From positions 744,001-808,000 of the forward strand of contig NZ_JAGJBZ010000001.1 of assembly GCF_020010925.1 (NCBI RefSeq): a stretch of 64,000 nucleotides of DNA, written 5' to 3'. Source of the stretch: Streptomyces griseiscabiei (GTDB lineage Bacteria; Actinomycetota; Actinomycetes; Streptomycetales; Streptomycetaceae). Positions 1 to 64,000 of this stretch are shown in pieces. Position numbers and translations under genes: made by a program. The notes below the pieces were generated by a model that had not been told where the DNA came from, made no database searches, and saw only the letters and a program-made list of their open reading frames with translations. Each line of letters starts with the position of its first letter. Position 1 is the first letter of the stretch.

Positions 1-149
1 GGCTGGTCCGCCGTGATCGCCACCTTCTGGCCGACCAGAGCGTTCGTGAGGGTGGACTTGCCCGCGTTGGGGCGGCCCACGAAGCAGGCGAAGCCGGCGC
101 GGTGGGGGGCCTCGGCCGGCTGCTCGGATGACTGGGTACGCACGCTCAT
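1..149 (-). CDS. era: GTPase Era, N-terminal fragment (runs off window start)
   Basis: Era is a Ras-like GTPase that binds 16S rRNA and helps mature the 30S ribosomal subunit. Only about 50 N-terminal residues are present. They include an uninterrupted G1/P-loop GRPNAGKST and the following [11 protein letters not shown] segment typical of Era. The ATG at 149 has AGGGAG about 10 nt upstream. A second in-frame ATG at 158 (MGAM-) is possible but lies too close to that purine run. Era normally sits just downstream of the ybeY-corC-deaminase cluster; here about 3.3 kb of other genes separate them. Confidence 0.9.
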
Positions 150-222
150 GGCGCCCATTCTCCCTGATCGACAGAGCCCCTCCGCACTCAGCACCGAGCA
201 GACGCCGCGGCCAGCGCCGAGC

Positions 223-287
223 GTGAGCTTTCCGAAACCCTCACGCAACGAAACGTCACCGAAACACATCCGTACACGTCCGGAAAC
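223..287 (+). promoter_or_regulatory. Putative GlnR operator upstream of amt-glnK
   Basis: Four 5-mers occur at exact 11-bp steps: GAAAC at 250, GAAAC at 261, GTACA at 272 and GAAAC at 283. A further GTGAG/GAAAC pair with the same n6 spacing lies at 223 and 234. This matches the known actinobacterial GlnR arrangement (gTnAc-n6-GaAAc, repeated). The array sits about 50-110 bp upstream of the transporter start, consistent with nitrogen-limitation activation by GlnR. The assignment rests on pattern and context only. Confidence 0.75.
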
Positions 288-334
288 GCACGCCGATCAC
301 CCTCTGACGAGCCCCCGCACCGTTGGAGACCACC

Positions 335-1648
335 GTGACCCTTGCCGCACAGGGCATCGACACCGGCGACACCGCCTGGCTGCTCGCCGCCACCGCCCTC
401 GTCCTGCTGATGACCCCGGGCCTCGCCCTCTTCTACGGCGGCATGGTCCGCACGAAGAGCGTCCTCAACATGCTGATGATGAGCTTCGTGTCGATCGCCC
501 TGGTGACGGTCGTCTGGCTGGCCGCCGGCTACTCCCTGGCCTTCGGGGACGACATCGGCGGCGGGCTCATCGGCGGCCTCGACCACCTCGGTATGGCCGG
601 TCTCGGCCCCGCGAGCGTGCACGGCACCGTCCCGACCCTCCTCTTCGCCACCTTCCAGCTGACGTTCGCGGTCATCACGGCCGCGCTGATCAGCGGCGCG
701 ATCGCGGACCGCGCCAAGTTCGGGGCATGGCTGGTCTTCGTCCCGGTGTGGGCGCTGCTCGTATACGTTCCGGTCGCGCACTGGGTGTGGGGGCCGGGCG
801 GCTGGATCCTCGACGACCTCGGCGCCCTCGACTTCGCGGGCGGTCTGCCGGTGGAGATCACCTCCGGCGCCTCCGGACTGGCCCTCTGCCTGGTCCTCGG
901 CCCCCGGCTGGGCTTCAAGAAGGACGCCATGCGCCCGCACAACCTGCCGATGGTCATGCTGGGCGCGGGCCTGCTCTGGTTCGGCTGGTTCGGCTTCAAC
1001 GCCGGCTCCGCGCTCGGCGCCAACGGTCTGGCCGCCGCCGCGTTCCTCAACACCCTCGCCGCCGGCTGCACCGGCCTGCTCGGCTGGCTCTTCGTCGAGC
1101 AGCGGCGCGACGGCCACCCGACGACCCTGGGCGCCGCCTCCGGCGCGGTCGCGGGCCTGGTCGCCATCACCCCGTCCTGCGGCTCGGTCTCGCTGCTCGG
1201 CGCGCTGGTCATCGGCCTGGCCGCCGGTGTCGTCTGCTCCTACGCCGTGGGCTGGAAGTTCCGGCTGAACTACGACGACTCCCTCGACGTCGTCGGCGTC
1301 CACCTGGTCGGCGGGGTCATCGGCACGGTCCTGATCGGCGTCTTCGCCGTCGAGTCGATGACCGGCGGGGCCGAGGGCCTGCTGTACGGCGGCGGGCTCG
1401 GCCAGCTCGGCAGGCAGCTGGTGGCCGTCGTCGCCGTCGGGGCGTACGCGTTCGCCGTGACGTACGGCATCGGGAAGCTGATCGACAAGGTGCTGGGCTT
1501 CCGCGCGGAGGAGGAGCACGAGCACACCGGCCTCGACCTTACGGTGCACGCCGAGACGGCATACGATCACGGCGTCCTGGGCCACGGCGCCCCGGTCGGC
1601 GCGTCCGTCACGTCCTCCGTCCCCTCCTCGCAGAAGGCCAAGGCCTAA
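335..1648 (+). CDS. amt: Ammonium transporter (Amt/MEP/Rh family)
   Basis: A 437-residue polytopic membrane protein of the Amt family, which conducts ammonia/ammonium across the cytoplasmic membrane. The first helix carries the family segment TPGLALFYGGM. The twin pore histidines are visible as AHWVWG (about H149) and GVHLVGG (about H323), and there are about eleven hydrophobic segments before a hydrophilic tail rich in E/H. The GTG at 335 is chosen because GGAGA lies 5 nt upstream; an in-frame TTG at 323 overlaps that site. glnK starts 3 nt after the stop, so the two form an operon, and a GlnR-like array lies upstream. No glnD follows, unlike the classic amtB-glnK-glnD operon of Streptomyces. 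Confidence 0.95.
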   Translation: MTLAAQGIDTGDTAWLLAATALVLLMTPGLALFYGGMVRTKSVLNMLMMSFVSIALVTVVWLAAGYSLAFGDDIGGGLIGGLDHLGMAGLGPASVHGTVPTLLFATFQLTFAVITAALISGAIADRAKFGAWLVFVPVWALLVYVPVAHWVWGPGGWILDDLGALDFAGGLPVEITSGASGLALCLVLGPRLGFKKDAMRPHNLPMVMLGAGLLWFGWFGFNAGSALGANGLAAAAFLNTLAAGCTGLLGWLFVEQRRDGHPTTLGAASGAVAGLVAITPSCGSVSLLGALVIGLAAGVVCSYAVGWKFRLNYDDSLDVVGVHLVGGVIGTVLIGVFAVESMTGGAEGLLYGGGLGQLGRQLVAVVAVGAYAFAVTYGIGKLIDKVLGFRAEEEHEHTGLDLTVHAETAYDHGVLGHGAPVGASVTSSVPSSQKAKA

Positions 1649-1990
<342 letters not shown>

Positions 1991-2007
1991 GCCGGCGCAG
2001 TCCGGCA

Positions 2008-2042
2008 TGAGGGGGTGCCGCCCGGAAGGCGGCACCCCCTCA
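2008..2042. terminator. Hairpin terminator between glnK and the secreted-protein gene
   Basis: A perfect 15-bp inverted repeat (2008-2022 with 2028-2042) encloses a 5-nt loop 17 nt after the glnK stop. The convergent secreted-protein gene ends at 2067, so the hairpin can serve both strands. There is no U-tract, as is usual in high-GC actinomycetes. Confidence 0.85.
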
Positions 2043-2066
2043 CCCGTCAGTACCCGCCCGGGCCGG

Positions 2067-2543
2067 TCAGTCGAAGACGAACGGGCTCGGCGACTGCGGT
2101 CCGCTCGCCGTGCAGGTCACGGGGAAGCCGAAGACCACCATCTGCAGGGAGCCGCCGTAGGCCTCCAGGCTGTCGCCCGGGGCGACGGTGCCGGTGAGGG
2201 GGCCCACGACCATGCCGTCACCGGCGGCCAGGGCCGGGTTCTCGGTGCCGGTGAAGGATGTCGTGCCGCCGCTCGCCTTGACGAAGGTGAGCGTGGACTG
2301 GATGGAGTCCTCGGCGAGGGCGATCGGTGCGGTGATCTCCTCGGACGTGAGGGTGACCGTGGCGGACGTGCCGTCCTGGGTGGCCGTGAGCGTGGCCACA
2401 CCTGAACCGCCGATCGTGCAGCTGGCGTTGATGGTCGCGGTCGCGGGAGTGACCGCGAGGGCGGTCGGTGCGAACGCGAGGCCGGTGACGGCGAGCGTTC
2501 CGGCGGCGAGCGCCGAGCCGACACCGAGTCGTATGCGTCTCAT
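2067..2543 (-). CDS. Small secreted protein of unknown function
   Basis: A 158-residue protein with a clear Sec signal peptide: a basic start (MRRIRLGVG), a hydrophobic stretch and an Ala-X-Ala-like end near residue 30. The mature part is Thr/Ser/Ala-rich, looks beta-rich, and contains only two cysteines (in ASCTIGG and VTCTASG), which could form one disulfide. The start is the ATG at 2543, preceded by a GGGAAGGGA purine run. A longer reading upstream lacks coding character. No family was recognised. It lies convergent to glnK with a shared terminator. Confidence 0.75.
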   Translation of the reverse strand: MRRIRLGVGSALAAGTLAVTGLAFAPTALAVTPATATINASCTIGGSGVATLTATQDGTSATVTLTSEEITAPIALAEDSIQSTLTFVKASGGTTSFTGTENPALAAGDGMVVGPLTGTVAPGDSLEAYGGSLQMVVFGFPVTCTASGPQSPSPFVFD

Positions 2544-2970
2544 CGAGCGAATTCCCTTCCCTGGTACGGGAGTCGCAGGGGCCTGGGGGCGCCCCGTACG
2601 TCCCGGTACGGGCGTTGCCATGTGGGGGCGGAGCAATGCGCGGCCGCGCGGCGGAATGTGACGGTCCGCCAGGAGAACGGCTCCATTGAGACGTGTACGG
2701 GCCAAGATTGCAAGAGAAGTTCTGCCGGTTCCCCCAAGGGTCGGTGAAAGTGGCCGAAGCCGATCGCCGACGCCACCGGCCGGCTCACCGGCGGGGTCGC
2801 GCCGATGCGCCGATCTGTCCCGCCCCGCACGCATTCGCCGGGAGAGCGGACCCGGGTGTCCACTCTCCCGCGCATGATTTTCACCCAGCTCAGAGGACTG
2901 TTACCGGCCGTAACACTACGCCGCGAGCGCGCGCCGACGCGCCGCGGTCGGAGATCACTACCCTGTACCG
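2544..2970. other. Intergenic region without a supported gene
   Basis: No convincing coding sequence is visible in these 427 bp. The stretch should hold the promoter of the minus-strand secreted-protein gene. At 2900-2914 there is a palindrome GTTAC-N5-GTAAC, operator-like in form, about 60 bp before the pseudogene start. Nothing else stands out. Confidence 0.5.
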
Positions 2971-3431
2971 GTGCTCACCTACGACGAGTTGACGGAGCCG
3001 GAACGCGCGCTGTGGGACGCGTTCCCGCAGGGGCGGCGGGTCGATCTGCGGACGGGGAGGGACGCGGAGGCCCGGGTCGCCGGGGGCGCGGACCGGGGAC
3101 CGGGGACCGGCGCGGACGGTACGACGCGACCGTCGGCTACGGCTACCGCCCCTGGCTGGCCGGTGTCTGGCTGCTCGTCCTGACGCTGCTGGGGACCGCG
3201 GCGTTCGACACCGGTGACCCGACGCCGGTGAAGCGGGGCGAGGGGGCGCCGTTCCAGCCGTTCGTCTACACCCTCGACCTGCTCGTCCCGATCGGCGGCC
3301 TGGGCCAGCGGGCCGCCTGGTACTGGACGGAGAGCACCCTCCAGTGGCTGGCCCACATCCTCGTCGCCCTCGGCTGGATCCTGACGACGGCCGTCATCGC
3401 GGGGGTGACCCGCACGCTGCAGAGGAACTGA
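2971..3431 (+). pseudogene. Remnant of a pentapeptide-type membrane protein, internally deleted and frameshifted
   Basis: The first about 25 codons (from GTG 2971; LTYDELTEPERALWDAFPQG) look like the N-terminus of a large Streptomyces membrane protein. That family carries a pentapeptide-like repeat middle and ends with a two-helix membrane domain. Around 3060-3130 the reading frame changes, and the C-terminal part (YDATVGYGYRPWLAG onward, two hydrophobic segments, ending TRTLQRN at 3431) continues in another frame. The several-hundred-residue middle is missing. It is therefore best read as a deletion remnant. A new functional small membrane protein starting internally is possible but unsupported. 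Confidence 0.65.
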
Positions 3432-3443
3432 CCCCGCGGGGGT

Positions 3444-3821
3444 TCAGCCCGCCGTCACCGTCGCCCGCACCGACCCGTCGGGCCCCGCCAGCAGCACCGG
3501 CGTCCCCGGCCCGCCGAGGTCCCGTACGGCCGCCCGGTCCTCGTCGGGGACGGCCCGCGCGTCGCTCACCACGGCCGCCGCCTCCAGGGACTTGGCGCCG
3601 GAGGCCACCGCCATGGCGACGGCGGTACGCAGGGCGCTGAGGCGCAGGGAGTCGAGGGCCACGGTCCCGGCCACGTACGTCCGGCCGTTCTCGTCGCGCA
3701 CGGCGGCCCCCTCGGGCACCCCGTTCCGGGCCCGCGCGGAACGGGCCAGGGTGACGATCTTCCGGTCCTCGGGGTCGAGGTCGGGCACGCTGCTGTCGGT
3801 GCTGTCGGTGCTGTCGGTCAT
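3444..3821 (-). CDS. Cytidine-deaminase-fold protein lacking catalytic residues
   Basis: A 125-residue protein aligning with the N-terminal half of cytidine deaminase (LARSARARNGVPEGAAVRDE, then TVALDSLRLSALRTAVAMA). The family's C-A-E zinc/catalytic motif reads S62-A63-L64, and the PC-x-x-C zinc motif is absent, so deaminase activity is not expected. The N-terminus has a TDS repeat. It is the last gene of the phoH-ybeY-corC-yjbR-like run on this strand, 16 nt after its neighbour, in the slot where a deaminase-like gene usually precedes era. The role is unknown; it could be structural or a binding protein. Confidence 0.75.
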   Translation of the reverse strand: MTDSTDSTDSSVPDLDPEDRKIVTLARSARARNGVPEGAAVRDENGRTYVAGTVALDSLRLSALRTAVAMAVASGAKSLEAAAVVSDARAVPDEDRAAVRDLGGPGTPVLLAGPDGSVRATVTAG

Positions 3822-3837
3822 GTCCCGAGCATACGTT

Positions 3838-4197
3838 TCACGGCCGGTCGAGCCGGAGCCGGTCCGCCCGGGGCAGACCGGCCACCACCAGGTCGTACGA
3901 GTCCTCGATCAGCTCCCTGATCAAGGGGACCGGGAGGCCGCCGTCGAGAGTCACCGTGTTCCAGTGCCGCTTGTTCATGTGGTAGCCGGGGGCGATCAGG
4001 CCCGGCCGCTCGGTGCGGAGCCGGAGCGCGTCCTCGGGGTCGCACTTGAGGTTGACCTTCAGGGGGCGCTGGTCGATCCAGCTCAGGGCGAACATCTTGC
4101 CGAGGACCTTGAAGACGGAGATCTCGGGACGGAAGGGGAAGTCCTCGACCGCCTCGTCGAAGGAGAGGCAGAAGGTGCGCAACTCCTGTGGTGTCAC
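3838..4197 (-). CDS. MmcQ/YjbR-like protein
   Basis: A 119-residue protein of the MmcQ/YjbR (CyaY-like fold) family. Family features are the N-terminal SFDEAVEDFPF, the central FALSWIDQRPLKVNLKCDPE and the PGYHMNKRHWNTV block with its His and Trp residues. The fold resembles double-wing DNA-binding proteins, but no biochemical role is firmly established. The GTG start overlaps the corC stop (GTGA at 4194-4197), implying translational coupling with corC. Confidence 0.85.
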   Translation of the reverse strand: MTPQELRTFCLSFDEAVEDFPFRPEISVFKVLGKMFALSWIDQRPLKVNLKCDPEDALRLRTERPGLIAPGYHMNKRHWNTVTLDGGLPVPLIRELIEDSYDLVVAGLPRADRLRLDRP

Positions 4198-5501
4198 CCG
4201 GACTTCGCCTCCTCCTCGGGCGGTCCGGCGGGACCGATCGGCTCCACCAGCACCGTGACGATCTTGTTCCGGCGGCCGGCCGCGGCCTCCGCCGTGAGCC
4301 GCAGCTCGCGCTCGTCGGGCAGGGCGACGACCGAGGAGGCACCGGCGATGGGGACCCGGCCCAGGGCCTTGGCGAGGAGGCCGCCGACGGTCTCCACGTC
4401 CTCGTCGTCGTAGGCGTCGAGCCCGTACAGCTCGCCCAGGTCGGTGATGTCGAGGCGGGCGGTGACCCGGTAGCGGTCGTCGCCCAGCTCCTCCACCGGC
4501 GGCAGCTCCCGGTCGTACTCGTCGGTGATCTCGCCGACGATCTCCTCCAGGATGTCCTCGATGGTGACGATCCCGGCGGTGCCGCCGTACTCGTCGATGA
4601 CGACGGCGACGTGGTTGCGCTCCTGCTGCATCTCGCGGAGCAGATCGCCGGCGTTCTTGGTGTCGGGGACGAAGACGGCCGGGCGCATCGCCGTGGACAC
4701 CAGCTCGCTCTCCGCGTCCCGGCTGATGTGCGTCTTGCGGGCCAGGTCCTTGAGGTACACGATCCCGACGATGTCGTCCTCGTTCTCCCCGGTGACCGGT
4801 ATGCGGGAGAAACCGGAGCGCAGCGCGAGGGTGAGCGCCTGCCGGATGGTCTTGTACCGCTCGATGGCGACCAGGTCGGTGCGCGGGACCATCACCTCGC
4901 GGACGAGGGTGTCGCCCAGTTCGAACACCGAGTGCACCATCCGGCGCTCCTCGGCCTCGATCAGGGACTCCTTCTCGGCGAGGTCGACCAGCGCCCGCAG
5001 CTCCGCCTCGGAGGCGAACGGGCCGCGCCGGAAGCCCTTGCCGGGCGTGAGCGCGTTGCCGATGAGGATCAGCAGGTTCGGGATCGGGCCCATGATCCGG
5101 GCCAGCGGCAGCAGCACGTACGCCGCCGCCGTGGCCGTGTTCAGGGGGTGCTGGCGGCCGATGGTGCGCGGGGAGACGCCGACGGCCACGTAACTCACGA
5201 GGACCATCACGCCGATCGCGACGACCAGCGCCTCCCAGGTCGCGTCGAACTCCTGCAGGCAGGCGTAGGTGACGAGCGCGGCGGCGGCCATCTCGCAGAC
5301 GACCCGCACCAGCAGCGCGACGTTCAGATAGCGGGTCGGGTCCGCCGAGATCTGGGCGAGGCCCGCGCTGCCGCGCCGCCCGGACCGTACGGCCTCCTCG
5401 GCGCGGAAGCTGGAGACGCGCGCGAGGCCCGCCTCCGCGCAGGCGGCGAGCCAGGCGACGACGACCAGGGCGACGGCACCACCGATGAGGGTCGCGCTCA
5501 T
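4194..5501 (-). CDS. CNNM/CorC-type membrane protein with CBS pair
   Basis: A 435-residue protein with the HlyC/CorC (DUF21) architecture. It has an N-terminal membrane domain of three to four helices (about residues 1-170), a CBS-domain pair (about 200-325) containing REVMVPRTD and [15 protein letters not shown], and a C-terminal CorC_HlyC transporter-associated domain. Members are implicated in Mg2+/divalent metal efflux. The ATG overlaps the ybeY stop (ATGA), and its own stop overlaps the yjbR-like start, so it sits inside a tight operon. Despite the older name hemolysin, haemolysis is not expected. Confidence 0.92.
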
Positions 5502-5995
5502 GACACGGTCGGTGCCGGGGAGGGGCCGGTGAAGCCCTTCTCCGCGCGCCAGCCGTCCACGATGGCGGCCTGCAGACCGAACATCTCGGCCTTCTCGTCC
5601 GGCTCCTCGTGGTCGTAGCCGAGCAGGTGCAGCACCCCGTGGACGGTCAGGAGCTGGAGCTCCTCGTCCATGGAGTGCTGCGTCTCCGCTTCCTTGCCCT
5701 GCTTCTCGGCGACCTCGGGGCAGAGCACGATGTCACCGAGCAGCCCCTGCGGCGGCTCGTCGTCGTCCTTCGACGGCGGACGCAGCTCGTCCATCGGGAA
5801 GGACATGACATCGGTCGGACCGGGCAGGTCCATCCACTGGATGTGCAGCTGCTCCATGGCGTCCGCGTCCACCACGATCACCGACAGCTCGGAGAGGGGG
5901 TGGATCCGCATCCGCGTCAGCGCGTAGCGGGCGATGTCGAGGATCGCCTGCTCGTCGACCTCGGTTCCGGACTCGTTGTTGACGTCGATCGACAT
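5498..5995 (-). CDS. ybeY: Endoribonuclease YbeY
   Basis: A 165-residue single-domain metal-dependent endoribonuclease used in 16S rRNA 3' maturation and ribosome quality control. The zinc-binding signature [11 protein letters not shown] (H-x3-H-x5-D-H) lies near residues 117-130. It starts 14 nt after phoH and overlaps corC by ATGA. The neighbouring order phoH-ybeY-corC-era is one of the most conserved in bacteria. The N-terminal [20 protein letters not shown] matches family starts. Confidence 0.96.
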
Positions 5996-6009
5996 GGTGC
6001 GGTGTCTGT

Positions 6010-7083
6010 CTACTTCCCCTTGGGCCCGGACTGCCTGCCCCGGCCGCCCTTGTGGCCGCCGTTCTCGGTGCCGTGCTCGCTGTCGTACTTCTCGTACGCG
6101 TCGACGATACGGCCGACGAGCTTGTGCCGGACGACATCCTGCGACGACAGCCGGGAGAAGTGCACGTCGTCCAGGCCCTCCAGGATGTCCTGCACCTGGC
6201 GCAGACCGGACTTGGTGCCGTTCGGCAGGTCGACCTGGGTCACGTCACCGGTGATGACGATCTTCGAGTCGAAGCCGAGGCGGGTGAGGAACATCTTCAT
6301 CTGCTCGGGCGAGGTGTTCTGCGCCTCGTCGAGGATGATGAAGGCGTCGTTCAGGGTCCTGCCGCGCATGTACGCCAGCGGCGCCACCTCGATCGTCCCC
6401 GCCGCCATCAGCCGGGGGATCGAGTCCGGGTCGAGCATGTCGTGCAGCGCGTCGTACAGCGGGCGCAGATAGGGGTCGATCTTCTCGTAGAGCGTGCCGG
6501 GCAGGAAGCCGAGCCGCTCCCCCGCCTCCACCGCCGGGCGGGTCAGGATGATGCGGTTGACCTGCTTGGACTGCAGGGCCTGGACCGCCTTGGCCATGGC
6601 GAGGTACGTCTTGCCCGTACCGGCCGGGCCGATGCCGAAGACGATGGTGTGCTTGTCGATGGCGTCGACATAGCGCTTCTGGTTGAGGGTCTTGGGGCGG
6701 ATCGTGCGGCCGCGCGAGGACAGGATGTTCTGTGTCAGCACCTCGGCCGGGGTCTCCTGGCCTTCGCTCTTCCCGTTCCCGCTCGCCCTCAGCATGGCGA
6801 TCGAGCGTTCCACCGCATCCTCCGTCATCGGCTGTCCGGTGCGGAGCACCAGCATCATCTCGTCGAACAGGCGCTGGACGAGAGCGACTTCGGGGGCGTC
6901 GCCGACCGCGCTGATCTCATTGCCCCGGACATGGATGTCGACCGCCGGGAAGGCCTTCTCGATCACGCGCAGGAGGGAGTCGCCGGAACCCAGCACGGTC
7001 ACCATGGGGTGCGCCGCGGGGACGGTGAACTGCGCTCTCGCCTTGCCCTGCGCGGGGGTGTGAGCTGTGCGTGTCTGAGTCAT
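6010..7083 (-). CDS. phoH: PhoH-like ATPase
   Basis: A 357-residue cytosolic P-loop protein of the PhoH/YbeZ family, which partners YbeY in RNA metabolism. The Walker A motif [11 protein letters not shown] is at about residue 151, with a Walker B DEAQN near 251. An N-terminal KH-like region precedes the ATPase. The ATG at 7083 ([12 protein letters not shown]) is chosen over the open frame upstream, which has no coding character and crosses the IclR gene. It is the first gene of the operon running down to the deaminase-like gene. Confidence 0.95.
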
Positions 7084-7238
7084 GGGCCGGCTCTGTGGCC
7101 GCACGTCCTCCTTGAAGCGAGTCGCAGGGTGGGCCTGCGCTGGTGACTCAAGGGTACGCCGGGGCACTGACAGGGCCGTAGGGCTTTTACGCCCCGCACC
7201 TTTCGCCCCTTTCGGTGTTCTCGGCGCTCTCGGCGCTC

Positions 7239-8024
7239 TCAGCGCCAGACCGGCGCACCCGCCGCGCCCGGGGCGGTCGCCTCGATCTTCGCCCGGATCT
7301 CCCTCATGACGGTCACGATCCGCTCCTCGTGCTCCGGGACGAGGCGGGCGACCGGGACCGAGCAACTGACGGCGTCGGTGGCGGGGGTGTCGGTGCGCAG
7401 GGCGAAGCCGAAGCCGACGATGCCCGGGACGCCCTCCTCCCGGTCGACGGCGTAGCCCCGGGCGCGGACGGCGGCGAGGTCGGCGGCCAGGTCGGCGCGG
7501 GTGGTGCGGGTCCGGGGGGTGAGCGCCTCGTAGGGGCCGTCGGGGAGGTCCGCGTCGGGGCGTTCGGCGAGGAGGGCCTTGCCGAGGGCCCCGGCGTGGG
7601 CGGGCAGCCGGCGGCCGACGCGGCTGATCGTGCGCAGGTACTCGTGGGACTCGCGGGTGGCGAGATAGGCGACGTCCATGCCGTCGAGGCGGGCGAGGTG
7701 GATGGTCTCGCCGAGCGCCTCGGACGCCTCGTCGAGGTACGGCCGTACGGCGCGCACGCGGGGGTCGGAGTCCAGATAGCTGGTGCCGGTGAGCAGTGCG
7801 CGGATGCCGATGCCGTAGAGCGAGCCGGTGGTGTCGGTCCTGACCCAGCCCCGGCCGACCAGGGTCTGCAGCAGGGCGTACATCGAGCTGCGCGGGACCC
7901 CGAGTTCGTCCGCGAGTTCCTGGAGGCGGGCGGGGCGGTCGCCGCGCGCGGCCAGCAGTTCCAGCAGGTCGACGGTGCGCGCCGCCGACTTCACCTCGCG
8001 TACGCCGCTCTCTGTTTCCGACAT
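7239..8024 (-). CDS. IclR-family regulator, probably of glucarate catabolism
   Basis: A 261-residue protein with an N-terminal winged helix-turn-helix (about 10-75; AARTVDLLELLAARGDRPAR, then ELGVPRSSMYALLQTL) and a C-terminal IclR effector-binding domain (about 90-250; HLARLDGMDVAYLATRES, GALGKALLAERP). It is divergently transcribed from kdgD-gudD with about 105 bp between the starts, so it is inferred to control that operon in response to glucarate or a derived keto-acid. A repeat-containing stretch at 8094-8115 in the shared intergenic region is a candidate operator. Confidence 0.92.
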   Translation of the reverse strand: MSETESGVREVKSAARTVDLLELLAARGDRPARLQELADELGVPRSSMYALLQTLVGRGWVRTDTTGSLYGIGIRALLTGTSYLDSDPRVRAVRPYLDEASEALGETIHLARLDGMDVAYLATRESHEYLRTISRVGRRLPAHAGALGKALLAERPDADLPDGPYEALTPRTRTTRADLAADLAAVRARGYAVDREEGVPGIVGFGFALRTDTPATDAVSCSVPVARLVPEHEERIVTVMREIRAKIEATAPGAAGAPVWR

Positions 8025-8093
8025 GCGCCGATCGTAGAAGAGGCACGCACGGCCATTGACGGTCGAAGTTCACCTATCTAATCTTCATCCTCA

Positions 8094-8115
8094 TACATAG
8101 ATGACGTCTACATAG
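8094..8115. promoter_or_regulatory. Candidate IclR operator between regulator and kdgD
   Basis: Two direct TACATAG repeats (8094-8100 and 8109-8115), 15 bp apart, flank a GACGTC palindrome at 8103-8108 in the divergent regulator/kdgD intergenic region. The AT-rich composition contrasts with the surroundings. The function is inferred from position only. The RBS of kdgD (GGGAGA) follows immediately. Confidence 0.45.
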
Positions 8116-8129
8116 GGAGATGGTGTCGC

Positions 8130-9119
8130 GTGAGTCCGTGCACGGATACGGTCCGACGGCTGGCGCACGGCATGACGAGCGGCGTCCTGTCGTTCCCCCT
8201 CACCAGCTTCCACGCCGACGGCTCCCTCGACCTCGACGGCTTCCGCGCCCATCTCGACGCCCAGGTCGCCACCGGCCCCGGCGCGGTCTTCCCGGCCTGC
8301 GGCACGGGCGAGTTCTTCTCGCTCGACGAGGACGAGTACCGGCAGGTCGTGACCGCCGCGGTGGAGGTCACGGCGGGCCGGGTGCCGGTCGTCGCGGGCA
8401 TCGGCTACGGCTGGGCGCAGGCCGTACGGTTCGCGCGCATCGCCGGGGAGGCGGGCGCCGACGCCCTGCTGGTGCTGCCGCACTACCTGGTCGCCGCCCC
8501 GCAGGAGGGTCTGGTCCGCCAACTGGAGGAGATCGCCGCACGGACCCCGCTGCCGCTGATCGCCTACCAGCGCGGCCAGGTCGCCTTCACCGCCGACTCG
8601 CTGCGCCGCATCGCCCGTGTCCCGAACGTCGTCGGGCTCAAGGACGGCCACAGCGACCTCGACCGCCTCCAGCGCCTCACCCTCGCCGCGCCCGAGGGCT
8701 TCCTCTTCTTCAACGGCGCCGCCACCGCCGAGATCCAGGCCCGTGCCTACGCCACCGTCGGCGTCCCGGCCTACTCCTCGGCCGTCCACGCCTTCGCACC
8801 CGAGATCGCCGGGACCTTCTTCGACGCGCTGCGCCGCGGCGACGACCCGGCGGTGGAGCGGCTGCTCCGCGAGTTCTACGTCCCGCTCGTCGAACTGCGC
8901 GACCGGCGGCCGGGATACGCCGTCTCCCTGGTCAAGGCCGCCGCCCGGCTGCGCGGCCGTCCCGTCGGCCCGGTGCGCGCCCCGCTCACCGACCCCTCCC
9001 CCGCCGATCTGGCCGACCTGGAGGCGCTGCTGGCCACGGGCCTCGACCTGGTCGCCGATCTCGCCCCCGCCGAGTCCCCCGTCCCCACCCCCACCCTCGC
9101 CGTAGGAGCCGCCCTGTGA
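8130..9119 (+). CDS. kdgD: 5-dehydro-4-deoxyglucarate dehydratase
   Basis: A 329-residue class I aldolase-superfamily (DapA-like) enzyme. It dehydrates and decarboxylates 5-keto-4-deoxyglucarate to 2-oxoglutarate semialdehyde. The Schiff-base lysine lies in VVGLKDGHSDL (about K171), the partner tyrosine in LIAYQRG (about Y146), and the family start GVLSFPLTSFHADGSLD is present. The GTG at 8130 has GGGAGA 9 nt upstream. The stop overlaps the gudD start (GTGA), so the two enzymes of glucarate degradation are coupled. The next enzyme, the semialdehyde dehydrogenase, is not in the window. Confidence 0.93.
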   Translation: MSPCTDTVRRLAHGMTSGVLSFPLTSFHADGSLDLDGFRAHLDAQVATGPGAVFPACGTGEFFSLDEDEYRQVVTAAVEVTAGRVPVVAGIGYGWAQAVRFARIAGEAGADALLVLPHYLVAAPQEGLVRQLEEIAARTPLPLIAYQRGQVAFTADSLRRIARVPNVVGLKDGHSDLDRLQRLTLAAPEGFLFFNGAATAEIQARAYATVGVPAYSSAVHAFAPEIAGTFFDALRRGDDPAVERLLREFYVPLVELRDRRPGYAVSLVKAAARLRGRPVGPVRAPLTDPSPADLADLEALLATGLDLVADLAPAESPVPTPTLAVGAAL

Positions 9120-10450
9120 CCGCGCCCCGCGATCTGACCGTCACCGAGGTCCGGCTGACCCCGATCCTGGTCGCCGACCCACCACTGCTGAACACCCAGG
9201 GTGTGCACCAGCCGTACACGCCCCGGCTGATCGTGGAGGTGGTGACCGCCAGCGGGATCACGGGCGTGGGCGAGACGTACGGCGACACCAAGTACCTGGA
9301 GCTGGCCCGGCCGTTCGCGGAGAAGCTGGTGGGCCGTCAGGTCGGCGATCTGAACGGGCTGTTCACCGTCGCGGACGAGCTGGCGGTCGACGGTTCCCGG
9401 GTCGCCGGACAGGTCGACGTGGGCGGGCTGCGCGGTGTCCAGACCGCCGACAAGCTGCGGCTGTCGGTGGTGTCGGGGTTCGAGGTCGCCTGTCTCGACG
9501 CGCTCGGCAAGGCGCTGGGGCTGCCCGTGCACGCGCTGCTCGGCGGCAAGGTGCGGGACACCGTGGAGTACAGCGCGTACCTCTTCTACAAGTGGGCGGA
9601 CCATCCCGGGGGCGTCACCGCCGAGAAGGCGGACCATCCCGGGGGCGTCACCGCCGAGAAGGACGACTGGGGCGCGGCCCTGGACCCGGCCGGGGTGGTG
9701 GAGCAGGCCCGGCGGTTCAAGGAGCGGTACGGCTTCACGTCGTTCAAGCTGAAGGGCGGTGTCTTCCCGCCGGAGGAGGAGATCGCCGCGATCCGCGCGC
9801 TGGCGGAGGCGTTCCCCGGGCATCCGCTGCGGCTGGACCCCAACGGGGCCTGGTCCGTGGAGACTTCGCTGAAGGTCGCGGACGAACTGGGTGACGTCCT
9901 CGAGTATCTGGAGGACCCGGCGCTCGGGACGCCCGCGATGGCGGAGGTGGCGGCGCGGACCTCCGTACCGCTCGCCACCAACATGTGCGTGACGACGTTC
10001 GCGGAGATCGAGGAGGCCTTCACGAAGGGCGCCGTGCAGGTCGTCCTCTCCGACCACCACTACTGGGGCGGGCTGCGCAACACACGGGAACTGGCCGCGA
10101 TCTGCCGGACGTTCGGGGTCGCCGTGTCCATGCACTCCAACACCCATCTGGGGATCAGCCTCGCCGCGATGACCCATGTGGCGTCCACGGTGCCCGGTCT
10201 GCGTCACGCCTGCGACTCCCACTACCCCTGGCAGTCGGAGGACGTCCTCACCACCCGCCCGGCCTTCGAGAACGGCGCGGTACGGGTGTCCGACGCGCCC
10301 GGCCTCGGCGTCTCCCTCGACCACGACAGGCTCGACCTCCTGCACCGCCGCTGGCTGGACGACGACGGCGCCCTGCGCGACCGGGACGACGCGGCGGCGA
10401 TGCGGGCCGCCGACGCGGGGTGGGTGACGCCGGGGGTGCCTCGCTGGTAG
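9116..10450 (+). CDS. gudD: Glucarate dehydratase (enolase superfamily)
   Basis: A 444-residue enolase-superfamily enzyme converting D-glucarate to 5-keto-4-deoxyglucarate, the substrate of the upstream kdgD product. Expected elements are the KxK motif in TSFKLKGG, metal ligands in LRLDPNGAW and EYLEDPA, SDHHYWGG, and the C-terminal catalytic-His segment SMHSNTHLG. It begins with a GTG overlapping the kdgD stop, after a TAGGAG site. Oddity: an exact 33-bp in-frame tandem duplication (9596-9661) repeats ADHPGGVTAEK. Elsewhere the protein looks intact. A copy of the dispersed palindromic repeat follows 10 nt after the stop and may terminate the operon. Confidence 0.93.
   Translation: MTAPRDLTVTEVRLTPILVADPPLLNTQGVHQPYTPRLIVEVVTASGITGVGETYGDTKYLELARPFAEKLVGRQVGDLNGLFTVADELAVDGSRVAGQVDVGGLRGVQTADKLRLSVVSGFEVACLDALGKALGLPVHALLGGKVRDTVEYSAYLFYKWADHPGGVTAEKADHPGGVTAEKDDWGAALDPAGVVEQARRFKERYGFTSFKLKGGVFPPEEEIAAIRALAEAFPGHPLRLDPNGAWSVETSLKVADELGDVLEYLEDPALGTPAMAEVAARTSVPLATNMCVTTFAEIEEAFTKGAVQVVLSDHHYWGGLRNTRELAAICRTFGVAVSMHSNTHLGISLAAMTHVASTVPGLRHACDSHYPWQSEDVLTTRPAFENGAVRVSDAPGLGVSLDHDRLDLLHRRWLDDDGALRDRDDAAAMRAADAGWVTPGVPRW
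9596..9661 (+). repeat. Exact 33-bp in-frame tandem duplication inside gudD
   Basis: Two identical 33-bp units (9596-9628 and 9629-9661) encode ADHPGGVTAEK twice, immediately before DDWGAALDP. The perfect nucleotide identity argues for a recent slippage or recombination event, or an assembly artefact. Confidence 0.95.
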
Positions 10451-10459
10451 CGCCGTGAG

Positions 10460-10519
10460 CGCCCCTGAAAAGCAGGGGGCGCAGCCCCTGCTTTTCAGGG
10501 GCGCGGGGAACTGCGCGAC
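10460..10519. repeat. Dispersed palindromic repeat, copy 1 (possible gudD terminator)
   Basis: A 17-bp perfect stem (10462-10478 with 10485-10501, CCCCTGAAAAGCAGGGG and complement) is followed by the family tail GGCGCGGGGAACTGCGCGA. It is one of at least eight copies in the window. It lies directly downstream of gudD and can fold as a terminator-like hairpin. Confidence 0.85.
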
Positions 10520-10637
10520 CCGCCCCCACCGGACCCGCACCCGACAACACACCGAAGCCCCCCACCACCACACTCGCCCCACCCAGCGGAGCGTTGCGGC
10601 AGACTGGCTGGATCCGCACCACGCCAGGGAGCACACC

Positions 10638-11747
10638 GTGACCGCGTTCAAGGGAGAACGTCCGCACCGGCCCGAGGTCGACCCGCTGAGGGACCTGAGA
10701 ACGGCCGGCGACCCGCCCTGGGACGTCTATCTGACCGGCACCGTCTTCCTCGACATCATCTTCACCGGCCTGGACTCCGCCCCGGTGCGCGGAACCGAGT
10801 CCTGGGCGCGCGGCATGGGGTCGAGCCCCGGCGGCGTGGCGAACATGGCCACGGCCCTGGCCCGGCTCGGCCTGAAGACCTCCCTGGCGGCGGCCTTCGG
10901 CGACGACCACTACGGCGAGTACTGCTGGGACGCGCTGGAGCAGGGCGAGGGCATCGACCTCTCCACCTCCCGCACCGTCCTCGGCTGGCACTCCCCGGTC
11001 ACCGTCTCCATGGCGTACGAGGGCGAGCGCACGATGGTCTCGCACGGCCACGCGGCGCCCCCGGAGCAGTCCGAGCCGGAGTGCCCGCCCTCCGCACGCG
11101 CCGCCGTCGCCTCCCTCACGCCCGGCGTACGCGCCCCCTGGATCGCGAAGGCCGCGAGCGAGGGCACCCGGATCTTCGCGGACGTCGGCTGGGACGAGAC
11201 CGGCGCCTGGGATCTGGCAGGGCTCGCCGATCTGGCGCACTGCGAGGCGTTTTTGCCCAACGCGGCCGAGGCGATGCGGTACACCGGCGCCGAGTGCCCC
11301 CGGGCCGCCGCGCGCGCCCTCACCGAGCACGTCCCGGTGGCCGTGGTGACGCTGGGCGCGGACGGCGCGTACGCGGTGGACGGGCGGACCGGTGAGACGG
11401 CGGAGGTGCCGGCGATCGCCGTGGAGGCGCTGGACCCCACGGGTGCGGGTGATGTGTTCGTGGCCGGTTTCGTCGCCGGGACGCTGGCGGAGTGGCCGCT
11501 CGCGGACCGGCTGGCCTTCGCGGGGCTGACGGCGGCGCTGTCGGTGCAGGAGTTCGGGGGGTCGCTGTCGGCGCCCGGCTGGGCCGAGGTCGCCGCGTGG
11601 TGGCGGCGGGTGCAGTCGCTGGACCGTCAGGATCCCGCCGCGCTGCGCCGGTACGCGTTCCTGGAGGACTTCCTCCCCAAGGACCACGTCAGCCCGTGGC
11701 CGCTGCGGCGCGCCGTCCCGACGATCGGCTTCCGCCGCTCGGCTTGA
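10638..11747 (+). CDS. PfkB-family carbohydrate kinase
   Basis: A 369-residue ribokinase/PfkB-superfamily kinase. Signature 1 is near GSSPGGVANMATALARLG. Signature 2 is DPTGAGDVFVAGFVAG, with the catalytic Asp in GAGD. The GTG at 10638 has AGGGAG 6 nt upstream; an in-frame upstream extension begins inside the dispersed repeat and is rejected. The substrate cannot be read from sequence. It lies near glucarate genes, but no known step of that pathway needs this kinase, so the link is weak. The long C-terminal tail (WWRRVQSLDRQD to FRRSA) extends beyond the core fold. Confidence 0.88.
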   Translation: MTAFKGERPHRPEVDPLRDLRTAGDPPWDVYLTGTVFLDIIFTGLDSAPVRGTESWARGMGSSPGGVANMATALARLGLKTSLAAAFGDDHYGEYCWDALEQGEGIDLSTSRTVLGWHSPVTVSMAYEGERTMVSHGHAAPPEQSEPECPPSARAAVASLTPGVRAPWIAKAASEGTRIFADVGWDETGAWDLAGLADLAHCEAFLPNAAEAMRYTGAECPRAAARALTEHVPVAVVTLGADGAYAVDGRTGETAEVPAIAVEALDPTGAGDVFVAGFVAGTLAEWPLADRLAFAGLTAALSVQEFGGSLSAPGWAEVAAWWRRVQSLDRQDPAALRRYAFLEDFLPKDHVSPWPLRRAVPTIGFRRSA

Positions 11748-11764
11748 GACCGGGCGCCTCATGG

Positions 11765-11954
11765 CTCGGGGGTGCCTGATTCGTCGGCGGGTGCGGGTGG
11801 GTGGGCTGGTCGCGCAGTTCCCCGCGCCCCTGAAAAACCAGGCCCCTGCGGGCCTGAGAAGCACGGGGGCGCAGCCCCTGCTTCTCAGGGGGCGCGGGAA
11901 CTGCGCGAGAAGCCCCACTGACCCGCACCCGCCGACGAATCAGGCACCCCCGAG
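11765..11954. repeat. Dispersed palindromic repeat, copy 2, inside a 34-bp perfect inverted repeat
   Basis: The core holds the repeat family (CGCGCAGTTCCCCGCGCCCC ... GGGCGCGGGAACTGCGCGAG). Beyond it, outer arms 11765-11798 and 11921-11954 are perfect 34-bp inverted repeats. The whole 190 bp can fold into one long cruciform or hairpin. It fills most of the gap between the PfkB kinase gene and the MFS pseudogene. No coding sequence is supported here. Confidence 0.85.
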
Positions 11955-12071
11955 CTACTAGGCGCCCCCGAAGCCCCCTCGCCTACCCAGCAACCCCCAC
12001 CCCAAACCCACCGTGATACAAATTCTCCGCGCGTCCCTGTCCATCGACAGCCAGCCGCCCAACCCCCCGTA

Positions 12072-13290
12072 TTGAGCCGCACCTTCGCACGTCCAGGAAC
12101 GCCCGTGTCCCCCGCACCACCACCCCACCCCGGCCCCTCGTCGCCCTTTTCACCGCCGGGTACCTCGCCGCGTACCTCCTGCCCACCACGGTCGGCAGAC
12201 TCGACGCGGCCCTCCCTCACCACCACCGGCGCGGGCGCCGTCGGCAGCGCCCTGCTGCTGGGCTCGGCCACGGCCGGCTTCACGCTCGCCGCCCACGTGG
12301 AACGCCTCGGTCCCCGCCGACTCGCCCGCGCCGCCTGCTGCTGGCCGCCGCCGGCTACGGCACCGCCGCGCTCACCACGGCCCTGCCCGCGGTGGTCGCC
12401 GGCGCGGTCCTCGGCGGCTTCGGCTCGGGTACGGCGACCGCCGTGGCCGCGACCGGGATCGCCGCGCAGCGCGACCTGCACCGGGTGTCGACGGCGGGCC
12501 TGCTGAGCGTCTCGGCGCTGGCCGCGCGCTCTATCTGACGATCCCCCGGCTCGGCCCCGGCCACGGCGTCCCGCTCGCCGCCCTCGCCCTCACGGCCCTG
12601 CTCACCCTCCCGGCGACCGCCCGGCTCGCCGCCCCGGTGGCCACCGCCCAGGTCGCCCGGGAGCGGGCCCCGTTGCCCCATCTCCGCCACGGCCTGACCC
12701 TCGCCGTGACGCTGCTGCTGTGGTCCCTGGCGCAGAACTCCCTCTGGGGTGTCAGCGGCCGGATCGGGACCACCCAGGCGGGGCTGTCCGAGGTCACCGT
12801 CGGCGCGGTGTTCGCGACGGCGCTCGGCGCGGGCCTGCTCGGAGTGATCGGGGCGAGTGCGCTGGGCGCGCGCTTCGGCCGCGCGCTCCCCATAGGGGGG
12901 TACCGCACTCATCGCCGGCTGTATCGCGCTCAGCGCAAGCGCCACCGACCTGCCGGCCTTCGCGGCGGGCGAGATCGCCTGGAACACGCTCTACCCGGTC
13001 GTGCTGTCGTATCTCATCGGTCTCGCCGCCTCCCTGGACCCGCGCGGCCGTTGGGCGGTCCTCATCGGCTCCGCGTCCTCACTGGGCACGGCCGCCGGTC
13101 CGCTCGTCGGCAGCCTGCTCTCCGCGCACGCCGCTATCCGGCGATGGGCGCGATCCTCGCCGTGGGCCTCCTGCTCATCGCGGCCCCCATGACCCGGGTG
13201 GCCCTGCGCGTGCCCTCGCTCACCACGGAACACGCCCGCTACCAGGAGCAGGCGACCGCCGGGCATCCCGAGTACCGCCCGGCGGCCTGA
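12072..13290 (+). pseudogene. MFS transporter, multiply frameshifted
   Basis: Recognisable major facilitator pieces appear in order but in different frames: LVALFTAGYLAAYLLPTTV, TGAGAVGSALLLGSATAGFT, LLLAAAGYGTAALTTALPAV, LYLTIPRLGPGHGVPLAALA, TLLLWSLAQNSLWGVSGRIG, TALIAGCIALSASATDLPAF and YPAMGAILAVGLLLIAAP. At least five indels are needed to join them. Examples are an extra G in the G6 run near 12893-12898 and a missing base near 13130. The start is uncertain (TTG 12072 is nominal). Several disruptions in one gene suggest real decay, though low sequence quality across 12-14.3 kb cannot be excluded because the adjacent deaminase gene is also disrupted. Confidence 0.8.
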
Positions 13291-13316
13291 GCCCCTCACC
13301 GCACACCACCCGCCGC

Positions 13317-15478
<2,162 letters not shown>

Positions 15479-15484
15479 GGCTGG

Positions 15485-15838
15485 TCAGCCGGGGGGCCAC
15501 TGCAGGCCGCGGCCGCCGACGACGTGGGCGTGCGCGTGGAACACGGTCTGGCCGGCGCCGGTGCCGGTGTTGAAGACGATGCGGTAGCTCTCCAGCTTGT
15601 CCTCGTCCGCGACGGCCTGGGTCTCGCGGAGGACGTCCGCGGCGAGGTCCGGGGCGGCGGTGGCGAGTGTCGCGGCGTCCTTGTAGTGCGCCTTCGGGAT
15701 GACCAGGACGTGGGTCGGTGCCTGGGGGTTGATGTCCCTGAACGCGACCGTCGTCTCCGTCTCCCTCACGATCGTCGCGGGCACATGCCCCGCCACGATC
15801 TTGCAGAACAGACAGTCGTCCTGCGGCTCCCCAGCCAT
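15485..15838 (-). CDS. HIT-family nucleotide-binding protein
   Basis: A 117-residue histidine-triad protein, likely a nucleoside phosphoramidase/HINT-type hydrolase. It has the N-terminal CLFCKIVAG and the catalytic triad motif FHAHAHVVGG near the C-terminus. The ATG at 15838 is chosen because GGGAGG lies 6 nt upstream; an in-frame ATG further upstream has no such site. It is transcribed just ahead of rnz, with 6 nt between them. Confidence 0.92.
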   Translation of the reverse strand: MAGEPQDDCLFCKIVAGHVPATIVRETETTVAFRDINPQAPTHVLVIPKAHYKDAATLATAAPDLAADVLRETQAVADEDKLESYRIVFNTGTGAGQTVFHAHAHVVGGRGLQWPPG

Positions 15839-15894
15839 ACGTCGCCTCCCAGCCACCGGTGAATCCCCTACCGGGGCATGCTATCTGGAGGGTG

Positions 15895-16065
15895 CGTCGT
15901 CGGGTGCGGGTGCGTGGGGGCTGGTCGCGCGGTTCCCCGCGCCCCTGAAAGACCAGGGCCCCACGGCCCTGGAAGGCGACCGGCGGCGGGCCTGAAAAGC
16001 ACGGGGCGCAGCCCCTGCTTTTCAGGGGCGCGGGGAACTGTGTGAGAAGCCCCACCGGACCCGCA
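15895..16065. repeat. Dispersed palindromic repeat, copy 3
   Basis: An extended copy contains both half-elements (CGCGGTTCCCCGCGCCCCTG and CAGGGGCGCGGGGAACTGTG) and an internal block with CCAGGGCCCCACGGCCCTGG. It lies between the HIT gene start region and the 3' end of the tricorn protease gene. No gene is supported here. Confidence 0.8.
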
Positions 16066-16087
16066 GACGACAACGCACCCCCGACCC

Positions 16088-19000
16088 CTAGGACGGCAGC
16101 GGAGGTGCCACCTTGGCCGGTGTCGACTCCAGCCCCTCCAGCGCGATCCGGATCGCCTCGTCGAGCTGGGGGTCACGCCCCGCCGCATGGTCCTGCGGCG
16201 CCTGGACGACCTCGACGTCCGGATCGACACCGTGGTTCTCCACGCCCCACCCGTACCCCTCCAGCCAGAACGCGTACTTCGGCTGGGTCACCAGCGTGCC
16301 GTCCACCAGCCGGTACCGGCTGTCGATGCCGACGACCCCGCCCCACGTCCGCGTCCCGACCACGGGCCCGATCCCGAGAGCCTTGACCGCCGCGTTGACG
16401 ATGTCCCCGTCGGAGCCGGAGAACTCGTTGGCGACGGCGACGACGGGCCCCCGGGGCGCGTCGTCGGGGTAGCTGGTCGGCCGCATCCCGCGCGGCAGGT
16501 CCCACCCGACGATCCGCCGGGCCAGCTTCTCCACGACGAGCTGGGAGGTGTGGCCGCCCCGGTTCTCCCGGACGTCCACGACGAGCCCCTCCCGCGCCAC
16601 CTCGATCCGCAGATCACGGTGGAGCTGGGCCCACCCGGAGCCGACCATGTCGGGCACATGCAGATAGCCGAGCCGCCCGCCGGACTTCTCGTGGACATAG
16701 GCCCGCCGGTCCGCGACCCACGCGTGGTACCGCAGCGGCTCCTCGTCGGAGATGGGCACCACCACGGGATGCCGCAGGTCCCCGCCCCCGGCCGGCAGCA
16801 CGGTCAGCTCGACCGCCTTGCCCGCCGTGCCGACGAGCAGCGGCCCGGGCCCGGCCACCGGGTCGACGGGCTGCCCGCCGACGGCGACGATCGCGTCCCC
16901 GGCCCGCACGGCCACCCCGGGCGCGGCGAGCGGCGAGTGCGCGTCCGGGTCGGAGGTCTCCGAGGGCAGCACCCGGTCGATGCGCCACAGCGGTGATCCC
17001 TGCGGCCCGTCGTCGTGCCGGGAGACGTCCGCCCCGAGCAGCCCCTGCCGCCGGTCGCCGGAGCCGCCCCGGCCGCGCGGGGTGACGTAGGCGTGGGAGG
17101 TCCCCAACTCGCCCTGGACCTCCCAGAGGAGGTCCACGAGGTCGTCGTGGGTGGCGACCCGCTCCAGGACGGGGCGGTAACGGTCCAGGACGCCGTCCCA
17201 GTCGACGCCGCCGAGGTCGGGGCGCCAGAAGTTGTCCCGCATCAGCCGGCCGGTCTCGTCGAACATCTGGCGCCACTCGGCGGCCGGGTCGACGGTCCGC
17301 CGGACGCGTCCGAGGTCGACGGTGATGTTGGTGTCGCTGTCGTCGTCGCCGGAGGCGCGCCGGTCGCTGGGGACGACCTTGAGCTTTCCGTCGGTCCACA
17401 GCAGGACCCGTTTGCCGTCGCCGCTGACGGAGAAGTGCTCGGCGTCGGAGGCGAGGTACTCCAGGCGCCGCTGGGCGAGGTCGTACCGCTCCAGGGAGGT
17501 CTTCGGGTCCGGGTCATCGGGCGTGGCCCGGGAGTGGCCGAGGACGCCGGTGACGGGGTGGCGCAGCCAGAGCACGCCGTCCTTGGCGGCGCGGAGCGTG
17601 GAGTAGCGGGCGGCCTCGACCGGGAAGGGGACGATCCGGTCGGCGAGTCCTTCGAGGTCGATCCGGGTGGTGGGGGCGCCCTCGCTGTCGGGGGTCTCGT
17701 CCTTGTCGGGCGCCTCGAAGGGGCGGCCGTGGCGCTGCGGTCCGAAGGGCGACGGGGTGGTCGCGGCGAGCGTGATGAGGTGCGGGCGGGCTCCGCTGAC
17801 GAAGTGCAGGTCGAAGACGTGTTCGTCGTAGACCGGGTCGAAGGCGCGCGCGGAGAGGAACGCGAGGTGTTTGCCGTCGAGGGTGAAGGCCGGGGAGAAG
17901 TCCTGGAAGCGCAGCGGGGTCGCCTCGGTGACGGACAGGTCGCTGGTGTTGGCGAGCTTGAGCTGACGCAGGGGGCGTGCGCCGGGGTGCGACCAGGCGA
18001 GCCAGGCCGAGTCGGGCGAGAAGACGAGGCCGGAGACCTCGCCGTCCTCGCTGCGGTCGACCTCCCTCACCTCGCCGCTCTCCCGTTCGACGAGCAGGAC
18101 CCGGCCGTCGTGCGCGGCGACGGCGACACGGCTGCCGTCGGGGGCCACGGCGAGCCCGAGGACGCGGCCCAGCTGTCCGGCGGCGAGCCGGCGCGGGGTG
18201 GCGCCCGGTCCGACGCCGGTCGACGGCGCGAACTCCAGCGCGTCGTCGCCCTCCGCGTCCGTCACCCACACCACCCATTCCTCGCCGTCCACCCGGAAGG
18301 TGCGCGGCAGCCGGGCCCGTACGCCGTCCTGGGCGGCGAGCGCGCGGGCGGGGCCGGAGCGGTGGGTGATCCAGTGGATCGAGCCGCGTACGGAGACGGC
18401 ACTGCCCCGGGCGGTGTGGTCGGGCGAGGCGGAGCCGAACCAGCGGGAGGCGTTCACCGGGAACGGCTGGAGGTCGGCGCGCTGTCCGCCGAGCCGGATG
18501 TCCAGCCTGCGCGGTTCGGCGCCGTCCAGGTCGTCCAGCAGCCACAGTTCACCGGCGGAGGCGTACACGACGCGGGTGCCGTCGGTGGCCGCGTGCCGGG
18601 CGTAGAAGCTGTCGACGGGGGTGTGCCGGCGCAGGTCGGAGCCGTCGGCGAGGGAGGAGTACAGGGCGCCGACACCCTCGTGGTCGGAGAGGAACGCGAT
18701 CCGGTCGCCGACCCACAGCGGGTACTCGATGTTCCCGTCCAACTCGGTGTGCAGCCGCGTGAATTCAGCGCCGCCCTCGGCGCCCTCGTCGGCCCGGTCG
18801 ATCCACAGCTTGCCCGCCGTGCCGCCCCGGTACCGCTTCCACCAGGCGGCCTCGCGGCCCATGGGGGCGGACAGCAGCACGGTCGCGGGCCCGTGGGCGA
18901 CATCGCCGACCGGCCCGTACGGCAGGGTGGTGGCCGGGCCGCCGTCGAGCGGGACCGCGCGTGCCCAGCTGCGCCGGAGGCTGGCCTGGCCGTGGGTGCT

Positions 19001-19312
19001 GAGCGCGAGGACCCGGCCGTCGGGCATCCAGCCGCGTACCTGGGTGCGCCAACTCCCCCAGTACGTCAGGCGCTTGGCCGAGCCGCCGTCGAGGGGCGCG
19101 ACATGCACCTCGGGCGCGCCGTCCCGGGTGGAGGTCCACGCGACGGTGGTGCCGTCCGGGGAGATCCGTGGATGGTTCACGGGCACGTTGTCCGCGCTGA
19201 CCCGCCAGGCACGGCCGCCGTCCAGAGGCGCGACCCACACGTCGTCCTCGGCGGTGAAGGCGACCAGGTCGCCGTGCAGGTGCGGATACCGGAAATACGC
19301 GAGCTGAGTCAC
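16088..19312 (-). CDS. Tricorn protease homologue (S41 family)
   Basis: A 1074-residue tricorn-type serine protease thought to trim peptides downstream of the proteasome. An N-terminal beta-propeller region (about 1-650) has repeated WD-like blades (PDGTTVAWTSTRDG, PDSAWLAWSHPG). It is followed by a C1 helical region, a PDZ domain (about 780-860) and the S41 C2 domain. Catalytic elements fall close to the Thermoplasma positions: GTSHAYVTP (Ser-His near 737), FSGSDGDIV (nucleophile region near 966) and VENHGVDPD (Glu near 1023). No signal peptide is seen, so it is cytosolic. It is a single gene with no obvious operon partner. Confidence 0.93.
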   Translation of the reverse strand: MTQLAYFRYPHLHGDLVAFTAEDDVWVAPLDGGRAWRVSADNVPVNHPRISPDGTTVAWTSTRDGAPEVHVAPLDGGSAKRLTYWGSWRTQVRGWMPDGRVLALSTHGQASLRRSWARAVPLDGGPATTLPYGPVGDVAHGPATVLLSAPMGREAAWWKRYRGGTAGKLWIDRADEGAEGGAEFTRLHTELDGNIEYPLWVGDRIAFLSDHEGVGALYSSLADGSDLRRHTPVDSFYARHAATDGTRVVYASAGELWLLDDLDGAEPRRLDIRLGGQRADLQPFPVNASRWFGSASPDHTARGSAVSVRGSIHWITHRSGPARALAAQDGVRARLPRTFRVDGEEWVVWVTDAEGDDALEFAPSTGVGPGATPRRLAAGQLGRVLGLAVAPDGSRVAVAAHDGRVLLVERESGEVREVDRSEDGEVSGLVFSPDSAWLAWSHPGARPLRQLKLANTSDLSVTEATPLRFQDFSPAFTLDGKHLAFLSARAFDPVYDEHVFDLHFVSGARPHLITLAATTPSPFGPQRHGRPFEAPDKDETPDSEGAPTTRIDLEGLADRIVPFPVEAARYSTLRAAKDGVLWLRHPVTGVLGHSRATPDDPDPKTSLERYDLAQRRLEYLASDAEHFSVSGDGKRVLLWTDGKLKVVPSDRRASGDDDSDTNITVDLGRVRRTVDPAAEWRQMFDETGRLMRDNFWRPDLGGVDWDGVLDRYRPVLERVATHDDLVDLLWEVQGELGTSHAYVTPRGRGGSGDRRQGLLGADVSRHDDGPQGSPLWRIDRVLPSETSDPDAHSPLAAPGVAVRAGDAIVAVGGQPVDPVAGPGPLLVGTAGKAVELTVLPAGGGDLRHPVVVPISDEEPLRYHAWVADRRAYVHEKSGGRLGYLHVPDMVGSGWAQLHRDLRIEVAREGLVVDVRENRGGHTSQLVVEKLARRIVGWDLPRGMRPTSYPDDAPRGPVVAVANEFSGSDGDIVNAAVKALGIGPVVGTRTWGGVVGIDSRYRLVDGTLVTQPKYAFWLEGYGWGVENHGVDPDVEVVQAPQDHAAGRDPQLDEAIRIALEGLESTPAKVAPPLPS

Positions 19313-19379
19313 CCAGTTACTTTATGCAGCGTTCGGTCCGATGGGGAGGGGTTTGGATCATGTCTCCCGCGGCCGGGCC

Positions 19380-19931
19380 TCACTTGCCCTCGGGCACGCA
19401 GGCCGGGTCCTTCTGGCACCAGATGGTCTGGGTGACGGTGACCGTCGCGGTCGGCCCCGGCTGCCCGGGCCCGCCCGGCTGCTCGGACCGGGGGGCGTCG
19501 CAGTTGCCCAGCCCCTCGACGTGGAACCACTCCTTGCCGCCCACCTTCGCGGTCAGATCGCCGCGTACGCACCGGCCGTTGACCCCCTTGGTCACCTTCC
19601 CGGTGACGGTGATCTTCCGGCCTTCCTTGTCCTCGCCCTCGCAGTCGACCTTCGCGACGGTGGCGACCGAGGAGGACGGCGACGCGGATTTCCCGCCGCC
19701 CCCGCCCTCGCCGTCGTAGGACGCCGTGCAGGTGAGCCACCGGACGTCGAGGCCCTCCCGCTCCAGCTCCTTGGTGGCGAGCTGGTCCGTGGTGAACGCG
19801 ACCGCCCCGGTGTTGAGTCCGCCGCCCTCGCAGGCCACCAGGCCCGCGACCGCGCCGATGCCGAGCCCGGCTCCCAGCAGGAGCTGGCGCCCGCCGGCCC
19901 GGTACGCCCTGATCCGCCTCCATGCCCCCAT
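19380..19931 (-). CDS. Putative lipoprotein of unknown function
   Basis: A 183-residue protein with a basic start (MGAWRRIRAYRAGGRQ), a hydrophobic helix and a lipobox-like GLVAC near residue 34, consistent with a lipid-anchored extracellular protein. The mature part has several cysteines (CTASYDG, KVDCEGED, GRCVRGD, GNCDAP, WCQKDPAC), a Gly/Ser linker and a Pro/Gly-rich stretch, suggesting disulfide-stabilised small domains. An alternative ATG lies 8 nt downstream but out of frame. No family was recognised. It sits between the tricorn gene and a VOC gene. Confidence 0.7.
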   Translation of the reverse strand: MGAWRRIRAYRAGGRQLLLGAGLGIGAVAGLVACEGGGLNTGAVAFTTDQLATKELEREGLDVRWLTCTASYDGEGGGGGKSASPSSSVATVAKVDCEGEDKEGRKITVTGKVTKGVNGRCVRGDLTAKVGGKEWFHVEGLGNCDAPRSEQPGGPGQPGPTATVTVTQTIWCQKDPACVPEGK

Positions 19932-20016
19932 GTACGGCAGCCTGCCACCGCCCGCGGCGCCGGGGAAGACCGCATGCGGCCATGCCGACGGGAGGAGCGG
20001 AACCGGGCGTCGGCCG

Positions 20017-20409
20017 TCAGCCGCCCATCAGCAGCCATTCCTGCAGCTCCACCAAGTTCCCCTCGGGGTCCTTGAGATGGGCCACCCGCATCCGGTCGGT
20101 CATCAGTGCGGGTCCCTGGAGGAGGGTGGCGCCGCGCTCCACGATCCTCTCGCAGTAGGCGTCCAGATCGTCGACCCGCAGCACGACCAGCGACCGGTGT
20201 CCGTTCGCCGCGTCGGCCAGCTCCCCGAGCACCTCGGACATCATCGCCCGGTCCTGGAGGGCGATCCCCGCGGACCCGACGGCCGGACTGAACTTCTCGT
20301 ACGGCCCGTCGACCGCCCCGGACTGCGGTTTCAGCCCGAGGACATCGGCGTAGAAGCGGTAGCACGCGGCGAAGTCGGAGACGAGCAGCCTTACTTGGGC
20401 GAGTTCCAC
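20017..20409 (-). CDS. VOC/glyoxalase-fold protein
   Basis: A 130-residue vicinal-oxygen-chelate protein of the glyoxalase/bleomycin-resistance superfamily. It begins ELAQVRLLVSDFAACYRFY and ends RVAHLKDPEGNLVELQEW, the standard betaalphabetabetabeta module pair with a terminal metal-ligand Glu. The GTG start at 20409 is the first codon of that pattern. The substrate cannot be inferred. It follows rsmE on the same strand, with 41 bp between them. Confidence 0.88.
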   Translation of the reverse strand: MELAQVRLLVSDFAACYRFYADVLGLKPQSGAVDGPYEKFSPAVGSAGIALQDRAMMSEVLGELADAANGHRSLVVLRVDDLDAYCERIVERGATLLQGPALMTDRMRVAHLKDPEGNLVELQEWLLMGG

Positions 20410-20450
20410 GTTGCTCCCAGGGGTTGGGGAGGCCGGTCGCGACCGGAGGG

Positions 20451-21191
20451 TCAGGACCAGCGTCCGGTTCGGCCCAGCAGCAGCGCCCCGGCCGCCGTCC
20501 CGGCGGTCGAGGTGCGCAGCACACTGGGCCCGAGTCGATACGCCCCCGCGCCCGCCTCGCCGAAGAGCGCCAGCTCCTCCGGCGACACGCCCCCCTCGGG
20601 CCCCACGACGAGCACGATCTCCCCGGCGGCCGGCAGCTCCGCCGTGGCCAGGGAGTCGTCACCGCTCTCGTGCAGGACGGCGGCGAAGTCGGCCTGCGCC
20701 AGCAGCGCCGCGACCTGCTTGCTCGTGGCCGCCTCCGCGACCTCGGGGAACCGCGTCCGGCGGGACTGCTTGCCCGCCTCCCGTGCGGTGGCCCGCCACT
20801 TGGCGAGGGCCTTCGTCCCCCGGTCGCCCTTCCACTGGGTGATGCAGCGGGCGGCGGCCCAGGGCACGATCGCGTCGATGCCGACCTCGGTCATGGTCTC
20901 GACGGCCAGTTCGCCCCGGTCGCCCTTGGGCAGCGCCTGGACGACGGTGATCCGGGGCCGCGCGGGCGGCTCCTCGCGCACGTCCCCCACATCCATGACG
21001 ACCAGCCGGTCCTTGCCCTCGGCGGCTTTCACCACGCCTTCCACCCACCGGCCCCGCCCGTCGGTGAGGACCACGTCCTCACCGGCCCGCAGCCGCTTCA
21101 CGGAGACGGCGTGCCGTCCTTCGGGGCCGTCGAGCACGATCTCCGAGCCCCGGCCCTCGAACCGGTCGACCACGAACACGGGTGCGGTCAT
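20451..21191 (-). CDS. rsmE: 16S rRNA (uracil1498-N3)-methyltransferase
   Basis: A 246-residue SPOUT-class methyltransferase that modifies U1498 of 16S rRNA. It has an N-terminal PUA-like beta barrel (PVFVVDRFEGRGSEIVLDGP, HAVSVKRLRAGE) and a C-terminal trefoil-knot domain with VVGPEGGVSPEEL and the RLGPSVLRTSTA motif. The ATG at 21191 overlaps the stop of the upstream flavoprotein gene (ATGA), indicating coupling. The longer reading upstream merely overlaps that gene. Confidence 0.94.
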   Translation of the reverse strand: MTAPVFVVDRFEGRGSEIVLDGPEGRHAVSVKRLRAGEDVVLTDGRGRWVEGVVKAAEGKDRLVVMDVGDVREEPPARPRITVVQALPKGDRGELAVETMTEVGIDAIVPWAAARCITQWKGDRGTKALAKWRATAREAGKQSRRTRFPEVAEAATSKQVAALLAQADFAAVLHESGDDSLATAELPAAGEIVLVVGPEGGVSPEELALFGEAGAGAYRLGPSVLRTSTAGTAAGALLLGRTGRWS

Positions 21192-22252
21192 CGCCCCTCG
21201 CTCCCGGCCCGCGCGGCGGTGATCTCGGCGACCAGCAGCTCGACCAGTTCCCCGGCGGGCAGCTCCCGGGCCATCCGGTGGCCCTGCCCGGCCCACAGCG
21301 CCATGCCCTGCGCGTCCCCGGCCTTGGCGGCGGCCTTGCGCAGGGGCGAGGTGAGGTGGTGGACCTCGGGGTAGGCGACGGGCGCGTACGGGCCGTGCTC
21401 GCGCAGGAACCGGTTGACCAGGCCACGGGCCGGGCGGCCGGAGAAGGCCCGGGTCAGCTCGGTGCGGACGAAGAGGGGGTCGGTCAGCGCCCGCTTGTGC
21501 ACGGCGTGCGCGCCGGACTCGGCGGTGGCGAGGAACGCGGTGCCCAGCTGGGCCGCGCTCGCGCCCGCCGTGAGGAGGGCGGCGATCTGGCCGCCGCGCA
21601 TGATGCCGCCGGCCGCGACCACCGGCAGGGCCACGGCCTCGCGGACCTGCGCGACGAGCGACAGCAGGCCGATCCCGGCGCGGTCCCGCTCGGGGTCGTC
21701 GCGGTGGGTGCCCTGGTGGCCGCCGGCCTCGACGCCCTGCACGATCACGGCGTGCGCCCCGGACCGCTCCACGGCCTGTGCCTCCTCCGCCGAGGTCGCG
21801 GTGACCAGGGTGAGGGTGCCCTTGCGGGCGAGGGAGTCGATGACCTCGGGGGTCGGGCAGCCGAAGTGGAACGACACCACGGGCACCGGGTTGTCGAGCA
21901 GCACGGCGAGCTTGGCCTCGTAGCCGTCGTCGCGTCCGCTGTCGGGATCGCCCAGCTCGGCGTCGTACCAGGTGGCCTCACCGGCGAGCTGCTCCGCGTA
22001 GACCTCGACGGCGGCGGGCTCGGCATGCTCCGGCTGCGGCATGAAGAGGTTCACGCCGAAGGGGCGTGCGGTGAGTGCCCGGAGCGCCTTGATCTCCTGG
22101 TACATCCCGTCGGCGGTCTTGTACCCGGCGGCGAGGAACCCCAGCCCGCCGGCCTCGGACACGGCGGCGGCCAGCTGCGGCACGGATACACCGCCCGCCA
22201 TCGGGGCCTGCACGATCGGCAGCGGGACGAGATCGGTCAGTGCGGAGGACAT
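21188..22252 (-). CDS. Nitronate monooxygenase-like FMN protein
   Basis: A 354-residue TIM-barrel flavoprotein of the 2-nitropropane dioxygenase/nitronate monooxygenase family. It shows PIVQAPMAGGVSVPQLAAAV at the start, the FMN-phosphate region VVAAGGIMRGGQIAALL and GASAAQLGTAFL, and SGAHAVIVQGVEAGGHQG with the family His. The start at 22252 (MSSALTDL) is preferred for its fit to family N-termini; an in-frame ATG at 22282 is an alternative. It may detoxify nitroalkanes or act as another FMN oxidoreductase. It is upstream of, and overlaps, rsmE. Confidence 0.88.
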   Translation of the reverse strand: MSSALTDLVPLPIVQAPMAGGVSVPQLAAAVSEAGGLGFLAAGYKTADGMYQEIKALRALTARPFGVNLFMPQPEHAEPAAVEVYAEQLAGEATWYDAELGDPDSGRDDGYEAKLAVLLDNPVPVVSFHFGCPTPEVIDSLARKGTLTLVTATSAEEAQAVERSGAHAVIVQGVEAGGHQGTHRDDPERDRAGIGLLSLVAQVREAVALPVVAAGGIMRGGQIAALLTAGASAAQLGTAFLATAESGAHAVHKRALTDPLFVRTELTRAFSGRPARGLVNRFLREHGPYAPVAYPEVHHLTSPLRKAAAKAGDAQGMALWAGQGHRMARELPAGELVELLVAEITAARAGSEGR

Positions 22253-22295
22253 GACGGCATGGTGCCACTGTCCTCCGGACATCGCCGAATCGGGT

Positions 22296-22484
22296 GCGGT
22301 CGTGCGTTCGGGTGCGGGTCCGGTGGGGCTTCTCGCGCAGTTCCCCGCGCCCCTGAAAGACCAGGCCCCCGCGGGCCTGAAAAGCCACCGGTCCTACGGG
22401 CCTGAAAGGCACGGGGCGCAGCCCCTGTTTTTCAGGGGCGCGGGGAACTGCGCGAGAAGCCCCACGCAGCCGCACCCGACGACG
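22296..22484. repeat. Dispersed palindromic repeat, copy 4
   Basis: A full copy with both half-elements in inverted orientation (GCTTCTCGCGCAGTTCCCCG and GCGGGGAACTGCGCGAGAAG), flanking short CCTGAAA-type repeats. It occupies nearly the whole gap between the flavoprotein gene and dnaJ, where it could insulate or terminate the dnaJ-hrcA transcript. No gene is supported here. Confidence 0.85.
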
Positions 22485-22492
22485 AAACCCAC

Positions 22493-23629
22493 TCAGCGCC
22501 CGTTGAACGCGTCCTTCAGCCGGGAGAACAGCCCCTGCTGACCGGGCTGGAACTGCCCCGTGGGCCGTTCCTCACCCCGCAGCGCGGCGAGCTGCCGCAG
22601 CAACCCCTCCTGCTCGGGATCCAGCTTCGTCGGCGTCTGCACCTCGACGTGGACGATCAGATCCCCGCGCCCACCGCCGCGAAGATGCGTGACACCGCGC
22701 CCGTGCAGCGGAATCGACTGCCCGGACTGCGTCCCGGGCCGGATGTCGACCTCCTCCAGCCCGTCCAGCGTCTCCAGCGGCACCTTCGTACCGAGGGACG
22801 CCGCCGTCATCGGGATCGTCACCGTGCAGTGCAGATCGTCGCCGCGCCGCTGGAACGTCGAGTGCGGCAGCTCGTGGATCTCGACGTAGAGGTCACCGGC
22901 GGGACCGCCACCGGGCCCGACCTCGCCCTCGCCGGCGAGCTGGATCCGTGTGCCGTTGTCGACACCGGCCGGGATCTTGACCGTGAGCGTCCGCCGCGAC
23001 CGCACCCGTCCGTCGCCCGCGCACTCGGGGCACGGGTTGGGGACGATCGTGCCGAAGCCCTGGCACTGCGGGCAGGGCCGGGAGGTCATGACCTGGCCGA
23101 GGAAGGACCGCGTGACCTGCGAGACCTCACCGCGACCGCGGCACATGTCACAGGTCTGGGCGGTGGTCCCCGGGGCCGCGCCCTCGCCGCTGCACGTCGT
23201 GCAGACGATGGCGGTGTCGACCTGGATGTCCTTCGTCGTGCCGAAGGCCGCCTCGTCGAGGTCGATCTCCAGCCGGATCATCGCGTCCTGCCCCCGGCGC
23301 GTACGCGAGCGCGGGCCGCGCTGGGACGCCGTACCGAAGAAGGCGTCCATGATGTCCGAGAAGTTGCCGAAGCCACCGGCGCCGAAGCCGCCCGCGCCCC
23401 CGCCGCCCGCCTGGGACAGCGGGTCGCCGCCGAGGTCGTAGACCTGCTTCTTCTGCGGGTCCGACAACACCTCGTAGGCGGCGTTGATCTCCTTGAACCG
23501 CTCCTGGGTCTTCGGATCGGGATTGACGTCCGGGTGCAGCTCGCGAGCGAGCCTCCTGAACGCCTTCTTGATCTCGTCCTGGGACGCGTCGCGGCGCACG
23601 CCGAGCACGGCGTAGTAGTCCGTGGCCAC
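22493..23629 (-). CDS. dnaJ: Chaperone protein DnaJ (DnaJ2)
   Basis: A 378-residue type I DnaJ. It has a J-domain (about 1-70) with the HPD tripeptide, a Gly/Phe-rich linker (about 75-100), and a zinc-finger domain with four CxxCxGxG-type repeats (CTTCSGEG, CDMCRGRG, CPQCQGFG, CPECAGDG). A C-terminal substrate-binding region follows. It stimulates DnaK ATPase activity and holds unfolded proteins. The GTG start directly abuts the hrcA stop codon, so the two are co-transcribed; this hrcA-dnaJ2 pairing is typical of actinobacteria. Heat-shock control by HrcA/CIRCE is expected. Confidence 0.96.
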   Translation of the reverse strand: MATDYYAVLGVRRDASQDEIKKAFRRLARELHPDVNPDPKTQERFKEINAAYEVLSDPQKKQVYDLGGDPLSQAGGGGAGGFGAGGFGNFSDIMDAFFGTASQRGPRSRTRRGQDAMIRLEIDLDEAAFGTTKDIQVDTAIVCTTCSGEGAAPGTTAQTCDMCRGRGEVSQVTRSFLGQVMTSRPCPQCQGFGTIVPNPCPECAGDGRVRSRRTLTVKIPAGVDNGTRIQLAGEGEVGPGGGPAGDLYVEIHELPHSTFQRRGDDLHCTVTIPMTAASLGTKVPLETLDGLEEVDIRPGTQSGQSIPLHGRGVTHLRGGGRGDLIVHVEVQTPTKLDPEQEGLLRQLAALRGEERPTGQFQPGQQGLFSRLKDAFNGR

Positions 23630-24646
23630 TTAAGACTCCGCCAGGATCTGTCCGACGTACCGTGCCACCGCTCGTACCGCTCCCATCGTTCCCGGATAGT
23701 CCATGCGCGTAGGTCCGACCACGCCCAGCTTCGCTACTGCCTCGCCGCCCGAACCGTAGCCGACGGAGACGACGGACGTGGAGTTGAGTCCCTCATACGC
23801 GTTCTCATGACCGATGCGTACGGTCATGCCCGAATCCCCCGCCTCGCCAAGCAACTTGAGGAGGACGACCTGTTCCTCCAAGGCTTCCAGAACGGGCCGG
23901 ATCGTGAGGGGGAAGTCATGACCGAAGCGGGTGAGATTGGCGGTTCCGCCGATCATCAGCCGCTCCTCGCTCTCCTCCACGAGTGCTTCGAGGAGGGTGG
24001 AGAGCACCGTCGCGACCGTCCCCCGGTCCTCGACGTCGAACGCCTCCGGCAGGTCCTCGACCAGCCGGGGCACGTCGGTGAACCGGCGGCCCGCGACCTT
24101 GCTGTTCAGCCGGGCGCGCAGATCCGCGAGTGACGTTTCTCCGAACGGCGCCGGGCAGTCCACCAGCCGCTGTTCCACCCGTCCCGTGTCCGTGATCAGC
24201 ACGAGCATCAGGCGGGCGGGGGCCAGCGCCAGCAGCTCCACATGCCGCACCGTCGACCGTGTGAGCGACGGGTACTGCACGACGGCCACCTGCCGGGTGA
24301 GCTGCGCGAGCAGCCGCACGGTCCGCGCCACGACGTCATCGAGGTCGACCGCGCCGTCCAGGAAGTTCTGGATGGCGCGCCGCTCGGGCGGGGTCATCGG
24401 CTTGACGCCCGCCAGCTTGTCGACGAAGAGCCGGTACCCCTTGTCGGTGGGGATGCGGCCCGCGCTGGTGTGGGGCTGGGCGATGAAGCCCTCGTCCTCC
24501 AGCGCCGCCATGTCGTTGCGGACGGTCGCCGGGGAGACGCCGAGGTTGTGCCGCTCGGTGAGCGCCTTGGAACCGACCGGCTCCTCGGTGCCCACATAGT
24601 CCTGGACGATGGCGCGCAGCACCTGCAGCCTGCGTTCACTGAGCAC
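23630..24646 (-). CDS. hrcA: Heat-inducible transcription repressor HrcA
   Basis: A 338-residue repressor with an N-terminal winged helix ([20 protein letters not shown], then [18 protein letters not shown]) and the HrcA core domain ending [20 protein letters not shown]. It binds CIRCE elements to repress chaperone genes and is itself stabilised by GroEL in model systems. The GTG at 24646 follows a GGAGGTG ribosome-binding site. A CIRCE lies about 40 bp upstream, so hrcA-dnaJ2 is autoregulated. The longer open frame upstream runs through the CIRCE and is rejected. Confidence 0.96.
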
Positions 24647-24685
24647 TCGCGCACACCTCCAGCTCGTCTCTCTCGTGCGGCCCTG

Positions 24686-24712
24686 TTGGCACTCACCCCG
24701 GGCGAGTGCCAA
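24686..24712. promoter_or_regulatory. CIRCE operator of hrcA-dnaJ2
   Basis: The perfect inverted repeat TTGGCACTC-N9-GAGTGCCAA differs from the consensus TTAGCACTC-N9-GAGTGCTAA by symmetrical A-to-G/T-to-C changes. It lies 40 bp upstream of the hrcA start codon on the minus strand. Confidence 0.95.
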
Positions 24713-24836
24713 CACTCCCCGCCCAGTGTACGGCGGTGGGGTACGCCCCCGGCAAGGCCGGGCTCCGGGCGGGGCCACTTTCCTACTGGGGAGTACACGA
24801 CAACGCGGTCCCACGAGCTACAGCTAGCGTCGGCGC

Positions 24837-25568
24837 ATGACGGTGTCTTGGGAAGAGTGCGGGTGGCAGGGATTGACGCCGCGGGTCGGGCGGTGCCGCC
24901 TCCCCGGCTGGGACTGCACGGTCGGGCTGGTGGCCGGGGGCGGTGCGGCCCTCATGATCGACTCCGGGTCGAGTCTGCGGGAGGGCGCGCGGTTGCGCGG
25001 CGAGGCGTGCCGGCTGCTCGGCGGCGCCCGTGTGACACATCTCGCGCTCACCCACCCCCATTTCGACCATGTCTTCGGCGCGGCGGCGTTCTCCGGGGTG
25101 GAGGTCTTCGGCGCGGTGGGCGTCGACGGCGTCCTGGCCCGTGACCGCGACGCCCTCCACACGGACGCCGTGCGCCACGGCCTCCCCCCGGCCGACGCCA
25201 CCGAGGCGGCCGATCTTCTCGTCCTCCCCCGCCACTCTGTCTCCGGCGAGTGGACGCTCGACCTGGGCGGCGGCGTCCGGGTGCTGCTGGCGAACGTGGG
25301 CCCCGGCCACACCGGTCACGACCTGGCGGTCCTGGTGTCGGAGGGCGCCCGGGAGGTGGTGTTCTGCGGTGACCTGGTCGAGGAGTCCGGCGAACCGCAG
25401 GCGGGTCCGGACGCGATCCCGTCCCGCTGGCCGGCCGCCCTGGACCGGCTCCTGGCCCTCGGCGGCGAGGACGCGCTGTACGTCCCCGGGCACGGGGCGG
25501 TGGTGGACGCGGCGTTCGTCCGGGCCCAACGTGACGCGCTGGCCCGCCGCTTCGGCGTGTCGGACTGA
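24837..25568 (+). CDS. Metallo-beta-lactamase-fold hydrolase
   Basis: A 243-residue MBL-superfamily protein with the zinc motif THPHFDHVFGA (H-x-H-x-D-H) near residues 69-76. Further elements are PGHTGHDLAVLV (second His) and VFCGDLVEESG (bridging Asp), and it ends with VPGHGAVVDAAF. It is short and lacks extra domains, so it resembles a generic hydrolase rather than a nuclease or lactamase. It is transcribed away from hrcA, and the DUF3097 gene starts 43 bp after it on the same strand. The substrate is unknown. Confidence 0.85.
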   Translation: MTVSWEECGWQGLTPRVGRCRLPGWDCTVGLVAGGGAALMIDSGSSLREGARLRGEACRLLGGARVTHLALTHPHFDHVFGAAAFSGVEVFGAVGVDGVLARDRDALHTDAVRHGLPPADATEAADLLVLPRHSVSGEWTLDLGGGVRVLLANVGPGHTGHDLAVLVSEGAREVVFCGDLVEESGEPQAGPDAIPSRWPAALDRLLALGGEDALYVPGHGAVVDAAFVRAQRDALARRFGVSD

Positions 25569-25610
25569 GTGCGGCGGCATCCGGGCGCGGCTTCTCCTAT
25601 CGTCACTCGA

Positions 25611-26426
25611 ATGCGCCAGTACTCACCCGACCTGACCCCTCCCTGGAAGAAGTCCCAGCCGGCCCCCGAGGTCCCGGCCGACCCCGGTCTGGTCGTCGAG
25701 GAGCCCGCCACCGGGTTCTGCGGCGCGGTCATCCGCTGCGAGGCGGGCACGGTGACGCTGGAGGACCGCTTCGGCAAGCACCGGGTGTTCCCGCTGGAGC
25801 CCCGGGGCTTCCTGCTGGAGGGCCGTGTGGTGACCCTGGTCCGCCCCTCGTCGGCGGGCCCCGCCGGCCCCTCCCGCACGGCCTCGGGCTCGGTGGCCGT
25901 CCCGGGCGCCCGCGCCCGTGTGGCCCGCGCCGGGCGCATCTACGTCGAGGGCCGCCACGACGCCGAGCTCGTCGAGAAGGTCTGGGGCGACGATCTGCGC
26001 GTCGAGGGCGTGGTCGTGGAGTACCTGGAGGGCGTGGACGACCTCCCCGCGATCGTCGAGGACTTCGCCCCCGGCCCGGACGCGCGTCTCGGCGTCCTGG
26101 TCGACCACCTGGTCCCCGGAAGCAAGGAGTCCCGTATCGCCGCGTCGGTCACGAGCGACCACGCGCTCGTCGTCGGCCACCCGTACATCGACATCTGGGA
26201 GGCCGTGAAGCCGTCCTCGGTGGGCATCACGGCGTGGCCGCGCGTACCGCGCGGGCAGGACTGGAAGACAGGGGTGTGCCGGGCGCTGGGCTGGCCCTCG
26301 GACAACACCGGGGCGGTGTGGCAGGCGATCCTGGCGCGGGTGGGTTCCTACAAGGACCTGGAGCCGGAACTGCTGGGCCGGGTGGAGGAGTTGATCGACT
26401 TCGTCACGGGTAGCGATGAGGCCTGA
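25611..26426 (+). CDS. DUF3097 family protein
   Basis: A 271-residue conserved actinobacterial protein of unknown function. It begins MRQYSPDLTPPWKK. A middle segment, GRIYVEGRHDAELVEKVWGD followed by GVVVEYLEGVDDLP, resembles a TOPRIM-type nucleotidyl-hydrolase core (Glu in VEG, then Asp-Asp). The ATG at 25611 is chosen; an in-frame GTG at 25569 would add 14 residues lacking similarity. No strong ribosome-binding site is visible, so a leaderless or weakly led message is possible. Its 3' end overlaps the convergent Uma2 gene by 23 bp. Confidence 0.82.
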   Translation: MRQYSPDLTPPWKKSQPAPEVPADPGLVVEEPATGFCGAVIRCEAGTVTLEDRFGKHRVFPLEPRGFLLEGRVVTLVRPSSAGPAGPSRTASGSVAVPGARARVARAGRIYVEGRHDAELVEKVWGDDLRVEGVVVEYLEGVDDLPAIVEDFAPGPDARLGVLVDHLVPGSKESRIAASVTSDHALVVGHPYIDIWEAVKPSSVGITAWPRVPRGQDWKTGVCRALGWPSDNTGAVWQAILARVGSYKDLEPELLGRVEELIDFVTGSDEA

Positions 26427-26982
26427 CGTCGGGCAACGTGGCGAAGTCACTCGTGTCCAGTTCGACTCCCAGAATCTCCAAGGCCACCAGGTCACCGAAC
26501 TTGGTGATCTGTTGCGTCAGGTAGTTCGCTTCCTCTCCCACCCCCTCGGGCCGAGTCAGCAGGACACATTGCCCCATGATCGGGTCAAGGATGAGATACG
26601 CGGGCACGTTGCCCGCCGCGTAGATCGACCTCTTGACCTCGTAGTCCTGATGAACACTGGACTTAGAGACGACCTCCACAACCATGGTGACGAGCTGCGA
26701 CGGCAGCAGCCGACCCGAAGAAGGCAAAAGGTCCCGCGCGACGACCACCAGATCCGGCACAGGCTCACTGGGCTCGGTCACAACGTCGATGTCCTGTGTC
26801 TGAAGACGAGACCAGTGCGATCGCGGAATCTGGTCCTGTACATCGGCAACAATCATGTTGTGCACGATGTCAGGGCTGGCCATCATCACGATTACCCCCC
26901 GGAGAAGCTCCACCTTGACACCCTCGGGGGGTTCAAGCTCCTCGAAGTACCTGGTCATGTCGCGTTCGTCCACAGCGGTCAT
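26404..26982 (-). CDS. Uma2-family (DUF820) PD-(D/E)XK nuclease-like protein
   Basis: A 192-residue Uma2/DUF820 protein. Family elements are the N-terminal FEELEPPEGVKVELLRGVIV, the Asp in PVPDLVVVARD, the Glu in VEVVSKSSVHQDYEVK, and GNVPAYLILDPIMG. Together these form a restriction-endonuclease-like core. The function is unproven; such genes are often multicopy in Streptomyces and cyanobacteria. The ATG at 26982 has GGAGG about 8 nt upstream; ATGs at 26988 and 26997 are alternatives. GC is visibly lower than its neighbours, which hints at transfer. Confidence 0.82.
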   Translation of the reverse strand: MTAVDERDMTRYFEELEPPEGVKVELLRGVIVMMASPDIVHNMIVADVQDQIPRSHWSRLQTQDIDVVTEPSEPVPDLVVVARDLLPSSGRLLPSQLVTMVVEVVSKSSVHQDYEVKRSIYAAGNVPAYLILDPIMGQCVLLTRPEGVGEEANYLTQQITKFGDLVALEILGVELDTSDFATLPDVRPHRYP

Positions 26983-27081
26983 CTCCATGGCCTCCATATC
27001 CGCCGCGTGCCGTCGGCGGCAGCCTACGAACCAGGTTAGGTACCGAACCCCCGTTCCGCACCGATTCACCCGCCCGAGTGA

Positions 27082-28314
27082 TCAGTCCACCAGGTCCCGC
27101 ACCACCGCGTCCGCCAGCAACCGCCCGCGCAGGGTGAGAACCGCGCGCCCCTCGTCGTACGGGCCCGGGTCGAGCAGCCCGTCGGACAGGGCACGCTCGG
27201 CCGCCGCGAGGCCCTCCTCGCGCAGCAGCGACAACGGGCACCCCTCCCGCAGCCGCAGCTCCAGCAGGATGCGCTCGACGCGCCGGTCCTCGTCCGCCAG
27301 CAGCTCACGCCCCGCGCCGGGGGAGCGCCCGGCGGCCAGTGCGCCCGCGTACGCGCCGGGGTGTTTCACGTTCCACCAGCGGACGCCGCCGACGTGGCTG
27401 TGGGCGCCCGGCCCCGCGCCCCACCAGTCCGCGCCGCGCCAGTACAGCTCGTTGTGGAGGCAGCGCCCGGCGTCGGAGGTGGCCCAGTTGGAGACCTCGT
27501 ACCAGTCGAACCCGGCCGCCGAGAGCATCTCCTCGGCGATCAGATACCGGTCGGCGTGGACGTCGTCGTCGGTCATCGGCACCTCGCCCCGGCGGATGCG
27601 CCGCGCGAGCTGCGTGCCCTCCTCCACGATCAGCGCGTACGCCGAGATGTGATCCGGCCCGGCACCGAGCGCGGCGTCCAGGGAGGCCCGCCAGTCGTCG
27701 TCGGACTCCCCCGGCGTGCCGTAGATCAGGTCCAGGTTGACGTGGTCGAAGCCGGCGGCGCGCGCCTCCGCCACGCAGGCCTCCGGGCGCCCCGGCGTGT
27801 GCGTACGGTCGAGGATCTTCAGCACATGCTGCCGCGCGCTCTGCATCCCGAACGAGAGCCGGTTGAAGCCGCCCGCGCGCAGGGTCTCCAGATAGGCGGG
27901 GTCGACCGACTCCGGGTTCGCCTCGGTCGTCACCTCCGCGTCGTCCGCGAGCCCGAACTCCTCCCGGACCGCCCCCAGCATCCGTACGAGATCACCGGCG
28001 GCCAGCAGCGTGGGCGTGCCGCCGCCGACGAAGACCGTCCGGACCGGGCGCGGGTCGTCACCGAGGACCTTGCGGGCGAGGCGGATCTCGTCGACGACCG
28101 TGTCCGCGTAGTTGTCGCGGGAGGCGAGGACGCCGCCGGTACCGCGCAGCTCGGTCGCGGTGTAGGTGTTGAAGTCGCAGTAGCCGCAGCGGGTCGCGCA
28201 GTACGGGACGTGCAGATAGAACCCGAGAGGCCGCTCGGCCGCGCCGGACAGGGCGTGCGCGGGCAGCGCCCCGTCGTCGGGGACGGGCTCACCGTCGGGG
28301 AGTGCGGAAGGCAT
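27082..28314 (-). CDS. hemW: HemW-type radical SAM protein
   Basis: A 410-residue radical SAM enzyme related to oxygen-independent coproporphyrinogen III oxidase. The [4Fe-4S] motif CATRCGYCDF (C-x3-C-x2-C followed by Phe, not Cys) is the HemW rather than HemN pattern, pointing to a haem chaperone role. VFVGGGTPTLL and the HemN C-terminal domain follow. The start MPSALPDGEP (28314) is chosen; an ATG at 28323 is equally possible. It usually sits near dnaJ2/hrcA and lepA in Streptomyces, as here. Confidence 0.9.
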   Translation of the reverse strand: MPSALPDGEPVPDDGALPAHALSGAAERPLGFYLHVPYCATRCGYCDFNTYTATELRGTGGVLASRDNYADTVVDEIRLARKVLGDDPRPVRTVFVGGGTPTLLAAGDLVRMLGAVREEFGLADDAEVTTEANPESVDPAYLETLRAGGFNRLSFGMQSARQHVLKILDRTHTPGRPEACVAEARAAGFDHVNLDLIYGTPGESDDDWRASLDAALGAGPDHISAYALIVEEGTQLARRIRRGEVPMTDDDVHADRYLIAEEMLSAAGFDWYEVSNWATSDAGRCLHNELYWRGADWWGAGPGAHSHVGGVRWWNVKHPGAYAGALAAGRSPGAGRELLADEDRRVERILLELRLREGCPLSLLREEGLAAAERALSDGLLDPGPYDEGRAVLTLRGRLLADAVVRDLVD

Positions 28315-28383
28315 GTCGTCCATTGTCCAGCACCCCCGCCGGTCCTCGTCGCGCCCCGGCGTACGCCCCCACTCCGCCCGCAG

Positions 28384-30666
28384 CTACTCCGCCCGCAGCA
28401 CCAGCAGCGCCAGGTCGTCGTCCGGCGGGCGTTCCCCGAACTCGTGCACGAGCCGTCGGATGCGTTCGGCGATCAGCTGGGCGTCGAGGCCGGCGCAGCC
28501 GGAGAGCGCCACGGCGAGGCCGTCCCCGTCGTCGAACATGTGCGGACCGCTGCGCCGCTCGGTGACCCCGTCGGTCACACACAGCAGCGTGTCGCCGCAG
28601 CGCAGCTCGAACGTCTCGGACACGTACTCGGTGTCCTCGATCACCCCGAGCAGCGTCTGCGGCTCCGCCACGGCCCGTACGTCGCCGTCGGGGCCCAGGA
28701 GCAGCGGCAGCGGGTGCCCGGCGGAGGCGAGGGTGCAGCGGACGCCGCCGGGGACGGGGACGAGTTCGCCGTAGAGGAGGGAGAGGAAACGGGTCTGGGG
28801 GCCGTCGGGGTCGACGAGGCCGGGGTCGCCCGCCGTGACCAGGGCGCGGGCGGCGGCGTCGGCGGCCTCGGTGGCGTCGTCGAGGAGGAGCTGGTTGAGG
28901 CGGTCGAGCACGTCCGCCACGCCGTATCCCTCGCGGGCGAGCAGCCGCAGCCAGGGCCGGGCGAGGCCGATGACCACGGCCGCCTCGGGGCCCTTGCCCT
29001 GGACGTCGCCGATCGCGAAGCACCAGCGGCCCCGGCCCGCCGGGAAGAGGTCGTAGAAGTCGCCGCTGGGTCCGCCCTTGTCGCACGGCTCGTACACCAG
29101 TGCGCTGGACACCCCGGGGATCTCGGCGACCGCGCCCGGCAGCAGTCCGCGCTGGAGGACCCGGCTGATGGTGGCCTGGCGGGCGTACTGGCGGGCCGCG
29201 CCGATGGACAGCGCGATCCGCCGGCTGAGGTCCTCGACCAGCCCGGTCACCTCGTCCGGGAAGCGGAGCAGTCCGGCCCGGCCGATGACGAGCGTGCCGA
29301 GGGGCCGCCCGCCGGCGATCAGCCGGTAGGCGAGTGCGGCGCCGCCCTCGTCTTCGGCCTTGCCTTCGCTCTCGCTGTCGGTCTCGCTCTCGGCCTCGGT
29401 TCGATCCACAGGCCCGCCACCCTCCCCGGTGGCATCGGTCTCCGGCCCTCCCTCCGGCCCTCCCTCCGGCCCTCTCTCCGTTCCGGCGCCCGGCCAGGGG
29501 ACCGGCACCGCCCTCGACCGCACCGACTCGGGCAGTCTCGGCGGGTCCTGTTCCAGGGCCCGGCGGAGTTCCTCGATGCGGTTCTCGCTGCCGTGCCAGA
29601 CGCGGGCGAGGCGAGGCGCCGGGCCGAACGAGCCGTCGCCGCCGCGCCAGCCGAGCCCCTCGTCCTCCAGCCACACCGCGCACCAGTCGGCGAGCCTCGG
29701 CACCAGCAGCTGCCCGGCGAGCGCGGCGACCAGGTCCTCGTCCAGCTGTCCGGCGAGCAGATCGGACGCCTCGGCGAGGAAGGAGAGCGCGCCCCGGTTC
29801 AACCACTCCCGGTCGCGCTCCCCAGTGCGCCGGGGCGCGAGGGCGATCCGGTCCGCCGGGCTCACGCCGGACCCCGGGCCGGCCTCCCCGGCGTAGCCGG
29901 CGCAACCGGCGTACGCCCGCGCGTCCCAGCCCCGGTCCCCCTCGCCTGCACCGGCTTCCCCGCCCCCGTCATGGTCCGCGCCCCCTTCGCGCCCCTCCTC
30001 CCCCGACCCCGCCGCATCATCGCCGTACGCCTCGAACGCGCCCTCCACGGCCAGGGAACCGTCGACCGCCATCGCCATCGCCCCGTCCACGGACAGCCGC
30101 GCCCACACGGTCTTCATGCCTGTCCGGTAGGTGATCCCCCATGCCTCGGAGAGCGCGGCGACGAGCCGCAGGCCGCGCCCGTACTCGGCGTCCCCGTAAG
30201 GCCGTTCGACGAGGTAGGGGCGTTCGGCGCCCTCCTCCCGCACCGCACGGGAGGGGTGGTGGTCCGAGACCTCCACCAGCAGCCACCCGGCGGCGGTCGG
30301 GTCGTCGCGGCCGAGCCGGCACAGGAGGTCGACGTCCGTGCCCGCGTGGACGACCGCGTTGGTGACCAGCTCGCTGACCACGACGAGCGCGTCCTCGACG
30401 AGACGGGCGGGCAGCGCGGCGGCTCCCGGCAGATCGAGTTCCGCCCACTCCGCGAGCGCGGCGCCGACGAAGCGCCGGGCGGCTCCCGGCGCGAGCGGGC
30501 CCCCGGGCAGCGACAGATGCGCCATCGCGCGCCGGTCGACGCCCGCGTACGCGGGCGCGGCGGATGATGGATCGGACGGCGCGGCGTACAGGGTTTCGGG
30601 CCCGACGCGCGCCGGCGTATCGGAAGCACAGGACACGATGTCCCGTTGCGTCGGAATGGCCCCCAC
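28384..30666 (-). CDS. RsbW-like kinase / GAF / PP2C (SpoIIE) regulator, OsaC-like
   Basis: A 760-residue cytosolic signalling protein. Residues about 45-185 form a GHKL anti-sigma-kinase-like ATPase (N-box VVVSELVTNAVVHAGTD, then EYGRGLRLVAALSEAWG). A low-complexity linker rich in Gly/Glu/Asp follows (about 190-290), then a GAF-like sensor (about 290-480). The C-terminus is a PP2C/SpoIIE phosphatase (about 500-757) with PSGDFYDLFPAG, FAIGDVQGKGPEAA and LLCVTDGVTERR. The GTG at 30666 has AGGGAG 8 nt upstream. It is divergent from the hybrid kinase gene. Domain order and context match OsaC, which modulates SigB after osmotic stress in S. coelicolor; orthology is inferred. Confidence 0.88.
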   Translation of the reverse strand: MGAIPTQRDIVSCASDTPARVGPETLYAAPSDPSSAAPAYAGVDRRAMAHLSLPGGPLAPGAARRFVGAALAEWAELDLPGAAALPARLVEDALVVVSELVTNAVVHAGTDVDLLCRLGRDDPTAAGWLLVEVSDHHPSRAVREEGAERPYLVERPYGDAEYGRGLRLVAALSEAWGITYRTGMKTVWARLSVDGAMAMAVDGSLAVEGAFEAYGDDAAGSGEEGREGGADHDGGGEAGAGEGDRGWDARAYAGCAGYAGEAGPGSGVSPADRIALAPRRTGERDREWLNRGALSFLAEASDLLAGQLDEDLVAALAGQLLVPRLADWCAVWLEDEGLGWRGGDGSFGPAPRLARVWHGSENRIEELRRALEQDPPRLPESVRSRAVPVPWPGAGTERGPEGGPEGGPETDATGEGGGPVDRTEAESETDSESEGKAEDEGGAALAYRLIAGGRPLGTLVIGRAGLLRFPDEVTGLVEDLSRRIALSIGAARQYARQATISRVLQRGLLPGAVAEIPGVSSALVYEPCDKGGPSGDFYDLFPAGRGRWCFAIGDVQGKGPEAAVVIGLARPWLRLLAREGYGVADVLDRLNQLLLDDATEAADAAARALVTAGDPGLVDPDGPQTRFLSLLYGELVPVPGGVRCTLASAGHPLPLLLGPDGDVRAVAEPQTLLGVIEDTEYVSETFELRCGDTLLCVTDGVTERRSGPHMFDDGDGLAVALSGCAGLDAQLIAERIRRLVHEFGERPPDDDLALLVLRAE

Positions 30667-30770
30667 TGAGCGGCTCCCTGAGAAAGTTCGGACGAATAGG
30701 CCTCAGGCGGCACGGACAGAGTGACAGACTGACCCCGCCCATAAGCGCCGAGTTACCGAAGTGGGCCACC

Positions 30771-33700
30771 ATGAGTGAGAACAGTGCTACGCGGGTGCTC
30801 GAAAACAGCCAATCGGACAGTCGAGCCGACAGCCGGGTGGACAACCGAGCCGACAGCCGGGCGGACGGGTCGATCCGGGCCTCCGATCTCCGCGCGCTGA
30901 CCGCCGCCATGACCGCCGCACGCGACGGAAGCTTCACCAAGATCCCGGAGGCGGGCCCCGCACCGGTGGCGGAGCTGTGCGCGCTCTTCAACCAGATCAT
31001 CGACCGCAGCACCCACTTCGGCGGCGAAGTGCAGCGCGTACGGCGGGAGTTGGTCCGGCACGGCCGGCTGGACGAGCGGCTCTCGGCCAGCCCCGGCCAG
31101 GGCGCCTGGGCGACCCGTGTCGACGACGTCAACCAGACGCTCGACGCCCTGGTCGCCCCCGCCGCGAACGCCACCCGGGTCCTGGACGCGGTGGCCGGCG
31201 GCGACCTGACCCAACGCGTCGACCTGCACGACGGCAACCGTCAACTCCGGGGCGATCTCCGGCGGTTGGGCCGCGCCGTGAACAAGATGGTCGACCAGTT
31301 GTCGCTGTTCACGGGTGAGGTGACCCGGGTGGCCCGCGAGGTCGGCACCGAGGGGCGCCTCGGCGGCCGGGCCAAGGTCCGTGGCCTGTCCGGGAGTTGG
31401 CGGGACGTGACGGAGGCGGTCAACACCATGGCCGCCCGACTGACCGCGCAGGTGCGGGACATCGCCCTGGTGACGACGTCGGTGGCGCGCGGCGACCTCA
31501 CCCGTACGGTGACGGTCGAGGCGACCGGTGAGTTGCTCGAACTGAAGCTCACCGTGAACACGATGGTCGATCAGCTGTCCGCGTTCGCCGACGAGGTCAC
31601 CCGCGTCGCCCGCGAGGTCGGCACCGAAGGGCAGCTCGGCGGCCGGGCCCAGGTCCGGGGCGTCTCCGGGGTGTGGAAGGACCTCACCGACAACGTCAAC
31701 TTCATGGCGTCCAACCTGACTTCGCAGGTCCGCAACATCGCCCAGGTGACGACGGCCGTGGCGAACGGCGACCTCTCACAGAAGATCATGGTCGACGCGC
31801 AGGGCGAGATCCTGGAGCTGAAGTCGACGATCAACACGATGGTCGACCAGCTCTCCGCCTTCGCCGACGAGGTCACCCGCGTCGCCCGCGAGGTCGGCAC
31901 CGAAGGCAACCTCGGCGGCCGGGCCCAGGTGCGCGGCGTCTCCGGCGTCTGGAAAGACCTCACCGACAACGTCAACTTCATGGCGGACAACCTGACTTCA
32001 CAGGTCAGGAACATCGCCCTCGTGTCGACGGCCGTCGCCCAGGGCGACCTCGGCAAGAAGATCACGGTCGAGGCGAAGGGCGAGATCCTCGAACTCAAGT
32101 CGACGATCAACACGATGGTCGACCAGCTCTCCGCCTTCGCCGACGAGGTCACCCGCGTCGCCCGCGAGGTCGGCACCGAAGGCAACCTCGGCGGCCAGGC
32201 GCAGGTACGCGGCGTCTCCGGCGTCTGGAAGGACCTCACCGACAACGTCAACTTCATGGCCCTGAACCTGACTTCACAGGTCCGCAACATCGCCCAGGTC
32301 ACCACCGCCGTCGCCAACGGCGACCTCTCCAAGAAGATCACCGTCGACGCGCGCGGCGAGATCCTGGAACTGAAGGACACCGTCAACACGATGGTGGAGC
32401 AGTTGCGGGCCTTCGCCGACGAGGTGACGAGGGTGGCCCGCGAGGTCGGCACCGACGGCGCGCTCGGCGGCCGGGCCCAGGTGCTGGGCGTGTCGGGTGT
32501 GTGGCGGGACCTCACCGACAACGTCAACTACATGGCGGACAACCTGACTTCACAGGTCAGGAACATCGCCCAGGTGACCACGGCGGTGGCCAACGGCGAC
32601 CTCTCCAAGAAGATCGACGTGGACGCGCGCGGCGAGATCCTGGAGCTGAAGACAGCCATCAACACCATGGTCGACACCCTCTCCTCCTTCTCCTCCGAGG
32701 TCACCCGCGTCGCCCGCGAGGTCGGCTCCGAGGGCCAACTCGGCGGCCAGGCACGGGTGGAGGGCGTGTACGGCACCTGGAAGCGGCTGACGACGAACGT
32801 GAACGAACTCGCGTCGAACCTGACCACCCAGGTCCGCGCGATCGCCGAGGTCGCCTCCGCCGTGGCGCAGGGAGACATGTCGCGCTCGATCACGGTGGAG
32901 ACGCAGGGCGAGGTCGCCGAGCTGAAGGACAACATCAACCTGATGGTGGCCAACCTCCGCGAGACCACCCGCGCGAAGGACTGGCTGGAGTCCAACCTCG
33001 CCCGGCTCGCCGCCCTGATGCAGGGCCACCGCGATCTGATGGAGGTCGCCGACCTGATCCTGCGCGAGCTGACCCCGCTGGTGAACGCCCAGTACGGCGC
33101 CTTCTATCTGGCCGACCCGGACGAGGACGGCGCATCCCCGCTCCCGGTGGCGCCCACCAAGGGACTGGCCTTCATCGCGGGCTACGGGGCGGCGCAGGGC
33201 GCGACCGTGGAGACCGGCGGCCTGCCCGTGCACGGTCTGGTCGCGCAGGCGGCCCGGGAGAAGAAGCGGATCCTGGTGGAGGAGGCCCCACCGGACTACA
33301 TCAAGATCAACAGTGGGCTGGGGGAAGCGTCCCCGTCCAGCGTGGTGATCATCCCGATCCTCTTCGAGGACAAGCTCCTCGGGGTGATCGAGCTGGCCTC
33401 CTTCTCCCGCTTCTCCGATGTCCACCTGGCGTTCTTCGACCAGTTCGTGAACACCATCGGTGTCGCCATCAACACCATCATCGCCAACTCCCGCACGGAG
33501 TCCCTGCTCGGCGAGTCCCAGCGCCTCGCCATGCAGCTCCAGGAGCGCTCCGACGAACTCCAGATGCAACAGGCGGAGTTGCAGCGCTCCAACGCCGAAC
33601 TGGAGGAGAAGGCCGCTCTGTTGGCCACCTCCTCCCAGTACAAGTCGGAGTTCCTGGCGAACATGTCCCATGAGCTGCGCACCCCGCTGAACTCCCTGCT

Positions 33701-34955
33701 GATCCTGGCGCGGCTGCTCTCCGACAACCCGGACGGCCATCTCACCGACCAGGAGGTGCAGTTCGCGACCACGATCCACCGCTCCGGCTCCGACCTCCTC
33801 CAGCTGATCAACGACATCCTCGACCTCTCGAAGATCGAGGCCGGCCGGATGGACGTACGCCCCAAGCGCCTCCCGCTCATCAAGCTGCTGGACTACGTGC
33901 ACGCCACGTTCCGCCCGCTCACCCTCGACCGGGGCCTGGCCTTCGACGTCACGGTCGGCGACGACGTACCCCGCGAGATGTACTCCGACGAGCAGCGCCT
34001 CCAGCAGATCCTGCGCAACCTCCTGTCCAACGCGATCAAGTTCACCGCGTCCGGCCGGGTCGAGCTGACCGTCGCCCGCGTCAAGGACCCCGACCACCGC
34101 TTCACCCGCGAGGACCACGATGCCGCGACCGCCGAGGTGATCGCCTTCGCGGTCTCCGACACCGGGATCGGTATCGCGGCCGAGAAACTCCCGGTGATCT
34201 TCGAGGCGTTCCAGCAGGCCGACGGCACCACCAACCGCAAGTACGGCGGCACCGGCCTCGGCCTCTCCATCAGCCGGGAGATCGCCGGTCTGCTCGGCGG
34301 CCGGATCATCGCCGAGAGCGTCCCGGGCAAGGGCTCCACCTTCACGCTGTACGTGCCCGTCTTCAGCCCCGGCCACGGCGTGACCGGCCATGCCGCCGAG
34401 GAGCCCGGCAGCCTCGTACCCGAACAGCTGACCACCGAGCCGTACCCGGCCGCCCACGACAGCGGCACGCACGACAGCGACGACACCTGGCCCGCGCCCA
34501 CCAAACTGGAGGCGTGGAAGGCGGGCCGCGCCGGTCAAGTGCTGCCCGGCCGCCGGGTGTTGATCGTCGACGACGACATCCGCAACGTCTTCGCGCTCAC
34601 CCATGTACTGGGCCGTGTCGGGATGCCCGTCCTGTACGCGGAGAACGGCCGCGAGGGCATCGAGACCCTGGAGCGCAACCCGGACGTCGAACTCGTCCTG
34701 ATGGACATCATGATGCCGGAGATGGACGGCTACGAGACGATCTCCGCGATCCGCCGCACCCCGCGCTGGGCGGGCCTGCCCATCGTCGCCCTCACCGCCA
34801 AGGCGATGCCCGGCGACCGCGAGAAGTCCATCGTCCGCGGCGCCAACGACTACGTACCGAAGCCGGTGGACGTCGACCAGCTGCTCACGGTCGTCTGCGC
34901 GGTCCTGGACCCGGAGGCCGCGGAGAACGAAGAGAACGAGGCACCCTCACCATGA
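30771..34955 (+). CDS. Hybrid histidine kinase with HAMP-type repeat array, OsaA-like
   Basis: A 1394-residue protein with no evident membrane helices. Residues 183-734 are six exact 92-residue repeats, each containing [10 protein letters not shown](T/S)-(E/D)-G and a [22 protein letters not shown] linker; each repeat corresponds to a pair of HAMP-type segments. Next come a GAF domain (about 750-905), a coiled coil, HisKA ([13 protein letters not shown], His near 966), HATPase ([21 protein letters not shown]) and a C-terminal receiver ([11 protein letters not shown], Asp near 1311). The repeat array strongly resembles that of fungal group III osmosensing kinases (Nik1/Os-1). Its stop overlaps the next gene (ATGA). 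It is likely OsaA-like. Confidence 0.92.
31317..32972 (+). repeat. Six tandem 276-bp repeats encoding the HAMP array
   Basis: Unit starts at the codon GAG of [10 protein letters not shown] fall at 31317, 31593, 31869, 32145, 32421 and 32697, exactly 276 bp apart. Units 2-5 are the most alike at the nucleotide level. Such a perfect period keeps the coiled-coil register and allows unit gain or loss by recombination. Confidence 0.95.
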
Positions 34956-35524
34956 CCACTCAGGACCGGACCGACCACAGCGCGGGCATCCTCCTCGTCG
35001 ACGACATGGAGGACAACCTGATCGCCCTGGAGGCCGTCCTGGCATCCCTCAACGAGCCGCTGGTACGCGCCCGTTCGGGCGAGGAGGCGATGAAGGCGCT
35101 GCTCCGGCAGCGCTTCGCCGTGGTCCTCCTCGACATCCGGATGCCCGGCATGGACGGCTTCGAGACCGCCGCCCACATCAAGCGCCTCGACCAGACCAAG
35201 GACGTCCCGATCATCTTCCTCACCGGCACGGACGCCGACGCCGGCTACGCCTTCCGCGGCTACGCCACCGGCGCCGCCGACTACCTCACCAAGCCCTTCG
35301 ACCCCTGGGTGTTACGGGCGAAGGTCAGCGTCTTCCTCGACCTTCACCGCAAGACCCGCGCCCTGGAGACCCTGCTGGCGAACCAACGGGAACACGCGGA
35401 ACAGGTCAACGCCCGCCTGGCCGCCCTGGAAAAACAACTGACCACACCCACACCGGACTTGACCGAGCTGCGCATACAGATACGCGACCTTCAAGCCTTG
35501 GTGGAGAGCAACCGCGCCCTTTAG
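34952..35524 (+). CDS. Receiver/coiled-coil response regulator, OsaB-like
   Basis: A 190-residue response regulator. An N-terminal receiver domain (about 12-130) has the acidic pair in ILLVDDMEDN, the phospho-acceptor Asp in VVLLDIRMPGMDG, and the Thr/Lys switch residues in IIFLTGTDA and LTKPFD. The C-terminal about 60 residues form a charged coiled coil (TLLANQREHAEQVNARLAAL), with no DNA-binding domain. It overlaps the kinase gene by ATGA, so the pair is cognate. This matches OsaB. Its stop codon TAG sits at the junction with a half-copy of the dispersed repeat, so the extreme C-terminus may have been trimmed by that insertion. Confidence 0.9.
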   Translation: MTTQDRTDHSAGILLVDDMEDNLIALEAVLASLNEPLVRARSGEEAMKALLRQRFAVVLLDIRMPGMDGFETAAHIKRLDQTKDVPIIFLTGTDADAGYAFRGYATGAADYLTKPFDPWVLRAKVSVFLDLHRKTRALETLLANQREHAEQVNARLAALEKQLTTPTPDLTELRIQIRDLQALVESNRAL

Positions 35525-35553
35525 GGGCGCGGGGAACTGCGCGACAAGCCACA
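35520..35553. repeat. Dispersed repeat, half-copy at the response-regulator 3' end
   Basis: Only the right half-element (AGGGGCGCGGGGAACTGCGC followed by GACAAGCC) is present, fused to the end of the upstream gene. The TAG stop codon at 35522-35524 lies at the junction. Confidence 0.8.
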
Positions 35554-35600
35554 ACGAACCCGCAGCCGCCGCCCAGCCCCGCCACCCCCTTCAGACCGCG

Positions 35601-37478
35601 CTACGCCTCACGAGCCCCCGCGTACATCTCGTCGATGAGGTGCTGGTACTCCTTCTCCACCACCGGCCGCTTCAACTTCAGACTCGGCGTCAGCTCACCG
35701 TGCTCGACATCGAGATCCCGCGGCAGCAGCCGGAACTTCTTGATGGTCTGCCACCGCTGCAGCCCCTCGTTGAGCTGCTTGACATGCCCCTCGACCATCT
35801 CCACCGTCGCCGGCGCCGAGATGACCTCCTCGTACGACTTCCCGGCCAGCCCGTTCTCCGCGGCCCACGCCTGGATGGACAGCTCGTCGAGCGCGATGAG
35901 GGCCGTGCAGAAGTTCCGGTCCGCGCCGATCACCATCACGTTGGAGGTGAAGGGGCACAGCGCCTTGAACTGCCCCTCGATCTCGGTCGGCGCGATGTAC
36001 TTGCCGCCGGAGGTCTTGAACAGGTCCTTCTTCCGGTCGGTGATCCGCAGATACCCGTCGGGCGACAGCTCCCCGATGTCCCCGGTGTGGAACCACCCGT
36101 CGGCCTCCAGCACCTCCGCCGTCTTCTCCGGCAGCCCGTGGTACCCCTCCATGACACCGGGACCGCGCAGCAGGATCTCGCCGTCGTCCGCGATCCGCAC
36201 CTCACAGCCGGGCAGCGGCTTGCCGACCGTACCGGTGCGGTACGCCTCGCCCGGGTTCACGAAGGACGCCGCCGAGGTCTCGGTGAGGCCGTAGCCCTCC
36301 AGGATGTGGATGCCGGCGCCGGCGAAGAAGAAGCCGATCTCGGGCGCCAGCGCGACCGAGCCGGAGACACAGGCCCGCAGCCGGCCGCCGAACGCCTCGC
36401 GGAGCTTGGCGTACACCAGCGTGTCGGCGACCTTGTGCTTCGCGCCCAGCGCGAACGGCACCGAGGCGGTGCCGGTGCGCCGGAAGTTGTCCTGGCTGGC
36501 CTTGGCGTACTCACGGGAGACCCCGGCCGCCCACTGGAAGATCTTGTACTTGGCCGGGCCGCCCGCGCGGGCCTTGGCGACGACGCCGTTGTAGACCTTC
36601 TCGAAGATGCGGGGCACGGCCGCCATGTACGTCGGCTGCACGACCGGCAGATTCTCGATGATCTTGTCGATCCGGCCGTCGACCGCGGTGACGTGCCCGA
36701 CCTCGATCTGACCGCTGGTGAGCACCTTGCCGAACACGTGCGCGAGCGGCAGCCACAGGTACTGCACGTCCTCGGCGCTGACCAGCCCGGTCGCGGCGAT
36801 CGCCTTCGCCATGTACGACCAGTTGTCGTGCGGAAGGCGGACACCCTTGGGGCGGCCGGTGGTGCCCGAGGTGTAGATGAGGGTGGCCAGCTGGTCCTTG
36901 GTGATCGCGCCGACCTTCTCCTTGATCAGGTCGGGCTTCTTCTCCAGGTACGCGGCGCCGCGCTTCTCCAGCTCCGCCAGCGAGAGCACCCAGTCCTCGG
37001 AGAGGTCCGCGCCCTCGGTGTCGATGACGACGACATGCGTCAGCTCGGGCAGCTCGGCCTTCTTCTCCCGGGCCTTCGCGAGCTGCGCCGCGTCCTCGGC
37101 GATGAGGACCCGGCTGGAGGAGTCCGAGAGGATGTACGCGGACTCCTCCGCGTTGGTCTGCGGATAGACCGTCGTGGTCGCGGCCCCGGCGCACATGATG
37201 CCGAGGTCGGCGAGGATCCACTCGATACGCGTCGACGAGGCGAGGGCGACGCGCTGCTCAGGCTGCACGCCCAGCTCGATCAGCCCGGCCGCGACGGCGT
37301 ACACCCGCTCGGCCGACTGCGCCCAGCTCAGCGACTTCCAGTCGGAGGGCCCCTCGCCGGAGGCCGGCGGCACCGGGTAGCGGTAGGCCTCGCCGTCGGG
37401 CGTCGCCGCCACGCGCTCCAGGAAGAGGGCCGCCACCGAGGGCGGACGGTTCTCGATCAGGGTCTGTGTGTCGCTCAC
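35601..37478 (-). CDS. Long-chain fatty acid--CoA ligase
   Basis: A 625-residue ANL-superfamily adenylate-forming enzyme that activates long-chain fatty acids to acyl-CoA, membrane-associated or cytosolic. The P-loop motif is YTSGTTGRPKGVRL (about residue 200). Further motifs are GYGLTETSAASFVN, the hinge DGWFHTGDIGELSPDGYLRITDRKKD (split across the domain border) and the C-terminal catalytic-lysine region ELTPSLKLKRPVV. The length fits the FadD15/AMP-forming long-chain class. An ACTCGCGAGT palindrome lies about 75 bp upstream of the start and may be an operator. It is monocistronic between the response regulator and lepA. Confidence 0.92.
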   Translation of the reverse strand: MSDTQTLIENRPPSVAALFLERVAATPDGEAYRYPVPPASGEGPSDWKSLSWAQSAERVYAVAAGLIELGVQPEQRVALASSTRIEWILADLGIMCAGAATTTVYPQTNAEESAYILSDSSSRVLIAEDAAQLAKAREKKAELPELTHVVVIDTEGADLSEDWVLSLAELEKRGAAYLEKKPDLIKEKVGAITKDQLATLIYTSGTTGRPKGVRLPHDNWSYMAKAIAATGLVSAEDVQYLWLPLAHVFGKVLTSGQIEVGHVTAVDGRIDKIIENLPVVQPTYMAAVPRIFEKVYNGVVAKARAGGPAKYKIFQWAAGVSREYAKASQDNFRRTGTASVPFALGAKHKVADTLVYAKLREAFGGRLRACVSGSVALAPEIGFFFAGAGIHILEGYGLTETSAASFVNPGEAYRTGTVGKPLPGCEVRIADDGEILLRGPGVMEGYHGLPEKTAEVLEADGWFHTGDIGELSPDGYLRITDRKKDLFKTSGGKYIAPTEIEGQFKALCPFTSNVMVIGADRNFCTALIALDELSIQAWAAENGLAGKSYEEVISAPATVEMVEGHVKQLNEGLQRWQTIKKFRLLPRDLDVEHGELTPSLKLKRPVVEKEYQHLIDEMYAGAREA

Positions 37479-37551
37479 GACATCCTCCGGGGCACGCGAC
37501 AGTGCGGCTGGCTCATGGACTGCGCGGCTGGCTCAAAGCGGCTGTTGTTTA

Positions 37552-37561
37552 ACTCGCGAGT
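37552..37561. promoter_or_regulatory. Palindrome in the acyl-CoA ligase promoter region
   Basis: ACTCGCGAGT is a perfect 10-bp palindrome within an AT-richer stretch (TTTAACTCGCGAGTAACTAT), about 75 bp upstream of the ligase start codon. A TetR-type fatty-acid-responsive repressor site is plausible but only inferred. Confidence 0.4.
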
Positions 37562-37655
37562 AACTATCGAGTGGTGATCAGGGTAGAGCCCGGTCCGCCC
37601 GTTGGTAAGAGGCGGCGGCAGGTCACTTTCCACCGAGAACGACCCTACGAACACA

Positions 37656-37691
37656 CGTGGGCCCGTCGCGACGACACGCGACGGGCCCACG
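37656..37691. terminator. Strong hairpin terminator downstream of lepA
   Basis: A perfect 15-bp stem (37656-37670 with 37677-37691) with a 6-nt loop lies 32 bp beyond the lepA stop codon on the minus strand. It separates lepA transcription from the acyl-CoA ligase gene. Confidence 0.88.
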
Positions 37692-37722
37692 CCCGGCCCA
37701 AGTTCCCCGGGGTAACCGGTGG

Positions 37723-39591
37723 CTACTTCTTGCCCTTGCCGCCACCGGCGCTGTCGTCGCTGGACAGGACGGCGATGAAGGCCTCCTGCGGAACCTCCAC
37801 AGAGCCCACCATCTTCATCCGCTTCTTGCCTTCCTTCTGCTTCTCCAGCAGCTTCCGCTTACGGGAGATGTCACCGCCGTAGCACTTGGCGAGGACGTCC
37901 TTGCGGATGGCACGGATGGTCTCGCGGGCGATGACCCGCGACCCGATGGCCGCCTGGATGGGCACCTCGAAGGCCTGCCGCGGGATCAGCTCACGCAGCT
38001 TGGCGACGAGCCGCACACCGTAGGCGTAGGCGGCGTCCTTGTGGGTGACGGCCGAGAAGGCGTCCACCTTGTCGCCGTGCAGCAGGATGTCGACCTTCAC
38101 CAGGCTGGAGCTCTGCTCGCCGGTGGGCTCGTAGTCCAGGGAGGCATAGCCGCGCGTCTTCGACTTCAGCTGGTCGAAGAAGTCGAAGACGATCTCCGCG
38201 AGCGGAAGCGTGTAGCGGATCTCGACCCGGTCCTCGGAGAGGTAGTCCATACCGAGCAGGGTGCCGCGCCGCGTCTGGCACAGCTCCATGATCGAGCCGA
38301 TGAACTCCGAGGGCGCGAGGATCGTGGCGCGTACGACAGGCTCGTACACGGCGTCGATCTTCCCCTCGGGGAACTCGCTCGGGTTGGTGACCGTGTGCTC
38401 CGCGCCGTCCTCCATGACGACGCGATAGACCACGTTCGGCGCGGTGGCGATCAGATCGAGCCCGAACTCGCGCTCCAGCCGCTCACGGATCACGTCCAGG
38501 TGCAGCAGACCGAGGAAACCGACGCGGAAACCGAAGCCGAGCGCGGCGGAGGTCTCCGGCTCGTACACCAGCGCGGCGTCGTTGAGCTGCAGCTTGTCGA
38601 GGGCGTCGCGCAGCTCGGGGTAGTCGGAGCCGTCCAGCGGATACAGACCCGAGAAGACCATCGGCTTCGGGTCCTTGTAACCGCCGAGCGCCTCGGTGGC
38701 GCCCTTGTGCAGGGTGGTGATCGTGTCACCGACCTTGGACTGACGGACGTCCTTCACACCGGTGATCAGATAGCCGACCTCACCGACACCGAGGCCGTCG
38801 GCGGCCTTCATCTCCGGGGCCGAGACACCGATCTCCAGCAGCTCGTGGGTCGCGCCGGTGGACATCATGCGGATCCGCTCACGCTTGTTGAGCTGCCCGT
38901 CGATGACACGCACGTACGTCACGACACCGCGGTAGGAGTCGTACACCGAGTCGAAGATCATGGCCCGCGCCGGCGCGTCCTGGACGCCGACCGGGGCCGG
39001 GACGTCGGCGACGACCCGGTCCAGCAGCGCCTCGACGCCCAGACCGGTCTTGGCGGAGACCTTGAGCACGTCCTCGGGGTCGCACCCGATGAGGTTGGCC
39101 AGCTCCTCGCTGAACTTCTCCGGCTGTGCGGCCGGCAGGTCGATCTTGTTCAGCACGGGGATGATCTTGAGGTCGTTCTCCATCGCCAGGTACAGGTTGG
39201 CGAGGGTCTGCGCCTCGATGCCCTGGGCCGCGTCGACGAGGAGGACGGTCCCCTCACAGGCCGCCAGCGATCGTGACACCTCGTACGTGAAGTCGACGTG
39301 CCCCGGGGTGTCGATCATGTTGAGGATGTGCGTGTTGCCCGGATCGTCGGTCGGCGCCCAGGGCAGACGCACCGCCTGGGACTTGATCGTGATTCCGCGC
39401 TCACGCTCGATGTCCATGCGGTCGAGGTACTGAGCACGCATCTGCCGCTGGTCGACGACGCCGGTCAGCTGGAGCATCCGGTCGGCGAGCGTGGACTTGC
39501 CGTGGTCGATGTGCGCGATGATGCAGAAATTGCGGATCTGAGCCGGGTCGGTACGGCTCGGCTCGGGCACATGGCTGGGGATCGCGGGCAC
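37723..39591 (-). CDS. lepA: Elongation factor 4 (LepA)
   Basis: A 622-residue translational GTPase that acts on paused ribosomes and in 30S biogenesis. G-domain motifs are [15 protein letters not shown] (G1), [15 protein letters not shown] (G3) and NKIDLPAA (G4). EF-G-like domains II, III and V follow, with the LepA-specific C-terminal domain ([19 protein letters not shown]). It is divergent from rpsT, the usual actinobacterial arrangement, and a strong terminator follows it. Confidence 0.96.
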
Positions 39592-39677
39592 GCAGGGTCC
39601 TGATTCTTGAGGTGTCCGCAGCGTCTGCGGTCTCGGGTCGGATCTGGCGGTTCTGGTACGTGGTCCGGTGGTACGAG

Positions 39678-39705
39678 GGCCATTGGTACGTAGGCCATTG
39701 GTACG
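39678..39705. repeat. Short tandem repeat upstream of lepA
   Basis: GGCCATTGGTACG occurs at 39678-39690 and again at 39693-39705 (15-bp period), with more degenerate GGTACG units on either side. It lies in the 275-bp lepA/rpsT divergent promoter region. The function is unknown; it could reflect regulator binding or slippage. Confidence 0.7.
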
Positions 39706-39866
39706 TGGATCGTTCTGCTACGTAGGCACCATGGTCCCACGGGCGGGGAACTGCGACCGGTTTGGGCCGACCCATGGGCGGCTGGTAGCGTGGGCGGCTG
39801 TGTCTCATGCCCTCTCAGCAGGAGGCACAACCCAAGAAAATCACCTGAAGCTGAAAAGGCTCATTC

Positions 39867-40133
39867 GTGGCGAACATCAAGTCCCAGATCAAGCGGAACA
39901 AGACCAACGAGAAGGCGCGCCTTCGCAACAAGGCCGTCAAGTCGTCGCTCAAGACCGCCATCCGCAAGGCCCGCGAGGCCGCTGCCGCGGGTGACGTCGA
40001 GAAGGCCACCGAGTACCAGCGCGCTGCCGCGCGTCAGCTCGACAAGGCCGTCTCGAAGGGCGTCATCCACAAGAACCAGGCCGCCAACAAGAAGTCGGCG
40101 CTTGCTTCCAAGGTCGCTTCCCTCAAGGGCTGA
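39867..40133 (+). CDS. rpsT: 30S ribosomal protein S20
   Basis: An 88-residue, strongly basic helical protein of the 30S subunit that binds 16S rRNA. It starts [20 protein letters not shown] and ends [20 protein letters not shown], full length for S20. The S20 genes of actinobacteria use this same position divergent from lepA and near holA. Confidence 0.97.
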
Positions 40134-40433
40134 GCTGCACCTGTGATCTGATCGCCGGCTGGACCCAGAGCGGGCCCTCTCTCATCCGCTCCCACCCGGC
40201 ACCCCGGACCCGTACGCGGCCTGCGTTCGCCACGCGGGTATGGGTCCACCTCTCAATCCAGAACCCCGGTTTCCCCCTTCCCCAGGGCGGACGCCGGGGT
40301 TTCGGCGTTGGGAGTGCGGGCGGGAAGAGCCGCCCCCAGGGGCGCGGGGAACTGCGCGAGAAGCCCCACCGAACCCGCACCCGACACCGCACCCCCTCGA
40401 ACCTCGGGACCGAAGGGGGCAGCACCCGAACCC
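40134..40433. other. Intergenic region after rpsT, with a possible terminator and repeat copy
   Basis: No gene is supported in these 300 bp between the convergent rpsT and holA. An inverted repeat AACCCCGG (40262-40269) with CCGGGGTT (40294-40301) may terminate rpsT. A half-copy of the dispersed repeat (CAGGGGCGCGGGGAACTGCG onward) lies at about 40336-40385. Confidence 0.6.
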
Positions 40434-41420
40434 TCAGCCCCGCCGGGACCGGGCCGCCCGCGCGATCGTCACGACCGCCTTCTCAAGCGCGTACTCGGGA
40501 TCATCGCCCCCGCCCTTCACCCCCGCGTCCGCCTCGGCCACCGCCCGCAGGGCGACCGCCACCCCGTCCGGCGTCCACCCCCGCATCTGCTGCCGCACCC
40601 GGTCGATCTTCCACGGCGGCATCCCCAGCTCCCGCGCGAGATCCCCCGGCCGCCCGCCCCGCGCCGACGACAGCTTCCCGATCGCCCGCACCCCCTGGGC
40701 CAGCGCACTGGTGATCAACACCGGCGCCACCCCGGTCGCAAGCGACCACCGCAGCGCCTCCAACGCCTCCGCCGCCCGCCCCTCGACGGCCCGATCGGCC
40801 ACCTCGAAGCTGGACGCCTCGGCCCGCCCGGTGTAGTACCGCCCGACCACGGCCTCGTCGATCGTCCCCTCGACATCCGCGACCAGCTGCGACGCCGCGG
40901 ACGCCAGCTCCCGCAGATCACTCCCGATCGCGTCGACCAGCACCTGGCACGCCTCGGGCGTCGCGGACCGCCCCAGCGTCCGGAACTCGCCCCGCACGAA
41001 CGCCAGCCGATCCGCCGGCTTCGTCATCTTGGGACACGCCACCTCCCGCGCCCCCACCTTGCGCGCGGCGTCCAGCAGCGCCTTCCCCTTGGCACCGCCC
41101 GCGTGCAGCAGCACCAGGGTGATCTCCTCGGCGGGAGCCCCCAGATACGCCTTCACGTCCTTGACCGTGTCGGCCGACAGATCATGCGCGTTGCGTACGA
41201 CCACGACCTTGCGCTCCGCGAAGAGCGACGGACTCGTCAGCTCGGCGAGCGTGCCGGGCTGCAGCTGGTCCGAGGCCAGGTCCCGCACATCCGTGTCGGC
41301 GTCGGCGGCCCGCGCCGCGGCCACCACCACCCGCACGGCCCGGTCGAGCAGCAGCTCCTCCTGCCCCACGGCCAGCGTCACGGGGGCGAGAGGATCGTCA
41401 TTCACAGTCTTCTTGGCCAT
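40434..41420 (-). CDS. holA: DNA polymerase III subunit delta
   Basis: A 328-residue clamp-loader delta subunit that opens the beta sliding clamp. It has the family pattern PLAPVTLAVGQEELLLDRAV, ERKVVVVRNAHDLSADTVKD, CPKMTKPADRLAFVRGEF and a C-terminal helical collar (LRELASAASQLVADVEGTID). The ATG at 41420 (MAKKTVNDDP) is chosen; the open frame upstream crosses a repeat copy. It sits in the usual rpsT-holA-comEC neighbourhood. Confidence 0.93.
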   Translation of the reverse strand: MAKKTVNDDPLAPVTLAVGQEELLLDRAVRVVVAAARAADADTDVRDLASDQLQPGTLAELTSPSLFAERKVVVVRNAHDLSADTVKDVKAYLGAPAEEITLVLLHAGGAKGKALLDAARKVGAREVACPKMTKPADRLAFVRGEFRTLGRSATPEACQVLVDAIGSDLRELASAASQLVADVEGTIDEAVVGRYYTGRAEASSFEVADRAVEGRAAEALEALRWSLATGVAPVLITSALAQGVRAIGKLSSARGGRPGDLARELGMPPWKIDRVRQQMRGWTPDGVAVALRAVAEADAGVKGGGDDPEYALEKAVVTIARAARSRRG

Positions 41421-41474
41421 CCGGGACAGCATCCCACGCCCCACCGACAACCCACCCCGCGGCGACCGCGCCCC

Positions 41475-41530
41475 ACCAGGGGCGCGGGGAACCGCGCGAG
41501 CAACCCCCGAAGACCCGCACCCGACGAGCG
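41475..41530. repeat. Dispersed repeat, half-copy between holA and a small gene
   Basis: The right half-element reads CAGGGGCGCGGGGAACCGCG followed by CGAGC. It lies about 55 bp upstream of the holA start and just downstream of the 81-codon gene stop. Confidence 0.75.
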
Positions 41531-41564
41531 GCCTGTCAGTCACCCGGCCTTCCCCAGCGGAGCG

Positions 41565-41810
41565 CTACGGCTCCTCCCGCCACCCCTCCCACTCCCCCGC
41601 GAACTCGTCCAACGCCACCGGATCGAGCCGCCCCCGCTCGTCCCGCAGCACCAGCAGCCACTGCGCGTCCTCGGCGTCGTCCTCCCCCGCCAGCGCGTCC
41701 CGCACCAACTGCGGCTCCTCATCCAGCCCGAACCGCTCCCCGAGCGCCTCCAATGCCTCCTCGGCCGCGTCACGATCGGGCAGCACCAGCACATGTCTCA
41801 CATCACTCAC
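41565..41810 (-). CDS. Small acidic hypothetical protein
   Basis: An 81-residue protein beginning SDVRHVLVLPDRDAAEEALE from a GTG at 41810. It is strongly acidic, alternating beta-strand-like hydrophobic runs (HVLVLPD, WLLVLRDE) with charged helices. No domain was recognised. It lies between the arylamine N-acetyltransferase gene and holA on the same strand. The very C-rich stretch upstream (41811-41900) is probably non-coding, although an open frame continues through it. Confidence 0.65.
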   Translation of the reverse strand: MSDVRHVLVLPDRDAAEEALEALGERFGLDEEPQLVRDALAGEDDAEDAQWLLVLRDERGRLDPVALDEFAGEWEGWREEP

Positions 41811-41900
41811 GCCCCCATCTTCGACCACGCCTACCCGTACGGGGGGCCTCCCCCTCCTCCCCCTCCCCCCTCCCCCGCCCTCCCCCGCCCTCCCCACCCC

Positions 41901-42719
41901 TCAACTCCCCCCGCGCCCCGCCCCCACCTCCGGCACCCGCGCCAGCTCCATCCCGAACCACTCCCGGTACGCCGTCAGCACCTCCCCGTCCGTCGACAGC
42001 TCGGTCACCTCCCGGTCGTCCTCCGCCGAGGTGACCGTCAGCGTGCGCCCGCTGAGGGTGACGCGGCCGCCGTCCCCGGTGACCCGGGAACAGACGAGGG
42101 ACTGGGTGAAATGCGAGGCCGGTGAGGTGCTGTGCCACCAGGCCCCGGCCACGAAGTCCCCGAGCACCCTCGGCCGCACCTCCAGCCGGTACTGGGGCCT
42201 GCCGTCCCGGAGCACGTCCAGATCCCCGAACTCCCTCCCTCCGCTCTCCCGGTCCGCCTGGACCACCCGGAACACCCCGCCCGGATCCACCTGCTCCCCC
42301 CGGTCCCCGAACTCCAGCGGATGGTGGCTGTTCGCCCCGAACCCGACATCGGCCAGCCAGTCACCCCCGTCCACCGTCCGCACCCTCAGCGCCAGATGGT
42401 CGTACGGGATGCCCAGCCGTCCCTCCTCCCCGTACACCCGCGCCGCGAGCAGCGTCACATCGAACCCGAGTGCCGCGAGCAACGCCCCGAACAACCCGTT
42501 CAGTTCGAAGCAGAAGCCTCCCCTGCGCTCTCCGACCACCTTGTCCAGCAGCCGCTTCTCCTCCAGGACGATCTGCTCTCCGAGATGGATCGACAGGTTC
42601 TCGAACGGCACCGCCCGCAGATGGCGCAGGTGCAGATCACGCAGCACGTCGACAGTGGGCCAGGCCGGCTGCTCGGCTCCGAGACGGCGAAGGTAGGCGT
42701 CAAGCTCCGCGGTTTCCAT
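41901..42719 (-). CDS. Arylamine N-acetyltransferase
   Basis: A 272-residue NAT-family enzyme that moves an acetyl or related acyl group from CoA to arylamines or hydrazines. The Cys-His-Asp catalytic triad is intact: C70 in RRGGFCFELN, H108 in PYDHLALRV and D124 in WLADVGFG. The N-terminal LRHLRAVPFENLSIHLG is diagnostic. The ATG at 42719 is 4 bp from the comEC stop, so it is probably co-transcribed with comEC. Its physiological substrate is unknown; detoxification or secondary-metabolite tailoring are possible. Confidence 0.93.
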   Translation of the reverse strand: METAELDAYLRRLGAEQPAWPTVDVLRDLHLRHLRAVPFENLSIHLGEQIVLEEKRLLDKVVGERRGGFCFELNGLFGALLAALGFDVTLLAARVYGEEGRLGIPYDHLALRVRTVDGGDWLADVGFGANSHHPLEFGDRGEQVDPGGVFRVVQADRESGGREFGDLDVLRDGRPQYRLEVRPRVLGDFVAGAWWHSTSPASHFTQSLVCSRVTGDGGRVTLSGRTLTVTSAEDDREVTELSTDGEVLTAYREWFGMELARVPEVGAGRGGS

Positions 42720-42723
42720 GCCC

Positions 42724-45309
42724 TCAGTCTCTCGCCACGAGCAGTCCCTTCGCCGTACCCGCGACGGCGATCGCGCCGTCCTCGTCCGTACGCAGCACCG
42801 TGGCACCTCCGGCCCGCAGCGCCGCGACCGTACTGGGGGCCGGGTGGCCGTACGGGTTGTCCGCGCCGACCGAGATGAGGGCCAGCTGTGGAGTCATCGT
42901 CCGTATCAGCCCCGGATCCTGGTAGGCCGAACCATGGTGGGCGACCTTCACCACGTCCACGGCTCCCAGGGCCGCCGCCTCCGGGGATCTCGCCAGTTCC
43001 CGCTGGCCGGGTGGTTCCAGATCGCCCAGGAGCAGCAGGGTCAGCCCGGCGGAGCGGACCAGCATGGTCACGCTGGCGTCGTTCGGTCCGTCCGGCGCGA
43101 CGGCGTCGCCCGGCGGCCACAGCACCCGCCAGGTCAGGCTTCCCGTGCGCCGCTCCTCCCCGGCCACGGCCCGCGTCAGCGGGATCCGCCGGGCCTCCGC
43201 CTCCCTGCGCACGAACGCGGCCTGGTCCGCGGGTTCCTCGAATCCCGTCGCCGCGATCGCCCCCACCGAACGCCCCCGCAGCACGCCCGGCAACCCCATG
43301 ACATGGTCGGCGTGGAAGTGGGTGAGGACGACGAGCGGGACACTGGTGATGCCGAGCGAGGTCAGACAGCGGTCGACCAGCACCGGATCGGGCCCGGCGT
43401 CCACGACCACCCCGGCACCGTCGCCCGCCGCGAGGACGGTCGCGTCCCCCTGTCCCACGTCGCACATCACGAAGCGCCAGCCGGGCGGCGGCCACCCCGT
43501 GATCACCCTGGTCAGCGGCGGCGGCTGCACCACGACCAGCGCGAACGCCACCAGTGACGCCCCCACCAGCCAGGGGTGGCTCAGCAGCCGCCGCCCGACG
43601 AGGACGACGACCACGGTGACCAGGAGCAGCAGCAGCGCGCCGGTCCAGCTGCCCGGCCAGTCCACTCCCGCGCCGGGCAGCGACGCCCCGGTGCGGGCGA
43701 TGTCCGCGATCCAGCCGGCGGGCCAGCTCGCGCACCAGGCGAGGCACTCGGCCACGGGCATCGCCACCGGGGCCGTCGCCAGTGTGGCGAACCCCAGCAC
43801 CGTGGCCGGGGCCACCGCGAACTCGGCGAGCAGATTGCACGGCACCGCCACCAGGCTCACCTTGGCCGACAGCACGGCGACGACCGGCGCGCACACCGCC
43901 TGCGCCGCCCCGGCCGCGGCCAGCGCCTCGGCCGGGCGCGGTGGCACCCGGCGCCGCTGGAGGGCGGCGCTCCAGCGCGGGGCGAGGGTGAGCAGCGCTC
44001 CGGTCGCGAGGACGGACAGCAGGAAGCCGTAACTGCGGGACAGCCACGGGTCGTACAGCACCAGCAGCAGCACCGCCGTCGCCAGCGCGGGGACGAGCGA
44101 CCTGCGGCGCCCGGTCGCGATGGCCAGCAGCGCGATCGAACCGCAGGCCGCGGCCCGCACCACACTCGGGTCGGGCCGGCACACGACCACGAAACCGAGT
44201 GTCAGCGCACCGCCGGCCAGCGCCGTCGCCCGCAGCGGAATCCCCAGCCGGGGCGCGAGTCCTCGTCGCTCGGCCCGCTGTGCCAGCCCCGGGGGCCCGA
44301 TGAACAGCGCCAGCAGGATCGTGAAGTTGGCGCCGCTGACGGCGAGCAGGTGCGTGAGGTCGGTCGCCTTGAACGCCTCGTCCAACTCGGCCGGCACCCG
44401 TGAGGTGTCCCCGACGACGAACCCCGGCAACAACGCCCGCGCGTCGGCGTCCAGCCCGTCGGTCGCCTCCCGCAGCCCGGCCCGTAACCGCCCCGCGAAC
44501 CGCTGCACCGTGCTCGGCTCCTCCACGACCACCGGCGCCCCGCCGCCGCGCACCCGCAGCGCGGCCGCCACCCGGTCTCCCCCGACCATCGCGGGCACGG
44601 CCTGCGCCGTCACCCGCACCCGGGTGGACGGCAGCAGCGAGAGCCAGGCCGCCCGCGCGGCCCGTCCCTCCACGTCGACGATGACCAGTACCGGTGTCCG
44701 GGTGTCCACGGCCGTCCCGTCCAGGCTCCGCACCCGCCGTACCTCGGCCTGGAGGAGCACGGCGGTAGGTGCCGCGTGGTTGCCCTGGATCCGGGGGCGG
44801 GTGAGCCGTGGGTCGGAGGTCAGCTCGGCCTCCGCGGTCACCCGGGTGTACCGCTCGGCCAGGGCGGGCACCGGGCCTCGCCGCAGATCCGCCCCATGCA
44901 GTCCGGCGGAGGCCGCGGCCGCGCCGGCACACAGCAGGACGGCCGCGACGGGCACCCGCGTCCGCCCCCGTCCGCGCACCCGCGCCCACACCCGCCCATG
45001 CCCATGCCCATGCCCCTGCCCGGGGACGAGCAGGGCCAGGCCGACGACCAGGCAGACCAGGACCACACCCATGACCCACCCGGGCGAGGCGTGGACCGTC
45101 AGCGCCGCCGTCCCCCACGCGGCCAGCGCCGGAGGCACGAGACGCAGATCCGTCGGCCCCTCCTGCCGGGGGTACGGGTCGCCGAGCCGGGTACCGGAGG
45201 CCGCGTGCACGGCGGCCCGGGACGGCGTGGCCCTCGCGGGAGCACCCCGCGCGGGAGCACCCCGCGCACCGGCCACCGCCCGCGATGTCTCCTCCTCGGT
45301 CGTCCTCAT
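42724..45309 (-). CDS. comEC: ComEC/Rec2-type DNA uptake channel homologue
   Basis: An 861-residue polytopic membrane protein. It has an N-terminal OB-like extracellular region after two helices, a competence domain (LTHLLAVSGANFTILLALFI, about residue 325 on) and a C-terminal MBL-type domain with VLTHFHADHVMGLPG and VAHHGSAYQD. In naturally competent bacteria it transports single-stranded DNA; natural competence is not established in Streptomyces. The ATG at 45309 overlaps the comEA stop. The N-terminal region contains an unusual GHGHGHGR run and a repeated GAPARGAPARA. Confidence 0.92.
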   Translation of the reverse strand: MRTTEEETSRAVAGARGAPARGAPARATPSRAAVHAASGTRLGDPYPRQEGPTDLRLVPPALAAWGTAALTVHASPGWVMGVVLVCLVVGLALLVPGQGHGHGHGRVWARVRGRGRTRVPVAAVLLCAGAAAASAGLHGADLRRGPVPALAERYTRVTAEAELTSDPRLTRPRIQGNHAAPTAVLLQAEVRRVRSLDGTAVDTRTPVLVIVDVEGRAARAAWLSLLPSTRVRVTAQAVPAMVGGDRVAAALRVRGGGAPVVVEEPSTVQRFAGRLRAGLREATDGLDADARALLPGFVVGDTSRVPAELDEAFKATDLTHLLAVSGANFTILLALFIGPPGLAQRAERRGLAPRLGIPLRATALAGGALTLGFVVVCRPDPSVVRAAACGSIALLAIATGRRRSLVPALATAVLLLVLYDPWLSRSYGFLLSVLATGALLTLAPRWSAALQRRRVPPRPAEALAAAGAAQAVCAPVVAVLSAKVSLVAVPCNLLAEFAVAPATVLGFATLATAPVAMPVAECLAWCASWPAGWIADIARTGASLPGAGVDWPGSWTGALLLLLVTVVVVLVGRRLLSHPWLVGASLVAFALVVVQPPPLTRVITGWPPPGWRFVMCDVGQGDATVLAAGDGAGVVVDAGPDPVLVDRCLTSLGITSVPLVVLTHFHADHVMGLPGVLRGRSVGAIAATGFEEPADQAAFVRREAEARRIPLTRAVAGEERRTGSLTWRVLWPPGDAVAPDGPNDASVTMLVRSAGLTLLLLGDLEPPGQRELARSPEAAALGAVDVVKVAHHGSAYQDPGLIRTMTPQLALISVGADNPYGHPAPSTVAALRAGGATVLRTDEDGAIAVAGTAKGLLVARD

Positions 45310-46421
45310 GGCCGTACGAGATTCCGCAGGTCGGCGAAGCGTCGGTCGCCGATGCCGTTCACCTCGCGCAGTTCGTCGACCGAGCGGAAGCCGCCGTGCT
45401 GGGTGCGGTAGTCGATGATGTGCTGGGCGAGAACGGGGCCGACACCGGGCAGGGTGTCCAGCTGGTCGGGGGTGGCCGTGTTGAGCGAGACGGGAGCCGC
45501 CGGGGCCGCCCCGGCGGCGGCTCCGCCGGTACCGGCCCCGCCGCCCGGTCCGGGCATCGCCCCCGGTGCGGAGACCGGTGCCGGGCTCCCGACCAGGACC
45601 TGTTCGCCGTCCACGAGGAGCCGGGCGCGGTTGAGTCCGTCGGTGTTCGCCCCCGGCCGCACCCCGCCCGCCGCGCGCAACGCGTCGGCCACCCGGGAAC
45701 CGGCCGGCAAGCGCTGGATCCCCGGCCGGCGCACCTTCCCGCCGACGTCCACGACGATGGCGGGCCCGGCGGTGGAAGCGACCGCCCCGGCCGGGGTGCC
45801 CGCCCCGGCCGCCGAGCCGTCCGGAGCTCCCACGCGCACCACCTCGGGCGCGCTCACCGGCTGGGTCCGGCCCGCCCAGAAGTGCTGTGCCGCGAACACC
45901 GCCGCGACGACCAGCACCACGCTCAGCGCGACCACGCTCTTGCGCTCGATGCCGCACCGCACCTGCAACCACAGCGGCAGCCGCTCCCGCACGGCCGGCC
46001 CCACCCGCTCCCGCCAGGCCCCCCGCTCGCCGACGGAAGCACCGGAGCCTCCAGCCCGCTCCACCCGAGCCTCGCCCACCTCACAAGCGCCGGCCTCGCC
46101 CACCTCACCGGCCTCACCGACGCGGTCGACCTCACCGTCCCCGGCCTCCGCCGACCTCCCCCTGCGCGCCCCGGGCGGCTCGGGCGGCCCGTGCCCCAAC
46201 TCCCGTGGCTCCCCGGCCCTTTCCGGGAACAGCGCCTCCGCGCGCAGGCGAAGCGTCTCCGCCGCGGCCTGGCGGCGGCCGGACCTGCCCCTCGGCTGCC
46301 GGGAGCGGTGCCGAGCGCGCCCGTCGGAGGACGGACCGCGCCCCGGCCCGCTGGTGACCGTCGCCGTCCGTGGACGTGGCTGTGTCTGTGTCTGTGATCC
46401 TGAACGTGATCGAAGTGCCAT
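45306..46421 (-). CDS. comEA: ComEA-like helix-hairpin-helix DNA-binding protein
   Basis: A 371-residue protein. A long charged cytoplasmic N-terminus contains a Glu-Ala-Gly-Glu repeat tract, followed by one membrane helix (SVVALSVVLVVAAVFAAQHF, about residue 160-180). The extracellular part has an SLBB domain (VDVGGKVRRPGIQRLPAGSR) and, after a Gly/Ala/Pro linker, a double helix-hairpin-helix DNA-binding domain (LNTATPDQLDTLPGVGPVLA, VNGIGDRRFADLRNLV). The start is taken at ATG 46421; a TTG at 46439 is in frame. It overlaps comEC by ATGA. The N-terminal extension is longer than in Bacillus ComEA but common in actinomycetes. Confidence 0.9.
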   Translation of the reverse strand: MALRSRSGSQTQTQPRPRTATVTSGPGRGPSSDGRARHRSRQPRGRSGRRQAAAETLRLRAEALFPERAGEPRELGHGPPEPPGARRGRSAEAGDGEVDRVGEAGEVGEAGACEVGEARVERAGGSGASVGERGAWRERVGPAVRERLPLWLQVRCGIERKSVVALSVVLVVAAVFAAQHFWAGRTQPVSAPEVVRVGAPDGSAAGAGTPAGAVASTAGPAIVVDVGGKVRRPGIQRLPAGSRVADALRAAGGVRPGANTDGLNRARLLVDGEQVLVGSPAPVSAPGAMPGPGGGAGTGGAAAGAAPAAPVSLNTATPDQLDTLPGVGPVLAQHIIDYRTQHGGFRSVDELREVNGIGDRRFADLRNLVRP

Positions 46422-46524
46422 GCGACGAGGATCGGGCAATCCCGCCGCTCGCGATGATCTTGCTCAATTCCCGTGGATTACTACCCGGTTGTGGACAACT
46501 CCGTCACCCCCACGGGCGACAGAC

Positions 46525-47370
46525 TCACCGGGGCGAGACGACCGCCCCCAGCAACCCGGGCCCCGTATGCGCCCCGATGACCGCCCCGACCTCGCTCACA
46601 TGCAGGTCGGCCAGCCCGGGCACCCGCTCCCGCAGCCGCTCCGCGAGGGCCGCGGCCCGCTCGGGCGCGGCGAGGTGATGGACGGCGATGTCGACCGGTG
46701 CGCCGCCCGCCCGCTCGGCGACGATCTCCTCCAGGCGGGCGATGGCCCTGGACGCCGTACGGACCTTCTCCAGCATCTCGATACGGCCGCCGTCCAGCTG
46801 CAGCAGCGGTTTGACCGCGAGCGCGGACCCGAACAGTGCCTGTGCCGCGCCGATCCGTCCGCCCCGGCGGAGATAGTCCAGGGTGTCGACGTAGAAGAAC
46901 GCGGAGGTCCCTGCGGCCCGTTTCTCGGCGGCCGTGACGGCCTCGTCCACGGTGCCGCCCGCCTCCGCGGACTCGGCGGCGGCCAGGGCGCAGAACCCGA
47001 GGGCCATCGCGACCATGCCGGTGTCGACGACGCGCACCGGCACGGGTGCCTCGCGGGCCGCGAGGGCGGCTGCGTCGTACGTGCCGGAGAACTCGGCGGA
47101 GAGGTGGAGGGAGACGATGCCCGTGGCGCCCGACTCCGCGACCCTGCGGTAGGTCTCCGCGAACAGTTCGGGGCTGGGGCGGGAGGTGGTGACGGACCGT
47201 CGCTTCTGCAGTGCCTGGGCGAGGGAGCGCGCCGAGATCTCGGTGCCTTCGTCGAGCGCCTCCCCGCCGAGGACCACGGTCAGGGGTACGGCGGTGATGC
47301 TGTGACGCTCCATCGCCGGCGGCGGCAGGTAGGCCGTTGAATCGGTGACGATCGCGACATGGCGGGACAT
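46525..47370 (-). CDS. DegV-family fatty-acid-binding protein
   Basis: A 281-residue DegV protein. The family start VAIVTDSTAYLPP, the TSRPSPELF lipid-headgroup motif, LSAEFSGTYDAA and DYLRRGGRIG are all present. In other bacteria these bind fatty acids (FakB) for the kinase FakA; no fakA is in the window. It lies upstream of comEA on the same strand. Confidence 0.92.
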   Translation of the reverse strand: MSRHVAIVTDSTAYLPPPAMERHSITAVPLTVVLGGEALDEGTEISARSLAQALQKRRSVTTSRPSPELFAETYRRVAESGATGIVSLHLSAEFSGTYDAAALAAREAPVPVRVVDTGMVAMALGFCALAAAESAEAGGTVDEAVTAAEKRAAGTSAFFYVDTLDYLRRGGRIGAAQALFGSALAVKPLLQLDGGRIEMLEKVRTASRAIARLEEIVAERAGGAPVDIAVHHLAAPERAAALAERLRERVPGLADLHVSEVGAVIGAHTGPGLLGAVVSPR

Positions 47371-47469
47371 GAGCTGGAGGTTACCCGCCGAGCCCCGAGG
47401 ACGGCAGCCCGCCCCCTCTCACCTGGGGCCGGGCGGAGCGGACCGAGCGGGACGAGCGCGTCGTCCGGC

Positions 47470-48255
47470 TCAAGTCGTGCTCTCCGGGCGGGGCTTCTTC
47501 TGCCATGGGTAGGTCGGCCGCGCGCTCGGCGGTGTGATCGCGGGCCTGGGCGGCTCCTGGCCACCCTGCGCCCCACCGCCACCGGATCCGGCACCACCGG
47601 ACTCGGCCCCGCCGGACCCAGCGCCGCGGGCCCCGGAAGTCTCCTGCCAGGTCTGCCCGCCGGAGGCCGTGGGCTCGGGCTTCGGCGCCTCCGGCCAGAC
47701 CGAGGCGGGTTCCGTCGTCCAGTGCCGCAGCGCGCCCGCTTCGACGTCTATCTGTGCGCTGAGCGTGTCCAGGTCGTCCTCGGCGAACTTGCGGGCCCGG
47801 TCGTGTGCGGCCCAGCGCAGCGAGTCGGCGGACTTGATGATCCGCTCCGTGCGCTCGCGCAGCGCGGGCAGCCGCTGGGCGAGCTTGCTCCGGTCCGGCT
47901 CGGGCTCCAGGCGCCGCAGTTCGTCGTCCAGCTCGCGGCCGTGCTTGCTGAGCTGGTCGAAGAGGGTCAGGGACTCCTTCAGGGACTCGTCCTCGCCCAC
48001 GCCCGCCTGCAACGCCTCCTGGGTGGCCCGCATCGAGGTGCGCAACTTCAGTCGCAGATCGGCCAATTGTCCCACTGGGCCGGGCTGGGCCAGGCTCCTG
48101 GCGCGCAGGGTGGTGTCCTCGACGGTCCGCTTGGCCTGTGTGATCGTGCGGTCCACACCGCGCTTGGCCGCGCCGACCGCCTTCACCGTGGCGTACGCGC
48201 CCAGCACCACAAGCAGCACGAAGAGCAGGGCGACGACTGCGATGACGGCTTCCAC
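47470..48255 (-). CDS. Single-pass membrane coiled-coil protein, unknown function
   Basis: A 261-residue protein with an N-terminal membrane helix (VIAVVALLFVLLVVLGAYAT) and no cleavable signal. A long charged helical region follows (about 25-185; SLKESLTLFDQLSKHGRELD, then RLPALRERTERIIKSADSLR), with a Gly/Ser/Pro-rich tail ending in PTYPWQKKPRP. The GTG at 48255 has GGAG 6 nt upstream. No family is recognised; the shape suggests a membrane-tethered coiled coil facing the cytoplasm. It is located between leuS and degV. Confidence 0.72.
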   Translation of the reverse strand: MEAVIAVVALLFVLLVVLGAYATVKAVGAAKRGVDRTITQAKRTVEDTTLRARSLAQPGPVGQLADLRLKLRTSMRATQEALQAGVGEDESLKESLTLFDQLSKHGRELDDELRRLEPEPDRSKLAQRLPALRERTERIIKSADSLRWAAHDRARKFAEDDLDTLSAQIDVEAGALRHWTTEPASVWPEAPKPEPTASGGQTWQETSGARGAGSGGAESGGAGSGGGGAQGGQEPPRPAITPPSARPTYPWQKKPRPESTT

Positions 48256-48329
48256 GACGCGCTCCTTCTCCGAACCTTCTCCGACCGGCACGGCATGTGC
48301 TGCGGCGCTCTTCAACGGTAAACGCAACA

Positions 48330-48366
48330 GGCAGGTCCCGAGTTCCATCCGAACCCGGAACCTGCC
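48330..48366. terminator. Hairpin downstream of leuS
   Basis: Imperfect 16-bp arms (48330-48345 and 48351-48366; 14 of 16 paired, others G-U capable) form a hairpin with a 5-nt loop, about 110 bp beyond the leuS stop and upstream of the coiled-coil gene. Confidence 0.7.
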
Positions 48367-48476
48367 CGTAGGGGACGACCCCGAACCGCTGCCCGACAGC
48401 AGCCGGACGACTACCGGCAGCCATCACCGTGGGCGCCCCCTGCCACCGGCGGGGCCGCCCCACCGAGCCCCTCGGC

Positions 48477-51347
<2,871 letters not shown>

Positions 51348-51412
51348 GATCCTCAAGGCTCCATCGATCGTCTCTGCCAGCGGGCTGTTCGTCCAGGTTC
51401 GTCCGGGAAACG

Positions 51413-51437
51413 AAAAATCCCCTCGCACAGGAGGGGA
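51413..51437 (-). terminator. Attenuator terminator of the leuS leader
   Basis: On the minus strand a TCCCCTC/GAGGGGA stem (51431-51437 with 51418-51424) with a 6-nt loop is followed by five U residues (51413-51417). This is a true rho-independent signature, unusual for this genome. It lies between the leader peptide and leuS. Just upstream in the RNA, 51483-51493 pairs perfectly with 51439-51449 (11 bp), and 51451-51456 with 51472-51477, offering competing structures. Confidence 0.85.
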
Positions 51438-51483
51438 CGCCGCGCTGATGCCGACCACGCCGTTCACCGGCGGTCGGGACTGA

Positions 51484-51522
51484 TCAGCGCGGCTCGCTAA
51501 GCAGAAGGCGTACGGCACGCAT
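51484..51522 (-). CDS. leuS leader peptide with a triple Leu run
   Basis: A 12-codon open frame, [12 protein letters not shown], runs from ATG 51522 to TGA 51484. Three consecutive Leu codons (CTT CTG CTT at 51499-51507) make translation sensitive to charged tRNA-Leu. TACCCT, a good Streptomyces -10 (TAnnnT), ends 6 nt before the ATG, which places the start codon at or near the transcript 5' end; the leader is probably translated from a leaderless message. No Shine-Dalgarno sequence is visible. Stalling at the Leu codons would alter pairing of 51483-51493 and so affect the downstream terminator. Confidence 0.82.
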
Positions 51523-51762
51523 GGGCTCAGGGTACCGCAGCCCCGATGGACACAGACCAGCGGCGTGTCAGCCACGGGATCCGGCCAAAAAAGTTGAACC
51601 TTATTCAAAACTTACTTCGCGTAACGACCCCTAAGGGGCAACACAGATGTGAGATTGGCCCTTGATAACAGCGCAATAACTCAAACCTCGTACCGCCCGG
51701 TATTGGCACCACTTACAGTTCGACGACGGGACCGCTTTCCCGAACTGTTCGGAGTTGCCCCC
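51523..51762. promoter_or_regulatory. Divergent intergenic region between the leuS leader and the haem-b gene
   Basis: This is an AT-richer intergenic stretch. It contains the leuS leader -10 (TACCCT) next to 51522. At 51594-51608 there is a palindrome TTGAA-N5-TTCAA, operator-like, about 155 bp upstream of the plus-strand gene. A short CCCCTAAGGGG hairpin follows at about 51628-51638. No gene is supported here. Confidence 0.5.
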
Positions 51763-53175
51763 ATGAACCGTCCTCGCAGTAACAGCTCGCTGCCCCAGAC
51801 AGGCCGCTCGGCCTATGGGATAGCCACGGCTGCCGCTCTGCTGCTGATACCCGTAAGTGTGCTGGTCGGAGGTGACGCGTACCGGGAGTTCCTCGACTTC
51901 GGAGCGGGCGTTCTCTCGCTCGTCTCGCTGACGCTCTCGGTGCTCTGGGGGCTCGTCGCCCAGGACCGGACGCTGCTCACCGTGCGCCAGCGGATCATCG
52001 GCCAGGCCGTCCACCGGACGACCGCGATCGCCTCGGTCGCGTTCCTCGTGCTGCACGTCTCGGTCAAGCTGGCGCTCAACCACGTGTCCGCGATCGCCCT
52101 GTTCCCCTTCGCCCTCGGCGTGACGGGTTCGGGCGTGCTCATCGGTTTCGGCGCGACCGCCGGTTCCCTGATGATCTTCGTCGCCATCACCGGTGCGCTG
52201 CGCAGCAACTTCGCCTCCCCCGCGCCGGTCGCGGCACGCTGGCGCGCGATGCACATGATGGCCTACCCGGCCTGGTGTTTCGCGCTGGTGCACGGACTCT
52301 ACGCGGGTCGCGAAGCGAAGCCGGTCTTCGTGATCCTCTACTCAGCCGGCCTGGTCGCCGTCGCCGCCGCCCTGCTGCTGCGCGCCGCTCCCCGCCAGGT
52401 CAAGCGCGAGGTGGTCGAGCGCGTCGCCGCCATCCTGGGCACCGACGGCCAGCGGCCCCCCGAGGTCGACGAACTCGTGAAGTCCCGCTCCGCCCTGCAG
52501 GGCATGGACGAGACCGGCGGCGGACGCCGTGAGGGCGGCAGGCGCGAAGGCGGACAGCGCGACCAGATGCGCGACACCGGCCAGTTCCCGCTGCCCGGCT
52601 TCGGCGGCGGCCAGGGCAACCCGCCGCTCGGCGACCCGCTGGTGCCCCCGCAGCGCGCGGGTGCCTCCGCCGACAGCGGCCCCGGTTTCGCCGCCGCGTA
52701 CCGCGCGGTGTCGATGACCCCGCGCACCCCCGAGCCCACCGCGCCCTATCTCACCCAGCAGCAGCCGCCGTTGGACATGCAGCCCACCCAGGCCATGCCC
52801 CGCATGGACGACGGCTCGACCACGGGCAGCACCCGCTGGCCGGCCCCGTCCCCGCCGCCGGTCGGCGAGGCGCCCCCGTCGTCGTACGACCCGATGCAGG
52901 ACACCTTTGCCGGGCAGCCGATCGGCGGGCAGTCGTACCAGGGGCAGGCGTATCCGGGCCAGACCTACCAGGGCGAGACGTACAACACGGGGGCCAACCC
53001 CGTGGTCCCCGAAACTTCCTACGGAACCGCTGAGACGAACGCCCCCTACGGCACGTACAACCCGAACGACACGTACAACAGCGGTCCCGCCACTGATGCG
53101 CTGTCCGGCTACGACGACTACAACCAGCCGGGCTCAGGCGAACCCTGGAACGCGCCTTCCGGAGGATATAAGTGA
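51763..53175 (+). CDS. Ferric-reductase-like bis-haem-b membrane protein
   Basis: A 470-residue protein. Residues about 15-210 form roughly six membrane helices. Two helices carry spaced His pairs: VHRTTAIASVAFLVLH (H-x13-H) and MHMMAYPAWCFALVHG (H-x12-H), the pattern of bis-haem-b ferric reductase/NOX-type domains. No FAD/NADPH domain follows. Instead there is a long cytoplasmic low-complexity tail rich in Gly, Pro, Gln and Tyr with GQxYQGQ-like repeats. The ATG at 51763 has GGAG 8 nt upstream. The gene overlaps the next (GTGA), which encodes a NuoF-ferredoxin protein, suggesting that protein supplies the electrons. Confidence 0.8.
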   Translation: MNRPRSNSSLPQTGRSAYGIATAAALLLIPVSVLVGGDAYREFLDFGAGVLSLVSLTLSVLWGLVAQDRTLLTVRQRIIGQAVHRTTAIASVAFLVLHVSVKLALNHVSAIALFPFALGVTGSGVLIGFGATAGSLMIFVAITGALRSNFASPAPVAARWRAMHMMAYPAWCFALVHGLYAGREAKPVFVILYSAGLVAVAAALLLRAAPRQVKREVVERVAAILGTDGQRPPEVDELVKSRSALQGMDETGGGRREGGRREGGQRDQMRDTGQFPLPGFGGGQGNPPLGDPLVPPQRAGASADSGPGFAAAYRAVSMTPRTPEPTAPYLTQQQPPLDMQPTQAMPRMDDGSTTGSTRWPAPSPPPVGEAPPSSYDPMQDTFAGQPIGGQSYQGQAYPGQTYQGETYNTGANPVVPETSYGTAETNAPYGTYNPNDTYNSGPATDALSGYDDYNQPGSGEPWNAPSGGYK

Positions 53176-54788
53176 ACGAGGCCCTTCCCGACGTCCCCGA
53201 AGTCCGAGTGGTGGGGCTCCCCCAGCTCACCTCGGGCTTCGACCTCGTCGAGAGACTCGACCTCCCCATGCACCTGAAGGTGCACGGTCCGCTCGAACCG
53301 ATGGGCGGCGAGCAACTCGCCCAGCTGTCCGAGCGGATCAATCTGAAGGGCAGGGGCGGCGCGGGCTTCCCGTTCCACAAGAAACTGCGCTCGGTCGCCG
53401 AGTCGGCGATCAAACGCGGCATCCGACCCGTCGTGGTCGTCAACGGCAGCGAGGACGAACCCGCCTGCCGCAAGGACACGGTGCTGATCAACCGTGCCCC
53501 GCACCTCATCCTGGACGGTGCTCTGCTGGTCGCCGAGGCCCTGGGCGCCCGTCAGCTGGTCATCGGGGTGACACGTGAATCCACCGAGCGCTCGATGGAG
53601 GCGGCCCTCGCCGAGCGCGGCCTGAGCAACCGGCGCGGCGCCGCGATCCGCGCGAGCGTGCAGCGCAACCCGGTCCGTATGGTCACCGGCGCGGCCGGCT
53701 CGCTGATCCGCTCCATCGACGGCGGCCCGCCCATCCCGCCGGGCCGCAAGACCAGCGCGTCCAAGAGCGGTGTCGGCGGCGCGCCGACCCTCCTCTCCAA
53801 CGCCGAGACCTTCGCCCAGCTCGCCATCGGCGCCCGCATCGGCTCCGAGCGGTACGGCAACACGGGCCTGTACGACGAGCCGGGCACCGTCATGCTCACC
53901 GTGTCCGGCGCGGTCGCCCGCCCCATGGTGATCGAGGCGCCCACCGGTGTGCCGCTGCGCTACATCCTGCAGCTGGCCGGCGCGCCGCCGGTCCCGCAGG
54001 GCGTGCTGACCGGCGGCTACCACGGCAAGTGGATCGACGCGGCGACGGTCAACGAGGCGGTCGTCTCCCGCAACTCGCTGGACGCGGTGGGCGGTGCGCT
54101 CGGCGCGGGCGCGATCCTGCCGATCAGCCAGGACACCTGCCCGCTCGGCGAGTCGCTGCAGGTCGCCAAGTGGCTCGCCGAGGAGAGCGCGGGCCAGTGC
54201 GGTCCCTGCTACCTCGGTCTGCCGGCCGCCGCGCGCGGTATGGAGGACATCCTCAACGGCGGTGGTCCGGCCGCTCTGGAGGCCCTCAAGCAGGTCGCGA
54301 AGAACGTCAAGCGGCGCGGCGCGTGCTCGCACCCGGACGGCTCCGCGATGTTCCTGGAATCGACCGTCAAGGCGTTCACGGACGACCTCGCCGCCCATGT
54401 CCTCGGCAACGGCTGCGGCCGTCCCGTCGAGGGTGTGCTGCCGCTCTTCGAGGGCGGCAGGATGCCCACCGGCATCCCGGGCGGCACCGGCGAGGAGGAG
54501 GGCGGCGCGAGCCGTCAGAAGATCTACGTCGACTGGACGCTCTGCCGGGGCCACGGTCTGTGCGCCGACATCCTCCCGGAGGTCTTCCAGCTCGGCGCCG
54601 ACGGCTTCCCCACCGTCGCTCAGGCGAAGGTTCCCCAGTACGCGGAGGCCAAGGCGCTGCGCGCGGTGCGCCGCTGCCCGGCGCTCGCCCTGCGCATCGA
54701 GGAGGACAACCGCCCCTCCGCCCCGTCCCGGAACCTCCCGGTCCTCTCCCAGGGCCGTGGCCGCCGGGCCCTGGGCAGCGGTCGCTGA
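53172..54788 (+). CDS. NuoF-like flavoprotein fused to SLBB, Fe-S and ferredoxin domains
   Basis: A 538-residue protein resembling the NADH-binding NuoF subunit of complex I. It has LKGRGGAGFPFHKKL (FMN/NADH loop, about 57-72), VVVNGSEDEPACRKD, an SLBB domain (about 240-300; TVSGAVARPMVIEAPTGVPL) and the N3-type Fe-S motif SAGQCGPC with a downstream ACSHPDG Cys. A C-terminal short ferredoxin follows (about 455-510; LCRGHGLCADILPEVF, later RRCPALAL), a 3Fe-4S/4Fe-4S pattern. The GTG overlaps the upstream gene's stop after a GGAGGA site. No other nuo genes are near, so it is a stand-alone electron-input module. Confidence 0.88.
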   Translation: MNEALPDVPEVRVVGLPQLTSGFDLVERLDLPMHLKVHGPLEPMGGEQLAQLSERINLKGRGGAGFPFHKKLRSVAESAIKRGIRPVVVVNGSEDEPACRKDTVLINRAPHLILDGALLVAEALGARQLVIGVTRESTERSMEAALAERGLSNRRGAAIRASVQRNPVRMVTGAAGSLIRSIDGGPPIPPGRKTSASKSGVGGAPTLLSNAETFAQLAIGARIGSERYGNTGLYDEPGTVMLTVSGAVARPMVIEAPTGVPLRYILQLAGAPPVPQGVLTGGYHGKWIDAATVNEAVVSRNSLDAVGGALGAGAILPISQDTCPLGESLQVAKWLAEESAGQCGPCYLGLPAAARGMEDILNGGGPAALEALKQVAKNVKRRGACSHPDGSAMFLESTVKAFTDDLAAHVLGNGCGRPVEGVLPLFEGGRMPTGIPGGTGEEEGGASRQKIYVDWTLCRGHGLCADILPEVFQLGADGFPTVAQAKVPQYAEAKALRAVRRCPALALRIEEDNRPSAPSRNLPVLSQGRGRRALGSGR

Positions 54789-54793
54789 CGTAA

Positions 54794-54846
54794 GCACGGA
54801 GAAGGGCGGGTCACCCCCACTCGGGGTGACCCGCCCTTCTCCGTGC
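54794..54846. terminator. 24-bp perfect hairpin terminator
   Basis: Arms 54794-54817 and 54823-54846 are perfectly complementary with a 5-nt loop. It begins 5 nt after the NuoF-like gene stop, and is one of the strongest hairpins in the window. Confidence 0.92.
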
Positions 54847-54870
54847 CACCGGAGCCCCAACAACGCGAAA

Positions 54871-54892
54871 ACCCCGTCCACTTGGACGGGGT
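54871..54892 (-). terminator. Terminator of the first tRNA-Ala gene
   Basis: A CCCCGTCCA/TGGACGGGG stem with a 2-nt apical gap, followed on the minus strand by TTTT, lies 17 bp beyond the tRNA 3' end. Confidence 0.8.
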
Positions 54893-54908
54893 CTCTCGGT
54901 GAAACTTG

Positions 54909-54981
54909 TGGAGCTAAGGAGAATTGAACTCCTGACCTCCTGCATGCCATGCAGGCGCTCTACCAACTGAGCTATAGCCCC
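54909..54981 (-). tRNA. tRNA-Ala (anticodon GGC)
   Basis: A 73-nt cloverleaf on the minus strand. The acceptor stem is GGGGCTA/TAGCTCC with discriminator A, the D-arm contains AGCTCAGTTGGTAGAGC, the anticodon stem is CCTGC/GCAGG with loop ATGGCAT (anticodon GGC), and the T-arm is AGGAGTTCAATTCTCCT. CCA is not encoded. An identical copy lies at 55869-55941. Confidence 0.95.
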
Positions 54982-55227
54982 TTGCGGTGTTCTCCGCCCG
55001 GTCTCCCTGGCGACGACGCCAACATTACCGGTCCTCCGCGCGCACCACCAAATCGTTTCCGGCGGGTGCGAACAATGGGCGGATCGGGGCGCTTATGCCG
55101 GATTTCGAATCGCCTCTCGCGCAACCGGCGTTCACGCGCCCGTCCGCCAGGGCCGCCCTGCGGGCCCTGGGGCGGCCGTGGCCGCCCGGGAAGGAGCGAC
55201 AGCCATGGACGGGCGCGGAGTTGACGC

Positions 55228-55461
55228 TCAGGCCGTCACGAACGAATAGAAGCGTTTGAGTGTGCAGTGCTCTTCGAGGAGCCGGCCGTAGATCGGCTCG
55301 CCCTCCAGCTCGCGGTACGTCTCGATCGGGTCGCCTTTTATGATCAGCGCCCGCGCGCATTCCTCGCACCAGTACTGGTAATCGGCGTTGACCGGCTCCA
55401 TGTCACGGACGATGGGCGTGCCGCTGCCGCACCAGTCGCACTTCCTCCTGTGTGCACCCAT
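55228..55461 (-). CDS. Small zinc-ribbon protein (77 aa)
   Basis: A 77-residue protein with two Cys pairs, CDWCGSG near residue 8 and CEECARAL near 32, a probable zinc ribbon. An acidic helical C-terminus follows (RLLEEHCTLKRFYSFVTA). The ATG at 55461 starts 3 nt after the stop of the upstream 56-codon gene, so the two are translationally coupled. It sits between two identical tRNA-Ala genes. The function is unknown; a nucleic-acid or protein adaptor is possible. Confidence 0.75.
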   Translation of the reverse strand: MGAHRRKCDWCGSGTPIVRDMEPVNADYQYWCEECARALIIKGDPIETYRELEGEPIYGRLLEEHCTLKRFYSFVTA

Positions 55462-55464
55462 CGA

Positions 55465-55635
55465 TCAGCTCCAGCTGTGGCCGCAGGCCGTGCACACGTA
55501 GGAGATCCCTCCGTTGTCACCGAGGACTTGGGCAACGTGGAGCGAGCCGCAGGAAGGGCAGAGGAGGATGGTCTTGCTCCGCATCGCCACCGCTGCGGAA
55601 AGGTCGTGGACCCTCCCGCGGATGCTCGCAGGCAT
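55465..55635 (-). CDS. Small zinc-ribbon protein (56 aa)
   Basis: A 56-codon gene from ATG 55635 with GGGAGGGAG about 6 nt upstream. The product starts MPASIRGRVHDLSAAVAMRS and carries CPSCGS and CTACGHSWS, a classic two-knuckle zinc ribbon of the type seen in transcription and translation factors. It is followed after 3 nt by a second zinc-ribbon gene. No specific family is assigned. Confidence 0.78.
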   Translation of the reverse strand: MPASIRGRVHDLSAAVAMRSKTILLCPSCGSLHVAQVLGDNGGISYVCTACGHSWS

Positions 55636-55813
55636 CGCTTCTCCCTCCCGTCGGGCCGCGCCCCCTTCCGGCCGTTTGATTCTGCCACGGCCGGACCAAT
55701 ACGGTCAGCGACGCCTTCGTACCAGTCCGGGCACGGAGCGGGAAAGAAGGCCGTCCGCAGAGGTATACGCCCACGAGGCCTTACCTGCTCAAGAAGGGAC
55801 GCAGGTCACACAC

Positions 55814-55844
55814 GAAAAATCCCGCTCCCTCGCGGGAACGGGAT
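55814..55844 (-). terminator. Terminator of the second tRNA-Ala gene
   Basis: On the minus strand an ATCCCG...CGGGAT stem with inner pairing is followed by five U residues (55814-55818). It lies 25 bp past the tRNA 3' end. Confidence 0.8.
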
Positions 55845-55868
55845 CTTCTGTACCGATCTGTCGAACTG

Positions 55869-55941
55869 TGGAGCTAAGGAGAATTGAACTCCTGACCTCC
55901 TGCATGCCATGCAGGCGCTCTACCAACTGAGCTATAGCCCC
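55869..55941 (-). tRNA. tRNA-Ala (anticodon GGC), second identical copy
   Basis: Identical over all 73 nt to the copy at 54909-54981, including the GGC anticodon loop. The 3' and 5' flanks diverge after a few bases, except for a shared CTTGCG upstream. The two copies are 960 bp apart in the same orientation. Confidence 0.95.
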
Positions 55942-56064
55942 TTGCGTTCTTCCCGCTCGGCGGGCGAACAAGAAGAACTTTAGCCTGCGACCGGCCGGAA
56001 AGTGAAATCCGGCTCCCGGGCCGCCTGACCAGGCCTCTTACGGGGCTCGGTCGCCGTCCGTGGC

Positions 56065-56733
56065 TCAGTCGTCGTCGCCGAGCACCGGCTCGGGGAGCGT
56101 CCCGGCGTTGTGCTCCAGCAGCCGCCAGCCGCGGGCGCCCTCGCCGAGGACGGACCAGCAGCAGTTGGAGAGGCCGCCGAGGCTCTCCCAGTGACGGGGC
56201 TCCAGGCCGAGGAGCCGCCCGATGGTGGTGCGGATGGTGCCGCCGTGGCTGACCACCACCAGCGTGCCGTTGTCCGGGAGCTTGTCGGCGTGCCGGAGCA
56301 CGACGGGGGCGGCTCGGTCGGCGACCTCGGTCTCCAGTTCGCCGCCGCCGCGGCGGATCGGTTCGCCGCGCTTCCACGCGGCGTACTCGTCGCCGTGCCG
56401 GGCGATGATCTCGTCGTGCGTGAGGCCCTGCCAGACGCCCGCGTAGGTCTCGCGCAGGCCCTCGTCGTGGCTGATCTCCAGGCCGGTGAGCGCGGCCAGC
56501 TCGGCGGCCGTGTTCGCGGCGCGCCTCAGGTCCGAGGCGACGATCGCGTCGGGCCCCAGGGAGGCGAGCAGCCGGGCGGCGCGGCGGGCCTGGCCGAGGC
56601 CGGTCTCGGTCAGCTCGACGTCCGTGGTGCCCTGGAAGCGGCGCTCCACGTTCCACGAGGTCTGGCCGTGCCGCCAGAGGATGAGGCGGCGGCCCCGGCC
56701 GCTGCCGCCGGCGGTGTCGATGCCGCCGGTCAC
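56065..56733 (-). CDS. Histidine phosphatase (phosphoglycerate-mutase-like)
   Basis: A 222-residue histidine-phosphatase-superfamily protein. The catalytic RHG motif is in LILWRHGQTSWNVERRFQG, DLRRAANTAAELA and ETYAGVWQGLTHDE follow, and the second His is in LVVVSHGGTIRT. It is annotated in relatives as a phosphoglycerate mutase, but the short length and context (coupled to rsfS by ATGA overlap) allow a broad-specificity phosphatase. The substrate is not determinable from sequence. Confidence 0.9.
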   Translation of the reverse strand: MTGGIDTAGGSGRGRRLILWRHGQTSWNVERRFQGTTDVELTETGLGQARRAARLLASLGPDAIVASDLRRAANTAAELAALTGLEISHDEGLRETYAGVWQGLTHDEIIARHGDEYAAWKRGEPIRRGGGELETEVADRAAPVVLRHADKLPDNGTLVVVSHGGTIRTTIGRLLGLEPRHWESLGGLSNCCWSVLGEGARGWRLLEHNAGTLPEPVLGDDD

Positions 56734-57176
56734 CGCAGCTCCTCGCCCAGCTCGGCCTCCTCCTCGGCGGCCCGCAGCTTGGCGTGCTCCTCACCCTTGC
56801 CCCGGGTGGCCTTGGCGTCGGCGGGCAGCTCCAGCTCGGGGCAGTCCTTCCAGAGCCGCTCCAGGGCGTAGAACACCCGCTCCTCGCTGTGCTGGACGTG
56901 GACGACGATGTCGACGTAGTCCAGCAGCACCCAGCGGGCCTCGCGGTCGCCCTCACGGCGGACCGGCTTGGCGCCGAGGTCCTTGCTCAGCCGCTCCTCG
57001 ATCTCGTCGACGATCGACTTGACCTGGCGGTCGTTGGGCGCGGAGGCGAGCAGGAAGGCGTCCGTGATGGACAGCACATCGCTGACGTCGTACGCGATGA
57101 CGTCGTGCGCGAGCTTGTCGGCGGCCGCCTGTGCGGCGGTGGTGATGAGCTCGAGGGAGCGGTCGGTGGCGGTCAC
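56730..57176 (-). CDS. rsfS: Ribosome silencing factor RsfS
   Basis: A 148-residue RsfS/YbeB/Iojap protein that binds ribosomal protein L14 and blocks subunit joining under starvation. Family elements are AHDVIAYDVSDVLSITDAFL, APNDRQVKSIVDEIEERL, ARWVLLDYVDIVVHV and EERVFYALERLWKD. The C-terminal charged helix (KATRGKGEEHAKLRAAEEE) extends beyond the core. It precedes the phosphatase gene, with overlap. Confidence 0.94.
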   Translation of the reverse strand: MTATDRSLELITTAAQAAADKLAHDVIAYDVSDVLSITDAFLLASAPNDRQVKSIVDEIEERLSKDLGAKPVRREGDREARWVLLDYVDIVVHVQHSEERVFYALERLWKDCPELELPADAKATRGKGEEHAKLRAAEEEAELGEELR

Positions 57177-57340
57177 TACACGGCTTTCGGTCGTCGGTCA
57201 GGAACCCTCACGGGCTACCCCAAGGGTCTCACGGCCCACCGACACCGCCCCACGTGTTAATCGATCAGGCCCCGCAGCGGTGCCGATACCTCGGGTGGGT
57301 ACGGCGGCTCCGGGGCCCGTTCGCGATCATGCCGGCCGGA

Positions 57341-59161
57341 TCAGCCCGTGGTCCCCGTGGCTCCGGGGGTTCCCGTCGTCCCGGTCGTCCCCGTCGCTCC
57401 GGCCGGGTCGGTCGTCTCGTAGTTCTGGCCGAGTACGACGGAGACGTCGGCGTTGGAGGTGGTCTCGCCCTTCTTCACGGCGCCGGTCGGCAGGCCGAGG
57501 GTCTTGGCGACCTCGATGGCGTCCTGCTTGCGGGCCGGATCGGAGTAGGTGACCTGGGAGGTGGCCTGGGCCGTGGCGGTGGCGCCGGCGTCGAGGAAGG
57601 TGTAGCCGCCGTTGAGGACGGTCACCCGGGCCTGTTCGGTGGCGTCCTTCTCGCCGGTGGCGTTGCGGATGCCGACCCGGACGGCGTCCCCGGCGTCGGG
57701 GCTCTTCGCGGCGCCGCCGAGCAGGTCCTTGACCACGCTGTCGGAGTCCTCGGCGCTGAGGGTGCCGTCCTGCTGGACGGGCAGCAGTTCGGTCTCGTAG
57801 TCGCCGCCCTTGGCGTGGTCGGCGAGCCCCGCGAGGAAGGTGCCGAGGTCCTTGTCGCTGAGCGAGGGGTCGAGGATCTGGGCCAGTGTCTGCACGGTGA
57901 CCGTGGCGGCCTGGGAGTCGGAGGACAGCTTGCGCAGCACGCCCTGCACGACCTGCCCGAACCGCTTCAGCTGCGCGTCCTGCGACTCGCCGGAGGCCCG
58001 GTAGGTGGCGTAGGCGACGGCCATCTTGCCGCTGAGGGTCTGGGCCTTGCCCTTGGTGACGAGGGGGGCCGTGCCCTTCTTCTTCGCCTCGGGGTCGGGC
58101 ACGTCGGTGTTCGTGTCGACGTCGATGTTGCCGACGAGTCCGACGAGGTTGTTGAGATAGGGGGTGTCGAGCCGCCAGGTGCCCTCGATGTCGGTGCCGA
58201 GCACGGTGTCGAGCGCGTCGCGGGTACCGGAGGAGCCGTCGTCGTCGACGGACTTGGCGAGGGTGGTCGTGGTGCCGTCGTCGCCGGTGAGGGCGAGGGC
58301 GTTGGGGATCAGGACGGTGGCGCCCCGTCCGGTGGTGGTGTTGTTCACGAGCAGCGCCGTGGAGGTACCGCCCCCCTTGGTGTCGTGCAGGTGGACGACG
58401 ATCACGTCCCGTTTCTGGGCGGCCGCGGAGGTCGTGGTGCCGGTCCGCCCGTCCGAGGAGGCACCGGGCAGCATGCCGGCCCACCACAGGTAGCCGACAC
58501 CGCCGACCGCGACCAGGGCGAGGACCACGGCCAGGGCGACCATGCGGCTCTTGGCGCGCCGCTTGGCCTCCTCACGGCGCTCGGTGCGGTTCTCGGTGAA
58601 GTTCAGCCAGTCGATGACGTCCTCGGAGTCACCGTCGGGCTCCTCGACGAAGGCGAACTGCTCGGTGCGGTAGTCCGGTTCGTCCGGACCCGGCTCCGCG
58701 GAGTCGCCCTGGGCCCGGGACCCGTCCTCCTCTGCGGTGTCCGGCGGCGCCGACTGCTGCGGGATGTAGGCGGTCTGCTCGGCGGCGGGGGCCGCGCGGC
58801 CGCCGGCCGCGCTCTGCCCGTAGGGGTCGTACGGGTCGTACGCGTCGTAGGCGGGCCCCGGCGTCTGCTCACCGGTGCCGTAGCCCTGCCCGTACGTCTG
58901 GTTCTGGCCGTAGCCCTGGGTCTGCTGCTGCTGGACCTGGCCGGTGGCGTACGGGTCGTAGCCGTAGCCCTGGCCGTACGCCTGGTACTGCCCCTGCGGC
59001 TGCTGTGACCCGTAGGGGTCGTAGGCCTGCTGCTGGGGAACCTGCTGCTGCGGCACCTGCTGAGTGGGTGCCTGTCGGTACACCGGCTGTCCGTACTCGT
59101 CGTAGCCGACGAGTTCGTAACTCTGGTCTCCCCCGTAGCCGCCGTCGTGTCGGTCGTTCAC
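57341..59161 (-). CDS. LCP/LytR-C-terminal-domain membrane protein, divergent
   Basis: A 606-residue protein. A long cytoplasmic N-terminus (about 1-220) is rich in Gln, Tyr and Gly (YGQGYG-type repeats), with one membrane helix (VALAVVLALVAVGGVGYLWW, about 227-247). An extracellular LytR-CpsA-Psr-like domain (about 265-455) and a LytR C-terminal domain (about 480-590; VRVGIRNATGEKDATEQARV) follow. LCP enzymes attach glycopolymers to peptidoglycan. Here the usual catalytic-Arg segment (IPRD) reads IPNALALTG, so activity is doubtful. The GTG at 59161 follows GAGAGGGG. It is placed between nadD and rsfS. Confidence 0.8.
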   Translation of the reverse strand: MNDRHDGGYGGDQSYELVGYDEYGQPVYRQAPTQQVPQQQVPQQQAYDPYGSQQPQGQYQAYGQGYGYDPYATGQVQQQQTQGYGQNQTYGQGYGTGEQTPGPAYDAYDPYDPYGQSAAGGRAAPAAEQTAYIPQQSAPPDTAEEDGSRAQGDSAEPGPDEPDYRTEQFAFVEEPDGDSEDVIDWLNFTENRTERREEAKRRAKSRMVALAVVLALVAVGGVGYLWWAGMLPGASSDGRTGTTTSAAAQKRDVIVVHLHDTKGGGTSTALLVNNTTTGRGATVLIPNALALTGDDGTTTTLAKSVDDDGSSGTRDALDTVLGTDIEGTWRLDTPYLNNLVGLVGNIDVDTNTDVPDPEAKKKGTAPLVTKGKAQTLSGKMAVAYATYRASGESQDAQLKRFGQVVQGVLRKLSSDSQAATVTVQTLAQILDPSLSDKDLGTFLAGLADHAKGGDYETELLPVQQDGTLSAEDSDSVVKDLLGGAAKSPDAGDAVRVGIRNATGEKDATEQARVTVLNGGYTFLDAGATATAQATSQVTYSDPARKQDAIEVAKTLGLPTGAVKKGETTSNADVSVVLGQNYETTDPAGATGTTGTTGTPGATGTTG

Positions 59162-59177
59162 CGGTGCCCCTCTCGGC

Positions 59178-59888
59178 TCACTCGCCGCGGTACAGCTGCC
59201 GCTTGTCGATGTAGCGCACCACGCCGTCCGGCACCAGGTACCAGACGGGATCGCCCTTGCCGACTCTCGCACGGCAGTCCGTGGAGGAGATGGCGAGGGC
59301 GGGGACCTCGACCAGGGAGACCCCGCCCGCGGGCAGGCCGGGGTCGGTCAGGGTGTGACCCGGACGGGTGACCCCGATGAAGTGCGCGAGGGAGAAGAGC
59401 TCCTCGGCGTCGCGCCAGGTGAGGATCTGGCCCAGGGCGTCGGCGCCGGTGATGAAGAAGAGGTCCGAGTCGGGGTTCAGCTCGTGCAGTTCCCGCAGGG
59501 TGTCGATCGTGTACGTGAGGCCCTTGCGGTCGATGTCGATGCGGCTCACGGAGAAGTGGGGGTTCTCGGCCGTCGCGATGACCGTCATCAGATAGCGGTC
59601 CTCGGCCGCCGAGACCGAGCGGTGGGACTTCTGCCACGGCTGGCCGGTCGGTACGAACACGACCTCGTCGAGACCGAACTGCGCGGCGACCTCCTGGGCC
59701 GCCACGAGGTGCCCGTGGTGGATCGGGTCGAACGTGCCGCCCATGACGCCGAGCCGGCGTCGGCCGGGCTCCGACGGGCGGTTCCCCGGGGCGCCGGAGG
59801 CGCTGTCGGCCCGGCCGTCCGTGGTGTCGTGTGCCTGGTCCGCCGCCTTGTCGTGCTCCGGACCGGTAGGCGTTTCCTGCTCTCCCAT
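59178..59888 (-). CDS. nadD: Nicotinate-nucleotide adenylyltransferase
   Basis: A 236-residue NaMN adenylyltransferase of NAD biosynthesis. It has the nucleotidyltransferase motif [20 protein letters not shown] (about 47-66), [23 protein letters not shown] and the [10 protein letters not shown] signature. The about 45-residue N-terminal extension is polar and probably disordered. The ATG at 59888 was used; a start nearer the core (GTG/ATG around residue 45) cannot be excluded. The nadD-LCP-rsfS-phosphatase order is standard in Streptomyces. Confidence 0.94.
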
Positions 59889-59946
59889 GCGTGGAGAGCC
59901 TACCGGCCCGGCCGACGCGCACCGTTCGAACGTCCTTTTGCGCGGA

Positions 59947-60114
59947 TTAGCGGTCGCGGTTGAAGCGGGTGGTGATCCACAGCAGCAGCATCAGGGCGAC
60001 GAAGGCTCCGCCGCCGGTCAGGTAGGGGCTCAGGCTCTCGTGGTTGCCGCCGTGCTCCCCGCCGCCCTCGGCGGCGAGAGTGACCAAGTCGGCAGCGGTG
60101 CTGTGGAAGCTCAT
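59947..60114 (-). CDS. Small membrane protein (55 aa)
   Basis: A 55-codon gene from ATG 60114. The product begins [20 protein letters not shown], then a Gly/His-rich stretch, one membrane helix ([16 protein letters not shown]) and a basic RFNRDR end. The architecture (polar N-terminus outside, helix, short basic inside tail) parallels the 56-codon gene at 60292-60462. It is upstream of nadD on the same strand. The function is unknown. Confidence 0.75.
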
Positions 60115-60291
60115 CGTCGGCGTGACCTATCCGGGTGTGGGATCGGGATAAAGACCCGCCCATCGTAAGCGGGGGGCCCGCCGGCGATCACGCCGACTCC
60201 GCCCGGGAGTGAACACGGGCCCCGCCGCGCGCGTACTTCCCTCACGAGACAACCGTTCGCGGACCGTGGACGTCCTTCCTCTCGGCGGGCG

Positions 60292-60462
60292 TCAGTCGTC
60301 CCGCTTGTAGCCCCGCAGCAGGAACCACGCCATCAGGACGGAGCCCAGGACCATCACGATCAGCACCACACGCAGCAGGTTGCCCGGCCCCTGCTCCTTC
60401 GCGGCGAGGTCCGCGGCCTCGGTGAGCCAGGCGGACGCGTGCGGGTGCGGGAGATGTCCCAT
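60292..60462 (-). CDS. Small membrane protein (56 aa)
   Basis: A 56-codon gene from ATG 60462 with AAGGAG about 9 nt upstream. The product begins MGHLPHPHASAWLTEAADLA, followed by a membrane helix (LLRVVLIVMVLGSVLMAWFL) and the basic-acidic end RGYKRDD. It is similar in size and plan to the neighbouring 55-residue protein. The divergent M48 peptidase gene starts about 100 bp away. The function is unknown. Confidence 0.75.
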   Translation of the reverse strand: MGHLPHPHASAWLTEAADLAAKEQGPGNLLRVVLIVMVLGSVLMAWFLLRGYKRDD

Positions 60463-60560
60463 GGAGATCGCTCCTTACGGTTGATGCCCTGCCACGGTAA
60501 CTCCGCCTAGGCTGGACCCCGCTTCGGGGGCAACATGGGCAAACAGAGCATGGGGGAAAC

Positions 60561-61661
60561 ATGCCGGACGACAGCCACGAGCAGAACGGCCACGACAACG
60601 GGCACGAGAACGTGCCGAGCAGGCAGCGCAGGCGCTTCGAGGGGATCTCCTCCCGGGCGTACGAACACCCCGCGGACCGCTCGGCGCTGGTGGCGCTGCG
60701 CAAGCTCAGCGGCTTCGACACGGTGTTCAAGGCGCTCAGCGGTCTGCTGCCGGAGCGCAGCCTCAGGCTGCTGTTCCTGTCCGACTCCGTACGGGTCTCG
60801 GACCAGCAGTTCGCCCACCTCAACACGATGCTGCGGGACGCGTGCTACATCCTGGACCTGGAGAAGGTCCCGCCGATGTACGTGAACCAGGACCCGCAGC
60901 CCAACGCGATGTGCATCGGTCTGGACGAGCCGATCATCGTCGTCACCACCGGGCTCGTCGAGCTGCTCGACGAGGAGGAGATGCGGGCGGTCATCGGGCA
61001 CGAGGTGGGCCACGCGCTCTCCGGCCACTCGGTGTACCGGACGATACTGCTCTTCCTGACGAGCCTCGCCCTGAAGATCGCCTGGATCCCGCTGGGGAAC
61101 ATCGCGATCATGGCCATAGTGACCGCGCTGCGCGAGTGGTTCCGCAAGTCGGAGCTGTCCGCCGACCGCGCGGGCCTGCTGGTCGGCCAGGACGTCCAGG
61201 CCTCGATGCGCGGTCTGATGAAGATCGCCGGCGGCAACCACCTGCACGAGATGAACGTGGACGCGTTCCTCGCGCAGGCCGAGGAGTACGAGGCCGGGGG
61301 CGACCTGCGTGACTCCGTCCTCAAGATCCTCAATGTGCTGCCCCGCTCGCACCCCTTCACCACCGTGCGCGCGGCCGAGCTGAAGAAGTGGGCCGAGTCC
61401 CGCGACTTCCAGCGGATCATGGACGGGCACTACCCGCGGCGCAGCGAGGACAAGGACACCTCGGTGACCGACTCCTTCCGCGAGTCGGCCTCGCACTACA
61501 CGAGCAGCGTCAAGACCTCGAAGGACCCGCTGATGAAGCTGGTCACCGACATCGCGGGCGGCGCGGGCGACCTGGGCAGCCGGGTCCGCCGCGGCTTCGG
61601 CGGTGGCGGCGGCACGGCCACCGGCACCGCCACGGAGGACCGGCCGCGGGACGACGAGTGA
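60561..61661 (+). CDS. M48-family zinc metallopeptidase
   Basis: A 366-residue M48 peptidase. The zinc motif is VIGHEVGHALSGHS (HExxH, about residue 149), with the third ligand in KSELSADRAGLLV. Hydrophobic segments about 170-195 suggest one or two membrane helices, as in HtpX-type proteases. The C-terminal RRGFGGGGGTATGTATED is low-complexity. It could act in membrane protein quality control. It is divergent from the small membrane protein genes. Confidence 0.9.
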   Translation: MPDDSHEQNGHDNGHENVPSRQRRRFEGISSRAYEHPADRSALVALRKLSGFDTVFKALSGLLPERSLRLLFLSDSVRVSDQQFAHLNTMLRDACYILDLEKVPPMYVNQDPQPNAMCIGLDEPIIVVTTGLVELLDEEEMRAVIGHEVGHALSGHSVYRTILLFLTSLALKIAWIPLGNIAIMAIVTALREWFRKSELSADRAGLLVGQDVQASMRGLMKIAGGNHLHEMNVDAFLAQAEEYEAGGDLRDSVLKILNVLPRSHPFTTVRAAELKKWAESRDFQRIMDGHYPRRSEDKDTSVTDSFRESASHYTSSVKTSKDPLMKLVTDIAGGAGDLGSRVRRGFGGGGGTATGTATEDRPRDDE

Positions 61662-61689
61662 CGCGGGACTGAGAGCAGAGCGGCCGGGC

Positions 61690-61775
61690 TGCGCCCCTGA
61701 AACGCGGGGGCGCAGCCCACTGCGTTCCAGGGGCGCGGGGAACTGCGCGAGAAGCCCCACCGGCCCCGCGGGCGA
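61690..61775. repeat. Dispersed palindromic repeat, copy after the M48 gene
   Basis: The copy has CCCCTGAAACGCGGGGGCGC and the complementary right arm, then GGGGCGCGGGGAACTGCGCG and AGAAGCCCCAC. It starts about 30 bp after the M48 stop, in the convergent gap with the next gene, where it can act as a bidirectional terminator. Confidence 0.85.
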
Positions 61776-61791
61776 CGACGCACCCGCGGCC

Positions 61792-62862
61792 TCACACCTT
61801 CGGCTGCGCACTCTCCGCCAAGGTCCCGCACAACGCCGTCGCGGCACCCGTGCCGTAGGGATCGGTCCCGGCGGCCGGCCCGCCGGCCTTCGCGGTCTGC
61901 CCGGCCAGCAGCGGCCGCAGATGGTTCGTGGCGTCGTCGGCGCAGGCCAATGGCCCGGCCTGGACGTAGGAGACGACGAGCTCGACCTGGTGGGTGCGCA
62001 GATCGTCCTGGTCGAAGCGGAAGTGCAGCTCGCGCCGGACGGTGAACAGCGAGGCCTCCGCGTCGGCCGGGCCGCCGGACGGCCGCAGCGCGTACACGAG
62101 GGTGTGGGCGGCGACGACCTCCAGGGTGCCGGAGTCGAACTCGGCGGCCTGCAGGGTGCCCTGTACGCGGACCTTCCGGTCGGCGAGTTCCGCGCGGGCC
62201 GGGTCGAAGCGGACCAGCCAGCCGGTGGGCGCGTGCCGCCCGTCCGCCGCCGGATGGTCGAAACTCTGCTCGAACTGGTCGAGCTGTTCGGAGTCGAGCA
62301 GCCGCCGCACCGGCTGGACGGTGGTGCCGCCGAGCACCTCCGGGTCGAGCGCGGAGGCGACCAGGTACTCCTTGGCGATGGTCAGCGCGGAGACGACCTG
62401 GCTGTCGGTGAAGTGCTCGGTGCGCCGGGTGGCCGGCATGGTGATGCCCTCGGCCCCGACCCGGAACCGGGCGGCCGGGCTGTGCGCGTACAGCGTCTCC
62501 GGCTCCGTGGCGCCGGGCACCGCGGACTGCGGGGACAGCGGGATCACCGTCATCCGCAGCGGCTCGGTGGGCTTCGCGGCCGGAGTGTCGTACGGATGGC
62601 GGACGCCCATGTAGATCGCGGTGGCGAAGGCGAGGGCGATCAGCAGCACGAGGACCAGGGCCTGCCGGGAGAGGCCGCGGCGTACGGCCGGGCGGCGGCG
62701 TACGGCCGGGGCGTGGTCGGAGAGGCGTTCCTGGGCGGAGAACTCCTGGAGGCGGGCAGCACGGATGAACGATTCGTCGAAGACGACGGATCGGTATTCG
62801 TCCTCTCCACCGCCGGGGGCGCCCTCGGGGCTCCCCTCAGGTGGGTTTCCGGGCCCGCCCAT
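61792..62862 (-). CDS. Membrane-anchored protein with SVVFDE-F-RAA motif, unknown function
   Basis: A 356-residue protein. A cytoplasmic N-terminus of about 65 residues contains YRSVVFDESFIRAARLQEFS. One membrane helix follows (ALVLVLLIALAFATAIYMGV, about 68-88), with an extracellular domain of about 270 residues predicted mixed alpha/beta (RTEHFTDSQVVSALTIAKEY; FTVRRELHFRFDQDD) and two Cys near the C-terminus. No family is recognised. The same N-terminal motif is found in the next gene (62985-63584), suggesting a shared partner. Confidence 0.75.
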   Translation of the reverse strand: MGGPGNPPEGSPEGAPGGGEDEYRSVVFDESFIRAARLQEFSAQERLSDHAPAVRRRPAVRRGLSRQALVLVLLIALAFATAIYMGVRHPYDTPAAKPTEPLRMTVIPLSPQSAVPGATEPETLYAHSPAARFRVGAEGITMPATRRTEHFTDSQVVSALTIAKEYLVASALDPEVLGGTTVQPVRRLLDSEQLDQFEQSFDHPAADGRHAPTGWLVRFDPARAELADRKVRVQGTLQAAEFDSGTLEVVAAHTLVYALRPSGGPADAEASLFTVRRELHFRFDQDDLRTHQVELVVSYVQAGPLACADDATNHLRPLLAGQTAKAGGPAAGTDPYGTGAATALCGTLAESAQPKV

Positions 62863-62984
62863 ACATGGAGAGTAGGTCTTCCGGGGCCTCGGTAAACGCC
62901 CTGCTCCACCACAAGTTCTGACAGGTCCTCACCAAGGTTCACGCACCAGGGGCGCACCGCGCTCCGGGGCCCGCACGCGGCGCG

Positions 62985-63584
62985 TCAGGGGGTGCGGGGG
63001 TCCGCCGACACCGCCGGCTGGGAGAAGTCCGCGGAGGCGGAGGGGCCGGTCGGGGTGCCCTGTCCGACGCCGGTGGTGGCGGGCGGCAGCGGGACCTCGC
63101 CGCGTCCGGAGGAGGCGCCCCGGTAGACCGCGGTGAAGGCCAGCGCGACCATGCCGATGCCCATCACCAGGGCGAGGATCCAGGCGACGGGCCGGTGCCA
63201 GCGGGTCTGCTTGCCGTACGGCCTGCCGTAGGCCCCGTCGGCGCCGTAGCGGGCCTCCAGGACCTCGGGGTCGTCGAGGTCGTCCAGGTCGTCGTCGCGG
63301 CCGAAGTCGGGGCCGTCGGAGCCGAAGCCGTCGTCGTAGCGGTCGTCGTCGCCGCGTACGCCTCTGGAGTGGGCCCGGCGGGCCTCGGCCTCCTGGGCGG
63401 CGGCGCGGGCCTCCGCTGCTGCGAGCAGACGTTCGATCGCGGTCGGCTCGTGGACCACGGCCGCCCGTACGAAGTCCTCGTCGAAGACCACGGAGGCGAA
63501 CTCTTCGTCCATACCCCCGCGGTCGCGGTCGTCGTCGGGCTCCCAGCCGTTCGGGAACGGCGTGCCCCCCACGTCCTCCGGCAC
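62985..63584 (-). CDS. Membrane protein with SVVFDE-F-RAA motif, unknown function
   Basis: A 199-residue protein. The cytoplasmic part has EFASVVFDEDFVRAAVVHEP, an Ala/Glu/Arg helix (LLAAAEARAAAQEAEARRAH), a very acidic Asp/Gly stretch, then one membrane helix (AWILALVMGIGMVALAFTAV) and a short Ser/Pro extracellular tail. A GTG start at 63584 is preferred: TACTCT, a -10-like hexamer, ends 6 nt before it, so the message could be leaderless. A TTG at 63611 is an alternative. It shares the motif of the neighbour at 61792-62862. The function is unknown. Confidence 0.7.
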   Translation of the reverse strand: MPEDVGGTPFPNGWEPDDDRDRGGMDEEFASVVFDEDFVRAAVVHEPTAIERLLAAAEARAAAQEAEARRAHSRGVRGDDDRYDDGFGSDGPDFGRDDDLDDLDDPEVLEARYGADGAYGRPYGKQTRWHRPVAWILALVMGIGMVALAFTAVYRGASSGRGEVPLPPATTGVGQGTPTGPSASADFSQPAVSADPRTP

Positions 63585-63707
63585 GGATCCAGAGTAGACC
63601 GGGGTGGTCAATTTGGGCAGACGGTAAGGAAATTCATCCGTTTTGCCAGCTGGACACCAGGCTGTTCACAGGAACGGACCGGCGCCCCCCGAGCCCCGTG
63701 CGCCCCC

Positions 63708-64000
63708 TCAGCGCCGTACGTGCCCGTCGCCCGTGACGATGTACTTCGTGCTGGTCAGCTCGGGCAGACCCATCGGGCCCCGGGCGTGCAGCTTCTGGGT
63801 GGAGATGCCGATCTCGGCGCCGAAGCCGAACTGGCCGCCGTCGGTGAAACGGGTCGAGGCGTTGACGGCGACCGTCGTGGAGTCGACCAGCTGGGTGAAG
63901 CGGCGGGCCGCCTGCTGGGAGGTGGTGACGATCGCCTCGGTGTGGCCGGAGCTCCACAGCCGGATGTGCTCCACGGCCCGGTCGAGCGAGTCGACGACGG
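63708..64000 (-). CDS. proA: Gamma-glutamyl phosphate reductase, C-terminal fragment
   Basis: About 97 C-terminal residues of ProA, which reduces gamma-glutamyl phosphate to glutamate-5-semialdehyde in proline synthesis. The stretch [40 protein letters not shown] and [20 protein letters not shown] is diagnostic. The gene continues beyond the window end. Proline synthesis genes usually flank this nadD neighbourhood in Streptomyces. Confidence 0.94.

Follow-up and report, generated by a model that had tools for sequence, protein, structure and literature searches.

Our analysis indicates that leuS of Streptomyces griseiscabiei is quite probably controlled by a leucine-responsive, ribosome-mediated transcription attenuator located just ahead of the gene in the 64,000-nt stretch of DNA that was analysed (the window). 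The leader element as such, leaderless start included, is already known from other Streptomyces. What is added here is its taxonomic spread, the pattern of its CTT codons, and the geometry in which a helix formed by segments 2 and 3 (helix 2:3) abuts the intrinsic terminator.

The leuS leader and its probable leaderless start

The leader of S. griseiscabiei reads ATG CGT GCC GTA CGC CTT CTG CTT AGC GAG CCG CGC TGA (Table 1), and its run of leucine codons ends in a CTT (51501-51499) that is near-invariant in relatives. Six bases (GAGCCC) separate the TACCCT box from the A of the ATG, and no Shine-Dalgarno motif is present in the sequence upstream of it. Segment 2 overlaps the final two codons of the leader and its stop. 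The terminator arms, GTCCCCTC (51438-51431) and GAGGGGAT (51424-51417), are accompanied by a U5 tract at 51417-51413. When this single sequence was folded from leader nt 29, helix 2:3, the inner hairpin and the terminator all coexisted in one fold. The original prediction had described, on the minus strand, the 12-codon frame with its CTT CTG CTT, the 11-bp stem over the stop codon, an internal stem and a U5 terminator (51413-51437 in that account) before leuS, as well as TACCCT 6 nt ahead of an ATG that lacks a Shine-Dalgarno; its coordinates were reproduced exactly, the stem arms pair as claimed and the fold returned every helix. The leuS product was identified by its match to TIGR00396 (896 bits against a cut-off of 548).

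Table 1. Features of the leuS leader region, in window coordinates.
Feature	Positions	Strand	Remarks and basis
-10 box, TACCCT	51529..51534	minus	presumed promoter of the leaderless transcript; seen in sequence
Leader ORF, 12 codons	51484..51522	minus	ATG at 51522-51520; presumed transcript start
Regulatory codons CTT CTG CTT, Leu6-Leu8 (codons 6-8)	51499..51507	minus	
Segment 2, 5' arm of the 11-bp helix, GCCGCGCTGAT	51483..51493	minus	fold, helix scoring, covariation
Inner hairpin inside the 2:3 loop	51451..51477	minus	fold; variable among relatives
Segment 3, 3' arm of the 11-bp helix, ATCAGCGCGGC	51439..51449	minus	adjoins the terminator directly
Intrinsic terminator, hairpin GUCCCCUC / GAGGGGAU and U5 tract	51413..51438	minus	fold, covariation
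leuS, leucyl-tRNA synthetase, 956 aa	48477..51347	minus	regulated gene; TIGR00396 leuS_bact

The search for Rfam families at the locus gave best overlapping matches with E-values of 2.9 (opposite strand) and 4.5 (same strand), far under the gathering scores, and no T-box was among the four matches obtained at E up to 10 between 50400 and 52400. A homology to the Burkholderia sRNA BcKCsr2 (E 4.5) was taken as chance. Six relatives gave no known RNA family at E 0.1.

In S. avermitilis and S. coelicolor, the only species named for leuS in the accessible part of the paper, attenuators of the classical type had been predicted ahead of this gene (Seliverstov et al. 2005, PMC1262725). In its accessible text, the 2021 reannotation of S. 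lividans TK24 places a leader peptide, LeuL2, before leuS; it is leaderless, has a hairpin and a U stretch downstream of it, and is identical in sequence to the S. griseiscabiei peptide (PMC8079986). The comparison confirms a leader known from two short printed entries. No anatomical difference between the S. lividans and S. griseiscabiei elements was seen in that text, and the LeuL2 account, as far as it is accessible, is silent on the geometry of 2:3, on the CTT pattern and on how widely the element occurs. Eight leader peptides are reported there for S. lividans, of which leuL1, leuL2, ilvL, metL and thrL are leaderless and four precede synthetase genes (alaS, thrS, trpS and leuS). This list contradicts the original suggestion that a leaderless peptide attenuating a synthetase would be an unusual combination; otherwise the proposed assembly, in which a leucine leader with a leaderless start is joined to a helix gated by the ribosome and to a terminator ahead of leuS, is supported, the identical S. 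lividans peptide included (PMC8079986). In the open-licence literature we found no paper describing the leuS leader across the class, or the CTT pattern.

Relatives of the S. griseiscabiei locus agree with the leaderless reading. A TAnnnT box followed by ATG or GTG 6-7 nt on was found in 126 of the 131 leuS loci that could be anchored on the RNA motif (132 loci less L115, which has no anchor), the spacing being 6 nt in 100 and 7 nt in 26. The start codon was ATG in 94 and GTG in 32, and all 126 were in frame with the leucine codons. At the remaining five loci (L067, L079, L086, L119 and L158) the script missed the start by settling on a different copy of the motif, and their leaders can be seen in the ORF survey. 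That survey favoured starts with a -10 box and its 123/123 is not independent evidence, whereas the count anchored on the motif is. An ATG that gives way to GTG while the gap to the -10 box stays the same, together with a leader length that varies by whole codons, is the trace expected of a translated leaderless ORF. The transcript probably starts at or beside the A of the leader ATG: the -10 spacing fits a start within 3 nt of the start codon, with transcription start sites mapped in S. lividans alone (PMC8079986, accessible part). The check in the original prediction for a start downstream of 51484 is addressed solely through analogy with that species.

Spread and conservation in actinobacteria

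A covariance model, R1, was built from 20 Streptomyces leaders, out of 25 aligned and 30 loci. It matched 148 of 150 Streptomyces genomes, arguing that the leuS leader is more than a chance arrangement. R1 also matched all 121 family genomes (17/17 genera; 28 of the 121 are Streptomyces) and 87 of 246 class genomes, 22 of them Streptomyces. A second model, R2, was derived from 90 sources, namely S. griseiscabiei and 89 loci that include a leuC leader (L121), a false match (L128) and a repeat (L150); it matched 122 of 246 class genomes. These class counts are upper figures for leuS, since leaders of leuA and leuC, and some false matches, are among them. When genomes were drawn from the whole phylum, R2 matched 16 of 246 at E 0.001, two of them outside the class: one locus (L309) carries leuS with the leader MAAALLLSPPR, a peptide also found in a Nitriliruptorales MAG (L229) among the matches listed in the scan of named genomes, and the other (L310) carries a leuA leader.

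leuS lay downstream in 132 of the 139 fetched loci (L032-L170). Among the seven without a leuS match, L104 has the motif at a contig end and L121 precedes leuC; L125, L126, L129 and L130 are partial model matches without a leader and, like L128, which falls within a long ORF, were treated as false. One place was fetched twice (L060 and L150). The R2 searches added 20 new places, 15 before leuS and five before leuA, and 19 further places that are partly second matches (4 leuS, 10 leuA, 4 leuC and 1 citramalate synthase). The names leuA, leuC and citramalate synthase rest on tblastn to a single fragment per gene and on the best NCBIfam match of that fragment, which scores under the curated cut-offs for whole proteins, as can happen with fragments. 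A DNA-pattern scan of named genomes that was blind to leuS returned at least 119 stretches; among the matches listed, leuS was within 450 nt downstream in 110 of 119, and Nocardioides, Amycolatopsis, Saccharomonospora, Prauserella, Jiangella, Nakamurella, Knoellia, Ornithinimicrobium, Frankiales and others were represented. Model and pattern matches thus point to relatives of the leuS leader being widespread in the actinobacterial class, and its extension beyond Streptomyces makes many natural variants available to test. At the 123 leuS loci with a scored leader, the element precedes two deeply different types of LeuRS: identity to S. griseiscabiei LeuS over the aligned stretch is at least 58% in 101 and below 50% in 22.

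A leader bearing three consecutive leucine codons was present at 123 of the 132 leuS loci, a run of codons cognate to the downstream synthetase. Of the other nine, inspected by eye, eight (with L060 and L150 being one place) have a leader frame with one or two leucine codons, whereas in L115 the contig stops within the region. CTT was the final leucine codon of 118 of the 123 leaders and, among distinct leader ORFs, of 71 out of 76; the codon before it was CTG in 62, CTC in 47 and CTT in 14. By comparison, CTT makes up 0.26% of the 3,495 leucine codons in the downstream leuS genes. CTT was also kept, by eye, in seven of the nine loci without the triple run (a count in which one place figures twice); the leader of L114 has no other leucine codon. 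Exceptions do occur: the run closes with CTC in five of the 123 leaders, L110 and L115 have CTC and CTG in this place, and L302, L323 and L324 have a run without CTT. The final leucine codon starts 6-8 nt upstream of helix 2:3 in 116 of 119 leaders, and this spacing is kept where the stop has moved upstream (LLLT-stop: L107 and L122) or downstream (L094 and L097). High-GC bacteria read CTT by wobble with a GAG tRNA. We read the pattern as suggesting selection for a slow, starvation-sensitive codon, related genomes being non-independent samples; it makes the identity of the sensed leucine tRNA directly testable.

The helices are conserved along with the codons. In an alignment of 87 leuS leaders (the 90 rows behind R2 less the leuC leader, the false match and the repeat), which was fitted to the model and is hence biased towards it, 96.0% of cells were paired, compared with 88.3% in shuffles, of which 0/500 reached the observed value; pairing fell to 40-55% when the alignment was slid. 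Changes affecting both partners were seen for 19 of 25 pairs, and every one of the three helices contains such pairs. The full 90 rows gave 95.8% against 87.6% with the same 19/25 pairs. Helix 2:3 was 98.3% paired with six of its 11 pairs changed on both sides, and the inner hairpin columns were gaps in about half of the 87 relatives. The joint conservation of leucine run, stems and terminator proposed as a check in the original prediction was therefore observed in genus, family and the 87-leader alignment. RNAalifold on the 25 Streptomyces sequences gave almost no covariation, as these sequences are too similar, and the promoter-leader pairing that it proposed from these near-alike sequences was disregarded.

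In 117 of 119 leaders, helix 2:3 and the terminator are between -1 and 2 nt apart, a distance for which values from -2 to 13 nt were permitted; the loop between the 2:3 arms spans 3 to 77 nt. The 119 are the 123 leaders less three without a scripted terminator and one without a helix, and the helix call in L142 is doubtful. A terminator with hairpin, U tract and covarying stem was found throughout the 123 except in L089, L101 and L103, where the script found none; in L162 it picked a wrong hairpin. Four loci of Actinophytocola, Amycolatopsis and Saccharomonospora (L172, L179, L198 and L208) have a longer terminator hairpin and a poor U tract (e.g. GGGGGGTCGAGTTGTTT in L179), and termination there may require another factor. 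In several class loci (L064, L067, L068 and L071) a stretch like CATGTCCGGA follows the U tract, and its ATG is not reliably in the leuS frame. The idea that CATGTCC, which many relatives carry downstream of the U tract, marks a conserved second start was considered and set aside, as the frames into leuS disagree in the few read by eye.

Ribosome position and termination

In E. coli attenuators of the trp type, the position of the ribosome on the leader peptide gates a helix ahead of the terminator, and some bases belong to both structures; in the leuS leader the gated helix abuts the terminator instead. The effect of ribosome position was modelled by equilibrium ensemble folding of 94 of the 123 leaders (loci L056 and later, less L142 and those unscorable for helix or terminator) in five ribosome states, with the 3' edge of the ribosome footprint assumed to lie 12 nt beyond the start of the A-site codon. 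Leu1 and Leu2 denote the first and second of the last three leucine codons. Helix 2:3 was present (P >0.5) in 93 leaders with no ribosome, 94 at Leu1, 93 at Leu2, 40 at the last leucine codon and 0 at the stop. With the assumed 12-nt edge, the helix therefore behaves as ribosome-gated, from 94/94 at Leu1 to 0/94 at the stop. The terminator core, on the other hand, had a median pairing probability of 0.997 in all five states. It fell below 0.5 in six leaders as full RNA, one at Leu1, one at Leu2, two at the last leucine codon and eight at the stop; these last eight are contrary to expectation and speak against the abutment proposal made below. A base-sharing antiterminator that excludes the terminator was not seen in the equilibrium folds of the 94 leaders in any of the five states, and, with the terminator median at 0.997 in every state, equilibrium folding alone gives no antitermination. 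In the models, then, the ribosome gates 2:3, yet the base pairs of 2:3 and those of the terminator can exist side by side and the textbook exchange is absent. The attenuator of the original prediction holds in the folds as far as ribosome gating of 2:3 is concerned; the stems named there are not mutually exclusive at equilibrium, a point that the prediction left open.

We propose that RNA polymerase would start at or beside the A of the leader ATG and that a ribosome would load on the bare 5' end, as is in print for S. lividans. With ample Leu-tRNA, the ribosome would reach the stop and cover segment 2, so that no 2:3 helix could form and the terminator would halt transcription. With scarce Leu-tRNA, it would pause at the leucine codons and leave segment 2 exposed; 2:3 could then form flush against the terminator and the polymerase would continue into leuS. 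The near-invariant rare CTT would be the main sensor. Since the 2:3 and terminator hairpins share no bases, and since their contact is steady with no exchange of pairing, steric antitermination is proposed: the abutting 2:3 duplex might block the base of the terminator from closing in or at the polymerase exit channel. The computation shows the 2:3 geometry and, within its models, the switching of 2:3; that 2:3 prevents termination is inferred. We offer only tentatively, as possible rather than probable, the whole of this view, namely a widespread actinobacterial attenuator outside the textbook scheme, in which a helix abuts (0-2 nt) and sterically blocks a terminator with which it shares no bases, CTT read by one wobbling leucine tRNA is the main sensor, and a related module serves leuA and leuC and, with branched-chain codons, perhaps cimA. 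If abutment is true, a ribosome-gated helix can defeat a terminator without shared bases, an added way of doing so.

A classical attenuator, in which a terminator arm base-pairs instead with segment 3 or a portion of the leader to give mutually exclusive structures, is in our estimate unlikely. This is the reading in print for leuS of S. avermitilis and S. coelicolor, and the elements described there, in the accessible text, share with ours a leucine-codon leader peptide and a terminator before leuS but have an antiterminator hairpin, whereas no pairing that regularly excludes the terminator was seen here (Seliverstov et al. 2005, PMC1262725). By eye, the CUCCUU leucine codons of many relatives could pair with the GAGGGG of the terminator. 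This candidate was rejected, as the terminator was not displaced in most folds and a stalled ribosome encloses and hides these codons. An extension of 2:3 into the 5' arm of the terminator was also rejected: the codon before segment 2 varies (GGG, GAG, CGG, CAG, AAG, AGG, TGG) and is conserved at its last G only, so the extension is not conserved. No pairing that removes the terminator appeared in the minimum-energy folds of S. griseiscabiei or in most ensemble folds of the 94 leaders.

A constitutive terminator behind a translated, non-regulating leader, with leuS output set by promoter and terminator strength, seems to us quite improbable. The terminator does fold in nearly every state in the 94 leaders, and codon changes in the S. 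coelicolor ilvB and leuA leaders deviated from the prediction of classical attenuation, regulation by the ilvB leader having survived them (PMC1262725, accessible part). However, the rare CTT is retained in 118/123 leaders while neighbouring leucine codons vary, its distance to segment 2 stays steady despite a shifted stop (e.g. L095, L107 and L122, LLLx-stop), and helix 2:3 covaries. A conserved RNA that acts as a protein-binding site and is not read by a ribosome, as proposed in 2005 for the leuA LEU element in the accessible part of PMC1262725, would agree with the strong sequence conservation of the whole element in the 25 Streptomyces sequences and with one model finding both leuA and leuS leaders (its training held one leuC leader), but we consider it very improbable, as ATG and GTG are interchangeable with 126/126 in frame, peptide length varies by whole codons, and codons and helices are conserved while loops are variable.

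Related leaders ahead of other genes

The ribosome-read attenuator preferred for leuS has likenesses elsewhere. The leuA LEU element (LeuL1 of S. lividans) also has a leaderless leucine-run leader, often CTT-ended, and soon after the run a GC-rich arm that overlaps the ORF's 3' end. Unlike the leuS leader, it is without a typical intrinsic terminator according to the accessible text of PMC8079986, and its stem is said to extend to the leuA Shine-Dalgarno box in that of PMC1262725. Mycobacterial leaderless Cys-rich upstream ORFs (PMC4633059, accessible part; see also Canestrari 2020, as cited in PMC13236596) likewise have codons that match the pathway; they concern cysteine, and no such intrinsic terminator is mentioned in the accessible text of PMC4633059.

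R2 also matched leuA leaders (L290-L294, L297, L299, L305-L307, L310 and L325-L328). In several of these the leucine run ends in CTT and a GC-rich arm with GCCGCG comes soon after. The leuS and leuA leaders may be of common origin, as judged with a model that is not blind to such elements (one leuC leader was in its training).

Leaderless-looking leucine-run leaders of the LEU-element type, e.g. MRTVLLLLSGRDETSF, also precede leuC, which encodes the large subunit of 3-isopropylmalate dehydratase, in five genomes of one class family, f36 (L121, L295, L296, L298 and L300). For three of these five genomes a leuA leader was fetched as well (L294, L297 and L299). In L301, at about 266-360, the frame MPSQVLIIVRRAG with Val-Leu-Ile-Ile-Val codons lies before a citramalate synthase gene. 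A GC-rich helix covers its stop and a terminator follows about two bases on, as seen by eye in this single case, which has the architecture of the leuS leader but branched-chain codons.
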